Assembly: GCA_937951485.1 (NCBI GenBank) | Contig: CALEDJ010000016.1 | Span: 1-64,000, forward strand | Direction: 5' to 3' | DNA from: an uncultured bacterium | GTDB taxonomy: Bacteria > Hydrogenedentota > Hydrogenedentia > Hydrogenedentales > CAILVY01 | DNA length: 64,000 bases | Shown here: positions 1 to 64,000 of the stretch, piece after piece | Layout of the letters: every line of letters begins with the position of its first letter | How positions within the stretch are numbered: position 1 is the first letter of the stretch | Notes under the pieces: model-generated | What the model saw: only the letters and a program-made list of their open reading frames with translations | Told to the model about the DNA's origin: nothing | Databases searched by the model: none | Program-made: the position numbers and the translations under genes

Positions 1-106
1 AATAAATATTTGCACGAATGACGCAACAATACCAGTTCCAAGGGAGGGCCAGCGGATACAGCGACTTTTTTCCCTCTTGTTTTCTGGGAACAAATGTGGT
101 AATGTA

Positions 107-136
107 TTGACAGACTTTTGGTGTTTTTCGTAGAAA
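107..136 (+). promoter_or_regulatory. Possible sigma-70 promoter
   Basis: A perfect TTGACA at 107-112 is followed after 18 nt by TAGAAA at 131-136. If used, it gives a leader of roughly 255 nt before the ATG at 401. The -10 match is only moderate. Confidence 0.35.
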
Positions 137-309
137 CACGTACTTGAGGCAGAACTGGTCAAAAATGGGAAGAATGCAGGGCCAATATAACCCAAGGGCG
201 GTGCACTGTATGTACGTAAAAGAGGTTATGGAGGCTCGACAGCAGGAGGGGTAGCGGGAACACGCTTGCTAAAGGGAATAACTGCGTGAAGTAGTCGCTT
301 CCAGGGAAG

Positions 310-342
310 CATCCAACGATGCCTGAGACAAGGCGTTGGATG
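310..342 (+). other. Leader hairpin upstream of the Ig-repeat gene
   Basis: CATCCAAC (310-317) pairs with GTTGGATG (335-342), and GCCT (321-324) pairs with AGGC (331-334) around a GAGACA loop; three bases bulge on the left side. No T-run follows, so it is not a standard terminator. It lies about 60 nt before the start codon. Confidence 0.4.
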
Positions 343-400
343 GTGGAGCGTTCAGAGATTGAGGCAGAAATTCTGGTCACTAAAAAGGAGTGGAGAGAAA

Positions 401-3400
401 ATGGACAAGAGGATGTTGGCTGTACTGGTGATGGCTGTGTTGTTCGCCTGTAATGCATCGGCCATAGTCTACGTAAACAAAAGTGCCACCGGCCCGGAGG
501 ATGGAACGTCGTGGGCCACAGCATTTCGCACCATCCAGGCAGGCATCAACGCTGCGGCGGCATTGCCGGGCGGCGACGAAGTCTGGGTGGCACAAGGTGT
601 GTACAACGAAGTAAGAACTGAGCCATGGGGAGCCGCGAATGTCACCGGGTCGCTTGTCTTAAAGGACAATGTCCAACTCTACGGCGGCTTCCGGGGCACG
701 GAAACACTCCGCACCCAGCGGAGCGTTTACAATCACAGCACCAACCGCCCCAGAACAATCATTGACGGGTCGGTATCGCGCGCCGGTTCGCCTGCTTACC
801 ATGTAGTGGTCATCGGCAAAGCCACCAGCCCGAATGTAAATATCAGGATCGACGGGTTTGGTATTACCGGGGGGCGCGCCGTAGGTATCGCAACGTTCTA
901 CCACACGTATCGCGGCGCGGGCATTTATAACTGGATTTCGTCGCCAGTCATCGCCAACTGCATGATTTACGGCAACATAGCACAAGCGAGCGGCGGCGGC
1001 ATGGCCAACGAAAGCCGCAACATCGGTGGTACGCACTATGCGGCGAATACCACGCTGATAAACTGCGTATTTTTTGACAACACGGCACGCCGCAACCTGG
1101 ACTGGGAAAGCAACCCTGTGCGCGGGGGGGGCGGCCTTTTTTTGAACGTCGATCCGAACAATTGGGGCGTGTTGATAACTCCTCCAGCACCGACGCTTAT
1201 CAACTGCACCTTTTCCGGAAACATCCTGACGAATCCAGGCGCTTCCGATCCACCAGCGGAATGGGGACGCAACAGTTCCGGCATCTACAATTTCTGTAAC
1301 TTGCCTGAGGTGACAAACAGTATTGTGTATGCCAACGCAAATGGGCAAATCAAAGATGAAACAACGCCGGGTTTTTCAGGCGGTGTGACCGCCGCCACAT
1401 ACAGCGATATTCAAGGGGGCTGGCCCGGCACGGGCAATATCAACGCCGATCCGTTGTTTACCGACGCCGGCGCCGGGAATTTCATTCTGCAGTCTCTGTC
1501 GCCGTGCATTAACACGGGTACTAACAGTGTGGTGAATCCGCGGGATTTGCGCGGTGTCACGCGTCCGCGCGAAGTGATCGTTGAGATGGGCGCGTTCGAA
1601 CATGACGATGTGCCGCCCCAGGCGTTATGCAACGGTTCGATCAGTGTGACACTTGTGAACGGTGTTGCCACCATTACAGCAATGGACGTGGACAACGGCA
1701 GTTCAGATATTCCGCCAACGCCCGGTGCCGACATTGATATCTACAGCATAGACAAGAGCACCTTCGACTGCGCCGACCTGGCTGTTTCGGTTGGGGGCGG
1801 CCCCATTCCGGTGGTCCTGACGGTGACGGATTACGCCAATAACTCCGCATCCTGCACGGCCCAGGCGACGGTGCAGGGCGGTGCGCCTTATTTTGAAAAC
1901 CCGAATGCCATAACGCTGACACCCGACCAGGGTACGCCACTATTGATACGCACCTATCGCGGCTTGTCGGCGAGTTTCAGCATTACGGCGTGTGGCGGCA
2001 ATATCAATCGCCAGTTCACGTGGTACTTCGATGACGGCGTGAATCCGCCTGAAGCATTACCGACAATGGGTTCGCATCCACGAACAGGCTTGACCGGTGT
2101 CTCAGTGGTGGTGAGTGGCCTGGATAGCACACTTAGCCTGACCAATGTTCAGGAAGCGACCAGCGGCGATTACTATTGTGTCCTTAGCGATGACAGTGGG
2201 AATCCTCCAGCGGTCTCCGGTGTGGCGGAACTTGTCGTGAGACCGCCTGTTGCAGTCACTAATCCGACACCCAATATCACCCTGCGTACAGGCTCTGATG
2301 TGTCGTGGAGCGTTGTCGCGTCCGGCGGTTATGGCCCGCCATATAATTACCAGTGGCAGCGCAATGTTGCGGGTTCAGGCTGGCAAAACGTGCCGGCGCC
2401 AGGTCTCTATCTGCGAACGATGTATCCCGGGCCACTCCAGTATATCGTTGAAACCGAGGTTATCGGTTCCAACGAAGCGACCTTCACCATCTTGCGGGCA
2501 CTGAAAAATGACGGCGCGATCACGCCTGTGACGCTGGACGAAGGGCAATATCGCGTTCAGGTGAACGACGGGAGCGGTCTTGCTCTTCCCGGCGGCAGCG
2601 TCACATCCGGTATCAGCAACCTCGTTCTTGAGGATAAGGTCAAATTCGTGGTGCATCCGCAGGATGCCGGAGAACTGTACGAAGGGGACAGCGCCAATTT
2701 TAATGTGGCGGTGATTGGCGGCAGCGGACCGTACGTGACGTGGCCGCCGGATGGTTACGTGTTCGTATGGGAGATCAACGCGGAAGGCGTGGGAACGGGA
2801 ACTACTATCGGATGCACCAATACCTTCAGCATCCCGTATGTGCTGGAGGTGCAGCATTCCGGCGATCTGGTTTGCAAAGTGTCGGACTGGAATGGCGGTA
2901 TCGAAACCACCGACATCTCCAATTATGCGTTCATCACGGTGAAAAAGCCGGTCGCAGTGACGGCCCCGATTGGCGGCCATCGGAACACCGGCGGTTCAAT
3001 CACCCTCAGCGTCGTCGCGAGCCAAGGCTACCCCGGTTATACGTATCAGTGGCAGTTTGACGATGGCGGCGGTTATGTCAATCTGACGAACGGTTCACAG
3101 CCAAATGGTTCTGACGTATCCGGCGCGACCGATTCCGAGATGACGGTCAGTACCCTCACCGTGGCCGCTGCCGGTAATTACCGCTGCGTGGTTACCGACA
3201 GCGTTGGTACGGGGTCCGGTTCGGTCGGCATTTCCGCGAACGCAACCCTTACCGTGACTGACCTGCTGAGCGTCGGGCCGACCACTGTATTTTCCAGCAC
3301 GTATGGCGGCGCAGAACTCTACGTCGGCGATGACATCACCCTTGAAGTCATTGCGTCAGGCGGTGAGCCGCCGTATACCTATCAGTGGTACCGGGGAACA

Positions 3401-5128
3401 ACGCCTGTGGGTACAAACAGCAGCCAACTGGTAATCACAAGTGCGACGACAGCCGATGGGGGAGTATACAGTTGTGAAGTGGAAGACAACAGCCCTGATC
3501 CTGCTGTTACGTCAGCCCCATTGACTGTGACAGTCTACCAAAACCTGGCCATAGATCAGGATCCCGCATCTCAGACATGGAATGTCGGCGAATCAGTTAC
3601 GTTCACGGTCGTCGCGATTCACGGATGGGGAGACAAAAACTACCAGTGGCAGTACGACGACGGTCTCGGCGGCGGTTTCGTGAACCTTGCTGACGGCGGG
3701 CGCATCTCCGGCGCGAACGCGGCTTCGTTGACCATCAATCCGCTGGAACAGGCGGATGCAGGTTCCTATCGCTGCGTGGTCACAGACAGCGGTCCCGGCC
3801 CGCAAACACAGACCTCGGCGGCGGCTGTATTGACCGTGACCAACTTCCTGATCATCGTCACGGATTTGCCCGCCACCCATGACGTGTATGAAGGCGACAC
3901 CATCAGCCTGGCGATCACTGTCGGCGGTGGCGTGCCCCCGTACGATTACACATGGAAGAAGGTGGGCGATCCCGGCTTCTCCGCGCCGAACCAGAACATT
4001 CTGCAAATTACCCCCGCGGCGTTCGACGATGCGGGACAGTACTTCGTCACGGTCAGTGACCAGAGCGGCGGCGTGAATCCGGACGTGGATTCGGGAGTCT
4101 GCGCGGTCAGCGTTTATGCCCCGCTGGATATCACGGAGCATCCGCAGAGCGTGGCAGTGTACGAATACGCGCCAGTCACCTTCACCGTGACCGCGACCGG
4201 CGGCATCCCGGAGGTCAACTATCAGTGGTATGCCGATGTGGGCGCCGGTTTTCAGCCGATTCCCGAAGGCTTTTCCGGCCTTGTCTTCGGCACCCAAAGC
4301 CCCACTCTGAGCATTCTCTCTGCACTGCCTGCCTTGGACGGCCTGCCGGTCATGTGCATGGTTTCGGCAACGCCCTCGGACGATCTGGGGTCGGTGGTGC
4401 CCGTGATGCTGCAGTCAAGCGTAGCGGTGCTTACCGTTGTGCCTCAGTTGATAGTCTCAACGCCGCCTGATGAAAAGGCCTACGTGGATGATCCTGACTT
4501 CGAAATGAGCGTGACCATTTCGGGCGGCTTGAACCCGTCCGCGTATCAATGGCAGCGACGTCTTGCCGGTCAGGGCACGTTTGCGCCGATTCCTGGCGGC
4601 AGCGGGCCGGTCTCCGGCAACTCAGCGGCCCTGCTTGTCAGCCCGGCGGTCGAGAATATCGGGGTTTACGACTACCGCGTAGCGGTGACGGATGACATCG
4701 GAAGCGCTAATTCCGGGATTGCCCTGGTGGAGTTCGATGGCCACCTGACCATCACTTCGCAACCGAGCGATGTGACCGTTCCCAGAGGCGGACGGGCCGA
4801 GTTTTCTGTTGCCATAAGCGGTGGTCTGGGCGACATCACCTTCCAGTGGGAGAAGGATGACGGGGCCAAAGCGTTCCAGCCGATAATCGGAGAAAATGGG
4901 CCGACTCTGGTAATCGATCCGGTCACAGAGACCGACGAAGGCAGTTACCGCGTCACCATTTCCGATACGGGCAGTACGGTCACACCGACCGCGGACACGG
5001 TTGTGTCCACTGTCGCCACGTTGACCATTGGCGAAGGCGTGCCGCTTGCCGGACTGGGCGGAATAGCGCTGCTCAGCGCAGCGACCGCACTGGCCGGCGC
5101 GGTGGCGTTGCGTCGCCGCAAGCAATAA
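401..5128 (+). CDS. Giant exported surface protein: beta-helix plus about ten Ig-like domains, C-terminal sorting tail
   Basis: I take the ATG at 401, 10 nt after AAGGAG (385-390), giving 1575 residues; a TTG 14 codons upstream is less likely. Residues 1-20 are a signal peptide ending near ACNASA. Residues about 22-400 look like a right-handed parallel beta-helix of the pectate-lyase type, opening with a YVNKSATGPEDGTSWATAF segment. An HYR-like segment follows, then about ten Ig-like repeats marked by a recurring GG..P.YQWQ core and a D.G.Y.C or D.G.Y.V end. The tail has a short VPLAGLGG motif, a hydrophobic helix and RRRK at the very C-terminus, the layout of PEP-CTERM/IPTL-CTERM-like sorting signals. 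A likely cell-surface or secreted adhesin or polymer-binding protein; substrate unknown. Confidence 0.85.
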   Translation: MDKRMLAVLVMAVLFACNASAIVYVNKSATGPEDGTSWATAFRTIQAGINAAAALPGGDEVWVAQGVYNEVRTEPWGAANVTGSLVLKDNVQLYGGFRGTETLRTQRSVYNHSTNRPRTIIDGSVSRAGSPAYHVVVIGKATSPNVNIRIDGFGITGGRAVGIATFYHTYRGAGIYNWISSPVIANCMIYGNIAQASGGGMANESRNIGGTHYAANTTLINCVFFDNTARRNLDWESNPVRGGGGLFLNVDPNNWGVLITPPAPTLINCTFSGNILTNPGASDPPAEWGRNSSGIYNFCNLPEVTNSIVYANANGQIKDETTPGFSGGVTAATYSDIQGGWPGTGNINADPLFTDAGAGNFILQSLSPCINTGTNSVVNPRDLRGVTRPREVIVEMGAFEHDDVPPQALCNGSISVTLVNGVATITAMDVDNGSSDIPPTPGADIDIYSIDKSTFDCADLAVSVGGGPIPVVLTVTDYANNSASCTAQATVQGGAPYFENPNAITLTPDQGTPLLIRTYRGLSASFSITACGGNINRQFTWYFDDGVNPPEALPTMGSHPRTGLTGVSVVVSGLDSTLSLTNVQEATSGDYYCVLSDDSGNPPAVSGVAELVVRPPVAVTNPTPNITLRTGSDVSWSVVASGGYGPPYNYQWQRNVAGSGWQNVPAPGLYLRTMYPGPLQYIVETEVIGSNEATFTILRALKNDGAITPVTLDEGQYRVQVNDGSGLALPGGSVTSGISNLVLEDKVKFVVHPQDAGELYEGDSANFNVAVIGGSGPYVTWPPDGYVFVWEINAEGVGTGTTIGCTNTFSIPYVLEVQHSGDLVCKVSDWNGGIETTDISNYAFITVKKPVAVTAPIGGHRNTGGSITLSVVASQGYPGYTYQWQFDDGGGYVNLTNGSQPNGSDVSGATDSEMTVSTLTVAAAGNYRCVVTDSVGTGSGSVGISANATLTVTDLLSVGPTTVFSSTYGGAELYVGDDITLEVIASGGEPPYTYQWYRGTTPVGTNSSQLVITSATTADGGVYSCEVEDNSPDPAVTSAPLTVTVYQNLAIDQDPASQTWNVGESVTFTVVAIHGWGDKNYQWQYDDGLGGGFVNLADGGRISGANAASLTINPLEQADAGSYRCVVTDSGPGPQTQTSAAAVLTVTNFLIIVTDLPATHDVYEGDTISLAITVGGGVPPYDYTWKKVGDPGFSAPNQNILQITPAAFDDAGQYFVTVSDQSGGVNPDVDSGVCAVSVYAPLDITEHPQSVAVYEYAPVTFTVTATGGIPEVNYQWYADVGAGFQPIPEGFSGLVFGTQSPTLSILSALPALDGLPVMCMVSATPSDDLGSVVPVMLQSSVAVLTVVPQLIVSTPPDEKAYVDDPDFEMSVTISGGLNPSAYQWQRRLAGQGTFAPIPGGSGPVSGNSAALLVSPAVENIGVYDYRVAVTDDIGSANSGIALVEFDGHLTITSQPSDVTVPRGGRAEFSVAISGGLGDITFQWEKDDGAKAFQPIIGENGPTLVIDPVTETDEGSYRVTISDTGSTVTPTADTVVSTVATLTIGEGVPLAGLGGIALLSAATALAGAVALRRRKQ

Positions 5129-5166
5129 CACACTTGCGGCGTCTGACAAGACGCTGCGGCTGAATT

Positions 5167-5206
5167 GGCCGCCGGACCTTTTCCAGGGTCCGGCGGCCCT
5201 TTTCTT
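5167..5206 (+). terminator. Intrinsic terminator after the Ig-repeat gene
   Basis: GGCCGCCGGACC (5167-5178) and GGTCCGGCGGCC (5187-5198) form a perfect 12-bp stem with an 8-nt loop, followed by CTTTTCTT. It begins 38 nt after the stop of the Ig-repeat gene and would end that transcript before the transporter gene. Confidence 0.85.
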
Positions 5207-5382
5207 GGAATTGAACGGAATATGGGCAAACAGTGACAAGCATGGACAGCGCCATCCGATTCAGACGTTTTGGACAGAGACCGGAAAATGCGGTATGATC
5301 ATATGGCTTTCCGGCCGATGGCGCATGGGGTTCAGGATGCATTCGATTTAACCAATGCGCATCAATCCGCCTGGAATCCCCA

Positions 5383-6801
5383 GTGAATTCCGAAACTACT
5401 TCAACGGATGGAGTGCATCCTTTGCAGGTTCCCGTAGTCTCCAGTTTTTTGGAACTGAGCAACGCGCCCCGGCGCTTTCTGTTCTTCACGGCGTTCAATG
5501 TCGTGTCCTGGCAGTGTATTGTCGGTCCGGCGATGATCCTTTTTGCGCGCCGCATAGACATGCCTGCCTCATGGGTGGGCTTTCTGATTTCCTTCATGCC
5601 CTTCTCAACGTTGCTGGTGGTCTTCACGGCGCCGATGGTGGCGCGATTCGGCGCGAAACGGCTGATGTTTACAACATGGCTGCTTCGGAATCTGGTCATG
5701 TGCGTTGTCTTTCTGATGCCGTGGGTGTTGACCAGGGGGGAACCACGCCTGGGCTGGTATTTGCTTATGGGCGCAACACTGGCATTTTGCATCTTTCGGG
5801 CGCTGGGCGCAGGCGGATGGTTCCCCTGGCTCCACGAAGTGGTGCCGCCACCGGAGCGCGGCGCATATTTCAGCGCCGAGGCCGCCTCCACCCAGTTGGT
5901 CAACGTGTGCATCATTCTGACCCAAGGCTTGATGCTGATAGGCGAGCCTGGGGTCGAACGTTTCCTGTACATCTACGCGGTGGGAGTGATAGCGGGGCTG
6001 GTGAGTCTGGTGTGGATGTCGCGCGTGCCGGGCGGCGCCGGACTTGGGGCGGAAGTGCGGCTTTTCGGCGCATTGGAAGCGCACCGTCGCGCTGCTGCGG
6101 ATCGTCCGTTCCTGGTTTTTGTGATGTTGGCCGCACTGTGCTTCTCTTGCACGGCGTGGTTGGGATCGGCGTATGTGCTGTACCTGCGCGATGCGCTCCT
6201 GCTGACGCCCAGGCGGGTGATGTTGCTTACCGCGGCAGGCAGCGTGGGTGTGCTGTTGACCATCCGCTATTGGGGCCGTTTTGCCGACCACAGCGGAAGC
6301 GGCCGCGCCATGCTCAAGACGCTGATTGGCCATTCGCTGGGCGCACTGGCCTTTTTGGCGCTGCCACCCGGTGCCTGGTGGACACCTTGGGCGATGTGGC
6401 CGGTGGTGGTGCTGACCAGCATTTTTGGGGCGGCATTCTGGATGGCTGCACATCGCGCCATGCTCAACTACGTCAAGGAAGACGGGCGGGTCGGCTATAC
6501 CAATCTGTGGACGGTCGGCACAGCCTTGACGCTTGGGGGCACGCCCATCGCCGCCGGATGGCTTATCCAGCATTGGGGGCTTTGGGGGTTCCGGGCGTGT
6601 TTTCTGATTTCCGGGGCCGCGGGGATGATCGGCGCGCTGGCTTGTGATTGGATAGTACGTGATGGACCCCAAGCGCTTCGCGCCCGCGCGTGGCCTTTGG
6701 ATCCCATGCTGCCTGTGCGCACCCTCGTGCGCATCGCGTGGATTACCGTCGGACTGCACGAGAGCAACCGACCCCGCCCCCACGGCGGACCCGCTGCATG
6801 A
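5383..6801 (+). CDS. Major facilitator superfamily transporter
   Basis: A 472-residue inner-membrane protein with about 12 hydrophobic helices, for example around residues 35-55, 65-90, 95-115, 120-140, 165-185 and 190-210, and a second set from about 225 to 430. The GAKR loop after the second or third helix resembles the MFS motif-A position. This points to a secondary transporter, but nothing identifies its substrate. The start is uncertain: GTG at 5383 is used, with an in-frame GTG at 5413 as alternative. The gene stands alone between the terminator at 5167-5206 and a convergent operon whose last stop lies 18 bp away at 6820. Confidence 0.8.
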   Translation: MNSETTSTDGVHPLQVPVVSSFLELSNAPRRFLFFTAFNVVSWQCIVGPAMILFARRIDMPASWVGFLISFMPFSTLLVVFTAPMVARFGAKRLMFTTWLLRNLVMCVVFLMPWVLTRGEPRLGWYLLMGATLAFCIFRALGAGGWFPWLHEVVPPPERGAYFSAEAASTQLVNVCIILTQGLMLIGEPGVERFLYIYAVGVIAGLVSLVWMSRVPGGAGLGAEVRLFGALEAHRRAAADRPFLVFVMLAALCFSCTAWLGSAYVLYLRDALLLTPRRVMLLTAAGSVGVLLTIRYWGRFADHSGSGRAMLKTLIGHSLGALAFLALPPGAWWTPWAMWPVVVLTSIFGAAFWMAAHRAMLNYVKEDGRVGYTNLWTVGTALTLGGTPIAAGWLIQHWGLWGFRACFLISGAAGMIGALACDWIVRDGPQALRARAWPLDPMLPVRTLVRIAWITVGLHESNRPRPHGGPAA

Positions 6802-6819
6802 TCGTATGGGGTTTTCCGC

Positions 6820-8385
6820 TTACTCGCCATCCATTGTAACGCGCATATCCATGCGAATCTCGCCATTCTCGTAAGCGGCAAGCAAGGCAATGTCCGCCAC
6901 GCGGCGGGCGGATTCCAGCCAGGTCTCCGCCGCCTGACGAAACGAAATTTCGTTGTGACCCCGGATAAGCCCGAAGGCCGCAAACTGGGCGGCGGCTTCA
7001 GTGATCTCCCGCGCACAGGGATAGGGACGCAATTTGACATAGAGATTGCCCGGCTGGGGAACGCGCTCGTTTTCCGGCGCTTGCGCCAGGAGCAACTCAC
7101 CCAGAGGCCGACTGGAACTGACCACCAGTTCGCTGCCGCGAAGCCCCGCCATCGGCTGCAGAGACGGTCCGCCGAACATCGGCAACCATAGAATGCCACT
7201 CTCTGAATCGAATCGGGGGACCATCTCCCATGGCGGCGTATTGGGCGGCGGCGGGGAGATGCGTGTAAAATGTTCGAGCGCGCGTTCCGGGTCGGTATCG
7301 GAAAAAAACGCCAGTTCCGGCACGGGCATCATTTCGTGATGATCCATCCCATGCCAGATTATGCGAACTTCCGTTCCCGCGGACCACAACAAGGTCGCCA
7401 GGAACAAGCGAATGGGGTCCGGAGCATCCTGGCCTGACTCCATATTCTCCGCCAGCCCTTCCATTCCCCATCCGCCGCCCAGGATATCGTCCAGCGCCGC
7501 CAACACCATCGGCAGAGGCTTTCCAAGGTCCATCGCGGCGACCATCAGGCCGTCCGGCGGGTTTTTAAGTTCCCTGGGCACAACGTCATTCAGCAATCCA
7601 GCCAAACGTTCGCGCAAAACGGGACGCAGCGCAGTGCGGCATTGCAGCCGCAGACCTGAAGGGGCTATGCGCACTCCCAAACGCAGACTCTCAAAGGTCT
7701 CGCCGAGCGGGTCGTCCTCTTCAAGATCCACGCGACAAGCAAGGTCATTCGCGGTCATATCCGCCATCCCGCGCGTTAATTCTTCAAGCCCGGTCTGCTC
7801 GTCCGGGGACAGTGTGAGCGCACGAATCAGCGCCGCCCGCGAGGCGCTGACTGCAATAGTGCGCCCGCGCACGGCGTAATACACACCCGCACCCGGAATG
7901 CGCCGCAGGCGCAATCCGCCGGCATAATCGGCATCCACCCCGGGAACCAGCCAATGCAGTTTCTCCACGAGACACCCGATGCGACTCATGCGCGTGAGAA
8001 GCAATGGATCGGAGAAGTTTTTCAAATCCCTGCCGGACACGTGACAGGGACCGTTGAATACATTGTTCAGAACCCATTCGGGGATGCCGGGGCCCCGCAG
8101 CAATCGTTCCGGTGCGGCAGCCCAGACGGACCCTTCCGGCGCCAATGCCCATATCCGCGATTGCGCAAGACCCAGCCGGGTTTCCAGGGGATCGTCAATA
8201 TAGACGTGATAGCGCTGGTCTGCCGGCAGAAGTTCCCCAATCGGATGCGAATCGCGGGTCATCCATAGCGCCGAGAGCGTGGCCAGAACAACAATCAGCA
8301 GCATCCAGCGCCATCTGGAAACGCGCTTGCGTCGCCGCCGCCGCGACAGAGAAACGCCGGAATAGGAGCGCAGGACATCACTCAT
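6820..8385 (-). CDS. Membrane-anchored protein of unknown function
   Basis: I choose the ATG at 8385, preceded by GGAGGG (read on the minus strand), giving 521 residues; the open frame extends further upstream without support. An Arg-rich stretch (SRRRRRKRVSRWR, about residues 13-25) and one hydrophobic helix (about 27-44) predict an N-in signal anchor, with the rest in the periplasm. No catalytic motif is recognisable; the body alternates short strands and helices and looks DUF3352-like in layout, but that is only an impression. It overlaps the end of the ceramidase-C45 gene by 8 bp and is therefore translationally coupled to it as the last gene of a three-gene operon. Function unknown. Confidence 0.75.
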   Translation of the reverse strand: MSDVLRSYSGVSLSRRRRRKRVSRWRWMLLIVVLATLSALWMTRDSHPIGELLPADQRYHVYIDDPLETRLGLAQSRIWALAPEGSVWAAAPERLLRGPGIPEWVLNNVFNGPCHVSGRDLKNFSDPLLLTRMSRIGCLVEKLHWLVPGVDADYAGGLRLRRIPGAGVYYAVRGRTIAVSASRAALIRALTLSPDEQTGLEELTRGMADMTANDLACRVDLEEDDPLGETFESLRLGVRIAPSGLRLQCRTALRPVLRERLAGLLNDVVPRELKNPPDGLMVAAMDLGKPLPMVLAALDDILGGGWGMEGLAENMESGQDAPDPIRLFLATLLWSAGTEVRIIWHGMDHHEMMPVPELAFFSDTDPERALEHFTRISPPPPNTPPWEMVPRFDSESGILWLPMFGGPSLQPMAGLRGSELVVSSSRPLGELLLAQAPENERVPQPGNLYVKLRPYPCAREITEAAAQFAAFGLIRGHNEISFRQAAETWLESARRVADIALLAAYENGEIRMDMRVTMDGE

Positions 8386-10774
8386 GCGACGTCCCTCCAG
8401 CCAAAGAATAGGCGGCATATTCACCCAATTCGCCGCGCGCATCCGTGAACGCGACATACATGGTGAGGGACTTCGGTTCAAAGACAACGCTGTGGCGGGT
8501 GAATTCATTGAAAATCCGGGCCATGCCCGTTCGGCCATCTTCGCGGTCGGCAAGCACGCGGATAGCGTCCGCACGGCCAACGATGCGCTCGCCGGCAAGC
8601 AATGCGGCCACGCGCGCGTAGCGGGCGGCCGCGTCCGTTTCATCTGGATGGGCCTCCGGCAGCAAACCCAGCAGCAAACCGTCCACCGCTTCCCTCTGCG
8701 TGATCGTTTCGCCAAATTCCAGCACCAACGCCCGCGACAATTCCCGGGTTGTTTCCAATGCCCGGTTGTTACGCATGGATCGGACCGTTTCGGAAATGCG
8801 GCCTGCAATCAAAACGTGCCAGCCCCGCAGATAATCACAAGTGCGAAGGCGCTCTGCAGCCCGTTCGGGATGAGATTCAGTTTGAATGATTTCGCGGAGT
8901 ACAGTCTCTATTGGCGCGCCCTTCAGCGGCGGTTCTCCCAGGAATGGAACCCGTTCCGCACACAGCACCAACCCGGCGTCGTTCATCGCGGTGAATACCC
9001 CGGCGTTCCAAGTAAAACCCACCTGAATAAATCGCCGCCCGGTGTCCGGCCGCACCTCGGCAACTACCGGCAGTTCGATATCCCCCCAATCCAGGTTGCG
9101 TCCGACGACCAGATCGTCTCCACCGGCCCGGTCCCCTATGGCGGCAAACATGGTGCACAAAGGCGTATTGAAGAGCGGTTCTTTGTCCGGCAGGGCATGG
9201 AAATGTGCGGCGTTCTGCAACAGCCAGACGGCGTCGAAAGGGAGTTCCGCGCCTTCGGCGATGCCCTCGATTTCCTCGAAGACGGACTCCGGGATGCCCT
9301 CCAGCAATGGACGCGATCCCGTGGCCAGCATGATCAGCGCGAGAGGCGTTACGTCAATAAATCGAGGCACGTGCATCCACATGCCGCCTCGGGGCAAGAG
9401 TACGCCGTCGGAGATGGCGGCGCGGACCCGGGTTTCATAGCGCAGCCGGATGTCTTCGGCAAAAACGCGCCCCCGCTGCACGCCAAGCGCGTGGGGCGCG
9501 CCTTCCAGTATGATGTGCAGGCCCCCCGGTCCTTCAAGCATCTGCGCCGGGGGGATGGCGGTTGGTTCCGGTTCCGGATCACCCAACGACATCATGCGGG
9601 TGAACTCCCGGTAAAACCACTCTTCAATACGCGGCCCGAAAAAATTCGCCCCTGATTCATAGTTCACATGGGCATAGAATTTCCTGGGAATGAAGTACAT
9701 CAGGTAGTCATTGCTCAAACCCACCGAATAGTGCGCCTTATACCCGCGCTCCAAAGCGCGACGGCGCATTTCCAAGCCGATTTCGACGCAGGGTTCGCCG
9801 GGAAAGAAGTTTATGAGCAGGTCGTTAATTTCCAAGGCATGTAATGGCGTCGTGTCGGGAAGAAATGACGCAATCGAGCGAGGCAACGCCGGTTCGGCAT
9901 ATGTCAGACGCAGCGTGGTTTCGCCGCAACTGATGCGGTTAATCGCCTCCTTTACACGCAGCGCCAGCAATTTACCAACGGATTCCGTCCGGTCCCATCC
10001 GGACTTTCCTTCCGGATTCCCAATGGTTTGGTTGCCTTGGGCTCCATTTAGGAACATTGCGATGCAGCCCGGCGCGGTCAATCGCTCCAATTCATCATAG
10101 TAAAAACCGACATAATCCGCTGAATACGAATAAAAATCATCGCCGCCAACGGAGGTGGGATGCGCGGCGAAATTCGCAAGCACCGCGATAGGGCTACCAT
10201 CGGCGTCCACTACCAGAATCACGCCGATTTGTTCGTCAATGGGGCCGCCGGGATAGCGCCGGTTCGCCGATAGAACCTGCTGTCTTACCTCTCCGTGGCC
10301 GATGGCGGCGCGACGTCTGCTTTCCATCGCTTCGTGCATGGCTTGGACGATGCCTCGCGCGGTGGACTCCAGCACTTCGGGCATAAACCGTCCGGAAACG
10401 AAACGAAAGGGAAAATCCTTGATCATCGCGCCTTGGGCGCTGTGGGTGTGTGTGGCGGTGAGGATGATATTGTCTTTGGGTACATCACCGGGCGCGAGGG
10501 CAAGTACGCGATCCCGCAATTCCCGGTTGACGATGCACAAATCGAGGTTTACCAGAAAGAGCCTGGTTTGGCCGTCATCCAGATAAAGCGCGCGCGCCCA
10601 CAAGGGGTCGTGCACCGCCACGGAATCCCGGCCCCAACGCGCCCCATAGCCGTTCAGCGGCGCGCCGACGGGGCCGGTGATTTCTACTTTGGCCGCGCCG
10701 GCCTCCAAGGAATGCGCGGACGACCATGCGAGCATGGTCCCCAACAGACATAATGCAAACCATCGCATCCGCAT
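8378..10774 (-). CDS. Fused neutral-ceramidase-like and C45 (acyltransferase-type) hydrolase
   Basis: A 798-residue exported protein with a signal peptide ending near SAHSLEA. Residues about 25-400 resemble the neutral/alkaline ceramidase N-terminal domain: AKVEITGPVGAPLNGYG, the zinc-type HTHSAQGA, and NFAAHPTSVGG. The usual nucleophilic Ser motif (NxGDxSPN) is replaced by NGAQGNQ, so classical ceramidase chemistry is doubtful. Residues about 430-790 resemble the peptidase C45/acyl-coenzyme A:6-aminopenicillanate acyltransferase (Ntn hydrolase) family. The probable autoproteolytic nucleophile is Cys540 in TPLCTMFAA, followed by VVGRNLDWGD. The ATG at 10774 overlaps the upstream enoyl-CoA hydratase stop (TGATG); a GTG at 10777 is the alternative. 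Two amide-bond hydrolase folds in one chain suggest an extracellular amidase or lipid/peptide deacylase. Confidence 0.8.
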   Translation of the reverse strand: MRMRWFALCLLGTMLAWSSAHSLEAGAAKVEITGPVGAPLNGYGARWGRDSVAVHDPLWARALYLDDGQTRLFLVNLDLCIVNRELRDRVLALAPGDVPKDNIILTATHTHSAQGAMIKDFPFRFVSGRFMPEVLESTARGIVQAMHEAMESRRRAAIGHGEVRQQVLSANRRYPGGPIDEQIGVILVVDADGSPIAVLANFAAHPTSVGGDDFYSYSADYVGFYYDELERLTAPGCIAMFLNGAQGNQTIGNPEGKSGWDRTESVGKLLALRVKEAINRISCGETTLRLTYAEPALPRSIASFLPDTTPLHALEINDLLINFFPGEPCVEIGLEMRRRALERGYKAHYSVGLSNDYLMYFIPRKFYAHVNYESGANFFGPRIEEWFYREFTRMMSLGDPEPEPTAIPPAQMLEGPGGLHIILEGAPHALGVQRGRVFAEDIRLRYETRVRAAISDGVLLPRGGMWMHVPRFIDVTPLALIMLATGSRPLLEGIPESVFEEIEGIAEGAELPFDAVWLLQNAAHFHALPDKEPLFNTPLCTMFAAIGDRAGGDDLVVGRNLDWGDIELPVVAEVRPDTGRRFIQVGFTWNAGVFTAMNDAGLVLCAERVPFLGEPPLKGAPIETVLREIIQTESHPERAAERLRTCDYLRGWHVLIAGRISETVRSMRNNRALETTRELSRALVLEFGETITQREAVDGLLLGLLPEAHPDETDAAARYARVAALLAGERIVGRADAIRVLADREDGRTGMARIFNEFTRHSVVFEPKSLTMYVAFTDARGELGEYAAYSLAGGTSHE

Positions 10775-11556
10775 CACTCACCCGTGAATTTCGGCTTTCG
10801 CTTTTCCAGAAAGGCGGCCACCCCTTCGGCAGCGTCCTTGCTTCGCGCCGCCGCTTCAAACCCGGCCCGCTCCAATTCCTGGCCGAGTTCCGGGCGAAGC
10901 GCCCGTTGCCGGAGAATACGCAGAGTTTCCCGCATGGCCACCGGCGGCTTTGCCGCCAGTGTCGCCGCCAGTTTCCTGGCCGCTTCCATCAATTCCTCCG
11001 GCGCGACCACCTGACAGACCAGCCCCGCCTGAAGCGCCTCATCCGCGCTGATATTCCGCGCGGTCATCAGCCACTCCCGCGCGCGGGACTCGCCTATCAG
11101 TTGTGGCAGGCGATGCGTGCCGCCCCAACCGGGGATGATTCCGAGATTGATTTCCGGCTGGCCAAAGACAGCCTCTCTGGAAGCGATACGAATATGACAT
11201 GCCAGGCAGAGTTCGCAACCGCCGCCCAGCGCCATCCCGTTGACCACCGCCACCACCGGCTTGGTGCATGCGTCAATGGCATTGATTGTCTTCAGCCCTT
11301 CCGCCAGCAACCGGCCTTCGGCCATCGGGTCATCCAGCGACGCGCAAATGGTGGGAATGTCGGCCCCGGCCGCGAAGAAACGCCCCGTGCCGCCTGTAAT
11401 CAAAACCACCCGCACATCGGGGTCCGCTTCCGCCTTCGCTACCGCTTCCCGCAACTCCTTCATAAGTTCCAGCGACAAAGCGTTCGCCTTGGGCCTGTTC
11501 AGCGTAATCACAACACATTGTTCCGCCTTATCCACCAGAATGTTCTCATAGCCCAT
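10774..11556 (-). CDS. Enoyl-CoA hydratase/isomerase (crotonase) family protein
   Basis: 260 residues, the normal size of a crotonase. The ATG at 11556 has GGGAGGG seven nt upstream on the minus strand; the longer open frame runs through a repeat and is not used. Oxyanion-hole segments are present: AAGADIPTI (about residues 62-70) and NGMALGGGCEL (about 103-113), then the acidic position in FGQPEINLGIIPGWGG. This is typical for hydration or isomerisation of enoyl-CoA in fatty-acid breakdown. It is first in an operon with the ceramidase-C45 fusion, whose start overlaps its stop, so its substrate might be the acyl chain released by that enzyme; this is inference only. Confidence 0.88.
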   Translation of the reverse strand: MGYENILVDKAEQCVVITLNRPKANALSLELMKELREAVAKAEADPDVRVVLITGGTGRFFAAGADIPTICASLDDPMAEGRLLAEGLKTINAIDACTKPVVAVVNGMALGGGCELCLACHIRIASREAVFGQPEINLGIIPGWGGTHRLPQLIGESRAREWLMTARNISADEALQAGLVCQVVAPEELMEAARKLAATLAAKPPVAMRETLRILRQRALRPELGQELERAGFEAAARSKDAAEGVAAFLEKRKPKFTGE

Positions 11557-11927
11557 GCATTTTCCCTCCCTGCGCCGAATGGTTCGCTTGCCGGGCCGGC
11601 GCATTGTTGCGGGCTGCATCTGTACCCGTGAATTCCATAAGACGTCTCGGCCAAAGCGGCCGCAGGAAAGCAGTGTAGCATGTTTTGGGAAGAGTATGCA
11701 TTGTGAAATCCTGACAAGGGACAGCAAGGACGACAAGGACGGCAACGACGGCAAAGGAGAAAGATCGCCACAAAAAATCACCTTGCCGCCTTTACTGTCG
11801 TTGTCGTCCTTGCCGTTCTTGTCGTCCTTGCTGTCCCTTTCGCCATTTCCTGTGGCATCTTTTGTGTCAACCGGCCTTTCCTCGCTATACTTCGTGGCGT
11901 TTCCCAAAGCAATCATTGAGGGGTATT
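11557..11927. other. Intergenic region with a long inverted repeat between divergent genes
   Basis: This region separates the minus-strand crotonase operon from the plus-strand M28 peptidase. It is dominated by the long inverted repeat at 11718-11837. Open frames across it encode Asp/Lys/Gly-rich or Leu/Ser-rich simple sequence and are artefacts of the repeat. Promoters for both directions should lie here, but I cannot point to a strong match. Confidence 0.5.
11718..11837. repeat. Long imperfect inverted repeat built of AAGGACGAC-like units
   Basis: The left arm starts GGGACAGCAAGGACGAC (11718-11734) and the right arm ends with its exact complement (11821-11837). Pairing continues inward with one mismatch over about 28 bp, then a 9-nt bulge and a further 10 of 12 pairs, leaving a loop of about 30 nt. 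Both arms consist of near-tandem 9-nt GACGACAAG-type units. A related stretch, TTGTCGTCCTTG and variants, occurs at 14655-14681. It could form a cruciform in DNA or a strong hairpin in RNA. Confidence 0.8.
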
Positions 11928-13103
11928 ATGGACCTTTCCCGCATACACCGGGACCTGATGGTGCTCGCCGGGGAGTTGCCGCATCGCGGGGCGCAATCCA
12001 ACCAGGAACGTCGGGCTGCCGAGTTCTTGCTGTCGCGCTTCAGGGAATACACGTCTGACGTGGAACTCGACGATTTTAACGCGATTGACAATCCCTATTA
12101 CTTTTTCGCGGCATGTTATACGGAATTTCTGATTGTGTCCGTGCTGGCGATTTGGTGGCCCGGTTTCGCGGCGGGCTACGGCATGATGGTGTTCCTGCTG
12201 TATCTCGCCGAATTCATGGGGTACCGAATCCTTTCCAGGTTCATGCCGCAGTATCCCTCGCAGAATGTCATTGCGCGATTTCCTGGCCCGCGTCCGGAGC
12301 GGCTGATGGTGGTGTTTGCGCACTATGACAGCGGCGCGCAGACGCCGCTTACCCGTCCGGGGGCATTGCGATGGTGGCGTCCCATCCACCTGCTGCTACT
12401 GATGTGCATGGTCATCGTGGCGGCCACATGCCTTGCTGACGCTTTCCCCCTCGACGAGGACGCGGCATACCCCCACATTGTTGAACTTCGCTGGGCCGCC
12501 GCAACGGTGCTGACCTGTGCGGCGGCGTTGTTGTTCTTAAGCGCATCACAGACCGAAGACATCCGGGGCGCAAACGAAAATGCGTCGGGTGTGACAGCAT
12601 TGCTGCGGATGGCCGAATCCCTTGCGCAGCAACCCCTGGAAAACTGCGATGTCTGGCTTGCCGCCCTGGGATGCAACGAATCCTGGATGAGTGGATTGCG
12701 GCATCTCCTGGCTACACAGGGCTTCGATCGATCGCATACCTGGTTCATCAATCTTGAGGCGGTCGGCGCGGGAAAACTGCACTATCTGAAAACGGAGGGA
12801 TTCGTGCACCAGTTCCGCGCGGACAGGCGCCTCGTCAATGCGGCCGAGGAGGTTGCGGCGGAATACGGCGTCGCAGCGGGCGCATTTCGCGCCCTTCCGA
12901 CCGCCGCGCATCCCGCGCATGCGCGCGGCTATGCCGCGATGAGTGTCATGGGACTGGGCGAAGACGGCCTTCCCGTAAACTGGAACAGTATTGACGACCG
13001 CGTCACCGCCGTGGAAGAGGGGTCCATTGCCGCAGCGGCGGACTTCACAGAAGCACTGCTGCGAAAACTTGACGCGCAGACGCATCGGGAAGATACGGCG
13101 TGA
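11928..13103 (+). CDS. Membrane-embedded M28-family metallopeptidase-like protein
   Basis: 391 residues from the ATG at 11928, with TGAGGGG at 11917-11923 as ribosome site. M28 (aminopeptidase Y/S) landmarks are visible: AHYDSG (about residue 132) for the first zinc ligand, GANENASG (about 222) where most relatives have GANDNASG, CNE (about 252) for the catalytic and zinc Glu, and HPAHARGYA near 335 for the last His. Unusually, hydrophobic helices lie inside the fold: two at about 60-110 and two at about 150-215, between the first and second metal motifs. The bridging Asp is replaced by Glu. Likely an inner-membrane aminopeptidase; substrate unknown. It is followed 86 bp downstream by the phosphohexomutase gene. 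Confidence 0.72.
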   Translation: MDLSRIHRDLMVLAGELPHRGAQSNQERRAAEFLLSRFREYTSDVELDDFNAIDNPYYFFAACYTEFLIVSVLAIWWPGFAAGYGMMVFLLYLAEFMGYRILSRFMPQYPSQNVIARFPGPRPERLMVVFAHYDSGAQTPLTRPGALRWWRPIHLLLLMCMVIVAATCLADAFPLDEDAAYPHIVELRWAAATVLTCAAALLFLSASQTEDIRGANENASGVTALLRMAESLAQQPLENCDVWLAALGCNESWMSGLRHLLATQGFDRSHTWFINLEAVGAGKLHYLKTEGFVHQFRADRRLVNAAEEVAAEYGVAAGAFRALPTAAHPAHARGYAAMSVMGLGEDGLPVNWNSIDDRVTAVEEGSIAAAADFTEALLRKLDAQTHREDTA

Positions 13104-13189
13104 TCCATTGCGTTGAATATCGGACGATAAGATGCTACGCTTTTTTTTGCGCCAATAAATGACACCATTCAGGAGGAGGATTGCGTACT

Positions 13190-14557
13190 ATGAACATTCA
13201 CCCGGAGATTTTTCGCGAATACGATATCAGGGGGATCGTGGGCAAGGACCTCGATGAAACGGTCATCGAACGCATCGCGAAAGGCTACGCCGCCTACATG
13301 CGCGGGAAGCGGCATTACAACACTGTTGTGGTGGCGCGTGACGGGCGCCTGAGCGGCCGGGCCTTCGCCAACGCGGCGATTGACGGCCTTGCATCCGCGG
13401 GATTCAACGTGGTTGACATCGGACAGGTTCCCACGCCGGTCTGCTATTTTGCGCTGAATACGCTCAAAGTGGACGGCGGATTCATGATTACGGCCAGCCA
13501 CAATCCCAAAGAATACAACGGGATGAAGGTGGCCGTGGGCAAGACCACGATTTACGGGGAGAAAATTCAGAAACTGCGCCGCCTCACCGAAGAGGGGGTG
13601 TTTCCCGCTTCCGGCAAAACAATTACCATCACCCGCATGAACATTATTCCCGCATACATGCGCCGCATCGCCAGGGACATCAAACTGAAGCGGAAATTGA
13701 AGATCGTGGTGGACGCGGCGAACGGCGTCGGCGGCGTGGTCGCGGTGCCGCTTTTCGAGCAACTCGGCTGCGAGGTGATCCCGCTGTACTGCGAGGTGGA
13801 TGGCACGTTTCCGAATCATCACGCCGACCCGACCAAGCCGGAGAACCTCAAGGATCTCATCCGCTTGGTGAAGAAACACAAGGCGGATGTGGGGATCGCA
13901 TTTGACGGCGACGTGGACCGCCTGGGCGGATGCGATGAACAGGGCAACATGCTCTGGGGCGATCGCCTGGTCGCCTTGTTCGCCAGAAGTATTCTCAAGG
14001 AGAAGCCGGGTGCGACCATCCTGGGCGAGGTGAAATGCTCTCGCGGCCTTTTTGAAGACATCGCAAAACACGGCGGCAAGGCGGTTATGTGGCGCACGGG
14101 GCATTCTCACATCAAGGCGGCGATGATTGAAAAGAAAGCGCTGCTCGCAGGCGAGATGAGCGGACACATTTTCTTCAAACACCGCTGGTATGGCTTCGAC
14201 GACGCCATCTACTCCGCCGCGCGCCTGCTGGAACTCTTGGCAGCGGAAAAGAAGCCGCTCAGCGCGCATCTCGCCACCATCCCCTCGCGACCGGTCACCC
14301 CGGAAATCGAGTTCCATTGCCCGGATGACAAGAAATTCGAGGTCATCAAGAAGGCCGTTCACCATTTCAAGAAGGAACTCGGTCTGAATGTCATCACCAT
14401 TGACGGCGCGCGCATCGAGTTTCCCGACGGCTGGGGCCTTGTCCGCGCTTCCAATACCTCACCCAAACTGATCATGCGTGTTGAGGCCGATACGCCGAAA
14501 CGTCTCAAGGAAATCCGCGCCATGATCGAATCCAAGGTGAACGAATTGAACCGATGA
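13190..14557 (+). CDS. Phosphomannomutase/phosphoglucomutase
   Basis: 455 residues from the ATG at 13190, nine nt after AGGAGGAGGA; a TTG three codons upstream sits too close to that site. Alpha-D-phosphohexomutase family, all landmarks present: N-terminal FREYDIRGIVG, the phosphoserine loop TASHNPKEYNG (about residue 100), the magnesium loop DGDVDRLGG (about 240), the sugar-specificity loop GEMSGHIFF (about 322), and the phosphate-binding RASNTSP near 423. It interconverts hexose 1- and 6-phosphates for nucleotide-sugar and envelope polysaccharide synthesis. The mannose-6-phosphate isomerase gene at 19175 could supply its substrate. AlgC/ManB-type naming is plausible, but the exact sugar preference cannot be read from sequence. 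Confidence 0.92.
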   Translation: MNIHPEIFREYDIRGIVGKDLDETVIERIAKGYAAYMRGKRHYNTVVVARDGRLSGRAFANAAIDGLASAGFNVVDIGQVPTPVCYFALNTLKVDGGFMITASHNPKEYNGMKVAVGKTTIYGEKIQKLRRLTEEGVFPASGKTITITRMNIIPAYMRRIARDIKLKRKLKIVVDAANGVGGVVAVPLFEQLGCEVIPLYCEVDGTFPNHHADPTKPENLKDLIRLVKKHKADVGIAFDGDVDRLGGCDEQGNMLWGDRLVALFARSILKEKPGATILGEVKCSRGLFEDIAKHGGKAVMWRTGHSHIKAAMIEKKALLAGEMSGHIFFKHRWYGFDDAIYSAARLLELLAAEKKPLSAHLATIPSRPVTPEIEFHCPDDKKFEVIKKAVHHFKKELGLNVITIDGARIEFPDGWGLVRASNTSPKLIMRVEADTPKRLKEIRAMIESKVNELNR

Positions 14558-14621
14558 CCGGGCTGCAACAACGGAAATGGCCCTTTCAATCGTTCCAGGA
14601 GGAAGACCTGCGGTGATGTGC

Positions 14622-14681
14622 GTGGCGCGGTCTGGAGACCGGCCATAACCAGACCTTGTCGTCCTTGTTGTCCTTGTCGCA
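14622..14681. repeat. REP-like palindrome followed by a TTGTCGTCC-type repeat
   Basis: GTGGCGCGGTC (14622-14632) is followed by TGGA and GACCGGCCATAAC (to 14649), forming a hairpin. A near-identical element lies at 57447-57473. Immediately downstream, 14654-14681 carries TTGTCGTCCTTGTTGTCC-type units like the long inverted repeat at 11718-11837. The two repeat families therefore meet here, in the 256-bp gap before the glycyl radical enzyme. Confidence 0.7.
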
Positions 14682-14714
14682 GAAGCGTCTCGCCGGCGTC
14701 TCTTTTCAAAACAC

Positions 14715-14743
14715 TTGCCTCCAAACAAAAACTGATCTATTAT
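14715..14743 (+). promoter_or_regulatory. Sigma-70 promoter for the glycyl radical enzyme gene
   Basis: TTGCCT at 14715-14720 and TATTAT at 14738-14743 are separated by 17 nt. Transcription would start near 14750, giving a leader of about 65 nt that contains AGGAG at 14798-14802. Confidence 0.6.
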
Positions 14744-14813
14744 AGCGATCACAGGAACATACGTGTAGCCAAGATCAGCCGGGCAAACGCGCAAGACAGG
14801 AGACCGCTGGAAG

Positions 14814-17057
14814 ATGAATCGGAGAGATTTCATGAAACAGGCCACGGGCGGGATGGTCGCGCTGGGCGGAGGCGTGTATCTGGTCGGCGCGGACAACGCC
14901 GGCGCATCAGTGGCGGCGCACGCTGCGTTGCGGCGCTGGGGTGCTCCCTGGCGGCCGGAATCCCCCAGACGCCTGAGTGATGTGACCCATGCCTTGGCGC
15001 AGCGCGCCATCGGCGGCGAACACGGCCGGATCATGGCTCACGCGGATTTTCGCCTCAATGATGATGAGATGATCGGACTTTCCCCCGACATGCGCTATGC
15101 GGCGGCCTGTATGTTGGTCGCAGAAAAAGCCCCGCTGCGGGTTCTGCCCGGAGAGCGCATTATCGGGTCGGCCACTTTGCTGGAAGCCCCGGAGCACAAC
15201 ACTCCGGTGGCCAACGTTGCCAGTGTCAGCCATACCACACTGGGTTTTGACCGCGTTCTCAAAGAAGGCTACCAGGGGATTCGCAACATGATTGAGGCCC
15301 GTCTCGCGCGGGGGGGGCTGGACAACGGCGGCGAAGACCTGCTGCGCGCGATGTTGCGCTGTCTCGATGCCGCCGGGGTGTGGCATGCGCGCCACATGAT
15401 GCTGCTGGAAGAGCGCATTGCCGCGTCGGACGGTGAGGAGCGGGCGAATTACATCAAAGTTCGCGATGCGCTGCGCCATGTTCCGGAACAGCCCGCTTCC
15501 AATTTCCACGAAGCCGTGCAGTCGCTTTGGTTCGCCTATGCGTTTCAGCGGCTCATGGGGACATGGTCCGGCATCGGCCGCATTGACGAAATGCTTGGAC
15601 CATATCTCCGGCGGGATTTGCAGGAAAGCCGCCTGACCCTCGATGAAGCCCGGGAAATCCTCGCGCATTTCTGGATCAAGGGCTGCGAATGGGTCGGCGC
15701 GTTCGACACGCGCGGTTCCGGCGACGCCCAGCACTACCAGAACATCATTCTCAGCGGCATTGACGCGCAGGGATGCGACGTGACCAATGAAGTCACCTGG
15801 CTGGTGCTCGACATTGTGGAAGAACTGCACATCAGCGACTTTCCGATTGCCGTGCGCGTCAGCAAGCGTACGCCGGAATCGCTGTTCCGCCGCATTGCCG
15901 AGGTGCAGCGGCACGGCGGCGGCATCGTCGCGATTTACAATGAAGATGTGGTCATTGACGGCCTGGTCCAATTCGGGTACCCGCTGGAGGAGGCGCGCTG
16001 TTTCGCCAACGACGGTTGCTGGGAAGTGCTCATCCCCGGAAAAACCGCCTTCAGTTACGTGCCGTTCGACGCACTGGCGCTGTTGCATCAGACCCTGGGG
16101 CTTACGGATGAAGAGGAAGCCCCGCCCCAGTACCCCGATTTTGAAAGCCTTTACGCCGCGTTTGTCGGAAAACTACGCAAGCAGGTGGACGCTCACCACG
16201 CTATCGCGGACAACTGGGCGCTTCGCGGCGATCCTACACCGCTGGTATCCCTGCTGGTGCACGACTGCATCGAACGGGGACGGTCGTATTGTGATCGCGG
16301 TGCGCATTACACCGTCCTGGCCCCACACGCGGGCCGCCTTGCCAATGTCGCCAACAGTCTGCTCGTGCTGAAGCGATTGGTATATGAGGACGGTTTTCTT
16401 TCACTGCCCGATTTCGTCTCAATGCTGCGCAACGACTGGCAGGGCCAAGAGAACCTGCGGCAGATGATTCTCAACCGTTTCGATTTCTACGGCAATGACG
16501 CTGAGGAAGCGGATGCCATGGTCCAGCGGGTTTTTGACGACTATACCGCCATCGTTGCGGAAACGCGCGAACGCCACGGCGTGCTGCGGCCGGCGGGTAT
16601 CAGCACGTTTGGACGGGAAATCGTATGGAGCCAGCAGGACGCCCTGCGTAAAGCCACGGCCGACGGCCACCATGAAGGCGCGGTGCTCGCCACCAATTTC
16701 TCGCCATCCCCCGGCACGGATAAAAAGGGACCGACCGCCGTCATCCGCTCCTACTGCAAAATGGACTACCGCAAGACCCCGAACGGCGCCACGCTGGAAC
16801 TGAAGATTCATCCCGAAAGCGTAAAGGGCGATGCCGGCCGTGACGCCATCGTGGCCCTCATGCGCACTTTTGTGGAACTCGGCGGCTGGTTCCTCCATGT
16901 GGATGTGGTGGATTCCGCAATGCTTATTGATGCTCAACGCCACCCGGAAAAGTATCCCAACCTTGCCGTGCGCGTTGCGGGCTGGTCCGCGCGCTTCGCG
17001 ACGCTCAACAAAGACTGGCAGGACATGATTATCGCCCGGACCCAGCAGGTGCTGTAA
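14814..17057 (+). CDS. Tat-exported glycyl radical enzyme (pyruvate formate-lyase family)
   Basis: 747 residues. Both radical-enzyme hallmarks are present: the catalytic cysteine at residue 402 in FANDGCWEVLIPGK, and the C-terminal glycyl-radical loop VRVAGWSARF with Gly723, followed by NKDWQDMIIARTQQ. The family normally makes carbon-centred radicals in the anaerobic cytoplasm after activation by a radical-SAM activase. Here the N-terminus is NRRDFMKQATGGMVALGGG, a twin-arginine motif plus hydrophobic stretch, predicting export of the folded protein. No activase gene lies in this window. The substrate (lyase, dehydratase or decarboxylase type) cannot be told; the WEVLIPGK context differs from the GCVE seen in most dehydratases. 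It has its own promoter and stands alone. Confidence 0.85.
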   Translation: MNRRDFMKQATGGMVALGGGVYLVGADNAGASVAAHAALRRWGAPWRPESPRRLSDVTHALAQRAIGGEHGRIMAHADFRLNDDEMIGLSPDMRYAAACMLVAEKAPLRVLPGERIIGSATLLEAPEHNTPVANVASVSHTTLGFDRVLKEGYQGIRNMIEARLARGGLDNGGEDLLRAMLRCLDAAGVWHARHMMLLEERIAASDGEERANYIKVRDALRHVPEQPASNFHEAVQSLWFAYAFQRLMGTWSGIGRIDEMLGPYLRRDLQESRLTLDEAREILAHFWIKGCEWVGAFDTRGSGDAQHYQNIILSGIDAQGCDVTNEVTWLVLDIVEELHISDFPIAVRVSKRTPESLFRRIAEVQRHGGGIVAIYNEDVVIDGLVQFGYPLEEARCFANDGCWEVLIPGKTAFSYVPFDALALLHQTLGLTDEEEAPPQYPDFESLYAAFVGKLRKQVDAHHAIADNWALRGDPTPLVSLLVHDCIERGRSYCDRGAHYTVLAPHAGRLANVANSLLVLKRLVYEDGFLSLPDFVSMLRNDWQGQENLRQMILNRFDFYGNDAEEADAMVQRVFDDYTAIVAETRERHGVLRPAGISTFGREIVWSQQDALRKATADGHHEGAVLATNFSPSPGTDKKGPTAVIRSYCKMDYRKTPNGATLELKIHPESVKGDAGRDAIVALMRTFVELGGWFLHVDVVDSAMLIDAQRHPEKYPNLAVRVAGWSARFATLNKDWQDMIIARTQQVL

Positions 17058-17138
17058 AAACCGCAGTCCGCGCTTCACCACGCGGTGTTCAGTAGATAGA
17101 CTTGTTTTTTCGACGGCAAAAAAATACAATAGATCATC

Positions 17139-17186
17139 GGGGATGGGGTTCCCCTTAAACGCCTCAGTGGCTGATGACTCCTACTG
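17139..17186 (+). ncRNA. Fluoride riboswitch aptamer (crcB motif)
   Basis: The stretch shows the conserved fluoride-aptamer layout: GGGGATGGGGTTCCCC (17139-17154) for the first stem with the conserved GAUGG side, then TTAAACGCC, a short stem closed by CAGT, and GGCTGATGACTCCTACTG to the end. It matches the crcB consensus closely (GGNGATGG, then AACGCC, then GGCTGATGACTCCTAC). Its 3' strand overlaps the left arm of the terminator at 17177-17214, so fluoride binding should block terminator formation and switch on the antiporter gene at 17293. Confidence 0.92.
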
Positions 17187-17214
17187 TGTCGAAAGGCGCG
17201 GTGGGAGTTTTTTT
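17177..17214 (+). terminator. Riboswitch-controlled intrinsic terminator
   Basis: ACTCCTACTG (17177-17186) pairs with CGGTGGGAGT (17199-17208) over ten positions with two G-T wobbles, then a run of seven T (17208-17214). The left arm is shared with the 3' end of the fluoride aptamer, making the two structures mutually exclusive. This is the expression platform of a transcriptional ON switch. Confidence 0.9.
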
Positions 17215-17292
17215 ATGTGTCTCCCGCCGAAACAGGGTTCCCCCTCGTCTTTCAAATTTACCGCAGAGATAAAAACTGTCGGGAGAATACGC

Positions 17293-18534
17293 ATGGAATC
17301 GGCATTCACAACAGCAACGATATGGATGGGACTGGCGCTGCTTGCCACAATACTCGCGAGTCATCTGCGTATCTCCGTGGCCTTGCTGGAAATCTGCGTG
17401 GGTATCGCGGCGGGTTTTGTGACGGATTATTGGTTCGGTGAGGGAGCGCTTGGCGGGGACCTGCCCTGGTTGCGTTTTATCGCAGGCACAGGTGCGGTCG
17501 TGCTCACGTTTCTCGCCGGGGCGGAACTGGAACCCGCCGTGCTGCGTCGCAAATGGAAGGAAGTCAGCGTCGTCGGCATTATTGGCTTCTTATCGCCCTT
17601 CCTGGGATGCGCGGCTGTGGCGCATTACCTTCTGGGTTGGGAACCGCGCGCGAGTCTTCTGGCGGGGGTCGCGCTGTCCACCACTTCCATGGCCGTCGTA
17701 TACGCGGTCATGCTGGAAACCGGCTTCAATCAAACGGATTTTGGCAAGGGGATACTGGGTGCATGTTTCATTAATGACCTTGGTACCGTCGTAGCGCTGG
17801 GGATTCTTTTCGCCCCATTCACTTACAAGACGGTTGTGTTCACAGTAATCTGCCTCATTGCCCTGGTGACGCTTCCTTTCATTACATCGCGATTGATCCA
17901 TCGCTACGCATTTCATACCGCCGCGGTCAGAACAAAATGGGTATTATTTGTTCTATTCGGGCTGGGTGCGCTGGCGCTGTGGTCCGGCAGCGAAGCAGTG
18001 CTGCCCGCGTATCTGGTGGGCATGGCCCTGGCAGGTGTCGCCGCACAGGATCATCACTGGGTGCGCCGCTTGCGGACCCTCACCATCGGGCTGTTAACCC
18101 CCTTCTATTTCATTCGCGCCGGTTCGCTTGTGTCATTGCCTGCCGTGCTGAGCGCCCCGATGGTGTTCCTGGCGCTTTTGGGCGGGAAGGTTGTCTCCAA
18201 GATTTTCGGCCTGTATCCGGTTATCGGCCGCTTCCACCGCGAAGACACCTCACGCTGGTATTATACCCTGTTGATGTCCACAGGGCTGACATTCGGCACC
18301 ATCTCGGCGTTATATGGCTATGCGAATAACATCATCACGCGGGACCAGTACTCTTTCCTGGTGGCGGTGGTTATCGGCAGCGCGGTGATTCCCACCATGA
18401 TCGCCGGTTTTTTCTTCCTGCCCCGGCACCTTCTGCCCAGGAGACCCATCGGCGATGAGGAACTCCCTCAATTGGAAATCATCTCCATGCAGGAACCGGA
18501 AAACGGCGCCAGCCCGAATCTTGACGAGGAATAA
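17293..18534 (+). CDS. CPA2-type cation/proton antiporter under fluoride riboswitch control
   Basis: 413 residues from the ATG at 17293 with GGGAGA at 17281-17286; the open frame runs upstream through the riboswitch and is not coding there. About 12 to 13 membrane helices cover residues 5-385 in the Na+/H+ exchanger (CPA2/KefB-like) fold. FLAGAELEP and CFINDLGTV lie at the places where the family carries ion-binding acidic residues. There is no C-terminal RCK/TrkA-N nucleotide domain, only a short acidic tail. Antiporters of this type are one of the known gene classes behind fluoride riboswitches, so a role in fluoride tolerance, by fluoride export or by pH/cation compensation, is likely. Confidence 0.88.
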   Translation: MESAFTTATIWMGLALLATILASHLRISVALLEICVGIAAGFVTDYWFGEGALGGDLPWLRFIAGTGAVVLTFLAGAELEPAVLRRKWKEVSVVGIIGFLSPFLGCAAVAHYLLGWEPRASLLAGVALSTTSMAVVYAVMLETGFNQTDFGKGILGACFINDLGTVVALGILFAPFTYKTVVFTVICLIALVTLPFITSRLIHRYAFHTAAVRTKWVLFVLFGLGALALWSGSEAVLPAYLVGMALAGVAAQDHHWVRRLRTLTIGLLTPFYFIRAGSLVSLPAVLSAPMVFLALLGGKVVSKIFGLYPVIGRFHREDTSRWYYTLLMSTGLTFGTISALYGYANNIITRDQYSFLVAVVIGSAVIPTMIAGFFFLPRHLLPRRPIGDEELPQLEIISMQEPENGASPNLDEE

Positions 18535-18655
18535 ACCGTGGCAAACACCAGGTCCGGCTCATGTATATTGCCGCCATATCTCTGCCTTTTATGACTTCCA
18601 ACTGAACCTGATGGTATACTCGATTTGAGAAACAGCGAACAAGGGTTTTCTAAAC

Positions 18656-18839
18656 ATGCACTGGCGCGTCACTATTGAACAGGATGGGGATGGCGTATTC
18701 CATCTCTCAAGGTGACACACAAGAGGAAGCGCTGAAGAACATTAAAGACGCCACCGCGGGATACCTCGAAAGCCTGAAAAAGCACGGAGAGGCAATACCA
18801 CCACCGATTCAGGAAGAACTTGTCGAGATTACGATGTGA
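18656..18839 (+). pseudogene. hicB: Decayed hicB antitoxin gene
   Basis: Translation begins MHWRVTIEQDGDGVF, the HicB opening (RV.IEQDEDGVF), but meets TGA at 18713. The rest of HicB, GDTQEEALKNIKDA and YLESLKKHGEAIPPP to VEITM, continues in the next frame to the stop at 18837-18839. About ten residues that normally link the halves (the AECPSLPGC region) are missing, so a deletion and frame change inactivated the gene. A short in-frame ATG at 18684 could still make a 51-residue fragment. It overlaps the hicA remnant. Confidence 0.78.
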
Positions 18840-19058
18840 CTTCCCTTCCCGTTGTGTCTGGTCGGGAAGCCGTTCGCGTGTTTGAACGGCTCGGCTATGT
18901 TGTTGATCATCAAACGGGCAGTCATTATCTTGCGAAGAACCGAAGCGCCAAATCGGCGCATGACGGTTCCAAACCAAAAAGAAATCGCCAAGGGAACACT
19001 TCGCGGGTTGATTCGCGAGTCCGGAATTACTGTAGATGCCTTCTGTAAATCGGTTTGA
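18836..19058 (+). pseudogene. hicA: Decayed hicA toxin gene
   Basis: The GTG at 18836 overlaps the end of hicB. The first half reads LPVVSGREAVRVFERLGYVV then QTGSH, the HicA core with its catalytic Gly-Ser-His. After SH the frame is lost; the second half, ILRRTEAPNRRMTVPNQKEI then GTLRGLIRESGITVDAF, continues in another frame to TGA at 19056-19058. A loss of two bases near 18930 would explain this. HicA normally cleaves mRNA. With both partners broken, the module is very probably dead. Confidence 0.75.
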
Positions 19059-19174
19059 TCGTTACAGAGATTGCCAACTCTCCGCTTGCGCGGAAAACAC
19101 CAGATTCCGCTTAGCACCCTGTTCTTGTGTTTCATTCCCCCGCAAGCAAAAAACGAGCAAGGGAAAAACACTGA

Positions 19175-20257
19175 ATGCTGGATTTGCTGCGTTTTGACGA
19201 AACATATTTTGAACGCATTTGGGGCGGAGACAAACTGCGCAACGTTCTCGGAAAGAACACACCTACCGACAAACGGATCGGCGAGGCGTGGCTGATCTCG
19301 GATCATGCAGTGCATGAGAGTGTTGTGAAAGAGGGTCCGTGGCAGGGGTGGACCCTGCGGCGCCTGATGCACGAACACGGCGCCGCGCTGCTTGGAAAAG
19401 CGAATGCTACCCCGCATGGTCGCTTTCCGCTCTTGCTCAAATTGTTGGACACGGGCGATGCATTGTCCGTGCAGGTGCATCCCGACGATGCGACGGCGCA
19501 GGCGCTGGGTGAACCGGATGTGGGCAAGACGGAAATGTGGCATGTGCTGCATGCGGAACCGGGAAGCGAACTGATTTGCGGGCTGCATCCCGATGTCGGC
19601 CCGGAGTCATTCGCCGCTGCAATCGCGAACGATTCCGTCGCCGACATGATGACGCGATTCTACGCGCCGCCCGGCACTTCGGCATTCATACCCGCAGGTA
19701 CGGTGCATGCCATCGGCGGCGGGCTATTGCTGGCGGAAATCCAGCAGAACAGCGACCTGACCTATCGCATCTATGACTGGGGGCGGGTGGATGAACACGG
19801 CACACCGAGAACGCTGCACATTGAGAAGGCGCTGAAAGCCATCCATTTCGGCTCCGCTCACAGCGGTCCGATGCAGCCCCTGGACTGCACGCGCCACGGC
19901 ATGCCATGTTCCATGCTGGCGGCGTGCCGCCACTTTGCGGCGGTGTTGATATCGGTTTCCGGAATATGCCGCCTTCCCGTTGAAAACCGTTTCCATATCG
20001 GGCTGGTAAAAAGCGGAAACCTGCGCGCCAAGGGCCTTGGCAATGCGTATTCATTGCGTGCGGGCGACTCTTATCTGGCCCCGGCGTGCCTGGAATACAT
20101 CGAATTGGAGGGAGACGGTGTCATCCTCGACTATTTCGCGCCCGATCTGGAACGCCACATCGTCCAGCCGCTGCGCGACGCCGGACATCCGCCGCAAGCC
20201 ATCCTACGCCTCGGCGGGGACCCCGCCGGCAATGATTTGGTCGCTTTGCTTCAATAA
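19175..20257 (+). CDS. manA: Mannose-6-phosphate isomerase, class I (cupin)
   Basis: 360 residues from the ATG at 19175. Type I phosphomannose isomerase: the opening FDETYFERIWGGDKL, SVQVHPDD (about residue 100) with the Gln and His zinc ligands, KTEMWHVL (about 115) with the Glu ligand, and PAGTVHAIGGG (about 177) with the last His. QQNSDLTYRIYDWGR follows as in close relatives. It interconverts mannose 6-phosphate and fructose 6-phosphate, feeding GDP-mannose synthesis together with the phosphohexomutase at 13190. It follows the dead hicBA remnant and converges with the isomerase-like gene on the other strand across a 210-bp gap. Confidence 0.92.
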   Translation: MLDLLRFDETYFERIWGGDKLRNVLGKNTPTDKRIGEAWLISDHAVHESVVKEGPWQGWTLRRLMHEHGAALLGKANATPHGRFPLLLKLLDTGDALSVQVHPDDATAQALGEPDVGKTEMWHVLHAEPGSELICGLHPDVGPESFAAAIANDSVADMMTRFYAPPGTSAFIPAGTVHAIGGGLLLAEIQQNSDLTYRIYDWGRVDEHGTPRTLHIEKALKAIHFGSAHSGPMQPLDCTRHGMPCSMLAACRHFAAVLISVSGICRLPVENRFHIGLVKSGNLRAKGLGNAYSLRAGDSYLAPACLEYIELEGDGVILDYFAPDLERHIVQPLRDAGHPPQAILRLGGDPAGNDLVALLQ

Positions 20258-20467
20258 CCGTATCGGCGCTCTCGTGATTCGCATATTTGTGAGAACCACT
20301 CCTTTGCGCGGGGGTGACGGGCCTCCGATCGAAAAAAATCGTTGCACCACACACGCCGAAACGGCAGATATCATCAAACATCCGGGCAAGACGCGCCGAT
20401 GTTAGGGCGAAGCATCTGTATGGCAAAGATATGATCCGTGTGTGACGCCTGCACCGGGTCACTTGAC

Positions 20468-22108
20468 TCAGGCGGTTGCGCTCAGGTCCAGCCACTGAAT
20501 GCCGGCGCGTTTGAGGGCATATCCGGTTTCGCGCAGGTAGTTGCCGTAGCAGGTCATCCAGTGGAAACCGTGCATTTCCTCAAGCAACCGCCGGCTGTCG
20601 GCGTTCATGCCGATGTCCACCTGACTGGTGCAGATGTCGAGCGCAGGGTTTTCCAATACTTTTCCCGTAAAACCGAGCCACCGCTCGCCGGAGAACGCGG
20701 GAACCAGCAGCGTCATCTCCTGTCCCGGCCGCATGGCGACCTTGGGGGCCGCGCCATAATCGGACTCGAAATGGGTGCGGATGGCGACATCTTCATAGTG
20801 TTCGCCATCCATTTTTCGGGGCGCGGTGCAATGCGCAATGGTGACCATGTTGTTGTGTGGATAGGTCGGATTGCAGAAGAACACCGGCTTGCCCGAGATG
20901 TAATGCAACAAGATGCCGGAGGGAATCACTACAAAATCGGATTCACAGAAGGCCATGCAACCGGCATCGTTCAACAGGGTCAGGCACATGCATGCCGTGG
21001 TTTCCGACATGGGGATGATGGTGCCCATGCAATGCCCCACGGTCAGCGCATCAGTCTGATGTTCCGCCATGAGTCCGCGAAATACCTCGGTGAGCACGAA
21101 AGCGTTATCCACAAAGCGCCTCATGTGTTCGAGCGTCTGTGGGGAACCGCGTCCCGCGAGGAGTTCCGCCGTGGTGAGTTCCTCCTGCAGGGGGTACAGC
21201 GTCACGCCGGGTTGCGCGAGATATTCGCGGGCCTCTTCATGGCAACGCTGCACAAGAGCGCCGTCCGCACGCGCCGCCAGAATGCGCTCCTTCAGTTGGT
21301 CATAGGTCACTTCAATGATATCCATCCCCCATCGCTCCCGGGCATTCTGCGGGGCCTGACTGTTTCCGCCCTTGTCCCATCCGAGTGCGCCGCCGATGGC
21401 GATGATGCGTTTTCCGTAAATATTTTTCAGGCCGTGCAGGGCGCGCAGCCGCCAGAGCAGTTCGTCATGATCGTCCACCACGACGTCATGGATATCCATG
21501 CCGCCGGTACCCTGGAAACGATCCGTCTCACGGCGCAGGAAGCGGGGATGCACAATTTCGTACCAAAGGTATGCCGGGCCGGTCCTGTGGCGCACGAACA
21601 TCAGGTTCCACTTTTCCGGATTGGTCAATGCCATCAACAGGCCGGTGTGCCCGGACGCGCCATAGACGATCACGCCGTCATGGTCGCCTGCGGCGGCTTG
21701 TCGCGCTTCTTCGGTGTTTCGCACGGACAGCAGCGGCAACATTTCCAGGGGGAAGTCGATCCTGGCGCACATGGCCGCGATTTCTTCGCGAATCCGGCCC
21801 CGCTCCTGCTCGGCATGTTCCTCCGTGATCAGTCCCGACCAGCCGCGCCACGATGTCGCTTCATGTCGCTGGTAATGCTCATAGAGCAGCACCGGCTGCA
21901 TGCGCAGCGGCTTGTCTTGCAAGGTGACGCGCGCAGCCCCTGCCGATGCCGAGGCAAAGGGCATTGCGCGCATCTGATGGAGCACGGCGCCACCCAGCGC
22001 CGCCACGCCCGCCCCGGCCAGAAATTGCCGCCGCGATACGGCGGACACTCTCACCCCGCAGCATCCGGAAGCCGAACAATGGTGCCCATGTTCCTCGTGT
22101 TCATGCAT
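20468..22108 (-). CDS. Tat-exported L-fucose/L-arabinose isomerase-like protein with His/Cys-rich leader
   Basis: 546 residues from the ATG at 22108, with GGGAGAGG just before it on the minus strand; the longer open frame is unsupported. The protein starts MHEHEEHGHHCSASGCCG, then a twin-arginine motif (SRRQFLAGAGVAALGG) predicting Tat export. The mature part resembles the L-fucose isomerase-like superfamily: GVIVYGASGHTGLL, YGKRIIAIGGALGWDK, and a C-terminal half with CMGTIIPMSETTACMCLTLL and PCNPTYPHNN-like segments that would form the sugar/metal site. Such exported isomerase-like proteins occur in planctomycete-type genomes, but their reaction is unproven. The metal-rich leader ahead of the Tat motif is unusual. 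Confidence 0.7.
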   Translation of the reverse strand: MHEHEEHGHHCSASGCCGVRVSAVSRRQFLAGAGVAALGGAVLHQMRAMPFASASAGAARVTLQDKPLRMQPVLLYEHYQRHEATSWRGWSGLITEEHAEQERGRIREEIAAMCARIDFPLEMLPLLSVRNTEEARQAAAGDHDGVIVYGASGHTGLLMALTNPEKWNLMFVRHRTGPAYLWYEIVHPRFLRRETDRFQGTGGMDIHDVVVDDHDELLWRLRALHGLKNIYGKRIIAIGGALGWDKGGNSQAPQNARERWGMDIIEVTYDQLKERILAARADGALVQRCHEEAREYLAQPGVTLYPLQEELTTAELLAGRGSPQTLEHMRRFVDNAFVLTEVFRGLMAEHQTDALTVGHCMGTIIPMSETTACMCLTLLNDAGCMAFCESDFVVIPSGILLHYISGKPVFFCNPTYPHNNMVTIAHCTAPRKMDGEHYEDVAIRTHFESDYGAAPKVAMRPGQEMTLLVPAFSGERWLGFTGKVLENPALDICTSQVDIGMNADSRRLLEEMHGFHWMTCYGNYLRETGYALKRAGIQWLDLSATA

Positions 22109-22285
22109 GACCTCTCCCTTTCTCCGCGCGGCCTGCGGCCGCACTTGATTCCAGCTGCGCCAATACCCGCTGTGTGATGTCGTCCAACGTGAAATCAGCA
22201 TAGCAGAAATTTCTCTGTTCATGTAATCGCCCGCTGATTCATCGTCCTGCGGCATGTTATCATGGCAAAAGACAAAGGAAACCAT

Positions 22286-23320
22286 ATGCCGGGAAAGACA
22301 AGAAAAGCGCCTCAAGGCGATTACGAATCCCTTTACCGAGGATATATGGCTTTGACCCGGAAGATGGAGCAATTATCCGCGCTTCGAGAGATTGGCCTGG
22401 CAATCAGCGGCTCGCTGGATTTGGACGAAACGCTCGCTGCCATCGTCAATGTGGTTCAGGGGGCATTGGACGTGCGCCGCGTGACCATCTACACCCCGGA
22501 AAAGGAACGGGAATTGTTCCGCCCGGTGATTGCCAAATACGGCGAGGACCTGATTATGCGGGACCGACTCAATGAGGAAATCCTGCCGGGACGCGGCACA
22601 CCGCTGGGCGAGGCCATGGCGACATGCAACGTCGTGCTATGTCAAAGTCACGGAAACGGCGCAGCATATGTTCCGCTGATCGCCAAGAATGAGCCGCTGG
22701 GGGTGCTGTCGATCGAAGACCGCCGTGACGGCGCAGCGTTCAGCGCAGACGATGTGTCTTTTTTCCAGCAACTGGGGGCGCAGATCGCCATCGCCATCCA
22801 CAACGCGCAATTGTATGCGATGGCCGTGACCGACGGCTTGACCGGGCTGTATGTGCGGCGTTATTTCGATTTGCGCATGCAGGAGGAGTTTGCGCTGGCG
22901 CGCCGCTACAGACGCCCCTTTTCGATGCTGCTGTTCGATATTGACCATTTTAAGCGTTTCAATGACACCCACGGACACCAGGTCGGTGACATGGTCCTGC
23001 GGCAATTCGCGGAAATTCTGAGGAGAAATACCCGCCAATCCGATGTATGCTGTCGCTATGGCGGCGAGGAGATGGCTGTGATTCTGCCGGAAACGGGCCT
23101 GGATGAAGCGGCGCGAATTGCCGGTAAATTCTGCGCGCTTGTGCGGGATTATCCATTTCACGGGGATGGGAATCAGGCACTTTCCGTCACAACCAGCATT
23201 GGTGTCGCAGCCTATTGCACGGCGTATGAATCGCCGGGTACCATGGTACGCGCCGCTGATGAGGCCCTCTATCGCGCTAAAGAAAACGGCCGCAATCGAG
23301 TGGAATTGGCCGTAGATTGA
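22286..23320 (+). CDS. GAF-GGDEF diguanylate cyclase
   Basis: 344 residues from the ATG at 22286, which has AAGGA six nt before it; an upstream ATG at 22262 is possible but lacks such a site. A short coiled region is followed by a GAF sensor domain (about residues 30-175) and a GGDEF domain (about 185-344). The catalytic motif is GGEEM, with the substrate/metal segment FDIDHFKRFNDTHGH. An RQSD exactly five residues before GGEEM is a product-inhibition (I) site, so the enzyme should be active and feedback-controlled. It makes cyclic di-GMP in the cytoplasm in response to an unknown GAF ligand. It is divergent from the isomerase-like gene, and the HD-GYP protein at 41924 is a possible counteracting phosphodiesterase. 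Confidence 0.9.
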   Translation: MPGKTRKAPQGDYESLYRGYMALTRKMEQLSALREIGLAISGSLDLDETLAAIVNVVQGALDVRRVTIYTPEKERELFRPVIAKYGEDLIMRDRLNEEILPGRGTPLGEAMATCNVVLCQSHGNGAAYVPLIAKNEPLGVLSIEDRRDGAAFSADDVSFFQQLGAQIAIAIHNAQLYAMAVTDGLTGLYVRRYFDLRMQEEFALARRYRRPFSMLLFDIDHFKRFNDTHGHQVGDMVLRQFAEILRRNTRQSDVCCRYGGEEMAVILPETGLDEAARIAGKFCALVRDYPFHGDGNQALSVTTSIGVAAYCTAYESPGTMVRAADEALYRAKENGRNRVELAVD

Positions 23321-23383
23321 TGTCGCAAGCACCGGGATCGTGCCGGACGGCATGCAGAGATACAACCAAGAATTTTTTCTGCA

Positions 23384-23809
23384 ATGAATACGCGGATAAT
23401 ACTTATTGTCGTTGTCATTTTGTTTGTTGCGACGCTTCCAGTTGCCTGGATGCTCTCAGGCGCTTCGCCGAAGCCTGTTCCCGCCGCCCCGGTTCCGCCT
23501 GCCGACGCCCCCCCTCCACCTCCGCCCCCCTCCACTATCACTTTGGAAAAGTACAGGCAGATTCGCACTGGGATGACCTATAACGAGGTGGTCGAAATCT
23601 TCGGTGAGCAAGAGACGGAATCCAACAGCGAGTATGATGAAGGTGTCAAGGGATACACCGGCCCATCGCTCACTTCCTGGTTTATCTGGCGCAACCCTGA
23701 TGGTTCGGCTGCGGAGGTGGCTTTCATCTCCAACAAAGTTGTGGGAAAGCGACAGGAAGGTCTTATATCCGGGGCGCGCACTGTGCAGGACGGCGCGGCG
23801 GCGCCTTGA
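23384..23809 (+). CDS. Small anchored protein with BLIP/DUF3862-like domain
   Basis: 141 residues: a hydrophobic N-terminal anchor or uncleaved signal (residues about 4-26), a Pro-rich linker with seven consecutive prolines (about 30-50), then a compact domain. The TLEKYRQIRTGMTYNEVVEIFG segment, a central SWFIWRNPDGS and an end VVGKRQEGL match the pattern of the BLIP/SmpA-like fold (TY.EV..I.G and W.N.DGS). Proteins of this fold bind other proteins or sit in the envelope. It lies 63 bp after the diguanylate cyclase and shares its strand, but no functional link is evident. Confidence 0.65.
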   Translation: MNTRIILIVVVILFVATLPVAWMLSGASPKPVPAAPVPPADAPPPPPPPSTITLEKYRQIRTGMTYNEVVEIFGEQETESNSEYDEGVKGYTGPSLTSWFIWRNPDGSAAEVAFISNKVVGKRQEGLISGARTVQDGAAAP

Positions 23810-23868
23810 AAAAATAGGGGCGCCCCTCTATATGACGCGGGATAACGAACACCATGGGAGAGATGATT

Positions 23869-24720
23869 ATGCGGATGGCTGGACTGGCAATTTCAACAAT
23901 GGCGCTGCTGTGTGCTGCGGATGCACATGCCGAGGCAACCCTGACGGTGATGTCTTTCAATGTGCGATACGGCACGGCCATGGACGGCCCAAACCATTGG
24001 CGACATCGCAAGGACATTCTGGTGGAAACCATCCGCCGCCATGCGCCGGACATAATCGGCACGCAGGAATGTCTGGAGTTTCAGGCGGAGTATATCGCCG
24101 AGAAACTGCCGGAATATCGCTGGATCGGCATCGGCCGCGATCCCGGCGGCAAAGGCGAAATGACTGCCATTCTTTATAAAAAGAGCATACTGGTTCCCAT
24201 TGAATGCCGTCATTTCTGGCTTTCCGAGACGCCGGATGCGCCTTCCTCAAAATCATGGGACTCCAGCCTGACCCGCATCACAACGTATGTCCGTTTCCAT
24301 CATGTCGCAACAGGGACATTCATTCACTGCTTCAACACGCATTTCGACCATCGCGGGGAGGAAGCCAGAATCCGAAGCGCCGAACTGATGGTGGAACAGG
24401 CAAGCGGAATCCCGCCCGATGCGCCGGTCATCTTCATCGGCGACTTCAACGCCGCGGCAGAGACCAGCCGGCCATGGGCCGTTTTTCAGCAAGCCGGCTA
24501 TCAGGACGCCTGGATCGCGGCCGAACACCGCGAGGGGCCGCCCGTCACATGGGGGGCGTTCAAGGCACCCGATCCGGAAGGCAACCGAATTGACTGGATT
24601 TTGTTTCGCGGACCCCTCTCAGTACGACATGCAGAGACCGTTCTCTACAACGAAGACGGGCGCTATCCATCCGACCATTACCCGGTAACGGCCGGATTTG
24701 TGCTGCTGAAAAAGCCCTGA
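23869..24720 (+). CDS. Exported endonuclease/exonuclease/phosphatase (EEP) family protein
   Basis: 283 residues from the ATG at 23869, six nt after GGGAGAG; ATGs at 23854 and 23863 are alternatives. The signal peptide ends near CAADAHAEA. EEP landmarks are in order: MSFNVRYG (about 32), GTQECLEFQ (about 68), the FNTHFDHRGEEAR catalytic segment (about 155), IGDFNAA (about 188), the Asp in RIDWILFRG (about 240) and the final SDHYPV (about 270). This is a magnesium-dependent phosphodiesterase/phosphatase fold. Because it is exported, periplasmic substrates such as phospholipid head groups, inositol-type phosphates or extracellular DNA are possible. Confidence 0.85.
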   Translation: MRMAGLAISTMALLCAADAHAEATLTVMSFNVRYGTAMDGPNHWRHRKDILVETIRRHAPDIIGTQECLEFQAEYIAEKLPEYRWIGIGRDPGGKGEMTAILYKKSILVPIECRHFWLSETPDAPSSKSWDSSLTRITTYVRFHHVATGTFIHCFNTHFDHRGEEARIRSAELMVEQASGIPPDAPVIFIGDFNAAAETSRPWAVFQQAGYQDAWIAAEHREGPPVTWGAFKAPDPEGNRIDWILFRGPLSVRHAETVLYNEDGRYPSDHYPVTAGFVLLKKP

Positions 24721-25044
24721 CTGCGTCCCCATTCGTGGTGACAGAATGGGGCCAAAGAGAATCCGGGCGTGTGTATTTTTGCAGATTTTTGGGATTTCCC
24801 TGGGGTGCGGGATTTCCCGCACTTCACAGTTTTATCAATTGAGTCAATAAATTCATAAGCAGTTTATTTTCAATGACTTACACGCTATTGTACGCATAAT
24901 TGGATAATTGATCTGCTCTTCAAGATGGGGCTTGCGGAAAATTTTTTGTTTTTTTGCTTGACTTTTGGACGATTTTGTGGTAAAAGCCCGGCGACTGTGC
25001 GTGCACATGCCAGCCAATTTTCTGTAAGGGAGGTGAATCAAACC
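24721..25044. other. AT-rich intergenic region with a hairpin and promoter
   Basis: The region is markedly AT-rich compared with its surroundings. GTGCGGGA (24805-24812) and TCCCGCAC (24815-24822) form a perfect 8-bp palindrome with a two-base centre, shortly after the EEP gene; a weak T-run follows at 24830. A promoter at 24958-24986 and ribosome site at 25028-25036 serve the small zinc protein. Confidence 0.6.
24958..24986 (+). promoter_or_regulatory. Sigma-70 promoter for the small zinc protein
   Basis: TTGACT (24958-24963) and TAAAAG (24981-24986) are 17 nt apart, in an AT-rich context with a T-tract just upstream. Transcription should begin about 50 nt before the ATG at 25045. Confidence 0.65.
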
Positions 25045-25179
25045 ATGCGGTGCACGTTGTGTAACGAATACATCGAAGAGGTGGACTTCCAGTTCGGCGA
25101 TGCCCTGGAAGTGGACGACGAATACTGGCACGCGGAATGTTACGCGGAGTATTTCGACGAGGCGTTGGAGAGCGTCTGA
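25045..25179 (+). CDS. 44-residue Cys2-His-Cys zinc-ribbon/LIM-like small protein
   Basis: The ATG at 25045 follows a near-ideal ribosome site (GGGAGGTGA, 25028-25036) at 8 nt. The protein begins MRCTLCNEYIEE and later has EYWHAECYAEYF, so CxxC plus HxxC would bind one zinc, as in half a LIM or zinc-ribbon domain. It is very acidic otherwise (about 14 Asp/Glu, two Arg/Lys). It has its own promoter upstream and a terminator downstream (25204-25240), so it is a monocistronic, probably well-expressed gene. I do not recognise the family; a small metal-binding or protein-docking module is the most one can say. Confidence 0.8.
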   Translation: MRCTLCNEYIEEVDFQFGDALEVDDEYWHAECYAEYFDEALESV

Positions 25180-25203
25180 GCCTCGTTCGATTCCACCTTT
25201 TTC

Positions 25204-25240
25204 ACCTCGGATCGGCAACGCGATGCCGAGGTTCTTTTTT
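25204..25240 (+). terminator. Intrinsic terminator after the small zinc protein
   Basis: ACCTCGG (25204-25210) pairs with CCGAGGT (25226-25232), extended inward by ATCG/CGAT with one bulge, followed by TCTTTTTT to 25240. It lies 25 nt after the stop. Confidence 0.82.
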
Positions 25241-25257
25241 CCCAGAATCAATGATAC

Positions 25258-25300
25258 GGGCGGAAAGTGTCTGACGAATGCTTTCCGCCCGACGGCTTTT
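25258..25300 (+). terminator. Second hairpin downstream of the small zinc gene
   Basis: GGGCGGAAAG (25258-25267) and CTTTCCGCCC (25281-25290) form a perfect 10-bp stem with a 13-nt loop, followed by GACGG and CTTTT. The interrupted T-run makes it a weaker terminator or backup for the one at 25204-25240. Confidence 0.55.
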
Positions 25301-25471
25301 AACGGGTTCCAGTTCCCGGTCTTTCCATGTTAGAATAGTGTTGCCGCATTGAGCGGACGTGAATAGCGGGCGCGCGGCAAAGCAAAAGGACTGATGGGAG
25401 GGCGCCGCGCAACGGTGCGATGTTCTTCCGGTTGTTGCAGAAGCGGACCACTTGGGAAAGCGAGCATAGTT

Positions 25472-26404
25472 GTGGCGGAAACAATTCTGCCTTTTGAGCG
25501 AAGCATATATGATCTGATTGAGGCGGCAGGAAGGGCGGAGACGGTGGAGGAGCGGGCGGCTCTGCTCAAGCAGTCAGAAGCCGAACGCCTCCGCGTGTAC
25601 GCCAACCTCACCCCCTGGGAGCGCGTCCAGTTGGCGCGCCATCCCCGTCGCCCCCGGATGCTTGATTATACGAATCGCATCTTGGAGGACTTTATTGAAC
25701 TTCACGGCGACCGGGTCATCGGTGATGATCCGGCCATGGTCTGCGGTATCGGGCGTTTCCGGGGACGGACCATTTTCATTGCGGGACAGCAAAAAGGAGT
25801 AAGCACGGAGGAGAAGGTCTCGCGCAATTTCGGCATGGCGCACCCCTGGGGGTACCGCAAGGCGCAGCGCGTGTTCCGTCTGGCGGAACGGCTGGGCCAT
25901 CCTGTCGTCACGTTTGTGGACACGCCCGCCGCACATCCCGGCATTGAGGCGGAACAGCGCGGCCAGGGCTTTGCCATTGCGGAAAGCCTGCGGCTCTGCG
26001 CTGATCTGCGGGTGCCAATCCTTGCGGTCGTATTGAGCGAGGGGGGCAGCGGTGGGGCGCTCGCCATTGCGTTTGCCGACCGGGTATGTATGTTCCAATA
26101 TGCGGTGTACATGATTTGTCCGCCGGAGCGGTGTGCGGAAATTCTCTGGCGCGATGTCGAAAAAAAGGAATTGGCCGCCGCCGCGTTGAAGGTGACTGCC
26201 CAGGATTTGATGGACTTGGGCGCAATTGACGCAATATTGCCGGAACCACCCGGTGGAGCGCAGTACGACCCGGCGGGCGCGGCGGAAGTCTTGGCGTCCG
26301 AGATTGACAGATTCCTGGAGGCATGCCGACAAGGAGCGTATTCCGTTGAGAAACGGCGGGAAAAATTCAGGCGCATAGGACATTGGCTGGAGGAATCGTT
26401 GTAA
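25472..26404 (+). CDS. accA: Acetyl-CoA carboxylase carboxyltransferase subunit alpha
   Basis: 310 residues from the GTG at 25472, which gives the usual AccA start (AETILPFERSIYDLIE); upstream frame is unlikely to be coding. It contains the family landmarks: ERVQLARHPRRPRMLDY (about 50), HGDRVIGDDPA (about 75), GQQKG (about 103), NFGMAHPWGYRKA (about 118), DTPAAHPGIEAEQRGQ (about 147) and SEGGSGGALAIAFAD (about 187). With AccD it transfers the carboxyl group from carboxybiotin to acetyl-CoA, making malonyl-CoA for fatty acids. accD and the biotin subunits are not in the window. The DUF167 gene follows after 7 bp, so the two are probably one transcript. Confidence 0.95.
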   Translation: MAETILPFERSIYDLIEAAGRAETVEERAALLKQSEAERLRVYANLTPWERVQLARHPRRPRMLDYTNRILEDFIELHGDRVIGDDPAMVCGIGRFRGRTIFIAGQQKGVSTEEKVSRNFGMAHPWGYRKAQRVFRLAERLGHPVVTFVDTPAAHPGIEAEQRGQGFAIAESLRLCADLRVPILAVVLSEGGSGGALAIAFADRVCMFQYAVYMICPPERCAEILWRDVEKKELAAAALKVTAQDLMDLGAIDAILPEPPGGAQYDPAGAAEVLASEIDRFLEACRQGAYSVEKRREKFRRIGHWLEESL

Positions 26405-26411
26405 GAACCTT

Positions 26412-26699
26412 ATGGACACAGTGGAACAGAAAGACGGCTATGTCCTGTTGCATGTGCGGGTGCAGCCCAAGGCGTCGCGCAACGCAATTGTCTGTGAATC
26501 CGAGGGTCGTATCCGGATAGCGCTGACTGCACCGCCATCGGAGGGAGCCGCCAATCGCGCGCTGTGCGCGTTGGTGGCCAAAACGCTTGGACTGTCGAAG
26601 AGTGCCGTTTCCCTTGTTGCCGGTCACAAGGCGCGTGATAAATCCCTCCGCCTCGATGGAACCACCCGCGCGGCGGTGTTGCGACAATTGACATCTTGA
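26412..26699 (+). CDS. DUF167 (YggU) family protein
   Basis: 95 residues, the normal size for the family. The core shows LLHVRVQPKASRNAIV at the N-terminus, then LTAPPSEGAANRALC and LVAGHKARDKSLRL, matching the YggU pattern (V.P.A....I and APP.EGKAN..L). The fold is known but the biochemical role is not. It follows accA by 7 bp on the same strand. Confidence 0.92.
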   Translation: MDTVEQKDGYVLLHVRVQPKASRNAIVCESEGRIRIALTAPPSEGAANRALCALVAKTLGLSKSAVSLVAGHKARDKSLRLDGTTRAAVLRQLTS

Positions 26700-27054
26700 T
26701 TGCGGCTCGGATGCTGGGACTTCGAACACAGAGATTGCCATGTTTTCAACGAATTTTCCGGTTCGTCCACTGTTTTGTATTTGAACGTTACATAATGATA
26801 TCCTAGATGGCAAAGCACGACAGCGGCATCGAATGGAACGCCGATCTGCCGCAGAAGGGGGTGGAGAGTCTTTGTGTTGCAGGTGGTCTGACGCGGATGG
26901 CCGATACGCCGTGATGGAATGTAAAGGCGTGGTTGCTCAGGGGGCCGGTGTGTGCCAAGTTGCAACTATTTTAGCATACTGGAGATTATAGCGGCATAGT
27001 GGATTTTTGTTTTATTCAACCTTGTAAATATTCATTGGAAAAGGAGTTATTGTG
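26700..27054. other. Intergenic region without a visible gene
   Basis: About 350 bp between DUF167 and the PIN-TRAM gene. No coding frame with a plausible start and codon pattern, no tRNA and no strong hairpin plus T-run is seen. TTGCAA at 26960-26965 with GATTATA near 26984-26990 is a weak promoter candidate for the PIN-TRAM gene. AAGGAG at 27041-27046 is its ribosome site. Confidence 0.4.
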
Positions 27055-28086
27055 ATGACAATAAAAATCGTGCGGGGCATTTTCTTTCTGGCGTGCGTCG
27101 TTATGGGGGTTATCTGGGCGCGGTATCTGGCACAGGAATACTCCCCCGATGCCGGCGAATTGCCGTGGATGATCATTGGAGGCATGATTGGCGGCACGAC
27201 GGCGTTCGCGGTGTTTTTCCTGTTGCATTTTGTGACGCAGGAATTGTATGAACGCCTGGCGCCGGCGCTGGTGGCGATTGTCCTCGCAATGCTGGTTGGA
27301 TTTTTCATCGGACAGTACATCTTTCTGTGGTTCCCGAACACGGACTTCACGTTGCGGGTGTTTGTCACAGTGACCATGGTTCTGATTTTTGGGTTTGTGG
27401 GTATTTCTCTGGGGTTGACACATGCCTCAAAATGGGAATCGCTGATATCGGCGGTGCAGCGTCGGAATACCGAAGTGGCCGGCCTGAAACTGGTGGACAC
27501 GAGCGTCATCATTGACGGTCGCATTGCCGATGTATGCCAGACGGGTTTTGTGGAGGGGATGTTGCTTGTGCCCCGGTTTATTCTAAAGGAACTGCAGAAC
27601 ATTGCAGACTCCGCCGATGAACTGCGTCGCGCCAAGGGCCGCCATGGTCTTGATGTTCTCAAGGTGCTGCAGGACCCTGAGAAATCCCATGTGCAACTGA
27701 AGATAATCGAGGACGATCCGAAAGATATTCGTGAGGTGGACGGAAAACTGGTTACGCTTGCGCGACAATATCACGCGAAGATTCTGACCAATGATTTCAA
27801 TCTGAACAAGGTGGCGCAAATCGAAGGCATTCAGGTGCTGAACATCAATGACCTCGCCAATGCCCTGAAGCCGGTGGTGCTGCCCGATGAACAAATGGAA
27901 ATCAAGGTCATTAAAGAAGGCAAGGAACCAACACAGGGTGTCGGTTACCTTGATGACGGCACGATGGTGGTGGTGGATGGGGGGCGGGCGTACATGGGCA
28001 GAACGGTGTCGGTGCTGGTGACCAGCGTGTTGCAAACCACCGCCGGCCGCATGATCTTCACCCGCTTCAACGGTCTGGTACAGTGA
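27055..28086 (+). CDS. Membrane PIN-TRAM domain protein (YacL-like)
   Basis: 343 residues from the ATG at 27055 (AAGGAG at 27041-27046; a GTG one codon earlier is possible). Four hydrophobic helices occupy residues about 4-120. A PIN nuclease-like domain follows, opening [15 protein letters not shown] with the first acidic residue, later [18 protein letters not shown] and [12 protein letters not shown] with further conserved Asp. A TRAM-like RNA-binding domain closes the protein ([17 protein letters not shown]). YacL-type proteins precede ispD-ispF in many bacteria, as here: ispD begins at 28083 inside its stop codon (GTGA). The exact role, perhaps RNA cleavage at the membrane, is not established. 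Confidence 0.9.
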
Positions 28087-28769
28087 ATGCGCAATTGCTG
28101 ATTCCCGCCGCGGGGATGGGGCAACGCCTGGGACGCGGCCCGAAAGCCCTTGTGGAATTGGCGGGTGTTCCGTTGCTTGCGCGCACTTTGGCCCGCTTTT
28201 CCGGGACAGGTCTATTGGATGGGGCTGTGCTTGTCTGTCCACCAGATGGAACGGTATCTTTTCAGGATATGTTGCAACGGCATTTCCCTGGCAATCGTTG
28301 GCAACTGGTCCCCGGGGGCGCAGAACGTCAGGATTCGGTGTGGAACGGTCTTGCTGCGCTGGATGACAGTACGGAAATTGTGGTGATCCATGATGCGGCC
28401 CGCCCGTTTGCGCCGCTGGATGCCATCCGGGCATCCATTGACGCGGCGCAGCAATATGGCGCGGCGAGCGTCGCGATCCCTGTGGTGGACACCATTTTTC
28501 AAGCGGACCAGGATGCCTGGCTGGAGTCCACCCCCCCGCGCGGATGCCTGTGGGCATGCCAGACGCCGCAGACTTTCCGCGTTGAACTGATTCGCGAGGC
28601 GCACCGTCGCGCCCGCGCCGAAGGCCGCATGGGCACCGATGACGCCACCCTCGTGCGCTGGACGGGGGCGCGGGTAAAACTTGTCCATGGCGCGTGGTTG
28701 AATTTCAAAGTGACCAGTCCCGAGGATTTTGCCTTGGCCGAAGTCGTCATAAAGGAGGGTTTGGCATGA
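28083..28769 (+). CDS. ispD: 2-C-methyl-D-erythritol 4-phosphate cytidylyltransferase
   Basis: 228 residues, start GTG at 28083 overlapping the previous stop. IspD landmarks are present: [20 protein letters not shown] for CTP binding, [22 protein letters not shown], and [10 protein letters not shown] with the later TDDATLV. It joins CTP and methylerythritol 4-phosphate to make CDP-ME in the non-mevalonate isoprenoid pathway. It overlaps ispF by four bases (ATGA at 28766-28769), so the two are translationally coupled. Confidence 0.95.
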
Positions 28770-29242
28770 TGCGCATTGGTATTGGCTATGATTTACACCG
28801 GTTGGAAGAAGGACGCAAACTGCTCCTCGGCGGTGTGCCGATTCCACATGAAAAAGGACTCGCAGGCCATTCGGACGCCGATGTGTTGTGTCATGCCATT
28901 GCGGATGCCATTTTCGGCGCAGCGGCGCTGGGCGATATTGGTTCCCATTTCCCCGATACAGACGCCCGGTACCGGAATGCGGACAGCGTCGAACTGCTCA
29001 TGATCTCGTGCCGCCTGGTCCGCGCCGCTGGTTATCGCATCGTCAACGTGGACGCGAACATTGTCGCGGACTATCCAAAATTGCAGCCGCATATGGACGC
29101 CATCCGCGCGCGATTGGCGGAAGCGTTGGGCGTTGAGAAGCACCGGGTCTCGGTCAAGGCCAAAACCAACGAGGGCGTTGGACCGGAAGGCCGCCGGGAA
29201 GCCATCAGCGCCCACGCGGCCGTGCTCTTGGAAATGAATTGA
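28766..29242 (+). CDS. ispF: 2-C-methyl-D-erythritol 2,4-cyclodiphosphate synthase
   Basis: 158 residues from the ATG at 28766, with AAGGAGG at 28752-28758; a second ATG follows directly. All signature segments are present: [20 protein letters not shown] with the Asp-x-His zinc ligands, [20 protein letters not shown] with the third zinc His, [12 protein letters not shown], and [17 protein letters not shown] near the C-terminus. It forms the cyclic diphosphate MEcPP two steps after IspD. The open frame extends upstream inside ispD but only this start gives the family's usual length. Confidence 0.95.
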
Positions 29243-29380
29243 CCACAGTTTCCCCATGCCGTTGAACAGTCCGGAATTGCGCGCTTTCCCTCGCCGAACG
29301 AGGGGAAGGCGCGCCAGGATAAGGGGCGATACGCGTACGACTGTGTCCCTTTGTGAGAGCGAAGAGCGGTGGAAACTCTT

Positions 29381-29430
29381 CAGGCTGAAGCCCGGACTCC
29401 AAAACGTTTACAGCACGGGCTGAAGCCTGT
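29381..29430 (-). repeat. Two copies of the ACAGGCTTCAGCCTGT-type dispersed repeat
   Basis: CAGGCTGAAGCCCG (29381-29394) followed by GACTCCAAAAC, and ACGGGCTGAAGCCTGT (29415-29430) followed by ATCCCAAAAC. Read on the minus strand they are copies of the family also found at 30247-30270 and 34315-34420, where the palindrome is preceded by TGGAGT. They fill the gap between ispF and tlyA. Confidence 0.75.
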
Positions 29431-29447
29431 ATCCCAAAACTCAAGTC

Positions 29448-30188
29448 ATGGAAAAGATTCGGCTTGACATACTGGTGCAAAAGCAGTCGGGGATTTCGCG
29501 CGTGCGCGCGCAGGACCTGATTCTTGCGGGACAAGTATTTCTGGCCGATGGACGGTGCGCCGACAAACCGGGCATGCACGTACCTGCAGATGCCGTGCTG
29601 CAGATTCGCCGACAGCCGCGTTTTGTCAGCCGGGCGGGGGAAAAACTCGATGCGGCGATGGAAGCGTTTCATCTCGATGTCACTGGAGAAACAGCCATTG
29701 ACGTCGGCGCTTCCACGGGGGGATTTACCGATTGCCTGCTGCAGCGCGGCGCAGCCAAAGTCTATGCCGTTGATGTGGGACATGGACAACTGACCGCGTC
29801 CCTGCGTGAAGATGCCCGGGTTGTGGTGCTGGAGCGCTGCAACATCCGCAGCATCAGCCCCGACCTTGTGCCTGATGGTCCCACCTTTTTCACCGTGGAC
29901 TGCTCGTTCATTTCACTGCGCCATGTGCTTCCCCCCATGTTGGGGGTGCTTGGAGAACATTCCCGGGGCGTAGTGTTGATCAAGCCGCAGTTCGAGGCGG
30001 GCCGCCAATACGTTGGCAAGGGCGGTGTCATACGCAACGCTCATGTCCATCACCGTGTAATTGAAGAAATCAAAGCCTTCGCGATCTCACAGGGATTCAC
30101 CCGATTTGAAGTGATTCCCTCGCCCCTCCAAGGCCCTGCTGGAAATCGGGAATTCCTGGCATACTTGGATAAAGAGGCCGGGGCGTGA
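29448..30188 (+). CDS. tlyA: TlyA-type rRNA 2'-O-methyltransferase
   Basis: 246 residues from the ATG at 29448. An S4 RNA-binding domain (about residues 4-62, RLDILVQKQSGISRVRAQDLI) is joined to a SAM methyltransferase domain starting RFVSRAGEKLDAAMEAF. The SAM-binding motif I is DVGASTGGFTDCLLQRGA, followed by VDVGHGQL, VDCSFISL and IKPQFEAG with the catalytic lysine. TlyA enzymes methylate 16S and/or 23S rRNA cytidine 2'-OH. The gene is preceded by dispersed repeat copies and no clear ribosome site. Confidence 0.93.
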   Translation: MEKIRLDILVQKQSGISRVRAQDLILAGQVFLADGRCADKPGMHVPADAVLQIRRQPRFVSRAGEKLDAAMEAFHLDVTGETAIDVGASTGGFTDCLLQRGAAKVYAVDVGHGQLTASLREDARVVVLERCNIRSISPDLVPDGPTFFTVDCSFISLRHVLPPMLGVLGEHSRGVVLIKPQFEAGRQYVGKGGVIRNAHVHHRVIEEIKAFAISQGFTRFEVIPSPLQGPAGNREFLAYLDKEAGA

Positions 30189-30246
30189 ATTACTGTGCCC
30201 CGGAAGTGCGCCGCGCCATATGCGGTCGGGACACCTCCGTCGAATT

Positions 30247-30270
30247 CTGGAGTACAGGCTTTAGCCTGTG
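30247..30270 (+). repeat. Copy of the ACAGGCTTTAGCCTGT palindromic repeat
   Basis: TGGAGT followed by the perfect palindrome ACAGGCT-TT-AGCCTGT at 30254-30269. It belongs to the family at 29381-29430 and 34315-34420 and sits between tlyA and recN. Confidence 0.8.
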
Positions 30271-30448
30271 GGTATCCAGGCGAGGCGTCTGCGCTGCTTC
30301 ATCCTTCATCCCTTTGCTTTCCGCATTTTCTGTTTTGCCATAGCAGCGCATCCTTACTTGAAGTCGGATTCATGGTGGGGCATACTAACGCCGCTTCTGG
30401 CTGTTGTGGCGCACAAGGATTTAAGCCGCCGGGGAAACGGACGTAACA

Positions 30449-32113
30449 TTGCTTGAAACGCTCCGCATCAGAAACTTCGCCATCATTGATGAGATCGAGG
30501 TGGAGTTCCATCCTGGTTTCAATGTGCTGACCGGAGAAACCGGGGCCGGAAAGTCCATTGTGGTCGGCGCGTTGAATCTGGTGTTGGGCGCGCGCGCCTC
30601 GGCGGATGTGTTGCGCGAGGGAGCGGACCGCGCCACGGTGGAAGCATTGTTTCGTGTTGCCCGACCATCCCGCCGGCTGGCGCGTCTGCTGGAATCTCAG
30701 GACATCGCGTTGGAGGACGGCGCCTTGCTGCTGTCGCGCGTGGTTGCGGCGGACGGGCGCAGCCGGGCCTACGCGGGCGGCAAGATGACGCCGGTATCGG
30801 CGCTTGCCGAAATCGGTGACGAGTTGGTGGATTTGCACGGCCAACATGATCACCAATCACTGCTGAAGACCGAACGACAATTGGAACTTCTGGACGCTTT
30901 CGGGGAAACCGCGCCTTTGGCGACGGAAGTTGCGGAAATGGTGGCACGCCTTCGCGCATTGGACCGCGAAATTGCCGATTTGGACCGCGACGATCGCGAC
31001 CGGGCGCGCCGTGTGGACTTCTTGCAGCATGAAATCCGTGAGATAGACGCCGCGCAGTTGATTCCGGGCGAAGATGAGGAACTGAAGGCGCAGTTGCACC
31101 GGATCACGCACGCCGAAATGATTCACGGGCTGGCCACGCGCGTTCATGGCGTCCTATACGAGAATGAGGACGGCGCGGCGGTGGATGCCATAGACGCGGC
31201 GCTGCGCGACCTGCGGGAATTGGAGCGGATTGATCCCGCTTTTGGTGACTTGGCCAGACAGTTGGAGGGCGCGCGCGGCATAGTGGAATCCGCGGCCATG
31301 GAAACACGGACGCGCGCAGCGCATATCGAATTTGACCCCGAAACGTTGGATACCGTAAACATCCGGCTCGCGCTGATTGGCGATTTGAAACGCAAGTATG
31401 GCGCAAGCATTGATGAGATTCTTGCCTATCGCGAAACCGCCGCGCGCGAAGTGGATGCTTATGTCCGCCGTGATGAGCGCCTGGATGCTTTGCGCCGAGA
31501 ACGCGACGAATTGGGGCGCACGGCACAGCGGGCGGCCGGGGATTTGTCGAAGAAGCGCCGCGCTGCTGCCCAACGACTTGACCGACAGGTGGCCGAGGCC
31601 TTGCAGGATCTGGGCATGAAAGGCGCACAGTTTCAGACTGAGTTCAAGGAGACAGCCTTATGCGGGGATGGCGTGGATCATATTGAATTCCTTCTCAGTG
31701 CAAACGTGGGCGAAAAGCCAAAGCCGTTGCGACAGATTGCATCAGGGGGGGAAATCTCGCGGATCATGCTCGCTTTGAAGGCGGTATTTGCGCAAGCGGA
31801 CCACATCCCCACCCTGATTTTTGATGAGATTGACGCAGGGGTCGGCGGCGCGACGGCACGGAAGGTCGCAGTGAAATTGGCGGCGCTTGCGAAGAGCCAT
31901 CAGTTGATCTGTATCTCCCATATACCTCAGATTGCGGCGGCGGCGGGCGCGCATTACCAGGTGTTCAAGGTGACAATGAAAGGGCGGAGCGTGGCCCGCA
32001 TGGTGGAAATGACGGATACGGACAGGGTTAAAGAGGTGGCACGTCTCCTTGACGGCACCGTGTCGGAACTCAGCATGGAACACGCCCGAGATCTGCTGGG
32101 GAAAAAGTTATAA
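30449..32113 (+). CDS. recN: DNA repair protein RecN
   Basis: 554 residues. The TTG start at 30449 gives LETLRIRNFAIIDEIEVEFH, the family's exact N-terminus; no ATG is available. The SMC-like ATPase has the Walker A GETGAGKS (about residue 30), a DLHGQHDHQSLL segment (about 133), central coiled coils (about 150-370), a signature-like ASGGEISRIMLALK (about 430) and Walker B LIFDEIDAGVGG (about 453), then CISHIPQIAA. RecN bridges DNA ends during double-strand break repair. The usual length is about 550, so the gene is complete. Confidence 0.95.
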   Translation: MLETLRIRNFAIIDEIEVEFHPGFNVLTGETGAGKSIVVGALNLVLGARASADVLREGADRATVEALFRVARPSRRLARLLESQDIALEDGALLLSRVVAADGRSRAYAGGKMTPVSALAEIGDELVDLHGQHDHQSLLKTERQLELLDAFGETAPLATEVAEMVARLRALDREIADLDRDDRDRARRVDFLQHEIREIDAAQLIPGEDEELKAQLHRITHAEMIHGLATRVHGVLYENEDGAAVDAIDAALRDLRELERIDPAFGDLARQLEGARGIVESAAMETRTRAAHIEFDPETLDTVNIRLALIGDLKRKYGASIDEILAYRETAAREVDAYVRRDERLDALRRERDELGRTAQRAAGDLSKKRRAAAQRLDRQVAEALQDLGMKGAQFQTEFKETALCGDGVDHIEFLLSANVGEKPKPLRQIASGGEISRIMLALKAVFAQADHIPTLIFDEIDAGVGGATARKVAVKLAALAKSHQLICISHIPQIAAAAGAHYQVFKVTMKGRSVARMVEMTDTDRVKEVARLLDGTVSELSMEHARDLLGKKL

Positions 32114-32334
32114 AAATAAGAGAGAATGCGCCGATTAACGACTTCGGGCAACTGAAGTTTCCTGCTTCAAATTTAGATTTTTTATGGAACAGTGATCTTT
32201 TGAAATTCTCTTGCACTTACGGCCAATTCAGCCCAAAGCATTATTCAGGAAGGGCTATGTGGTCAAAGTAATGATTGCCTTGTAATCATGTCATGGGTTT
32301 CTGCAATTTGATTAACGTAGAGGAGTAGCCTTGT

Positions 32335-32913
32335 ATGGAGATGCCTAGAATACAAATCGGCGTCATGGGATCGGCCGGCGGCAGGATGGATGCTCAAGTA
32401 GTGGCGCATTGCATGGAATTGGGTCGCGCCATTGCTGACGCAGGATGCGCCATCATCACTGGCGGTTGCCCGGGTCTCCCCCACTTTGCGGTTATCGGCT
32501 GTAAAGAGCGCGGAGGCCTGACAGTAGGGGTCTCCCCCGCGCTCAGTTTGCAGGAGCATGTGGACCTCTATAAAAGCCCGACAGACCATATTGACGTCAT
32601 GATCTACACCGGAGCGGGGTTGATGGGACGCGAAGTGATCGGGGTGCGCAGTTGCGATATTGTGATTATCGTGGGCGGTCGCTCGGGCACGCTGGGTGAA
32701 TTCGCGATTGCCTACGACGAGGGCCGTCCCATCGGCGTGCTGACGGGCACGGGCGGTGTGGCCGACCATGTGGATGATTTCCTCCCTGTCATTCAAAAAG
32801 CAACGGGATCGCGGATCATTTTTGACGACAATCCCCGGCGCCTGATTGAAAGATGTGTGGCCTCCTTCAAGGAGCATCCTCCGGTGATTCGGCAACGGGA
32901 GTCGGCATTATGA
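32335..32913 (+). CDS. SLOG/LOG-type nucleotide-binding protein (TIGR00725-like)
   Basis: 192 residues from the ATG at 32335. The Rossmann-like fold shows GVMGSAGGRM, then IITGGCPGLPHFAVIGCKERG and the phosphate-binding loop VGGRSGTLGEFAIAYDEGRPIGVL, which resembles the PGGxGTxxE of cytokinin-activating LOG enzymes but is not identical. Members of this branch bind nucleotides; their reactions are mostly unproven. The stop overlaps the start of the beta-CASP RNase (ATGA at 32910-32913), a tight coupling that suggests the protein senses a ligand for, or works with, that nuclease. Confidence 0.82.
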   Translation: MEMPRIQIGVMGSAGGRMDAQVVAHCMELGRAIADAGCAIITGGCPGLPHFAVIGCKERGGLTVGVSPALSLQEHVDLYKSPTDHIDVMIYTGAGLMGREVIGVRSCDIVIIVGGRSGTLGEFAIAYDEGRPIGVLTGTGGVADHVDDFLPVIQKATGSRIIFDDNPRRLIERCVASFKEHPPVIRQRESAL

Positions 32914-34289
32914 AGATCACCTCATACGGCGGAGCGATGGAGGTTACCGGCAGCAAGCATCTGGTCGAGGTGAACGGTGCGCGCATCCTGCTGGAATGCG
33001 GCATGTTTCAGGGCAGGCGCGAAGAATCGAGCCGCAAGAACCGGGCACTGGGCTTTGACGCGGAAAAAATTCACACGCTTGTGCTCAGTCATGCGCACAT
33101 TGACCACAGCGGACTGCTGCCGATGATGGCGAAGGGGGGGTATCGGGGGCCGGTCTATGCCACGGCGGCGACGCGCGACCTCTGTTCCATCATGCTGATG
33201 GACAGCGCGCACATTCAACAACGCGACGCGGAATGGCTCAGTCAGAAGCAGCGCACCTTTGTTCCCCCACTCTACGCGCCGGAGGATGTCCAGGAGATCA
33301 TGCGGCGATTCGTGGGCGTGCCCTACGAAGTCCCCATGCCGCTGCTATCCAACGTGCGGTTGACCTTCCATGACGCGGGGCACGTGCTTGGGTCTGCGAT
33401 GGTTGAACTGGAGTGCAAAGAAAACGGCCGCACGCGGCGCATTGTTTTCAGCGGCGATATAGGCCGGAAAAACACGCCGATTCTGCGTGACCCGTGGGAA
33501 CCGCGCGACGCGGATATCGTGATCATGGAAAGCACATACGGCAACAGAGAGCACAAGCCCGTGGAGCAGGTGGACGAAAAATTCGCCGCCATTGTGCATG
33601 AGGCGTATGATCGGGGAGGGAAGATTATCATCCCCAGTTTTGCGCTGGAACGCGCCCAGGAGGTCATCTATGCGCTGCAGCGCCTGGAAATGAAAGAGGC
33701 CATTCCTGTGATTCCGGTATATGTAGACAGCCCTCTCACCGTGAACATCACCGAGGTGTTTCGCCTGCACACGGAGGCGTTCGACAAGAATTTCCAGGCA
33801 TTGATGCGCGAAGCGCGCGATCCTTTTGAACTGCAAAACATCCGGTACATCCGCAGCCAGGCTGAGTCCATGGAATTGAACAACCTCAAAGGCCCGGCGA
33901 TCATCATCTCGGCGTCGGGCATGTGTGAATATGGACGCATTCTTCACCATCTCAGGAACAACTGTGAAGATCCCCGCAATATTATCCTGATCGTTGGTTT
34001 TCAAGCCCATCACACCTTGGGCCGCCGCATCGTCGAGCGTAACCGCACCATCAAAATCTTCGGCGTTCCGAGGGAACTCAATGCGCAGGTGCGGATCATG
34101 AACGAATTCAGCGCGCACGCCGGAAGAACGGAGTTGATCGAATTTGCAAAGCGCTTCAAGGGCAGGGCGGAGCGCATTCTTCTGGTGCACGGCGAAACCG
34201 AGGCCATCACCGCGCTCCAAGCAGACCTGGCGTCGGAAGGACTTGACAACGTTTCGATTCAGGAAGAGAGCGTTCCCGTGGAAACATGA
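32910..34289 (+). CDS. Metallo-beta-lactamase/beta-CASP ribonuclease (CPSF73-like)
   Basis: 459 residues from the ATG at 32910, overlapping the previous stop. The metallo-beta-lactamase part has LSHAHIDHSGLLP (about residue 55, zinc ligands), DAGHVLGSA (about 155), FSGDIGR (about 185) and ESTYGNREH (about 207). The beta-CASP insert has IPSFALERAQEV and the later SASGMCEYGRILHHL. The RNA-specificity end shows VGFQAHHTLGRR, NEFSAHAG and LVHGETEA. This is the bacterial relative of the eukaryotic mRNA 3'-end nuclease CPSF73 and of archaeal aCPSF; it should cut RNA in the cytoplasm. It is cotranscribed with the SLOG protein. Confidence 0.92.
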   Translation: MKITSYGGAMEVTGSKHLVEVNGARILLECGMFQGRREESSRKNRALGFDAEKIHTLVLSHAHIDHSGLLPMMAKGGYRGPVYATAATRDLCSIMLMDSAHIQQRDAEWLSQKQRTFVPPLYAPEDVQEIMRRFVGVPYEVPMPLLSNVRLTFHDAGHVLGSAMVELECKENGRTRRIVFSGDIGRKNTPILRDPWEPRDADIVIMESTYGNREHKPVEQVDEKFAAIVHEAYDRGGKIIIPSFALERAQEVIYALQRLEMKEAIPVIPVYVDSPLTVNITEVFRLHTEAFDKNFQALMREARDPFELQNIRYIRSQAESMELNNLKGPAIIISASGMCEYGRILHHLRNNCEDPRNIILIVGFQAHHTLGRRIVERNRTIKIFGVPRELNAQVRIMNEFSAHAGRTELIEFAKRFKGRAERILLVHGETEAITALQADLASEGLDNVSIQEESVPVET

Positions 34290-34314
34290 GTTATCCGGAC
34301 TTTGCCAAAACGAC

Positions 34315-34420
34315 TGGAGTACAGGCTTCAGTCTGTTATGCTTCCGGGCGGAACACCTGCGCTACAGTTTTGGAGTACAGGCATCAGCCTGTTATGAATT
34401 GCCGGCGCCACATTTGCGCT
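34315..34420 (+). repeat. Direct duplication of the dispersed palindromic repeat
   Basis: Copy one at 34315-34363 and copy two at 34371-34420 are about 50 bp each with a period near 56. Both start TGGAGT, contain ACAGGCTTCAGTCTGT (34321-34336) or ACAGGCATCAGCCTGT (34377-34392), then TTATG and end in TGCGCT. They belong to the family seen at 29381-29430 and 30247-30270. Confidence 0.8.
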
Positions 34421-34460
34421 CCGGGGCATGCCCCTCGCAGCAGACCGTTTTCCCCTGAAA

Positions 34461-34491
34461 TTGGAAACAGGGCTTGAATGTGCTCTATAAT
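34461..34491 (+). promoter_or_regulatory. Sigma-70 promoter of the mreBCD-mrdAB-rng operon
   Basis: A perfect TATAAT at 34486-34491 is preceded by TTGGAA at 34461-34466 with a long 19-nt spacer. The start point would be near 34498, giving a leader of about 95 nt with a small hairpin. Confidence 0.6.
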
Positions 34492-34588
34492 GAGCGGCGT
34501 GAAAATGTGCCTGTTCCAAGTCTCTGTTTTTCCTTGTTTTCTGATGTTATTTTGCGCCACCCGGGAGTGGCGTTGGGTGAAAGGGTGA

Positions 34589-35619
<1,031 letters not shown>

Positions 35620-35620
<1 letters not shown>

Positions 35621-35657
35621 CAACGCTATTGTGGAGCGAAGCGCTCCCGAGCGTTGC
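35620..35657 (+). other. Intercistronic hairpin between mreB and mreC
   Basis: GCAACGCT (35620-35627) pairs with AGCGTTGC (35650-35657), with an inner GGAGCG/CGCTCC stem (35633-35638, 35642-35647). It overlaps the last base of the mreB stop codon. There is no T-run, so it is more likely an RNA-processing or stability element than a full terminator. Confidence 0.6.
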
Positions 35658-35671
35658 CCGAGTAAAGGCCT

Positions 35672-36610
35672 GTGAATATCGCACGTCAGATAGGTGAACA
35701 CCGGCCTGTGGTGGTTTTGATTGTCCTGGTGGCATTGTCTCTTGCGTCACTGATCACGGGTGCGGAGGCCACATTCATCCATGTCGCCATCAAGCGCGCC
35801 GTATCACTCACCGTTTATCCCTTCCTCAAGGTCAAACATAGTGTTGAAAAAGCGGCGGACTATACATTCAACCTGGTGTTTAACTACGATGCAGTGCACC
35901 GGGAAAACGCCGCGCTGCGACAGAACGTGGCCACGCTGAAAGCAGCGGTAAGCCGCCGCGCAGAACTGCATGATGAGAACCGACGTCTGCGGCAGATGAT
36001 GGATTTCATGCGCAGTCAGCCGCGTCTGACGCTGGAACCTGCGGCGGTGATTGAGAGTTACAAGGGCATGTTGCGCATTGACCGGGGCTCGTTGCACGGT
36101 ATCCGTGAGTCCATGGCGGTGGTGACGGAAGACGGGGTGGTGGGTGTTGTGATCGAAGTAGATGCGGTCTCGGCGGTGGTGGCGACCTTGCACCATCCGG
36201 AATGCAAGATCGGCGCGATGGTGATGCGTAACCGGCTGCGGGCTTATGACGGCGTCATCCACGCCAGTGGCAGTGACCTCAGTCGCATCTGCACCATGGA
36301 CTACATTGACATGAAAAACGACGTGCGGGTCGGCGACATGGTTGTGGCCAGTCCGGAGAGCCTTTTCCCCAGCGGATATCCCATTGGCGTGGTCAGTGCG
36401 CCGCCGCATGAGAGTGGGTCGCTTTGGAAAACAGCGGAAATTGCGCCGGCAGTGGATCCCTATCGCCTGGACGCAGTGTTTGTTGTTCGGCAGGCGATGC
36501 CGGAGCCGGAAGAGTTGGCAGCGCCGCCGGGGCCGGTCGCTGCGCGGTCGCCTTCCAAGGCGCCGGAACTGCCCGATAACCGGCCGATACAGGAACGCTA
36601 CGCGCCATGA
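35672..36610 (+). CDS. mreC: Rod shape-determining protein MreC
   Basis: 312 residues from the GTG at 35672. One N-terminal membrane helix (about residues 12-30), a coiled coil (about 55-100, ENAALRQNVATLKAA then ENRRLRQMM), and a beta-rich periplasmic domain with IDRGSLHGIRESMAVVTEDG and VGDMVVASPE. The C-terminal Pro-rich tail is typical. MreC links MreB to the cell-wall enzymes RodA and PBP2. Confidence 0.93.
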   Translation: MNIARQIGEHRPVVVLIVLVALSLASLITGAEATFIHVAIKRAVSLTVYPFLKVKHSVEKAADYTFNLVFNYDAVHRENAALRQNVATLKAAVSRRAELHDENRRLRQMMDFMRSQPRLTLEPAAVIESYKGMLRIDRGSLHGIRESMAVVTEDGVVGVVIEVDAVSAVVATLHHPECKIGAMVMRNRLRAYDGVIHASGSDLSRICTMDYIDMKNDVRVGDMVVASPESLFPSGYPIGVVSAPPHESGSLWKTAEIAPAVDPYRLDAVFVVRQAMPEPEELAAPPGPVAARSPSKAPELPDNRPIQERYAP

Positions 36611-36629
36611 CGAAGGACAGGAGTATTTG

Positions 36630-37136
36630 ATGACCAGAAATATGGTGTGGTTTGTGGTCACAATGGCGGCCGCGTTGCTGCAAACCACATGGCCGGATAT
36701 GCTGAAGGTGCAGGGGGTCATTCCGGACCTGGTGCTGTTGCTCGTAGTCTATTTCGCGATTGCGGAGGGCGAGGAACGCGCCATGTTTACCGCTCTGATC
36801 GGCGGTGTCTACCAGGATGTGGCAAGCAACGCCGTGCTGGGGCATCATGTGATTTGCCTTGTGATTACGGGGTACCTTGCCGGTCGGATTTCGACGCGCT
36901 TGGTCACGGAACATCCTGCGGTGAAAGCGGGGCTGGTGCTCTGCGCCGGGGTGCTGCACGGCATTTTATATGTATTCATTCAATTTGTGCAGCAACCGGC
37001 CTCAGGCGCGGTCTATCCTATAATAAATTCCGTAATTCCGGGCGCATTCTATTCAGCGCTGGTTACGCCGCTGTTCTTCCCGCTGCTCGCGTGGATATTC
37101 CACCGCAGGCGGCTGGCGGTGCAGGAAGGGACTTGA
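36630..37136 (+). CDS. mreD: Rod shape-determining protein MreD
   Basis: 168 residues from the ATG at 36630, with AGGACAGGAG at 36614-36623; the longer open frame inside mreC is not used. It has about five membrane helices, with the family pattern IPDLVLLLVVYFAI in the second and FTALIGGVYQDVASN in the third. It is the integral-membrane partner of MreC in the elongasome. The mrdA gene begins four bases after its stop. Confidence 0.9.
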   Translation: MTRNMVWFVVTMAAALLQTTWPDMLKVQGVIPDLVLLLVVYFAIAEGEERAMFTALIGGVYQDVASNAVLGHHVICLVITGYLAGRISTRLVTEHPAVKAGLVLCAGVLHGILYVFIQFVQQPASGAVYPIINSVIPGAFYSALVTPLFFPLLAWIFHRRRLAVQEGT

Positions 37137-37139
37137 CAG

Positions 37140-39086
37140 ATGACCGGTATGCGAAAACCCCAGCGCTATGAGGGCGTCGAACGGCGGGTGCAGTTCGCCG
37201 CGATCGTTCTCGCGGCATCTTTTTTGGTGTTGTGCGCACAATTGTGGAACTTGCAGGTGGTGAGCCAAAGCCGCTTTCAGGCCATGGCGGAGGATAACCG
37301 GGTCTGGCCGAAACGCCTGAAAGCGGACCGGGGCGTCATATACGGACGTGGTAACGTGGTGCTGGCGGACAATCGCGCCAGTACGGACATCGTGTTTGTG
37401 CCCGGAGAGTGCCCCAAAGATCGAAGGGAAGAAGTAGTCGCGACATTGACCCGATTGCTGGGGGTGTCGCGTGAAGAACTTGACGCAAAGATAGAGGCGC
37501 ATCGCCGAGAACCGTTCACACAGATTCTGGTAAAACGCGATGTGACCAAGGCCGACCGAATCCGCGTTGAAGAGCACTCCTACATGCTCCCCGGCGTGCT
37601 CAGCGTCGCCCATCCGCAAAGGAGATACCTGTATGGCAAGACCGCCGGGCAGATTTTGGGGTACCTGGGCGAGATTGGTCCCGAAGAATTGAAGACCTGG
37701 ACCGGCTATTACATGGGGGACCTTATCGGTCGGGACGGCCTGGAAATGATGTACGAGGATTTGCTGCGAGGCCGTGACGGCCATATGCTGGTCACCAAGT
37801 ACGCTTCCGGGCGTCCCCAATTGCGGACGGATAAGCGGGGGGTGCCCTACATCGCCCAGCGCGACAGCCGGGGCAATATCCTGGTCGAGGAAGGCCGACG
37901 CCAGGAACCGTTGCCCGGCAATCCGCTGTATCTGACCCTGGATATCGCGCTGCAGGAAAAATGCGAGGCGCTGCTTGCCGGAGAACAAGGCGCAATCGTC
38001 GTGCTGGAGGCCGATACGGGGGCAGTGCTGGCGCTTGCGAGCAGCCCGGGTTATGATCCCAGTGTGTTTGTAAATCGTGGGCACCGCAATGAACGTCTGG
38101 AACTGCTGAGCAACGCCAAACCCAACCGGATGCTGAACCGGTGTTTTCGGGAAAACTATCCGCCGGGTTCCCTTTATAAAGTCGTATTGGCCGCCGCTGC
38201 GCTCGAAGAAGGCGTCATCACGCCGGAAACCACTTTTTTCTGTCCCGGTCATTATCAGATCAACAATCAGGGACGGCGCTGGGCGTGTTGGCGCAAGGGT
38301 GGCCATGGCAACATGAACGTGGTGGAAGCGCTGGCTTTTTCATGCGACGTGTTCTTCTACAATGTGGGGATGAGACTCGGTGTGGATAAGATTTCCGAGT
38401 GGAGCAGAAAGATGGGCCTGGGCGAAAAAACCGGGATTGATCTCCCCGGCGAAGTTGCCGGGCTGATTCCGGACAGGGAATGGAAGGCCCAACTTTTTGC
38501 GGACAGGCCGGTCTGGGAACGCAACTGGTATCCGGGCGAAACGGTGAATCTCAGTATCGGCCAGGGCAGTTGCAGCACGACACCCCTGCAGAACGCCGTT
38601 ATGATGGCCTGCATAATCAACGGCGGCCACAGGGTGCGCCCGCATCTGAACCGCTTGGCCGACCCCATGCGCTCAGAACGACTCTTCAGTGACAGGACTT
38701 ACGAAACGGTGGTGAAAGGACTCCGCATGTGCGTTGAAAAAGGGCCACCTGCACCCACCGGCACGGGATATCGCGCCCAGGTTCCAGGCATGACGGTGCT
38801 GGGAAAGACAGGCACTGCCCAGATCATGTCGCTCGCACATCACGCGCAATTCAAGAGTGAAGAAGATATTCCCTATGCAATGCGGGACCATGCCTGGTTC
38901 GTCGCGGGGGTATTGGATCGCGAACCTCGTATCGCTATCTGCATACTCATTGAACACGGCCACCACGGCGGCGCGGTCGCTTCTCCATATGCAAAAGAAA
39001 TTATTGAGTTTTTCTATGCACATAATGAACAATTCCAGCGGGAGGACGCCGGATTGGATACTATCGCCAGGAGGGGAGAACACTGA
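37140..39086 (+). CDS. mrdA: Penicillin-binding protein 2 (peptidoglycan transpeptidase)
   Basis: 648 residues. One N-terminal helix (about 19-38), a PBP dimerisation/pedestal domain (about 55-240), and a transpeptidase domain with the active-site SLYK in NYPPGSLYKVVLAAAALE (Ser about 343), the SxN-equivalent SCD in FSCDVFFYN, and the KTG triad in LGKTGTAQ (about 560). It cross-links peptidoglycan during side-wall growth and is normally controlled by beta-lactams. It overlaps mrdB by one base (TGATG). Confidence 0.95.
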   Translation: MTGMRKPQRYEGVERRVQFAAIVLAASFLVLCAQLWNLQVVSQSRFQAMAEDNRVWPKRLKADRGVIYGRGNVVLADNRASTDIVFVPGECPKDRREEVVATLTRLLGVSREELDAKIEAHRREPFTQILVKRDVTKADRIRVEEHSYMLPGVLSVAHPQRRYLYGKTAGQILGYLGEIGPEELKTWTGYYMGDLIGRDGLEMMYEDLLRGRDGHMLVTKYASGRPQLRTDKRGVPYIAQRDSRGNILVEEGRRQEPLPGNPLYLTLDIALQEKCEALLAGEQGAIVVLEADTGAVLALASSPGYDPSVFVNRGHRNERLELLSNAKPNRMLNRCFRENYPPGSLYKVVLAAAALEEGVITPETTFFCPGHYQINNQGRRWACWRKGGHGNMNVVEALAFSCDVFFYNVGMRLGVDKISEWSRKMGLGEKTGIDLPGEVAGLIPDREWKAQLFADRPVWERNWYPGETVNLSIGQGSCSTTPLQNAVMMACIINGGHRVRPHLNRLADPMRSERLFSDRTYETVVKGLRMCVEKGPPAPTGTGYRAQVPGMTVLGKTGTAQIMSLAHHAQFKSEEDIPYAMRDHAWFVAGVLDREPRIAICILIEHGHHGGAVASPYAKEIIEFFYAHNEQFQREDAGLDTIARRGEH

Positions 39087-40321
39087 TGACCGGCCGTACG
39101 ATGCTGTTTGACATCGAAGACGCATCGGTGCGCATTTTCAACTGGCGCAACCTGCGGCATATTGACTGGTTTCTCCCGCTTGTTGTCATTATCCTAGCTG
39201 TTATCGGCTGGGCGACGATGTACAGCGCTGTACGCAGCAGCGACATTATCTATTTTCGCCGGCAGATCATATTTTTCTTCCTGGGCGCGGCGATTGCGTT
39301 GACCATCGCCTGCATTGATTACCGGGTCCTGGTCTCACTGGCTCCGGTGATGTATGTCGGTTCGGTTCTGTTGCTTTTGGCCGTACTTTTCATGGGGACG
39401 CGCGTAAAGGGGAGCGAGCGCTGGCTGGTGATGGGTCCGTTCCGGGTGCAGCCTTCTGAAATAACCAAGTTGGTGGTGGTTTTCTCGCTTACATGGTATC
39501 TGGTCGCCATCGGCGATCGTGTACGCAAGTTGCCGTATTTTCTGTTGGCGTTCGTGATCACGGGCGTGCCCATCCTGTTGATCCTGGCACAGCCCAACTT
39601 GGGGACGGCGCTCAGCCTCGCCCCCCTGACCCTGGCAATGCTGTTTGTAGCAGGCTGCCGCATACGCCATCTGGCGGTGATTTTTCTCCTGGGCGTTTCA
39701 GGTATGCCGCTGCTTTGGTGGCAGATGAAGGATTTTGATCCGGAACTCGACCGACCACAGTTGGCGACATCGTCGGAAAGTGCGGCGGAAAGCACGGCAC
39801 CCCGCCGTTCGCTTTTCGAATTGCGTTACCACCAGAAAAAGCGCATCTATACCTTCCTGCATCCGGAAACCGACATTCGCGACAGCGGCTGGCACACGTA
39901 TCAAAGCAGGATCACCATTGGCAGCGGCGGCATATCCGGCAAGGGATACCTTCAGGGGACGCAAACACGCCTGAACTATCTGCCGGAACATCGCACAGAT
40001 TTTATTTTCTCATTGCTTGCCGAAGAACGCGGATTTGTGGGCGCGGTGGTGCTGCTTGGTCTATTTGCCTCCTTGCTCCTGCGAGGCTTGATGTATGCGC
40101 GGGACTGCCCCGAGATGAGCGGCACCCTGCTTGCGACCGGCGTGGTGACCATTCTCGCTTTTCACGTCTTTGTCAACATCGCCATTACAACGGGGTTGAT
40201 GCCGGTGACGGGGCTTCCTCTTCCCTTTTTGAGTTATGGCGGGTCTTTCTACATGACGACCATGACGTGCATCGGAGTGCTCCTCAGCATCCCAATCCGC
40301 CGTGGCATGTTTATCAGCTAG
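39086..40321 (+). CDS. mrdB: Rod shape-determining SEDS glycosyltransferase RodA
   Basis: 411 residues, ATG at 39086. About ten membrane helices; SEDS landmarks include GSERWLVMGPFRVQPSEITK (about residue 110), LAQPNLGTALSL (about 170), and the late LPEHRTDFIFSLLAEERGF (about 300) and GLPLPFLSYGGS (about 380). It polymerises glycan strands together with PBP2. The SEDS family is usually about 370-400 residues; a loop around 215-265 (LDRPQLATSSESAAES) is longer than normal. Confidence 0.95.
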   Translation: MTGRTMLFDIEDASVRIFNWRNLRHIDWFLPLVVIILAVIGWATMYSAVRSSDIIYFRRQIIFFFLGAAIALTIACIDYRVLVSLAPVMYVGSVLLLLAVLFMGTRVKGSERWLVMGPFRVQPSEITKLVVVFSLTWYLVAIGDRVRKLPYFLLAFVITGVPILLILAQPNLGTALSLAPLTLAMLFVAGCRIRHLAVIFLLGVSGMPLLWWQMKDFDPELDRPQLATSSESAAESTAPRRSLFELRYHQKKRIYTFLHPETDIRDSGWHTYQSRITIGSGGISGKGYLQGTQTRLNYLPEHRTDFIFSLLAEERGFVGAVVLLGLFASLLLRGLMYARDCPEMSGTLLATGVVTILAFHVFVNIAITTGLMPVTGLPLPFLSYGGSFYMTTMTCIGVLLSIPIRRGMFIS

Positions 40322-40334
40322 GCAAGTGTCGGCG

Positions 40335-40366
40335 CTTTTCTTTATGGAATGCGTCCGTAAGAAAAG
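40335..40366 (+). other. Hairpin in the leader of rng
   Basis: CTTTTCTTTATGGA (40335-40348) pairs with TCCGTAAGAAAAG (40354-40366) around ATGCG, with one bulged base and one wobble. It lies 14 bp after the mrdB stop and 19 bp before the rng start. Leader hairpins of RNase E genes can be autoregulatory; whether this one is cannot be told. Confidence 0.6.
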
Positions 40367-40384
40367 AGAACAACGAGAACGTAT

Positions 40385-41911
40385 ATGAAAGAATTCATCA
40401 TTAATGCCAGTCCGCTGGAAACGCGCATCGCGCTGTTTGAGGACAAACGCCTGACGGAGTTGCTTATCGAACGTCAGGAGAGCCCCAGTATTGTTGGCAA
40501 CATTTACAAAGGAAGAGTTGACTCCGTTGTCCCTGGAATGCAGGCGGCATTTATTGACATCGGGTTTGAAAAAAACGGTTTCCTCTATGTCTCCGATATT
40601 GCCGGCGCGGAAGGTACGGGCGACATCGAACTGGAAGACGGAGTTCCCCGCGCGAAAACCCGCGCCAAGCGCGCCCGCCAGCAGCCCATCGAAACCATGC
40701 TCAAGAAAAACCAGTTTATCATGGTGCAGGTGATCAAGGACCGCATCGGGAACAAAGGGGCGCGGCTCAGCAATTATATTACTATTCCCGGACGTTTCGT
40801 GGTGCTGATGCCCACTGTCTCCACGCTGGGTGTTTCGCGGAAAATCGAATCGGACAAGGAGCGCGATCGGCTCAAACGCATCTTACAGCAGGTGCGTCCG
40901 CAGGGCATGGGTCTGATCACGCGCACGGCGGGCGAAGGACGGAGCAAGGCCGATTTCCAGAATGACGTGCGCTATCTCACGCGTGTCTGGGATCGCGCCA
41001 AGCAGAAATTTGAAACGATGAAAGGCCCCGGCCTGATCCGGGAAGATCTGAGCGCTGTGCTTCGCGCCGTGCGCGATCAGTTCACCGCCGATTTCGAGCG
41101 CCTGCTCATTGACAGCCAGACCGAATACGATCGCATCCTCAGTTTTCTTGAGAACCTGGCGCCGCAACTCAAGCGTCGCGTTAAACTGTACCGGGGAAAA
41201 ATGCCGATATTCGAAAAAATGGGCATTGAAGATGAAATTGAAAAAGCGCTGCGCCGCAAGGTGCCCTTGAAGAGCGGCGGTCATATTTGCATTGATCAAA
41301 CCGAGGCGGTCATCGCCATTGATGTAAACACCGGAAAATTCACCGGCAAGAAGCAACTCGAGGATACGGTGTTTCAGACCAACATGGAGGCGGCGGAAGA
41401 AATTGCGCGGCAGGTGCGCCTGCGCGACCTTGGCGGCATCATTGTCATTGATTTTATAGACATGCAGTATGAGCAGAACCGCCGAAAACTGCTTCGGCAT
41501 TTTTCCGAAGCGTTGAAGAAAGACCGGGCCAAAATCACCATCTCCGAAATCAATGAACTCGGCATGATTGAAATGACGCGCAAACGCGTCAAGCACAATC
41601 TGGTCAAGGCCCTTTCGCAACCATGCCCTTATTGCGAGGGCTGCGGGCTGGTGCGGTCGGTGACCACGGTCACCTTCGATGTAATCCGACGTCTCCAGGG
41701 AATGTTCTGCCAGAGCAAGGAAAAGCATGTTGTGCTCCAGGTGCATCCCGATGTGGCGCGCCGCCTGCGCTCGGAGCACAAGGAATTGCTTGACAGCATC
41801 GCAAAGAGTTTTGATCGCGAAGTGACCATTGAATCGGTATCAGATTTTCATATTCATGACGTGGCAATGCTGCGCGCGCGCACTCGCAAAGAAATCACAG
41901 CGGAAAGTTAA
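40385..41911 (+). CDS. rng: Ribonuclease E/G family protein
   Basis: 508 residues. An S1 RNA-binding domain (about residues 36-125, GNIYKGRVDSVVPGMQAAFI), the DNase I-like catalytic domain with VIAIDVNTGKFTGKK (about 310, catalytic Asp), IDFIDMQ (about 355, second Asp), and the zinc-link CPYCEGCGLV (about 416). Length and the absence of a long C-terminal scaffold tail fit RNase G rather than RNase E. It matures rRNA and decays mRNA. Its place directly after mrdB repeats the known mre-rng linkage of proteobacteria. Confidence 0.93.
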   Translation: MKEFIINASPLETRIALFEDKRLTELLIERQESPSIVGNIYKGRVDSVVPGMQAAFIDIGFEKNGFLYVSDIAGAEGTGDIELEDGVPRAKTRAKRARQQPIETMLKKNQFIMVQVIKDRIGNKGARLSNYITIPGRFVVLMPTVSTLGVSRKIESDKERDRLKRILQQVRPQGMGLITRTAGEGRSKADFQNDVRYLTRVWDRAKQKFETMKGPGLIREDLSAVLRAVRDQFTADFERLLIDSQTEYDRILSFLENLAPQLKRRVKLYRGKMPIFEKMGIEDEIEKALRRKVPLKSGGHICIDQTEAVIAIDVNTGKFTGKKQLEDTVFQTNMEAAEEIARQVRLRDLGGIIVIDFIDMQYEQNRRKLLRHFSEALKKDRAKITISEINELGMIEMTRKRVKHNLVKALSQPCPYCEGCGLVRSVTTVTFDVIRRLQGMFCQSKEKHVVLQVHPDVARRLRSEHKELLDSIAKSFDREVTIESVSDFHIHDVAMLRARTRKEITAES

Positions 41912-41923
41912 GAGGAGAGGAGC

Positions 41924-42919
41924 GTGATTGTCGAGACGTTTTCAGAGGAGGGGCTTGTTTCACACGATGGAGAACTCTATCTCCCCGTGCGCTTGGAGGC
42001 CATCCGTGTAAATACCACACTGGACTTCGACTTGTATTTCCGCCCAAGCCCCGCCCAGCCGCTGGTGCTGTATTGCGAGCGCAGCGTTCCTTTCACGGAG
42101 GAAACACGAGACCGCCTTAAGAACACGCCGGTGGAGTGCTTCTATATACACCAGGATTCCAAGCGTCAATACAACCGGTATCTTGACGAACACCTGGAAG
42201 ATATTCTCCACGATCCTGGCCTGGATGTGCGAAAAAAGGCGGAAATTCTCTATGATTCTGCATTGGCGACGGTGGAACTAATCCTCTTGGAGCCACCGTC
42301 AAAGGAAAGCATCGAGCGCGGAAAGACTGTAGCCCGCCATACAGTGGATTTCATGAATGCGCAGGATTTTCCGCTGGAGCATCTGCTGCGTCACATCTCC
42401 TGCGACTATTATCTCTATAGTCACAGCGTAAATGTGATGGCGTACAGCATCGCTTTGGCCAGGCGCGCCGGGCACCACGACGCCGCTTCTCTGCGCGAGG
42501 TGGCCAATGGCGCACTCCTGCATGATATCGGGATGGGCATGGTCGGTCCGGAACTCTGCCGAAAAGAGGGCGCACTCACACCGCAGGAATGGAACCAGAT
42601 AAAGACGCACCCCAGCAAGGGATATCAGGTATTGCTTGAGATTGGCAACCTCGGCGAAATCGCACTGGACATCGTCATGCATCATCATGAGCGGCTGGAT
42701 GGCAGCGGTTACCCTGACCACTTGCGCGGCGACGCGCTTTCCCACTTTGTGTGCATCGTCGCCATCGCGGACATTTTCGATGCGCTGACCACCGACCGGC
42801 CCTATCAGCCGCGACGCAAAACATTTCCCGCGCTCAGCCTGATGCAACGGGAAATGCCCCGGCAGATTGACATGACCTTGTTCCGGTCGTTTGTGGAGAT
42901 CATGGGCGGCACGCTGTGA
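41924..42919 (+). CDS. HD-GYP domain protein (putative cyclic di-GMP phosphodiesterase)
   Basis: 331 residues from the GTG at 41924, with GAGAGGAG upstream. Residues about 1-120 form an uncharacterised N-terminal domain; the HD-GYP domain follows with HSVNVM (about 168), LLHDIGMG (about 193), HHHERLDGSGYP (about 247-258) and DIFDALTTDRPY (about 285). All metal-ligand positions and GYP-type motif (GSGYP) are kept, so it should be active. It starts 12 bp after rng and probably belongs to the same transcript. The GGDEF protein at 22286 is a possible source of its substrate. Confidence 0.9.
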   Translation: MIVETFSEEGLVSHDGELYLPVRLEAIRVNTTLDFDLYFRPSPAQPLVLYCERSVPFTEETRDRLKNTPVECFYIHQDSKRQYNRYLDEHLEDILHDPGLDVRKKAEILYDSALATVELILLEPPSKESIERGKTVARHTVDFMNAQDFPLEHLLRHISCDYYLYSHSVNVMAYSIALARRAGHHDAASLREVANGALLHDIGMGMVGPELCRKEGALTPQEWNQIKTHPSKGYQVLLEIGNLGEIALDIVMHHHERLDGSGYPDHLRGDALSHFVCIVAIADIFDALTTDRPYQPRRKTFPALSLMQREMPRQIDMTLFRSFVEIMGGTL

Positions 42920-42992
42920 ATCAGGAACGGCTTGTGACCATGCTGATTTGAGAAGTATCATCCGAAACAATCGCAGATCGGAGGGCTTGACA

Positions 42993-44132
42993 ATGTTCCG
43001 GTTCCGCAGTTTTCTCATGAGTGCGACCATTTTTGCTGTCTGCATGCTGCTGTGCGGATGTCTGCCGGCGGCCCGTTTCACCGCTGACAGGACGTCCGGC
43101 AACGCCCCCCTGACGGTCGCCTTCACCGACAACAGCGCCACCATGTCCCTGCTCCAGATCAACATGTCCGCCCTTTGCCCCATCCGCACTTGGGACTGGG
43201 ACTTTGGCGACGGCGGCGGCAGTACGGACAGACATCCCGTTCACGTGTACACGCGGCCAGGAACCTATTCTGTATCCTTGACGGTGAGCAATCTGTTCTG
43301 GCGGGCGACAACCACGAAGCAACGTTTCATCACGGTGGGATTGGTCAGCCCAACGGCCGCGTTTTCAGCGGATCAGACGAGCGGGACCGTCCCATTCACC
43401 GTTGCCTTCACCGACCAGTCAACCCCGGGAAGTTATCCCATTACGTCCTGGCAATGGGATTTCGGCGATGGCGGCGGCAGCGCCGAGGCCAATCCCGTTC
43501 ATGTCTATGAAACGGATGGGGTTTATTCCGTGTCATTGACGGTCAGTGGTCCCGGCGGCAGCCATACCCTCTCCAAGCACAACTTCATCACTGTCGGCCT
43601 GGCGGGCCCCACCGCGCGTTTCACCGCCGACAAGACGCAGGGGCCAATGCCGCTCACCGTGCGCTTCTCGGACCTCTCTATTCCCGGTGCGGCGCCTGTC
43701 ACCGCCTGGCTGTGGGATTTCGGCGATGGCGCCACGAGCACCGTCCAGCATCCCGTGCATACATACAACACCGTCGGCTCCTACGCCGTCAGTCTGCGCG
43801 TCACCACCAGCCAAGGGTCGAATACCTTGACCAGGCAAAGTTACATTCTGGTACAGCAGCAGGTCTTTCCGCCGATTGCGGATTTCACTGCCGCACCGGT
43901 GGCAGGCAATGCCCCCCTCACCGTCACCTTCACCGACACCTCGACGCCCGGCACCGCCCCCATCACACAATGGGCATGGGAATTCGGCGACGGGTCCTTG
44001 CATTCCGCGCAGAATCCTACCCATACGTACAACCTCCCGGGAACCTATACGGTGTCCCTGAAGGTCACCACCACCATCGGTACTGACACAAAAACCGCCA
44101 CAGACCTTATCCGGGTTGCCGCCCCATCGTGA
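42993..44132 (+). CDS. Lipoprotein with four PKD domains
   Basis: 379 residues from the ATG at 42993, with GGAGGG (42980-42985). The N-terminus MFRFRSFLMSATIFAVCMLL then CGCLPAA contains a lipobox-like LCGC, so it is likely a lipoprotein. Four PKD repeats follow (about residues 25-110, 110-200, 200-285, 290-375). Each has a variant of PLTVAFTD, then WDWDFGDG or WEFGDG, and YSVSLTVS near the end. PKD domains mediate protein or polysaccharide contact at the surface. The gene ends 35 bp before the convergent rimO gene. Confidence 0.88.
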   Translation: MFRFRSFLMSATIFAVCMLLCGCLPAARFTADRTSGNAPLTVAFTDNSATMSLLQINMSALCPIRTWDWDFGDGGGSTDRHPVHVYTRPGTYSVSLTVSNLFWRATTTKQRFITVGLVSPTAAFSADQTSGTVPFTVAFTDQSTPGSYPITSWQWDFGDGGGSAEANPVHVYETDGVYSVSLTVSGPGGSHTLSKHNFITVGLAGPTARFTADKTQGPMPLTVRFSDLSIPGAAPVTAWLWDFGDGATSTVQHPVHTYNTVGSYAVSLRVTTSQGSNTLTRQSYILVQQQVFPPIADFTAAPVAGNAPLTVTFTDTSTPGTAPITQWAWEFGDGSLHSAQNPTHTYNLPGTYTVSLKVTTTIGTDTKTATDLIRVAAPS

Positions 44133-44166
44133 GGCGCACGGGAAGTCGCTGATAACGGCTGTAAAG

Positions 44167-45528
44167 TCATTTCGTCGTTGTATCCGGGAGGGGGCGGGCG
44201 AAAGCGTCGTAGATATCCGCACCGGTGATTTGTACTGTGAGAAAAGCGCCGACAGACAACACGCTGTCGGTGTGCACATAGACGTATCCGTCAATTTCAG
44301 GGGCCTCGGCGGCGCTTCGCGCGCGCCATGCCTGTCGTTCGGCATCATATCCTTCGATCAGCACCTTCACTGTTGCGCCAATGCGTCGTTGCTGAAATTG
44401 CTCGGCGATGATTGCCTGGGTCTGCATTGCAGTGTTCCAGCGTTTCATAATGGTTGCCTGCCGGAGTTGCCGGGGAAACGACGCAGCGGGGGTGCCTTCC
44501 TCTCTGGAGAACGGGAAGACGCCGAGTCGCTCGAAGGCCAGCGCCCGCATGCCTTCGAGCATGCGCCGATGCGCTTGGGCGGATTCGCCGGGAAATCCCA
44601 CGAGCAGGGTCGTGCGCAGCACGATTCCCGGCACGGCGGCGCGAATGCGCGCCACCAGTTGCGGGATGTCCATCTCGTAAAAAGGCCGGCGCATCCGTCG
44701 CAGGATTTCAGGGTCCAGATGCTGGAGGGGCATGTCCAGGTAGGGAGTGATCTTGGGTTCCGAGGACATTGTCTCCAGGAGGGTGTCCGTGACACCTCCG
44801 GGATAGCAGTAGAGACACCGGACCCAAAAATCGCCTGGAAGGCGGCAGAGATCGCGCAGCAGTTGGGGAAGCAGATAACTGTTTTCCAGGTCGGCGCCAT
44901 AGGCAGCGATATCCTGGGCGATCAGGTTGATTTCCCTGGCGCCGCGCGCCAGCAGGCCGCGTGCTTCTTCCAGCAGGATATCCGGCGGCACGGAACGCAA
45001 CGGCCCTTTCATCATCGGGATGGCGCAAAACGCACACCGATGATTACAGCCATCCGCAATCCGGAGATAGGCATAAGGGACAGCCTCCAGCGGCATGCGC
45101 GGAAACGGCCTGTGTATGACGACCGACGGCTGACGTTCCGTGCGGTTGCGCTGTTCTTCGTATTTCTCGCCCAGAATCCATGCGGCCAGCGCCTCGATTT
45201 GGCCGACCCCTGTCGCAATGTCTATTTCGGGGAACTCATCCAAGAGTTCACGGGCATATCGCTGCGCAAGACAGCCCGCCGCGATGATGTGTCGGGGAAA
45301 GCCGGTTGCCCGCTTCTGTTCCGCCAAAGCCACCAGATGCTCCACGGATTGTCGCTTGGCGTCGCCGATAAACCCGCAGGTCATCGCCACCACCACATCC
45401 AGTGCAGGAGCAGGCGCCTCCAGGGAGAGCGCATGCACTGAGCAACCTGCCGCCGACAGCAGCCCCGCCAGATATTCGTTGTCCACGGTGTTCTTGTCGC
45501 AACCCAGGGTAAGAATGCCAACGCGCAT
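44167..45528 (-). CDS. rimO: Ribosomal protein S12 methylthiotransferase RimO
   Basis: 453 residues from the ATG at 45528 with AAGGG seven nt upstream on the minus strand. UPF0004 N-domain with LGCDKNTVDNEY, the RimO hallmark of the KNxVD type, then MTCGFI and AAGCLAQRY. The radical-SAM core is RIADGCNHRCAFCAIP (CxxxCxxC, about residue 145). A TRAM domain occupies the C-terminus (GATVKVLIEGYD). It adds a methylthio group to an Asp of S12. The closing DTDSV-like segment has the usual RimO length of about 440. Confidence 0.92.
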   Translation of the reverse strand: MRVGILTLGCDKNTVDNEYLAGLLSAAGCSVHALSLEAPAPALDVVVAMTCGFIGDAKRQSVEHLVALAEQKRATGFPRHIIAAGCLAQRYARELLDEFPEIDIATGVGQIEALAAWILGEKYEEQRNRTERQPSVVIHRPFPRMPLEAVPYAYLRIADGCNHRCAFCAIPMMKGPLRSVPPDILLEEARGLLARGAREINLIAQDIAAYGADLENSYLLPQLLRDLCRLPGDFWVRCLYCYPGGVTDTLLETMSSEPKITPYLDMPLQHLDPEILRRMRRPFYEMDIPQLVARIRAAVPGIVLRTTLLVGFPGESAQAHRRMLEGMRALAFERLGVFPFSREEGTPAASFPRQLRQATIMKRWNTAMQTQAIIAEQFQQRRIGATVKVLIEGYDAERQAWRARSAAEAPEIDGYVYVHTDSVLSVGAFLTVQITGADIYDAFARPLPDTTTK

Positions 45529-45742
45529 GGTATGCCCTTTTCTCGCTTTCACACCAGTGTAACCGAATCACGTGGTGTTTGGAACCGACACGCTGACCGG
45601 GACACGGCAGAATGGATGCTTCTCTTCAGTGGGAAAACAATCTCAGCGCATATTTCAGAGAATGGGAATACCGAAGCGCATGAAGCATGATTTGATAAAT
45701 GCCTGATTTGGAAACGGACAGAATCTCGCGGTAGTCTAAGAG

Positions 45743-46183
45743 ATGGAGGAAAGTTATTCCCATATGCGTTCCCTTTTGATTACCATACCATTGCTGGCGG
45801 CGCTCATGCTGCTGGTCTATTGGGCTATCCGCAGTGTGTTCCGGCTTTGGATCAGGCACCAGGTGAAAATGGCCATTCTCGACCGCATTGAACGCAAACC
45901 TGACCTGTTGCGTTCGGTAGACGTCATCCCCGAGTTTCTGGATGGGATCTCCTCGGATTCCGGCGAGACACCACCCATGAATGTCACCCTGACAGGGGTG
46001 ATTCTGGCGACTATCGGTATCACGTGTTCCATCGTTTACGCGGCCATCGGCGGCGGCCGCTGGGCAGTGGGCGCTTACTGGGGTGGCGTGGCATGCGTCG
46101 TATTGGGCTTCATCATCGCGCTATTCGGGCTTATGGCGGGTTATCTTTCCAGAACCCGGATTGATAAACCAAAAGATTCCTGA
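45743..46183 (+). CDS. Small inner-membrane protein of unknown function
   Basis: 146 residues with three predicted helices: about 10-30, then 85-105 and 112-135. The ATG at 45743 is used, but an ATG at 45764 with GGAGG 14 nt upstream is also plausible. Between helix 1 and 2 lies a hydrophilic stretch with RIERKPDLLRSVDVIPEFLDG, likely cytoplasmic. I recognise no family. It lies alone between the divergent rimO and the convergent sugar ABC permease. Confidence 0.6.
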   Translation: MEESYSHMRSLLITIPLLAALMLLVYWAIRSVFRLWIRHQVKMAILDRIERKPDLLRSVDVIPEFLDGISSDSGETPPMNVTLTGVILATIGITCSIVYAAIGGGRWAVGAYWGGVACVVLGFIIALFGLMAGYLSRTRIDKPKDS

Positions 46184-46353
46184 CGCTGATCCTGTGCGGT
46201 ACCGCCCATTTCCAGAAATCCGGCGCAAAACCCGTTTCAACAACGGATGGCTGAGATCCGCCTGCGAACGGTGCCGCAAGTGCTGCCGCACTTTGGACAG
46301 CGGCGGCCTGTCGCGCCGCTTTCACATGGCGAGGCTTTCCATCACGTGACGGT

Positions 46354-47223
46354 TCACGCCTTCAATGCGCCGGCTGTGATGCCCCGGATGAAGGCGCGCT
46401 GGAAAAACAGGAAGGCGATGATAAGCGGCAGTGTCGCGAGGAGGCCCCCGGCCATCACCATGCCGTAGGGCACGCGACGCTCCCCCTGAAGCAGATAGAT
46501 CAAGAGGGGCATGGTGTACATGCGCTCTGTGCGCAGTACAATGAAGGCCCACATGAGGTTGTTCCAGGAGCCGATGAGGGTGAGGATGCCGAGTGCGGCA
46601 AGCGCGGGCTGCGCAACGGGCAGCACAATTCGCCAGTACAGCCCGAATTCGGTGCATCCGTCCACGCGGGCGGCGGCAAGCAGATCGTCATGCACGTTGG
46701 ATTCAATATATTGCCGCACCCAGAAGAGACCGAAGGCGTTGGCAGCGCCCGGAAGAATCATGGCCCAGTAGGTGTCCACCAATCGGAGGCGCGCAAGCAT
46801 GACGAAGAGGGGGATCATGGTCACGGCCATGGGAATCATCATGGCCCCAAGCACGAAGGCAAACAGCGCTTCCCGTCCCGGCGCACGGCGGAACTTGGCA
46901 AATGCGTAGCCGCCGAGGGAACAGAGGAACAGGGTCAGCGCCACATGCCCCAGGGCGATGATGGTGGAGTTGAGGAACGCGCCGGCGAGGTGGGTCATCT
47001 GGAACACGTCGGTGAAATTCGAGAGGACCCATGGATCCGGGACAAACTGGGGGGGCATGGTGAAGATTTTCTCACGGGTCTTGAACGCGGAAATAAAGAG
47101 CCAGTAGTACGGAAACAGGAAGATTAACGCAATGATTGCCAGCGCGAGCGCGCACAGCGCCCATTTCAGCCACAGTGAAAAGTGCATCCTCATGGGAATC
47201 AATCCGTCCTGGGTTTGCGCCAT
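46354..47223 (-). CDS. Sugar ABC transporter permease (MalG-like)
   Basis: 289 residues from the ATG at 47223; ATGs at 47193 and 47187 after the upstream stop are equally possible. Six membrane helices and the EAA-like loop AAARVDGCTEFGLYWRIVLPVAQPAL (read in pieces: AAARVDGC then IVLPVAQP) near residue 190 mark a CUT1-type carbohydrate permease. It is the third gene of the SBP-permease-permease set and overlaps the upstream permease by 25 bp if the long start is right. Confidence 0.87.
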   Translation of the reverse strand: MAQTQDGLIPMRMHFSLWLKWALCALALAIIALIFLFPYYWLFISAFKTREKIFTMPPQFVPDPWVLSNFTDVFQMTHLAGAFLNSTIIALGHVALTLFLCSLGGYAFAKFRRAPGREALFAFVLGAMMIPMAVTMIPLFVMLARLRLVDTYWAMILPGAANAFGLFWVRQYIESNVHDDLLAAARVDGCTEFGLYWRIVLPVAQPALAALGILTLIGSWNNLMWAFIVLRTERMYTMPLLIYLLQGERRVPYGMVMAGGLLATLPLIIAFLFFQRAFIRGITAGALKA

Positions 47224-48116
47224 CTCAGTATGATTAATGAAGTCAGAAAAACGCCGACCGCCACGGTGTATGCCGCAGCGGAGGCGTAGCCGAAACGGAA
47301 GTCGGTGAAGGCCTGGTTGAAGAGAAAAAGCCCAAAATTCGTCGAGGACATCCCCGGACCGCCCCTCGTCAACACAAACACTTCGTCAAACATGTAGAAT
47401 GTTCCGATAAGGGACATGATGCCGCAGAAAACGAATGTCGGACGCATCAGGGGCAGCGTGATATGCCACATCTGCCGCCAGCGCCCCGCGCCGTCAATGG
47501 TCGCCGCTTCATAGAGTTGCAGCGGAATGCCCTGCAACCCCGCCAGCATCAACACCATGTTGTAGCCGGTCCACCGCCAAACCAGAAGAATGGAAACAGA
47601 GACCTTCGACCAGCGTTCGCTCTCCAACCAGGGAATGGGGTCTATCTTCCCCCAAGGCAACATCGCATTGCCGACTTTGATCAGGAAATTGAAGAGACCG
47701 GACTCGGCGCTGTACAGCAGGCTGAACACTATTGCGATTACCACCATGGGCGTGATGCACGGCAGGAATACCGAGGTCCGGAGGAGTCCCCGCAAGGGCA
47801 ATCGCTCTGAATTCAGTATCTGGGCGAAAAGAAAAGCCAGCAGAAACATGGGCGCAATGTAGATAGCCCCTATGGCAACCGTGTTCCACAGCGAGGCATG
47901 AAATTCATCATCTTGAAAGAGGGTGAGGAAATTTTCCAGACCGACAAAGGTGGCTGGGGTCAGGCCATCCCACTTGACGAAACTCAAATACAGTGAAAAC
48001 GCCAACGGGTATATACCAAAAAGAATAAAAATAGTGAAAAAAGGAGAAATAAAAATATAAAAATACCGGTTCTGCCATAACCTGTGGCGTAGGCTCATAT
48101 GGTATTTCTGGCTCAT
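47199..48116 (-). CDS. Sugar ABC transporter permease (MalF-like)
   Basis: 305 residues from the ATG at 48116, overlapping the solute-binding protein stop (ATGA). Six membrane helices with the EAA loop YEAATIDGAGRWRQMWHITLP near residue 215 and a late TRGGPG before the last helix, typical of MalF/UgpA-type permeases. It pairs with the MalG-like permease to form the channel of a carbohydrate importer. Its ATPase must come from elsewhere, as none is encoded here. Confidence 0.9.
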   Translation of the reverse strand: MSQKYHMSLRHRLWQNRYFYIFISPFFTIFILFGIYPLAFSLYLSFVKWDGLTPATFVGLENFLTLFQDDEFHASLWNTVAIGAIYIAPMFLLAFLFAQILNSERLPLRGLLRTSVFLPCITPMVVIAIVFSLLYSAESGLFNFLIKVGNAMLPWGKIDPIPWLESERWSKVSVSILLVWRWTGYNMVLMLAGLQGIPLQLYEAATIDGAGRWRQMWHITLPLMRPTFVFCGIMSLIGTFYMFDEVFVLTRGGPGMSSTNFGLFLFNQAFTDFRFGYASAAAYTVAVGVFLTSLIILRWRKPRTD

Positions 48117-49420
48117 TGACTTGGCCCCGGCGCTACATCCCGGCCCAGCCTGCGCTGAAGTTTCCGTTCCATGTCCTGCAGAAACGCCGAATGATCCAGG
48201 CGCTTGTCGTGCCATTGACTCAATCCCTGGCCGATGTATCGCAAGGCCTGATTCCAGTCTTCGGTGCGATTCAGGACGGGAATCTTCTCGATGTCCGTGG
48301 CGAAGAGACGTCGGACCCGTTGCCCGCCATAGAAAGGGTCTGGTTCATCGAAGAACGGATCATCAAAGGTCGTCATGAGACAGGGAAAGAGATCGAAATT
48401 TCGATACTGCGCCAACTGCGCCTCTTCGGTGCACAGCGCGTACTCGACGAATTTCCAGGCAGCCTCCTTTTGTTCCCCTTGTTCCGGGATGACCAGCACT
48501 GAGCCGCCGAGATTGCTGGTGCGCAGGCCCCCCGGATAGAATGCGGGCAGTCGGAAGACCCCCCAGTTGCCTGCGGTCGGTTCGGCATAGTCCTTGATTG
48601 ATCCCCCAAACCAGACCGCCATGGGATAGGTGGCGATGGTGTCATTCTGTAGGGAGGCAAGATATTCGTGACTGAACACATCCACTGGCGTCGCAATTCC
48701 GGAAGTGAGAAGCCCGCGTAATATTTCCAGCGCCGCCGCGTTTTCCGGCGAGCGGATGATGATCCGGCCCTGTTCGTCAAAGACGCCGCCGCCGACCTGC
48801 TGGATAAGGATTTCGAAGGTTCCAATCAATCCCTGGGTGGCCAGTGCAAGCATCCGGGTTTGGCCGTTGGACAATGCCACAATGCGCCGTCCCACCGCGA
48901 TGTAGTCATCCCAGGTTTCGATTGTGTCCGGATCAATGGCATAACGCGCGAACAAGTCCCTTTTGTAAAACACGGCGCAGGGCCCCATGTCCCACGGGAT
49001 GGCATAGACACGCCCGTTATGAACGCAGTTCCGCCAGAACGCCGGCGAGAAACGTTTTTCGTATTTCGCGGCGAGGTCTGTCAAATCCATCATGCGCCCA
49101 CTGGGGCCGAAGCGCGGCGCGTCCACCAGTTGAAGTTGGGAGATATCCGGCGCGCCGACGCCCGCGACAAGCGAAAGCAGGAACCGCGATTGCATATCCG
49201 TTCCTGACATGTGAATGGAGACGTTGATGTCCGGATATCGCTCATTGAACGTGGGCAGCAGTTTTTCCAGGCTGGCCGCCGCGATATTCCAGCCCCAGAC
49301 TTCAAGGCTGGCTTTCACCGCCGTGTCCTGTATGGACACGTCAGCCCCGGAAACAGACGCTGTGCACCCTGCAGCACAGGCCAATAGCCCCAGGAAACCA
49401 GTGAAACAACGCAAAGACAT
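48113..49420 (-). CDS. Sugar ABC transporter solute-binding lipoprotein
   Basis: 435 residues from the ATG at 49420, with GGGAG six nt upstream on the minus strand. The N-terminus GFLGLLACAAGCTAS carries a lipobox (AAGC), so it is a lipoprotein anchored in the membrane. The body is a family 1 extracellular solute-binding protein (MalE/UgpB type): FNERYPDINVSIH, then FLLSLVAGVGAPDI, YAIPWDMGPCAVFYKRDLF, and TYPMAVWFGGS. It captures an oligosaccharide or glycerol-phosphate type ligand for the two permeases transcribed with it. A 16-bp palindrome lies 22 bp upstream. Confidence 0.92.
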   Translation of the reverse strand: MSLRCFTGFLGLLACAAGCTASVSGADVSIQDTAVKASLEVWGWNIAAASLEKLLPTFNERYPDINVSIHMSGTDMQSRFLLSLVAGVGAPDISQLQLVDAPRFGPSGRMMDLTDLAAKYEKRFSPAFWRNCVHNGRVYAIPWDMGPCAVFYKRDLFARYAIDPDTIETWDDYIAVGRRIVALSNGQTRMLALATQGLIGTFEILIQQVGGGVFDEQGRIIIRSPENAAALEILRGLLTSGIATPVDVFSHEYLASLQNDTIATYPMAVWFGGSIKDYAEPTAGNWGVFRLPAFYPGGLRTSNLGGSVLVIPEQGEQKEAAWKFVEYALCTEEAQLAQYRNFDLFPCLMTTFDDPFFDEPDPFYGGQRVRRLFATDIEKIPVLNRTEDWNQALRYIGQGLSQWHDKRLDHSAFLQDMERKLQRRLGRDVAPGPSQ

Positions 49421-49441
49421 CCAACACTCCCATGTTTGGCG

Positions 49442-49457
49442 TTCAAGGGGCCTTGAA
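49442..49457. promoter_or_regulatory. Operator-like palindrome upstream of the ABC operon
   Basis: TTCAAGG-GG-CCTTGAA, seven-base half sites around two bases, 22 bp upstream of the solute-binding protein start. It looks like a repressor site, but no regulator is encoded nearby. Confidence 0.4.
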
Positions 49458-49500
49458 AACCTGATGATATTCTGGCCGAATGAAGTAATCACTGTTCACA

Positions 49501-49604
49501 CCCCCGTCATTGCAAGCGAAGCGGGGCACAGGCCGCGAAGCGGAGTAATCTCCGTAAGACGCAATGGCGTTACCTGTTTCTGATTGTGTTCGCAATGACG
49601 GGGG
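49501..49604. repeat. Inverted-repeat (MITE/REP-like) element
   Basis: CCCCCGTCATTGC (49501-49513) and GCAATGACGGGGG (49592-49604) are perfect inverted ends of a 104-bp element. The end sequence CCGTCATTGC resembles a repeat widespread in many bacterial genomes. No transposase is inside. Confidence 0.75.
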
Positions 49605-49779
49605 AAAAGAGTGACCGAACATAGCCCATTATTTTAACGTTATTCGGGCAAAATTCTACCAGAATTGGTCATTCCCGAAAACTTGGGTAACCGGAACAAT
49701 CCCCGCAATCGCTGAATGTATTTTTGTCAGGAAATTCGCCTCACTGCCGACATCCTTGCGCCAACACGAATGGAAGCGG

Positions 49780-50661
49780 CTATTTCATGGAATCGTCGGG
49801 CGCGGCCCGCACTTCAAATTCAATCACGCCCAACGGACCGTAATCCGCCCGGTAGTGTCCGGGTTCGGCTTTCAGAATATTGCCGAGAGCGCCGTTGGTG
49901 ATGACATGACCGGGTTGGATCGTATAGCCCTGTCGCAAAAGATGATTCACGGTCTTCAACAAAGTGCCCCACTGTCCCCCTGCGGCCATGTCTCCCCGGG
50001 CTTCGTTGATGCGTTCACCATCGCGCGTAAGGGTTATCTCGATGCTGTCGGGATCAATTTCGTCCGGGGCTTTTTCGGCACCCAGAATCATTTCCCTGGC
50101 GTTGGCGTTCCAAGCCACTATATCGTTGGACGTGACGGGTTGACGTTCTTCAACAGCATGGCCCGGCACTTCCACAATAGCCAAAATCGCTTTAATATGG
50201 CGGCGCAATATATCAATATCTTCAATGGGCGCCGTTATGGCTTTGTCAAATACGTAGCCGATTTCGTTCTCCACGTGACGGTGCGGATCCTTCGCCAGAT
50301 CAATGACAATGCCATCCGTTGCGTAGAATATCCCGGAAGTCAGCATAACACCGACCAGCGGAAAATCCGGTGCAGGATTCGCAACACCCGCCGCCTTGAA
50401 GCCGCCCAGTGTCTCGGTTTCCAGCATCCTCTTTACGAAATGTCGCTGCACGAGATACGCGTCGGCAAGGGAAGCGTCCGGATGCGCCGCACTCATCTGA
50501 GGCATGGGGGCACCGTCGCGCCACGCGTAGAAAATGCTATCGGCAAAAGCAGTCGTCCATTCCGGCGTCTCAGCAGCAGCAGTCAATACCGGTACAATAA
50601 CAAGCAGGCCGGCCAAAACTGAAAACAGTATCGATCTTGGTCGTGTGTTGTGTTTCATCAT
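49780..50661 (-). CDS. Exported 2-keto-4-pentenoate hydratase-fold protein
   Basis: 293 residues. The start MMKHNTRPRSILFSVLAGLL and a cut near LTAAAETPEW make a clear signal peptide. The mature part resembles the MhpD/DmpH (2-oxopent-4-enoate hydratase, 4-oxalocrotonate decarboxylase) family: DASLADAYLVQRHFVKRML, GVMLTSGIFYATDG, the acidic EIGYVFDK (metal-ligand region), WNANAREMILGA and GGQWGTLLKTVNHLL. Those enzymes are cytoplasmic and handle aromatic meta-cleavage products, so an exported form is odd. Its substrate is unknown. Confidence 0.72.
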   Translation of the reverse strand: MMKHNTRPRSILFSVLAGLLVIVPVLTAAAETPEWTTAFADSIFYAWRDGAPMPQMSAAHPDASLADAYLVQRHFVKRMLETETLGGFKAAGVANPAPDFPLVGVMLTSGIFYATDGIVIDLAKDPHRHVENEIGYVFDKAITAPIEDIDILRRHIKAILAIVEVPGHAVEERQPVTSNDIVAWNANAREMILGAEKAPDEIDPDSIEITLTRDGERINEARGDMAAGGQWGTLLKTVNHLLRQGYTIQPGHVITNGALGNILKAEPGHYRADYGPLGVIEFEVRAAPDDSMK

Positions 50662-50860
50662 GATCGTTGCTCCCTTTCGGCATCTATGGCCGTGATAATG
50701 TTCCTTTCATGGTACACTTTTCCACATGCCCAGATAACATTTACGGTTTCCGCTGATCAACTGCGGAAAACGCGCATTGCTCCCCCACCCTGACTCTGGT
50801 TGTTGGGCTTTGAACAGGAATCTGCGCGTGCAGGCAGCCAGACGCAGGGGCCGCTTTGCG

Positions 50861-51712
50861 TCATGCCCATGCGTTGTGGGCGTGGATGTAACAGAGGAAG
50901 GTATAAAGGAGTTTCGCGGCAATAAACTCTGAGGGCTTGTGGCCGCAGGGGCACAGTTCCACAAGATCGAAACCGGCGATTCGCCTGGCGCGCGCCACAG
51001 CATGAAGGAGGTCCGTCACCTGATACCAGTCCAAGCCACCCGGTTCCGGCGTGCCGGTGGCGGGCAGCACCGAGGGGTCGAAACAGTCGAGGTCAATGGT
51101 GACATACACGGGATCGGTTAATTGGTCCACGGCATGGTTTATCCAAGCCGGGTTCCGGCGCATCTCATGGGCGTAGAAGGTGCGTTCCGGCGGCAAGTTG
51201 GGGCGCTCCGACGCGTCTACGCTGCGAATGCCCACGGCAACCGTGACATTCACGTGTTCTTTAATCCGTGCCATGATGCAGGCGTGATTGAGTGGGTCGC
51301 CTTCGTATTCCGAGCGGGTGTCGGCGTGGGCGTCCAATTGCAGTACGCTAAGATTGGGATATGCCGCCGTCAGCGCACGAACCGGCCCCAGCGAGACGGA
51401 ATGCTCCCCGCCGATTGTCACCACAAATTTGCCGTCGCGATGCAAGGCCGTAACGCGCGCCTGCGCAGCCCGGACCATTTCGTGCGGCGTATCGGCGATA
51501 ACAGGGTCGGCGACATGAATGCCCGCGCGATAGGCCTCCGCACCGGTTTCAATGTCGAACCATTCGAGATGCGGGGAAGCATTCAGGATGGCGTCCGGCC
51601 CCTTGTCGGCGCCCTTGATCCATGAACTGGTTTTGTCGAAGGGAATCGGCAGCAGCACGACCCTCGCATCGGGGTATTGGCAGTAGTCCGGCGGGAAGTC
51701 TCCAAAACGCAT
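50861..51712 (-). CDS. speB: Agmatinase (ureohydrolase)
   Basis: 283 residues from the ATG at 51712. Manganese-cluster motifs are all present: GGEHSVSLG (about residue 100), QLDAHADTRSEYEG (about 125-138) and TIDLDCFDPSVLPATGTPEP (about 207-226). It should split agmatine to putrescine and urea. It follows pdaD by 24 bp, which makes agmatine the more likely substrate than arginine. The arginase/agmatinase family is about 300 residues. Confidence 0.9.
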   Translation of the reverse strand: MRFGDFPPDYCQYPDARVVLLPIPFDKTSSWIKGADKGPDAILNASPHLEWFDIETGAEAYRAGIHVADPVIADTPHEMVRAAQARVTALHRDGKFVVTIGGEHSVSLGPVRALTAAYPNLSVLQLDAHADTRSEYEGDPLNHACIMARIKEHVNVTVAVGIRSVDASERPNLPPERTFYAHEMRRNPAWINHAVDQLTDPVYVTIDLDCFDPSVLPATGTPEPGGLDWYQVTDLLHAVARARRIAGFDLVELCPCGHKPSEFIAAKLLYTFLCYIHAHNAWA

Positions 51713-51736
51713 GGCGTGCTCCGGTGTTTGACGTTA

Positions 51737-52291
51737 TCAGGGCACGAAAACAGCCGCAGAAATGGCCGTAGTCCAGCGCCCATGTTCGTCGCCTTCCGCT
51801 GCGACACTGTAAGCGTGGGTACGGATGATTTGTCCGCTGGCTTCATAGATTTGCTTGCGCTCGTCCCAGGCCACATCAGGATCGAACTCGATGCCCAGCG
51901 TGGTCGCAAGCATGGTGGCGGCCAGGTCCTCCGCATATTCGCCGGCCGCTTCCGAGGTCAAACCGTAGCCGTGATGCTCGGAGATATAGCCGTGCCGGTC
52001 GCTGTCGTTCGGCACCGCCACGCCCACCGCCGCTGTAATCAGGCGGCTGGGCTCGTTGGTCTCGCTGCGCGCCATAACGCAATAGACAATCTCGCCCGGC
52101 TTGAGAAGTTTCAAGCCGTCTTCGCTGGAGATCACCTCGCAGCGCGGCGGCAGGATGCTCGACACGTATACAAGGTTAAACGACGCAATGCCCGCCGATC
52201 GCAATGCCGCCTCGAAGGATGCCAGTTTATGTTTGTGAACGCCCAGGCCGGTGACGAAAAAAACCTTGGTTGGCAGAATATTTTTTCCCAT
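51737..52291 (-). CDS. pdaD: Pyruvoyl-dependent arginine decarboxylase
   Basis: 184 residues from the ATG at 52291, with AGAGGG about nine nt upstream; an in-frame ATG eight codons earlier is also possible. PvlArgDC family with [20 protein letters not shown] at the N-terminus and the self-cleavage site YVSSILPP (about residue 43), where the Ser-Ser bond breaks to form the pyruvoyl cofactor. [20 protein letters not shown] and [17 protein letters not shown] follow. It makes agmatine for the adjacent speB. Confidence 0.93.
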
Positions 52292-52671
52292 CGCTGTACC
52301 CTCTTGCAGATACATCCCGGCGCTGCCCAACGCATTCCGGAGATACTTTGTTGTCCTGGTGCCACGCACCGCCGGGTTCCCACATCCAATATTCCGGCGG
52401 CAATACAATGTGGGGATGGCGTATTATCCATAAAACAGCGCCGGATATCAAGAAAACACTTTTCACGAATATGTGGCGCAGAGCAGCCCTCGCGGAGAGA
52501 CCGCCGCGCACATACGGGACGTTGTTCACAATACCGGCGCAGAATGGAAACCGGGTTCAAGCGTTGAGTCAATGGTCATCCATCGGCAATAATAGCGCTG
52601 AAAAACGCGCGCAGGCATTTTCAATAACAACATGATACAGGGGCGGGCGCCCCATAGGGAAGGAGGTTGTT
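52292..52671. other. Divergent control region of the polyamine cluster
   Basis: 380 bp between the minus-strand pdaD-speB and plus-strand CASDH-CASDC genes. Open frames on the minus strand across it lack start signals and family resemblance. GGGGCG-GG-CGCCCC (52640-52653) forms a small hairpin eight bases before AGGAGG (52661-52666) of the dehydrogenase gene. Both promoters must lie here, but I cannot assign them. Confidence 0.45.
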
Positions 52672-53847
52672 TTGGCGAAAGTGATGATTATCGGCGCGGG
52701 CGGCGTGGGCAATGTCGTGGCCCACAAATGCGCGCAGGCATCGGACGTGTTTACCGAAATCTGTCTGGCGAGCCGGACCTTGTCGAAATGCGAGGCCATC
52801 GCGGGCGATCTGCCGCGACAGGTCGAAACCGCACAAGTGGATGCCGACGACGTGGATGCGCTGAGCGCGCTCATTGACCAGACCCAGCCGGATGTTGTCA
52901 TCAATGTGGCATTGCCCTACCAGGACCTCTCGATTATGGAAGCCTGCCTGCGTACCGGCGTGCCCTACCTGGACACCGCCAACTATGAGCCGCCGGACGA
53001 GGCGAAATTCGAATACAAGTGGCAATGGGCCTTTCACGACCGGTTTCGAGAGAAATACCTCATGGCGGTGCTCGGCTGTGGCTTCGATCCGGGGGTCACC
53101 AACGCGTTCTGCGCCTACGCGCAGCAGCATTTGTTTGACGAAATCCATTACATTGACATTGTGGACTGCAACGCCGGCGATCACGGCCACCCCTTTGCCA
53201 CCAATTTCAACCCCGAAATCAACATCCGGGAGATCACCCAGCGCGGCAAGTACTGGGAAAATGGCGAGTGGGTCGAAGTGGAACCGCTCTCCGTCTCGCA
53301 GGAAATTGATTTTCCGGAAGTCGGCCCGCGCAAGGCCTATCTTATTTACCATGAAGAGGAGGAATCGCTCGTCAAGCACATCAAGGGTCTCAAGCGTATC
53401 CGGTTCTGGATGACTTTCAGCGACAATTACCTCACCCATTTGCGTGTGCTGCAGAACGTCGGCATGACGCGAATTGACCCCGTGATCTTCGAGGGCCGCG
53501 AAATCGTGCCGATCAAATTTCTCAAGGCGCTCTTGCCCGACCCGGCATCTCTTGCCCCCAACTATAAAGGCAAAACCTCCATCGGCTGCATCTTCGAGGG
53601 CGTCAAGAACGGCAAACCGAAAAAGACCATGATCTACAACGTCTGCGATCACGCCGAATGCTACAAGGAGGTAAAGGCGCAGGCGGTATCCTACACCACG
53701 GGCGTTCCGGCGATGGTTGGCGCGCTCTTGATGGTGACGGATCAGTGGCGCGGGGCGGGCGTCTTCAATGTTGAGCAACTCGACCCTGTCCCCTTCCTGG
53801 ACCTGCTTAACCGCTACGGCCTGCCCTGGAAGGAAAAGCCGCTGTGA
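52672..53847 (+). CDS. Carboxy(nor)spermidine dehydrogenase (saccharopine dehydrogenase family)
   Basis: 391 residues. The TTG at 52672, five nt after AGGAGG, gives AKVMIIGAGGVGNVVAHKCA, a complete Rossmann GxGxxG opening; the ATG at 52684 would damage it. Other landmarks are CLASRTLSKCE, VINVALPYQDL, DTANYEPPDEAKFEYKWQW, LGCGFDPGVTNAFCAYAQ and GHGHPFATNFNPEIN-like segments, as in CASDH/CANSDH. It would join aspartate semialdehyde to putrescine (or diaminopropane) to form carboxyspermidine. Its stop overlaps the decarboxylase start (GTGA at 53844-53847). Confidence 0.92.
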   Translation: MAKVMIIGAGGVGNVVAHKCAQASDVFTEICLASRTLSKCEAIAGDLPRQVETAQVDADDVDALSALIDQTQPDVVINVALPYQDLSIMEACLRTGVPYLDTANYEPPDEAKFEYKWQWAFHDRFREKYLMAVLGCGFDPGVTNAFCAYAQQHLFDEIHYIDIVDCNAGDHGHPFATNFNPEINIREITQRGKYWENGEWVEVEPLSVSQEIDFPEVGPRKAYLIYHEEEESLVKHIKGLKRIRFWMTFSDNYLTHLRVLQNVGMTRIDPVIFEGREIVPIKFLKALLPDPASLAPNYKGKTSIGCIFEGVKNGKPKKTMIYNVCDHAECYKEVKAQAVSYTTGVPAMVGALLMVTDQWRGAGVFNVEQLDPVPFLDLLNRYGLPWKEKPL

Positions 53848-55010
53848 CGCCGCAGGCCGAAATGCCGGAAAGATTCCGCTTCCTGGAATCGCTGCGCACG
53901 CCGTGCTATGTCGTGGATGAGGCCCTGATTGACCGTAACCTGGATATTCTGGCCTCTGTTCAGCAGCGAACGGAGTGCCGCATTCTGCTGGCCCTGAAGG
54001 GCTTCGCCATGTGGAGTCTGTTTCCGGCCATCCGCAAGCGGCTCTGCGGCGTTGCGGCCAGTTCCCTGCACGAGGCCATCCTCGGCCGCGAGGAATTCAG
54101 CCGCGAGGTGCATGTCTACGCTCCGGCCTACCGGGATGATGAATTTGAGGCATTGCTCGAAATCGCCGACCACATCGTGTTCAACTCGATTTCGCAATGG
54201 CAACGCTTTCGGAGCGCGGCGCTGCGCGCAGAACGTCCCGTCAAATTCGGACTGCGCATCAACCCGGAGCACTCCGAAGTCGTCGTGCGATTGTACGACC
54301 CCTGCGCGCCCGGGTCGCGTCTCGGCATACGTCTCGCGGATTTTGACGCGTCGCAGTTGGAGGGCATCACCGGCCTGCATTTCCACACCCTCTGTGAATT
54401 GAACGCCGACGCATTGGAGCGTACCCTGGAGGTGTTCGAGCGTAAATTCGGTCCATACCTCGATCGGATGCAGTGGGTGAATTTCGGCGGCGGCCACCAC
54501 ATCACGCGTGAGGATTACGATATTGACCGTCTTTGCCGCATCATCGAGGATTTTCGCGCGCGTCGCAACCTCCTGGTCTATCTCGAACCCGGCGAGGCCG
54601 TCGCTCTGAAAACCGGTTATCTGGTCGCCTCCGTGCTGGACATCGTGCACAACGAGGTGGACATCGCGGTGCTCGACACCTCCGCCACCGCGCACATGCC
54701 CGATGTGCTCGAAATGCCTTATCGCCCCGCTGTGGAAGGCGCGGGCGATCCCGGACAATACCCCCACCTGTACCGACTCGGCGGCTTGACCTGTCTCGCG
54801 GGCGACGTCATCGGCGATTACTCCTTTCCGCAACCGCTCGCGGTCGGTGACAAACTCGTTTTCCATGACATGGCGCACTACACCATGGTGAAAAACACCA
54901 CCTTCAACGGCGTCCGCCTGCCCGACATTGTTCTCCATGATTCCCGCACCGGCCATACCCGCGTCGTGCGTGAATTCACCTATGACGACTACAAACGCCG
55001 ACTCTCGTAA
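53844..55010 (+). CDS. nspC: Carboxynorspermidine/carboxyspermidine decarboxylase
   Basis: 388 residues, GTG start in the upstream stop. Alanine-racemase-fold PLP enzyme: RTPCYVVDEALIDRNLDIL, the lysine in LLALKGFAMWSLFP (about residue 52), GLRINPEHSEV, HFHTLCELNAD (about 178), NFGGGHHITREDYD (about 213), EPGEAVALKTGYLV (about 249) and TCLAGDVIGDYSF (about 315). It removes CO2 from carboxyspermidine, completing spermidine or norspermidine. It is coupled to the dehydrogenase. Confidence 0.94.
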   Translation: MTPQAEMPERFRFLESLRTPCYVVDEALIDRNLDILASVQQRTECRILLALKGFAMWSLFPAIRKRLCGVAASSLHEAILGREEFSREVHVYAPAYRDDEFEALLEIADHIVFNSISQWQRFRSAALRAERPVKFGLRINPEHSEVVVRLYDPCAPGSRLGIRLADFDASQLEGITGLHFHTLCELNADALERTLEVFERKFGPYLDRMQWVNFGGGHHITREDYDIDRLCRIIEDFRARRNLLVYLEPGEAVALKTGYLVASVLDIVHNEVDIAVLDTSATAHMPDVLEMPYRPAVEGAGDPGQYPHLYRLGGLTCLAGDVIGDYSFPQPLAVGDKLVFHDMAHYTMVKNTTFNGVRLPDIVLHDSRTGHTRVVREFTYDDYKRRLS

Positions 55011-55143
55011 ACAGCGCTGTTCCTCTGCTCCCCGAGAATCGCCGTCAGATATGCGTTTCTCAAACGACCTTGACTTGGAGTAAACTGTCCGCGTTCGCCG
55101 GAAAACAGTCAGAGGCGGGAAGCATTTTTCAGGAGGACATAAA

Positions 55144-56436
55144 ATGGACCGGCAGATGAAGCACGATGCGGCGCGGCCGACGCGCCGGGAGTTTATGCGC
55201 ACGGCGGCGGCGGGAACCGCCATGGCGTCGTTCGGGATTTTGCGCAGCACCCATGCGCAGGGCACGGACGTGTTGAAGGTGGGATTGATCGGATGCGGCG
55301 GGCGCGGCACGGGCGCGGCGCGCGAAGCGTTGCTGGCGGACCCGAATACCGCATTGGTAGCCGTGGGCGATGTGTTCCGGGACATGGTCGAGAGCAGCCT
55401 GAACCGCCTCAAGACTGATCCAAAAATTGCGCCGAGAATCACGGTGGATGCGGCGCATCAGTTTGCGGGTTTTGACGCCTATCAGGGCGTGATTGATTCC
55501 TGTGACGTGATCGTGCACGCCACGCCGCCGGGCTTTCGTCCGCAGCATCTGCGCGCGTGCGTCGAGGCGGGCAAGCATGTATTCGTGGAGAAGCCGGTGG
55601 CGGTGGACGCGCCGGGCGTTCGATCCGTGATGGAGTCCTGCCGGATGGCGAAGGAAAAGGGCCTGAACCTGGTGTCGGGGCTATGCTACCGCTATGAGTT
55701 CGCGAAACGGGAAACCATCAAGCGGTTGCAGGATGGCGCGATCGGCGACATCATCACGCTCCAGACGACCTACAACACCGGCGGCCTCTGGCATAAGGGC
55801 CGCGGGGATGACTGGACCGAGATGGAGTATCAACTCCGCAACTGGCTCTATTTCGACTGGCTGTCCGGCGACCACATCAACGAGCAGCACATTCACAGCC
55901 TGGACAAGATCATGTGGCTCATGGGAGATGTTCCGCCGGCAAAATGCACATCCAGCGGGGGGCGCGCCCAGCGCACCGATCCCAAATACGGAAACATCTA
56001 CGACCACTTCAACGGCGTCTATGAATGGGAGAGCGGCGTGCGCTGCTTCAACTCCTGCCGCCAATGGGAGAGCACCAGCACCGACGTGTCGGACTGGGTC
56101 TTCGGCACAAAGGGTGTCGCAAATATCCAGGAACACTACATCCGGACGTATGACGGCCAGGAATGGCGTCACGAACGCAAGGGGGAGGATAACATGTACC
56201 AGAACGAGCACAATGAACTCTTCGCGGCTATCCGGAAGGGCGAAGTGATTGTGGACGAGTACATGTGTTCGAGCACGTTGATGGCGATTCTGGGACGCAC
56301 ATCGGCCTATACCGGCAAGACGCTCACCTGGGAGCAAATGCTGAACTCGGAGTTGGACCTCACCCCGCCGAAAATAGCCTGGGGCGATGTGCCGATGAAC
56401 CCCATCCCCGTGCCCGGCGTGACGCCGTTTATCTAA
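55144..56436 (+). CDS. Tat-exported Gfo/Idh/MocA family oxidoreductase
   Basis: 430 residues. A twin-arginine signal (PTRREFMRTAAAGTAMASFG) precedes a Rossmann domain with KVGLIGCGGRGTGAA, VIVHATPPGFRPQHL and the GKHVFVEKPVAVDA lysine motif. The C-terminal half has GLCYRYEFAKRETIKRLQ, HINEQHIHSLDKIMWLMGD with the catalytic-type His, and NIYDHFNGVYEWESGVR. It probably oxidises a sugar or aldol-like substrate with bound NAD(P). Tat export fits a tightly bound cofactor, as in known glucose-fructose oxidoreductases. AGGAGG lies just upstream at 55131. Confidence 0.9.
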   Translation: MDRQMKHDAARPTRREFMRTAAAGTAMASFGILRSTHAQGTDVLKVGLIGCGGRGTGAAREALLADPNTALVAVGDVFRDMVESSLNRLKTDPKIAPRITVDAAHQFAGFDAYQGVIDSCDVIVHATPPGFRPQHLRACVEAGKHVFVEKPVAVDAPGVRSVMESCRMAKEKGLNLVSGLCYRYEFAKRETIKRLQDGAIGDIITLQTTYNTGGLWHKGRGDDWTEMEYQLRNWLYFDWLSGDHINEQHIHSLDKIMWLMGDVPPAKCTSSGGRAQRTDPKYGNIYDHFNGVYEWESGVRCFNSCRQWESTSTDVSDWVFGTKGVANIQEHYIRTYDGQEWRHERKGEDNMYQNEHNELFAAIRKGEVIVDEYMCSSTLMAILGRTSAYTGKTLTWEQMLNSELDLTPPKIAWGDVPMNPIPVPGVTPFI

Positions 56437-56484
56437 GCACGGCGGCAAGTCGTATCTGAGAAATGCAGCAAAGGAAAGAACTGA

Positions 56485-56932
56485 CTACTGCTCCAACTCA
56501 TCCAGAAGCAGCACGGAAATGTTCTCGATTTTCAATAGTTGTCGATCATTTGTCATAAAGGCTTCGCAATGGGAAGCAAGCGCTACGCCCACTTGAAGCG
56601 CATCAGCCAGCGTGATCGAAAGCGAAGCCCGCAAGTGAGCGGCATGGTTCGCTGCTTCTGCCCCGATTTCATAGAACTCGGTGTTGACTCCCTGAAGAAT
56701 CAGGTGTCTATAGGCCTCAGATTGTTTTGACAGTCCGTGTCTTATTGGATGCACCAAACATTCCACGAGCGTTACCGGCGAAGTGATAATCGAAATCCCT
56801 GCATCCCTCCGAAAACGAAAAAAAGCCTCCTTTCGCGAAAAATAGACAGGATGCTGCTCAAAAAAAATAGATCACCGGCGCCGTATCCAGAAAAACGCGT
56901 CGCACATTTTTTAATGCGTCGGCAATGTTCAC
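56485..56932 (-). pseudogene. PIN-domain toxin gene frameshifted at a run of eight T
   Basis: The GTG at 56932, with AAGGA seven nt upstream on the minus strand, opens VNIADALKNVRRVFLDTAPV then IYFF and a TGA. The break lies in eight consecutive T on the minus strand (eight A at 56860-56867 on the plus). In the other frame the protein continues EQHPVYFSRKEAFFRFRRD, then SIITSPVTLVECLVHP, SITLADALQVGVAL and MTNDRQLLKIENI to 56485. The four PIN acidic positions (LDT, VEC, ADA, NDR) are intact on both sides. Removing one T restores a 148-codon VapC-like toxin. It may be a sequencing error, a phase-variable switch, or slippage-dependent expression. Confidence 0.8.
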
Positions 56933-56934
56933 TG

Positions 56935-57171
56935 TTAATTCCTTGACTTGTCCGATTCTCTTCTGGTACGACTCACCCATGCTTGCGCGTCTTCACCGCA
57001 AAGGGGATATGGTGCTGATGCCGCGTAATCCTCCCAGGCAGGATGGGCGTCTTGTTCTGTCCGCGTGCTGCGCATTTGTCTGATAAGATGTTCTATCAGC
57101 AATAGACGTTGTCCCGGAGGCAGTTTCTCAGCCCTTTGCAGCACATCCTCATAAGACGTTTGCATGTCCAT
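56935..57171 (-). CDS. Antitoxin-like protein paired with the PIN toxin
   Basis: 78 residues from the ATG at 57171; an extended frame upstream is unlikely. It starts MDMQTSYEDVLQRAEKLPPG, then QRLLLIEHLIRQMR, a helical pattern seen in many VapB/DUF2281-type antitoxins, and ends in a basic/acidic C-terminal tail rich in Ser and Arg (TRRESDKSRN). Its stop is two bases before the toxin start, which is the usual tight VapBC-like arrangement. No DNA-binding motif is certain. Confidence 0.65.
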   Translation of the reverse strand: MDMQTSYEDVLQRAEKLPPGQRLLLIEHLIRQMRSTRTEQDAHPAWEDYAASAPYPLCGEDAQAWVSRTRRESDKSRN

Positions 57172-57564
57172 AAAACGACTCTCCACCGCTACCAAACACG
57201 CCAACTGACGTGCTTACTTACCCATTTCAACGGCGTCACCGCAAATCCATCCTATAGTGCCCCCTTCACGTCGTCAAGCGCAAGTTTGCTGTTGTCGGCA
57301 TCACTGCGAAAGGGTGGGAGACGGGTTTGGGTTGGGGTTTGTACGGCATGTTGCTGATTACCCGCATCGGATGCGGTTTTTTTCTCTTACTCATCCGACC
57401 CTGGGTCTCCAGAAAATATGATTACTGTGGACTTTCGGACGGAGTTGTGGCTCGGTCAGGAGACCGGCCACAACAAGGTTCAAGACCGACCACGACACAA
57501 ACGCGAACAGCAGGGAGTCGTTTCCAAAAAGCCAGAGTTTGCGGTCGCGGCGCCAGTTCTGCGA
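57172..57564. other. Intergenic region with a REP-like palindrome
   Basis: Nearly 400 bp without a convincing gene, upstream of the antitoxin and downstream of the YbjQ gene (both on the minus strand). The REP-like element at 57447-57473 is inside. CCGCAT-CGG-ATGCGG (57362-57376) followed by seven T is a small hairpin with T-run on the plus strand, but no plus-strand gene precedes it. Confidence 0.5.
57447..57473. repeat. REP-like palindrome, second copy
   Basis: GTGGCTCGGTC, AGGA and GACCGGCCACAAC (57447-57473), differing from the copy at 14622-14649 at only a few positions. The arms form a hairpin of about ten pairs with one bulged base. Confidence 0.7.
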
Positions 57565-57921
57565 CTACCCCTCGTGCGGAACTGCGGCGTGTTCCGATGT
57601 GTCCAGGTCCTCAACGATCACTGCGGTGCCGTAGATGAGAATCTCCGCTGCGCCCTGGGAAATGTTGGATGTGCCGTAGCGCGCACACACAACGGCATTC
57701 GCGCCCAGTTTCTGCGCGGTTTCGATCATGCGGTCCAGCGCCTGCTCGCGGGACTCTGCCAGCATTTTGGTGTATTCTTCGATTTCGCCGCCGACCACGT
57801 TGCGGAAAATGGCGAGGATGTCGCGGCCGATGTTGGCGGCGCGCACCGTGGCTCCGCGCACCAGTCCGAGGCTTTTCACAATCCTTTTACCGGCGATCTC
57901 CGGCGTCGTAACCACTATCAT
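57565..57921 (-). CDS. YbjQ/UPF0145 family protein
   Basis: 118 residues. Family pattern: IVVTTPEIAGKRIVKSLGLV at the start, RGATVRAANIGRDI, and LGANAVVCARYGTSNI, then ILIYGTAVIV near the end. The pentameric YbjQ fold is sometimes called a heavy-metal-binding domain, but the function is not settled. It overlaps the anti-sigma gene by four bases (ATGA), so it is a member of the sigma/anti-sigma operon. Confidence 0.9.
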   Translation of the reverse strand: MIVVTTPEIAGKRIVKSLGLVRGATVRAANIGRDILAIFRNVVGGEIEEYTKMLAESREQALDRMIETAQKLGANAVVCARYGTSNISQGAAEILIYGTAVIVEDLDTSEHAAVPHEG

Positions 57922-58364
57922 CGTTGGACTTCCCTGCTGTATCGGTCTGTTTTTGCGGCTCTGATACGCTGACGCAGGACGGAAATGAACAATACAACCG
58001 CACCGACGACTGGCACAGTGATCAGTGTCTTTGCCAACAGCGATATTTCATCCTCCGTGAAAAACAGTACAATACCATACGCGCAAAGCGCGATCATTCC
58101 CAAGATCAGAATGATCCACCCCGACTTGCGTTCCAGACGGTTGTATACGCCATCCAGAAATCGGTCCCATGCCTCCATGGGCAAATCCTCCCCGGTGAAT
58201 GCCGCGGCGGTACCCGCCGCAAGGCTCTTCATCACGGCATATTCCCGGCGGCATGCGGGACATGCCGCCAGATGCGCCTCGATGCGTTGGCGATCATCCG
58301 CTCTCAGTTCGCCATCGAGATACCCGGAGATAAGCACCTCAAAGTCTTTGCACTCTGGATTCAT
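57918..58364 (-). CDS. Membrane anti-sigma factor with zinc-finger (ZAS) domain
   Basis: 148 residues. Residues about 5-45 contain the zinc-type HLAACPACRREY (HxxxCxxC) with a helical lead-in (FEVLISGYLDGEL), the anti-sigma ZAS signature. Two hydrophobic helices follow (about 80-102 and 110-132), so the protein is anchored with the ZAS domain in the cytoplasm. It should sequester the ECF sigma factor encoded 81 bp upstream. The C-terminus is short and cytoplasmic, so stress may be sensed in the membrane. Confidence 0.9.
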   Translation of the reverse strand: MNPECKDFEVLISGYLDGELRADDRQRIEAHLAACPACRREYAVMKSLAAGTAAAFTGEDLPMEAWDRFLDGVYNRLERKSGWIILILGMIALCAYGIVLFFTEDEISLLAKTLITVPVVGAVVLFISVLRQRIRAAKTDRYSREVQR

Positions 58365-58445
58365 GGCCGACCGCCGCGTTTCCCGCGTCGCGCCCGGAGC
58401 CGCAGAGCGCCGCGCGCGCGATGTTGCACCCTGTCTCCATATCCT

Positions 58446-59087
58446 TTATACACCGGACCCTCCAGGAATATTCGCCACCTGTCCAAGCGGCAATGCGTTG
58501 TCCGGCGCGGACGGCACGGCCGCCGCGATGACATCAGGGGCTTCTTTTTCCAATTCCCTGCGCAAGTGCTGCCGGGCTGCATGGAGCCGCGACATCACCG
58601 TGCCCGTCGGAATCTTCAGCCACTGGGCGATCTCCGCGTAGGACAGTTCCAATAAATGGCGCAGGCGCAGAATTTCCGCCTGCTCCGGCGGTATGTGCGC
58701 CAAAGCGCGCTGAATCCGATTGCGCAGGTCCTGTAATGCCGCCACGCCGTCGGGACGAGCACCCGGATCGGGCAGGTCGAAACCATTGTGCAGCATTTCG
58801 TCGAGAGAAGTCTCCCTGCGCCGACCCCGCTTTTTAAGATGGTTTACACATGTGTTGTGAATGATGCGGTAGAGCCACGGATAAAATGGCATTGCCGGGT
58901 CAAAGCGCGACATCGCCCGGAAAGCCCGCACGAAGGACTCCTGCGCCAGTTCCAGCGCATCCTCCCGGTTACCGACCATGCTGTAGCAGGCCGCGTAGGC
59001 GCGCCGCTGATAAGCGCGCACCAGCGCGCCAAAGGCGGTGCGATCCCCCCCACGCGCAGCGGTAATCACTGTTTTCTCATCCGTCAT
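58446..59087 (-). CDS. ECF-type RNA polymerase sigma factor
   Basis: 213 residues from the ATG at 59087, 11 nt after GAGGG on the minus strand; a GTG four codons upstream overlaps that site. Sigma region 2 is AFGALVRAYQRRAYAACYSM with DALELAQESFVRAFRAM and FYPWLYRIIHN. Region 4 has ERALAHIPPEQAEILRLRHLLELSYAEIA-type helices in pieces (PPEQAEILRLRH, LSYAEIAQWLKIPTGTVMSR). Regions 1 and 3 are missing, which defines ECF sigma factors. It is controlled by the ZAS anti-sigma factor next to it. Confidence 0.93.
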   Translation of the reverse strand: MTDEKTVITAARGGDRTAFGALVRAYQRRAYAACYSMVGNREDALELAQESFVRAFRAMSRFDPAMPFYPWLYRIIHNTCVNHLKKRGRRRETSLDEMLHNGFDLPDPGARPDGVAALQDLRNRIQRALAHIPPEQAEILRLRHLLELSYAEIAQWLKIPTGTVMSRLHAARQHLRRELEKEAPDVIAAAVPSAPDNALPLGQVANIPGGSGV

Positions 59088-59250
59088 GCTGGATTTCACC
59101 CTCAGAACGCATTCCGCTCCCAGGAGGCGCGATTCAACTCTACACCAACAAGAAACCGGCGCTCAATTCGGGAATTCAAACAACATGGACCGGCACAGAG
59201 AAACACAGACAGAGACGGACGCACAAGAGACTTGTATCATGTGGTTTTCG

Positions 59251-59279
59251 TTGCGAAAAAACGTCGGGAATGGTAATAT
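59251..59279 (+). promoter_or_regulatory. Sigma-70 promoter of the thiolase gene
   Basis: TTGCGA (59251-59256) and TAATAT (59274-59279) are 17 nt apart. Transcription would start near 59286, giving a leader of about 45 nt with AAAGGAG at 59317-59323 before the ATG at 59332. Confidence 0.6.
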
Positions 59280-59331
59280 CCGCACCGTATCCATACACAC
59301 AATCGTGGGCATCAGCAAAGGAGAAACGCCA

Positions 59332-60510
59332 ATGAAGGATGTAGTCATTGTTTCGGCGGTGCGCACGGCCATCGGGACATTCGGCGGCACGTTGCGGGAT
59401 TATCCAGCGCCGGACCTCGCGGCGGCGGTGATCAAAGAGGCGATCGGCCGCGCAGGCGTTGCGGGAGACCTGGTGGGCGACGTCATTCTCGGTCAGTGCA
59501 TGCAGCGCACGGATGAAGCGACCACGGGGCGGCTGGCCGCGCTGAAGGCCGGCTTGCCGATCACTGTGCCCGGCGTGACGATCCAACGGAACTGCGCATC
59601 GGGCATGCAGGCGATCATCTACGGCGCACAGCAAATCATGCTCGGCGACATGGACATCGTGGTGGCGGGCGGCGTGGAGGTGATGAGCCGGACGCCGTAT
59701 ATGCTGAACACGGCACGTTGGGGACAGCGGCTCCAGCACGGCGTGATGTCGGACGGACTCTGGGACGGTCTGACGGACGCCTGGAGCGGCCTGATCATGG
59801 GCCTCACAGCGGAGAATCTGGCGGTGAAATACAACATATCCCGCGAAGAACAGGATGAAATCGCCCTGCGTTCGCACAACAACGCCGAAGCGGCAACCAC
59901 TTCCGGAAAATTCAAGGAGGAAATCCTCCCCATCAGCATCCCTCAGAAGAAGGGCGACCCGCTGATCTTCGACAAGGACGAGCATTTCCGGCCCGGGCTG
60001 ACCATGGACCAGTTGGCGCGGCTCAAGCCCACGTTCAAGAAAGACGGCACGGTCACGGCAGGCAACGCATCGGGCATCAATGACGCGGCAGCGGCGGTGG
60101 TGCTGATGAGCGCCGACAAGGCAAAAGAACTCGGCGTCGCACCCATCGCGCGGCTGCGGGGCTATGGACTCGGCGGTGTGGAACCGGAATTGATGGGTTA
60201 CGGCCCGGTGCCGGCGACCAAACAGGCGCTGGAACGCACCGGCATGAAACTCTCGGACATGGAACTCATCGAACTCAATGAGGCCTTCGCGGCGCAATAC
60301 CTGGCGTGTGAAAAACTGTTGGGCCTCAACCGTGAGATCACCAACGTCAATGGATCAGGCATAGGACTGGGCCACCCTGTGGGCTGCACCGGCACGCGCA
60401 TCATCGTGACGTTGCTGCACGAGATGAAGCGGCGCGGCAACAGCATCGGCCTCGCCACGCTGTGCGTCGGTGGCGGCATGGGACAGGCCACCATCTGGGA
60501 AATGTGCTGA
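59332..60510 (+). CDS. Thiolase (acetyl-CoA C-acyltransferase)
   Basis: 392 residues from the ATG at 59332, eight nt after AAAGGAG; the frame upstream runs through the promoter. Catalytic residues are in place: Cys88 in QRNCASGMQA, NEAFAAQ (about 320), GHPVGCTGTR (about 347) with its His, and CVGGGMGQ (about 377) with the second Cys. It condenses or cleaves acyl-CoA in fatty-acid or ketone metabolism. Whether it is of the biosynthetic or degradative type cannot be told from these motifs. It is monocistronic and divergent from the sigma operon. Confidence 0.93.
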   Translation: MKDVVIVSAVRTAIGTFGGTLRDYPAPDLAAAVIKEAIGRAGVAGDLVGDVILGQCMQRTDEATTGRLAALKAGLPITVPGVTIQRNCASGMQAIIYGAQQIMLGDMDIVVAGGVEVMSRTPYMLNTARWGQRLQHGVMSDGLWDGLTDAWSGLIMGLTAENLAVKYNISREEQDEIALRSHNNAEAATTSGKFKEEILPISIPQKKGDPLIFDKDEHFRPGLTMDQLARLKPTFKKDGTVTAGNASGINDAAAAVVLMSADKAKELGVAPIARLRGYGLGGVEPELMGYGPVPATKQALERTGMKLSDMELIELNEAFAAQYLACEKLLGLNREITNVNGSGIGLGHPVGCTGTRIIVTLLHEMKRRGNSIGLATLCVGGGMGQATIWEMC

Positions 60511-60626
60511 CCAATTGGTATTTTGGCCGGTGGAAGCAGCATTAAGGTTGTGCAGGCATCGTGGGCCAAATTGACGCACAGCAAATACCGTGAACCTTTT
60601 TTCACGGCCAATAATATCGTCTCAGA

Positions 60627-60971
60627 TTAAACGTCAAGCGATGCCAGCGCTCGGGTCATGGCGGAGCCGTCAATCGCCCCGTGGGAGGCGTGCCAGACCG
60701 CGCGCTGGTTTTTTATCAGGATGACCTGTGGTGACTGGTGGGTGATACCGAAACGCTCAGCGATGGCATTGGACACGGGCCGCGATTCGATCACCAGGAC
60801 GTAATAAACTGGCGGGGCTTCATCACCTGCCATCTGAAGGTATTCCTGTACACGACGATACGCTGCACTGGAAACAGGACAGCGCGTGCTGTGCTTGAAC
60901 AGAAAAAGGGTTCCGTCGCCGGCCGCTTCCAACGCGGCATCCAAGGCTTCAATGCTGTTGATTTCCTGCAT
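60627..60971 (-). CDS. YtxJ-like bacillithiol system redox protein
   Basis: 114 residues from the ATG at 60971, where GGGAAG gives a ribosome site; an ATG at 60986 has none. Thioredoxin-like fold with LFLFKHSTRCPVSSAAYRR, in which the single Cys of CPVS is the active-site cysteine, then YYVLVIESRPVSNAIAE, and SPQVILIKNQRAVWHASHGAI. YtxJ/BrxC-type proteins remove bacillithiol from cysteine residues, so the organism probably makes bacillithiol. It is likely cotranscribed with the large gene upstream, 21 bp away. Confidence 0.85.
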   Translation of the reverse strand: MQEINSIEALDAALEAAGDGTLFLFKHSTRCPVSSAAYRRVQEYLQMAGDEAPPVYYVLVIESRPVSNAIAERFGITHQSPQVILIKNQRAVWHASHGAIDGSAMTRALASLDV

Positions 60972-60992
60972 GACATCACTTCCCATATGGTT

Positions 60993-63971
60993 TCAGGTCG
61001 TTTTGGGTATCGCAAATATCCATCGGTGGCCCATGCCGGGGCGCACATCAAAAATCAACGCGCCCTCTTCGATGCGCGATGGAATGACCTCGCCTCGGCT
61101 GCCGTGTTTCGCCCCCTGCATGACAACTTCCAGGTCCTGCGGAAGGCTTCCGATGGGAATGCGCACTTCGCCCTCGCCCAGGAAAAACATTTCCAGCAGC
61201 GCCCCGCATTCCTTACGCCGTTCGCCCTCGACGGGCGCCCATGCGACAAGGTCCATGGGGCTATCCGCATACACCGTCCGGCGTCCGTTCACTTCGATGG
61301 ACTGCGCGCCGCGCCCGGCGAATGCCAACAGTTGACCATCCTTGTCGGCGCGGAAGGCGAGCGCGTGATGGCCCTCGAAAGTCAGGGCGTGCCCGGCAGC
61401 CTTGAAATCACGCAGTGTTATGCGATCTGTGGGCAAATCAAGCGTGGCGACCAGGGCGGCGTCTTCCTCGGCCTTGCGCGCAAAACCGCCGGGCCAGCAT
61501 TCTTCCAGGTCGCGCAGGTGTGGCGCGACGGCCACCGCGCCGTTGGGAAAACGGCAGACCATGTATTCCGTGGTGCGCGAGAGGTAGTCGGGGTTGTCGT
61601 TGACGCCTGGAAATGCGCCGGTCGGCGGATAAGCGCCGAGCGCGTCAAGAATCTCAAACCACCACCGCGCCTCGTAGCCGAGGCTTCCGGACTGGTCATC
61701 GCGCGGGCGGAAGCCGAGAAATGTCGCCGTACCTTTTCCGGCCTTTCGATGTGTGCCGATGGTGTGAACATGCGCGCGCGCCACCGTTTCAACGCCGTCC
61801 TGCGGAATCACCGGATAGATACGGTCCACAATGAAATCGGTGAGAATCGGCATCGGCACGATGCCGTCCAGCGCGTCGCTGAACACCACCTGCCGCCCCG
61901 GCGCGATGACACCCTCGCCGCGCATTGGCGCGTATGCCACGCCCATGAGTTCCTGCCAGGCGTCGAGAGCGGGAGAGCCGTCGGCGAAGAGCACCGGCGG
62001 CGGCCCGGACCAGACGACCCGCCCGCCGCCTTCCGCGAGCAGGCGCATCATGTCCAGGAGCGCCTTGTCTGGAAACGGCTCGAACAACGCCACGAGCGTG
62101 GTAAAGCGCCTGCCCGCGACATCAATCGCGCCATCGTCGAGCACTGTGCCGTGTTCCAGCAGTTTCGTCTGGGTGATGAGGTTCGCATAGGCGTACTGGC
62201 TCATCCAACTGCCGAAGCGCTCCTCCGCGGCGACCAAATCCAACGGATAGAGCATCATGACTTCCGTGTCGCGGTGCTCCATGTTCTGCACCATGGCGTA
62301 GGGCTGCCAGGCCGCCGCGCCGAAGGCGTTCACCAATGCCATGCGACGGTGGCTGATCTCGGCGGGCATGCCCCAGTGCGCGCCGTAGGAATAGGGCACC
62401 TCGTTGATGATGCCGGTGGAACAGGCCAGCGCCAGGCCGAGATAGTTGCGGTCGAGCCAGCCGCCCTCGGCGTGGTCATTGCCATTGCCGGTGAGAAAGT
62501 CTCCCCATTTGAAATAGTCGTGGCATGCGGACGCCGCCTGGTGCACCGTGCACGACCATACGAAATTGGATGTGTATTCGTATTGATGCTTCGGATGATG
62601 GTCCTGGCCGACATTCCACTTGTCAATCGTCGGGCTTTCCGCCCAGGTGGCGTGGGCACGCGCTTCCAGTTTGTGCCCCATCCGCCGTTCCATATGGCGC
62701 TTCGCCTCGGTGAAGAGGTCCACCACGCCGTCCTGCAAGAGCGCGTAGTAACGAGAACGGAACAGTGCCGTCGCGCGGATGGCTTCCGGCGAATCGCCGA
62801 ACACGTGCATGATGCCGTCCTTCGCGCTGAGGTCGTTCGCGGTGTCTTCCTGGCCATACACGAAATAGACCATGTACTTTGCGAAGTCTTCGTATTCCGC
62901 GCCGTGGCGCGCGGCGAACCGGCGGGCGAAACCCGGGCTGACATAGCGCAGCGCGAACGCGCCGTTGTCATGGTGGCTGAAATAGCCCCAGTTCTGCTGA
63001 ATATGCATCTCATCCGCGTAAAGCGCGTTGATTTTCACGCCCGCGTCGGCATAACGGTCGCAAAGTTTCTGCAAATAGGGAAGCGCCTGTTCGCTGAAAT
63101 AATCCATTTCCGGGGTGCGGTACATCTGCACCACGAGCACACGGTCCCGTCCGCCCCCTGCATCGCGCGCGGTCCCATGCACGCGGATACGCACCGCTTC
63201 GTAATCCCCCGCCCGCCGTTTCAACCCTTCCATTACCTCCACCTCGGCCGAGTCCGTGATCTCGACGATGTCCTTCGGGTCCACGACGCGATACGGTGTG
63301 CCGCCGACGCCCCGATCGCGAAACGCGAAGACCCGCACGCCCGCATTCTCGACCAGCAGCGGCCCTTTGTTGTTCGCCCATCGCCGCTGCCGCCAGAGTT
63401 GAACGCTGTACGCGCCGGATTCCGGATCGCGCACGCCTTTGCGGTAGTGCATCCAAACGCCCGACTCACCCGTCTGCGCCACGTAGCCCGGCCCGATTTC
63501 GAGCGGCGACAGGAGGCTGAGTTCCAGGCCGAGGCCGTATTGCTGCGCAAATTTGCTGATGGCCGCGATGAGCGCAATGCATTCCTCCGTGTCGGGTGTC
63601 AATCGGCGCGGCTTGCCCGCCTGGCCGGGGCGGTACTGCGCAAAGAAATGGTCGAAGGCGAGGATCAGCGTGCGTTGCCCGGCAGCCTGCGCGCGTTCAC
63701 AGACCTGACGCAGGCTCTGCTCATGTTTGTCGAAAGTCAGCGTCATGTTGATGACCTGGTCCGGATCACGCGCAAGCGTTTCGAGTTCCTCATCGCTGAC
63801 ATAGATGATGGAAGACTTTCCGATATTGAACGCCCAGGGTCCGGGATAACGCAGCAATTCTCCCTCGTAGACAGCCTCCGGCACCGTTTCCATCGCGACG
63901 TTCTCCTCCGCCCCGGCGAAGATGCCGGATATTGCCAACAACCCAAAAACAACAGATCGATAGTTTTTCAT
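60993..63971 (-). CDS. Large exported glycosidase-like protein
   Basis: 992 residues. The start MKNYRSVVFGLLAISGIFAG with a cut near AGAEE predicts a signal peptide; GGGAAC precedes the ATG. The long N-terminal half looks like a TIM-barrel glycoside hydrolase: LILAFDHFFAQYRPG, INALYADEMHIQQNWGYFSHHD (a candidate catalytic Glu in ADEMH), then DFAKYMVYFVYGQED, and CHDYFKWGDFLTGNGNDH. The C-terminal third resembles the beta-galactosidase trimerisation and Ig-like support domains (MMLYPLDLVAAEERFGSW, then AEGGGRVVWSGPPP). I cannot place it in a numbered GH family. It likely attacks a plant or algal glycan outside the cytoplasm. Its position near the end of the window is complete on both sides. 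Confidence 0.72.
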   Translation of the reverse strand: MKNYRSVVFGLLAISGIFAGAEENVAMETVPEAVYEGELLRYPGPWAFNIGKSSIIYVSDEELETLARDPDQVINMTLTFDKHEQSLRQVCERAQAAGQRTLILAFDHFFAQYRPGQAGKPRRLTPDTEECIALIAAISKFAQQYGLGLELSLLSPLEIGPGYVAQTGESGVWMHYRKGVRDPESGAYSVQLWRQRRWANNKGPLLVENAGVRVFAFRDRGVGGTPYRVVDPKDIVEITDSAEVEVMEGLKRRAGDYEAVRIRVHGTARDAGGGRDRVLVVQMYRTPEMDYFSEQALPYLQKLCDRYADAGVKINALYADEMHIQQNWGYFSHHDNGAFALRYVSPGFARRFAARHGAEYEDFAKYMVYFVYGQEDTANDLSAKDGIMHVFGDSPEAIRATALFRSRYYALLQDGVVDLFTEAKRHMERRMGHKLEARAHATWAESPTIDKWNVGQDHHPKHQYEYTSNFVWSCTVHQAASACHDYFKWGDFLTGNGNDHAEGGWLDRNYLGLALACSTGIINEVPYSYGAHWGMPAEISHRRMALVNAFGAAAWQPYAMVQNMEHRDTEVMMLYPLDLVAAEERFGSWMSQYAYANLITQTKLLEHGTVLDDGAIDVAGRRFTTLVALFEPFPDKALLDMMRLLAEGGGRVVWSGPPPVLFADGSPALDAWQELMGVAYAPMRGEGVIAPGRQVVFSDALDGIVPMPILTDFIVDRIYPVIPQDGVETVARAHVHTIGTHRKAGKGTATFLGFRPRDDQSGSLGYEARWWFEILDALGAYPPTGAFPGVNDNPDYLSRTTEYMVCRFPNGAVAVAPHLRDLEECWPGGFARKAEEDAALVATLDLPTDRITLRDFKAAGHALTFEGHHALAFRADKDGQLLAFAGRGAQSIEVNGRRTVYADSPMDLVAWAPVEGERRKECGALLEMFFLGEGEVRIPIGSLPQDLEVVMQGAKHGSRGEVIPSRIEEGALIFDVRPGMGHRWIFAIPKTT

Positions 63972-64000
63972 GATTCGTTCCCATATTTTTCGTTGCGAGG

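Follow-up and report, generated by a model that had tools for sequence, protein, structure and literature searches.

Does a protein of the CPA fold export fluoride, or does it protect the cell by proton/cation exchange alone? This testable question is raised by a 64,000-nucleotide stretch of DNA, analysed here as a whole and called the window, in which a fluoride riboswitch precedes the gene of a CPA2-type antiporter. The first-pass annotation had named the riboswitch and proposed the Rfam crcB model (RF01734) as a check on 17139-17186. A covariance-model search with that model returned a match at 17130-17190 on the plus strand. It scored 59.7 bits (E 4.7e-14; gathering score 34) and spanned the full model (1-64), which bears the annotation out. 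Of the extent first proposed, 17139-17214, the 3' end stands, as the switch including its terminator ends at about 17214; the 5' end does not, as the covariance-model match begins at 17130. No other Rfam family scored above threshold in the window, and the 4.55-Mb genome contained no further RF01734 match. The locus comprises the following features, in window positions:

17102..17130, plus strand: likely promoter, TTGTTT (17102-17107), a 17-nt spacer and TACAAT (17125-17130), found by eye
17130..17190, plus strand: fluoride riboswitch aptamer (RF01734), from the covariance model with pairing and covariation on 26 relatives
17139-17142 with 17151-17154: aptamer stem
17161-17163 with 17169-17171: aptamer stem
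17145-17149 (GGGGT) with 17177-17181 (ACTCC): aptamer pseudoknot
17176..17214, plus strand: intrinsic terminator, stem 17176-17190/17195-17209, GAAA loop, T-run to 17214
17280..17292, plus strand: probable ribosome-binding region, GGGAG about 8 nt before the ATG, found by eye
17293..18534, plus strand: CPA2-fold antiporter P0001, 413 aa, ATG at 17293, PF00999 E 2e-32

The window's aptamer has both stems and the pseudoknot of RF01734 intact, retains all the conserved positions, and scores among the highest that we found. Across 26 aptamers of related loci the three helices, pseudoknot included, pair at 98.4%; when the register is slid as a control, pairing falls to 40-65%. Eight of the 12 aptamer pairs show changes on both sides among these 26 sequences, a count equalled by none of 500 shuffles.

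The terminator scan identified a hairpin of 15 pairs (folding z = -5.7) whose 5' arm includes the pseudoknot strand ACTCC. Since the terminator at 17176-17209 reuses this strand, the arrangement is predicted to be a transcriptional ON switch, in agreement with the first-pass annotation, which had described both a terminator sharing the aptamer's 3' strand and ON logic. By its anatomy, the locus would be a fluoride-induced transcription switch, and from this anatomy we infer that fluoride turns the gene on. In many relatives the aptamer's 3' strand is likewise common to a terminator or a ribosome-binding site. The terminator-type fluoride riboswitches of Weinberg 2010 and Baker 2012 have the same aptamer consensus, covarying pseudoknot, terminator overlap and ON logic; the difference here is that a CPA2 antiporter is the genome's sole fluoride-riboswitch gene. 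Directly 5' of the aptamer, TTGTTT-N17-TACAAT may be the promoter; it lies under the promoter scan's 9-of-12 threshold and is hence a weak candidate.

The gene product, P0001, carries a single Pfam domain (PF00999). Its predicted model (pLDDT 80) has 13 helices and a disordered C-terminus, with helix breaks at 129-132 (TM4, unwound at S129-S132) and 329-332 (TM11), and thus combines the Na_H_Exchanger domain with the NhaA-type fold with unwound TM4 and TM11 that defines CPA2 membership. A PDB fold search with this model placed NapA and KefC first, and NapA is the closest solved relative by sequence as well as by fold (fold E 4e-11); together with the Pfam match, this upholds the earlier assignment as a CPA2-type antiporter. 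Against the NCBI CPA2 subfamily model, TIGR00932, the protein scored 95.8 bits, short of the curated cut-off of 238.3, so P0001 is a divergent CPA2 protein whose label rests on fold and motif.

The motif is well conserved among 81 relatives. D162 (TM5) is kept in 79 of them, K299 and K303 (TM10) in all, and TTS (130-132) in nearly all; position 157 is Ala or Ser, and position 161 is Asn (54) or Thr (27) and never acidic. The P0001 group conforms to the CPA2 motif of Masrati 2018 (Asp at 7, Lys/Arg at 8, no Glu at 5). The acid at motif position 6 that marks electrogenic NapA/NhaA-type antiporters is missing, with Asn or Thr in 81/81, and CPA2 proteins without it are expected to be electroneutral (Masrati 2018, PMC6181914), which leads us to predict the same of P0001. 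TtNapA and KefC (4bwz, 5bz2, 8bxg) share the fold and the core Asp/Lys with P0001, NapA being 20-21% identical in the fold alignment. NapA, however, has an Asp-Asp pair and is electrogenic, where the P0001 group has Asn/Thr-Asp, and the C-terminal RCK/TrkA_N domain of KefC and Kef K+ efflux proteins is absent from P0001. The TM4 stretch TTSM matches neither the listed Na+ type nor the listed K+ type and so indicates no cation preference. Judged by the CPA motif, P0001 is most likely an electroneutral monovalent-cation/H+ exchanger.

We compared relatives of P0001 to assess how widely the fluoride linkage recurs. A mixed set of 14 relatives (59-71% identity) was fetched from other phyla, namely Planctomycetota, Myxococcota, Thermodesulfobacteriota, Omnitrophota and Actinomycetota, and RF01734 lies directly 5' on the same strand in 11 of the 14 loci. 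In the two Actinomycetota copies the riboswitch heads a riboswitch-dynamin-CPA2 operon in which the antiporter gene comes second, and one Myxococcales copy has no fluoride riboswitch. A sub-threshold riboswitch was sought at L003 and none was found even at E up to 1. The sample of the window's own phylum comprised 68 genomes, all of one order, 15 of which have a fluoride riboswitch. Eight of these riboswitches lead straight into the CPA2 subfamily and one into an operon containing it; the others precede another CPA antiporter (three), crcB (two) or a dynamin-like GTPase (one). Viewed from the gene, 11 own-phylum genomes encode the subfamily, with the riboswitch upstream in 8/11 plus the one operon. 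The subfamily occurs in 59/395 Desulfobacterota genomes, with a riboswitch within 700 nt in 44 of the 60 loci that had enough upstream sequence. In all, riboswitch and antiporter are linked in dozens of genomes, spread over six phyla or more and with protein identities of 35-73%, which cannot plausibly have arisen by chance. The relatives of P0001 (37-73% identity) therefore form a fluoride-dedicated CPA2 subfamily, mostly under riboswitch control.

These counts bear on two points of the first-pass annotation. It had called antiporters a rarer target, which does not hold: 12 of the 15 own-phylum riboswitches lead to an antiporter, and Na+/H+ antiporters are the next-most-common riboswitch-associated class after exporters, according to PMC11139923, citing Baker 2012. 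It had also asked whether other fluoride-linked antiporters cluster with this one, and P0001 does group with many antiporters behind fluoride riboswitches.

At L026:1501-3000 (G057) the riboswitch is followed by a 161-aa ORF, a DUF6062 protein and then the CPA2 antiporter, all on the same strand, and an nhaA-I RNA motif (RF03057) lies just past a fluoride-riboswitch CPA2 gene at L129:2920-2976. A second CPA antiporter type stands behind fluoride riboswitches in the window's phylum (L022:1650-2924, L028:1709-2911, L030:1699-2946). No similarity of this type to P0001 was detected by tblastn, its nearest NCBIfam model is a potassium/proton antiporter at a score under the cut-off, and all three genomes are without CrcB.

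The first-pass annotation had also proposed looking for crcB or ClC-F elsewhere in the genome, and neither was found in the assembly. The search for CrcB/Fluc (PF02537) gave no match in the window's genome, with positive-control matches in 10/14 genomes; as the assembly is 94% complete, absence is likely rather than certain. The genome's sole CLC is a ClcA-type chloride exchanger (NF003640, 430 bits against a cut-off of 350). It carries GSGIP and GREGP, its best PDB match is a Cl- exchanger with CLC-F far down the list, and it has none of the CLC-F signatures GNNLI/GMGLI, GREGT/V and GEVTP named in PMC11139923. No other gene of this genome has a fluoride riboswitch, and the assembly yielded none of the known fluoride exporters.

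We favor the reading in which a fluoride-ON switch controls a fluoride-dedicated electroneutral cation/H+ exchanger that counters HF entry, and put its probability at roughly 0.55. Without fluoride, the GACTCC strand would be captured by the terminator and transcription would stop at about 17214. Binding of fluoride and Mg would lock this strand in the pseudoknot and allow the antiporter to be made, an ON step suggested by the conserved architecture and the published mechanism of the riboswitch class. The product, going by its CPA motif, would move protons against K+ or Na+ electroneutrally, and this exchange would offset the acid load or collapse the pH gradient that drives HF entry and F- trapping. 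Counting against this reading, these free-living cells would be without any fluoride exporter if the protein did nothing but regulate pH, and an exporter is present in >85% of surveyed strains (PMC11139923).

The main alternative is that the antiporter itself exports fluoride, by F-/H+ antiport or F-/cation coupling for example, which would make the CPA fold a third bacterial family of exporters; we consider this possible but rather unlikely. It is favored by the riboswitch being the main controller across the subfamily and by the anti-correlation with CrcB. CrcB is present in 175/395 Desulfobacterota genomes, in 10/59 of those with the CPA2 gene vs 165/336 of those without (Fisher p 3e-6, computed without a species tree on genomes many of which are incomplete bins). 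In the own phylum CrcB occurs in 35/68 genomes, 1/11 with CPA2 vs 34/57 without (p 0.003), and in the mixed set it occurs in 2/14. Permuting CrcB within own-phylum taxonomic families weakened this, however, giving p 0.21 for this CPA2 alone and p 0.03 with all fluoride-linked antiporters pooled, so the exclusion is partly a matter of lineage, to which shared ancestry may contribute; we therefore dropped the exclusion statistics as proof.

The CLC proteins examined from CPA2 genomes likewise lack a CLC-F signature. The exceptions are L111, of which too little is present for an assignment, and the G182 proteins L191/L199 (GREGS), possibly divergent CLC-F in a genome that has CrcB. Two candidates for a hidden CLC-F, L109 (closest to CLC-F in the PDB) and the similar L096, were rejected, all three signatures being missing. 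Only two bacterial types of fluoride exporter are known, Fluc and CLC-F, and they are usually mutually exclusive (PMC11139923, a 2024 review), a further point in favor of direct export. With these exporters the subfamily shares riboswitch control, the fluoride setting and near-exclusive occurrence in genomes; it differs in that their folds are unrelated to that of P0001, which has none of their signatures.

A tree separates two groups that bear directly on the choice. The window's clade comprises 37 proteins (support 100) from at least six phyla, and CrcB co-occurs in two of its genomes only, both Actinomycetota. This pattern, with no CLC-F signature in the CLCs examined, would be expected of a replacement exporter and argues against a pH regulator. 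The clade also carries a specific charge switch, E211 to A and E213 to R, which again favors export. In the neighbor group (L068, L130-L136), by contrast, CrcB co-occurs in 7/8 genomes. The operon order CPA2-UspA-CrcB was read in L068, L131 and L135 and follows from coordinates in L134; DUF190 comes next in L068, and a protein with the same start sequence is present in L134 and L135. The core residues of this CrcB-operon group are the same as those of the stand-alone clade, which fits a helper function other than F- export, and a second exporter would be redundant beside CrcB. The retained core for H+/cation exchange also speaks against export, and we know of no anion transport by CPA proteins. 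That the stand-alone clade is a third exporter family that moves F- or HF out by a CPA2 fold and replaces Fluc and CLC-F in several phyla is, on this balance, slightly more doubtful still. The conserved cation-exchange core and the CrcB co-operons of the neighbor group support cation/H+ exchange as the preferred reading, and the CrcB-operon relatives offer a ready comparison for the stand-alone clade.

One member of the neighbor group, the G003 copy (L068), has two stop codons in the match and an adjacent crcB, and a decayed gene replaced by crcB was considered. We rejected this because the stops fall where the alignment ends on its C-terminal side and the contig edge truncates the gene at 5'; L068 sits in a CPA2-UspA-CrcB-DUF190 operon. 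Genes for enolase, a known fluoride target, occur near fluoride-linked CPA2 genes at L003, L005, L007, L009, L123, L131, L136, L153 and L154; with the CrcB operons, these neighbors speak for the fluoride dedication of the subfamily.

That P0001 is a plain housekeeping antiporter (Na+/H+ or K+/H+) placed behind a fluoride riboswitch by accident is very improbable: CPA2 proteins are common and the PF00999 and TIGR00932 assignments are generic, but recurrence in dozens of genomes across six or more phyla is far beyond chance for about one site per genome. Marginally less credible again is that the switch is a degenerate relic or acts at another level than transcription termination. In some relatives this strand does pair with the ribosome-binding site and not with a terminator, but the window has a strong terminator with a T-run and an aptamer with intact conserved positions and a top-range score.

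Antiporters are already known as fluoride-riboswitch targets. The same kind of target is a published class: Na+/H+ antiporters are covered in PMC11139923, and K+ transport genes behind the fluoride motif were listed by Weinberg 2010 (PMC2864571). Riboswitch-linked antiporters are read as serving pH homeostasis (PMC11139923) beside an exporter, whereas the subfamily defined here is used on its own, with neither Fluc nor CLC-F. The fluoride-dedicated CPA2 subfamily and this stand-alone use are new, in that we found neither in a literature search of papers outside subscription, which also gave no paper on CPA2 together with the fluoride riboswitch; together they may represent an overlooked bacterial way of handling fluoride. 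The sequence signature could serve to re-annotate genomes scored as lacking a fluoride exporter.

In three phyla or more, fluoride riboswitches are also followed by genes of dynamin-like GTPases (PF00350 where tested), which often diverge from the CPA2 antiporter gene or share an operon with it. A search of the same non-subscription literature for dynamin together with the fluoride riboswitch returned no paper naming both. The loci are:

L008:1133-3008, L012:1112-2979, L014:1-1848, L010:1-1124 and L011:1-493: dynamin-like GTPase genes
L007, L143, L149, L156, L157 and L024: further dynamin loci

Three neighbors within the window drew our attention. PF02901 and PF01228 mark the product of 14814-17057, directly upstream of the riboswitch, as a glycyl radical enzyme; it has an apparent twin-arginine signal (MNRRDFMKQATGG), which is odd in an oxygen-sensitive, cytoplasmic class of enzymes. 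The 634-aa product of 20468-22372 on the minus strand matched no Pfam family and also carries a twin-arginine-like signal. At 18657-19060, two short overlapping frames resemble, by eye, a HicB/HicA toxin-antitoxin pair, possibly frameshifted.
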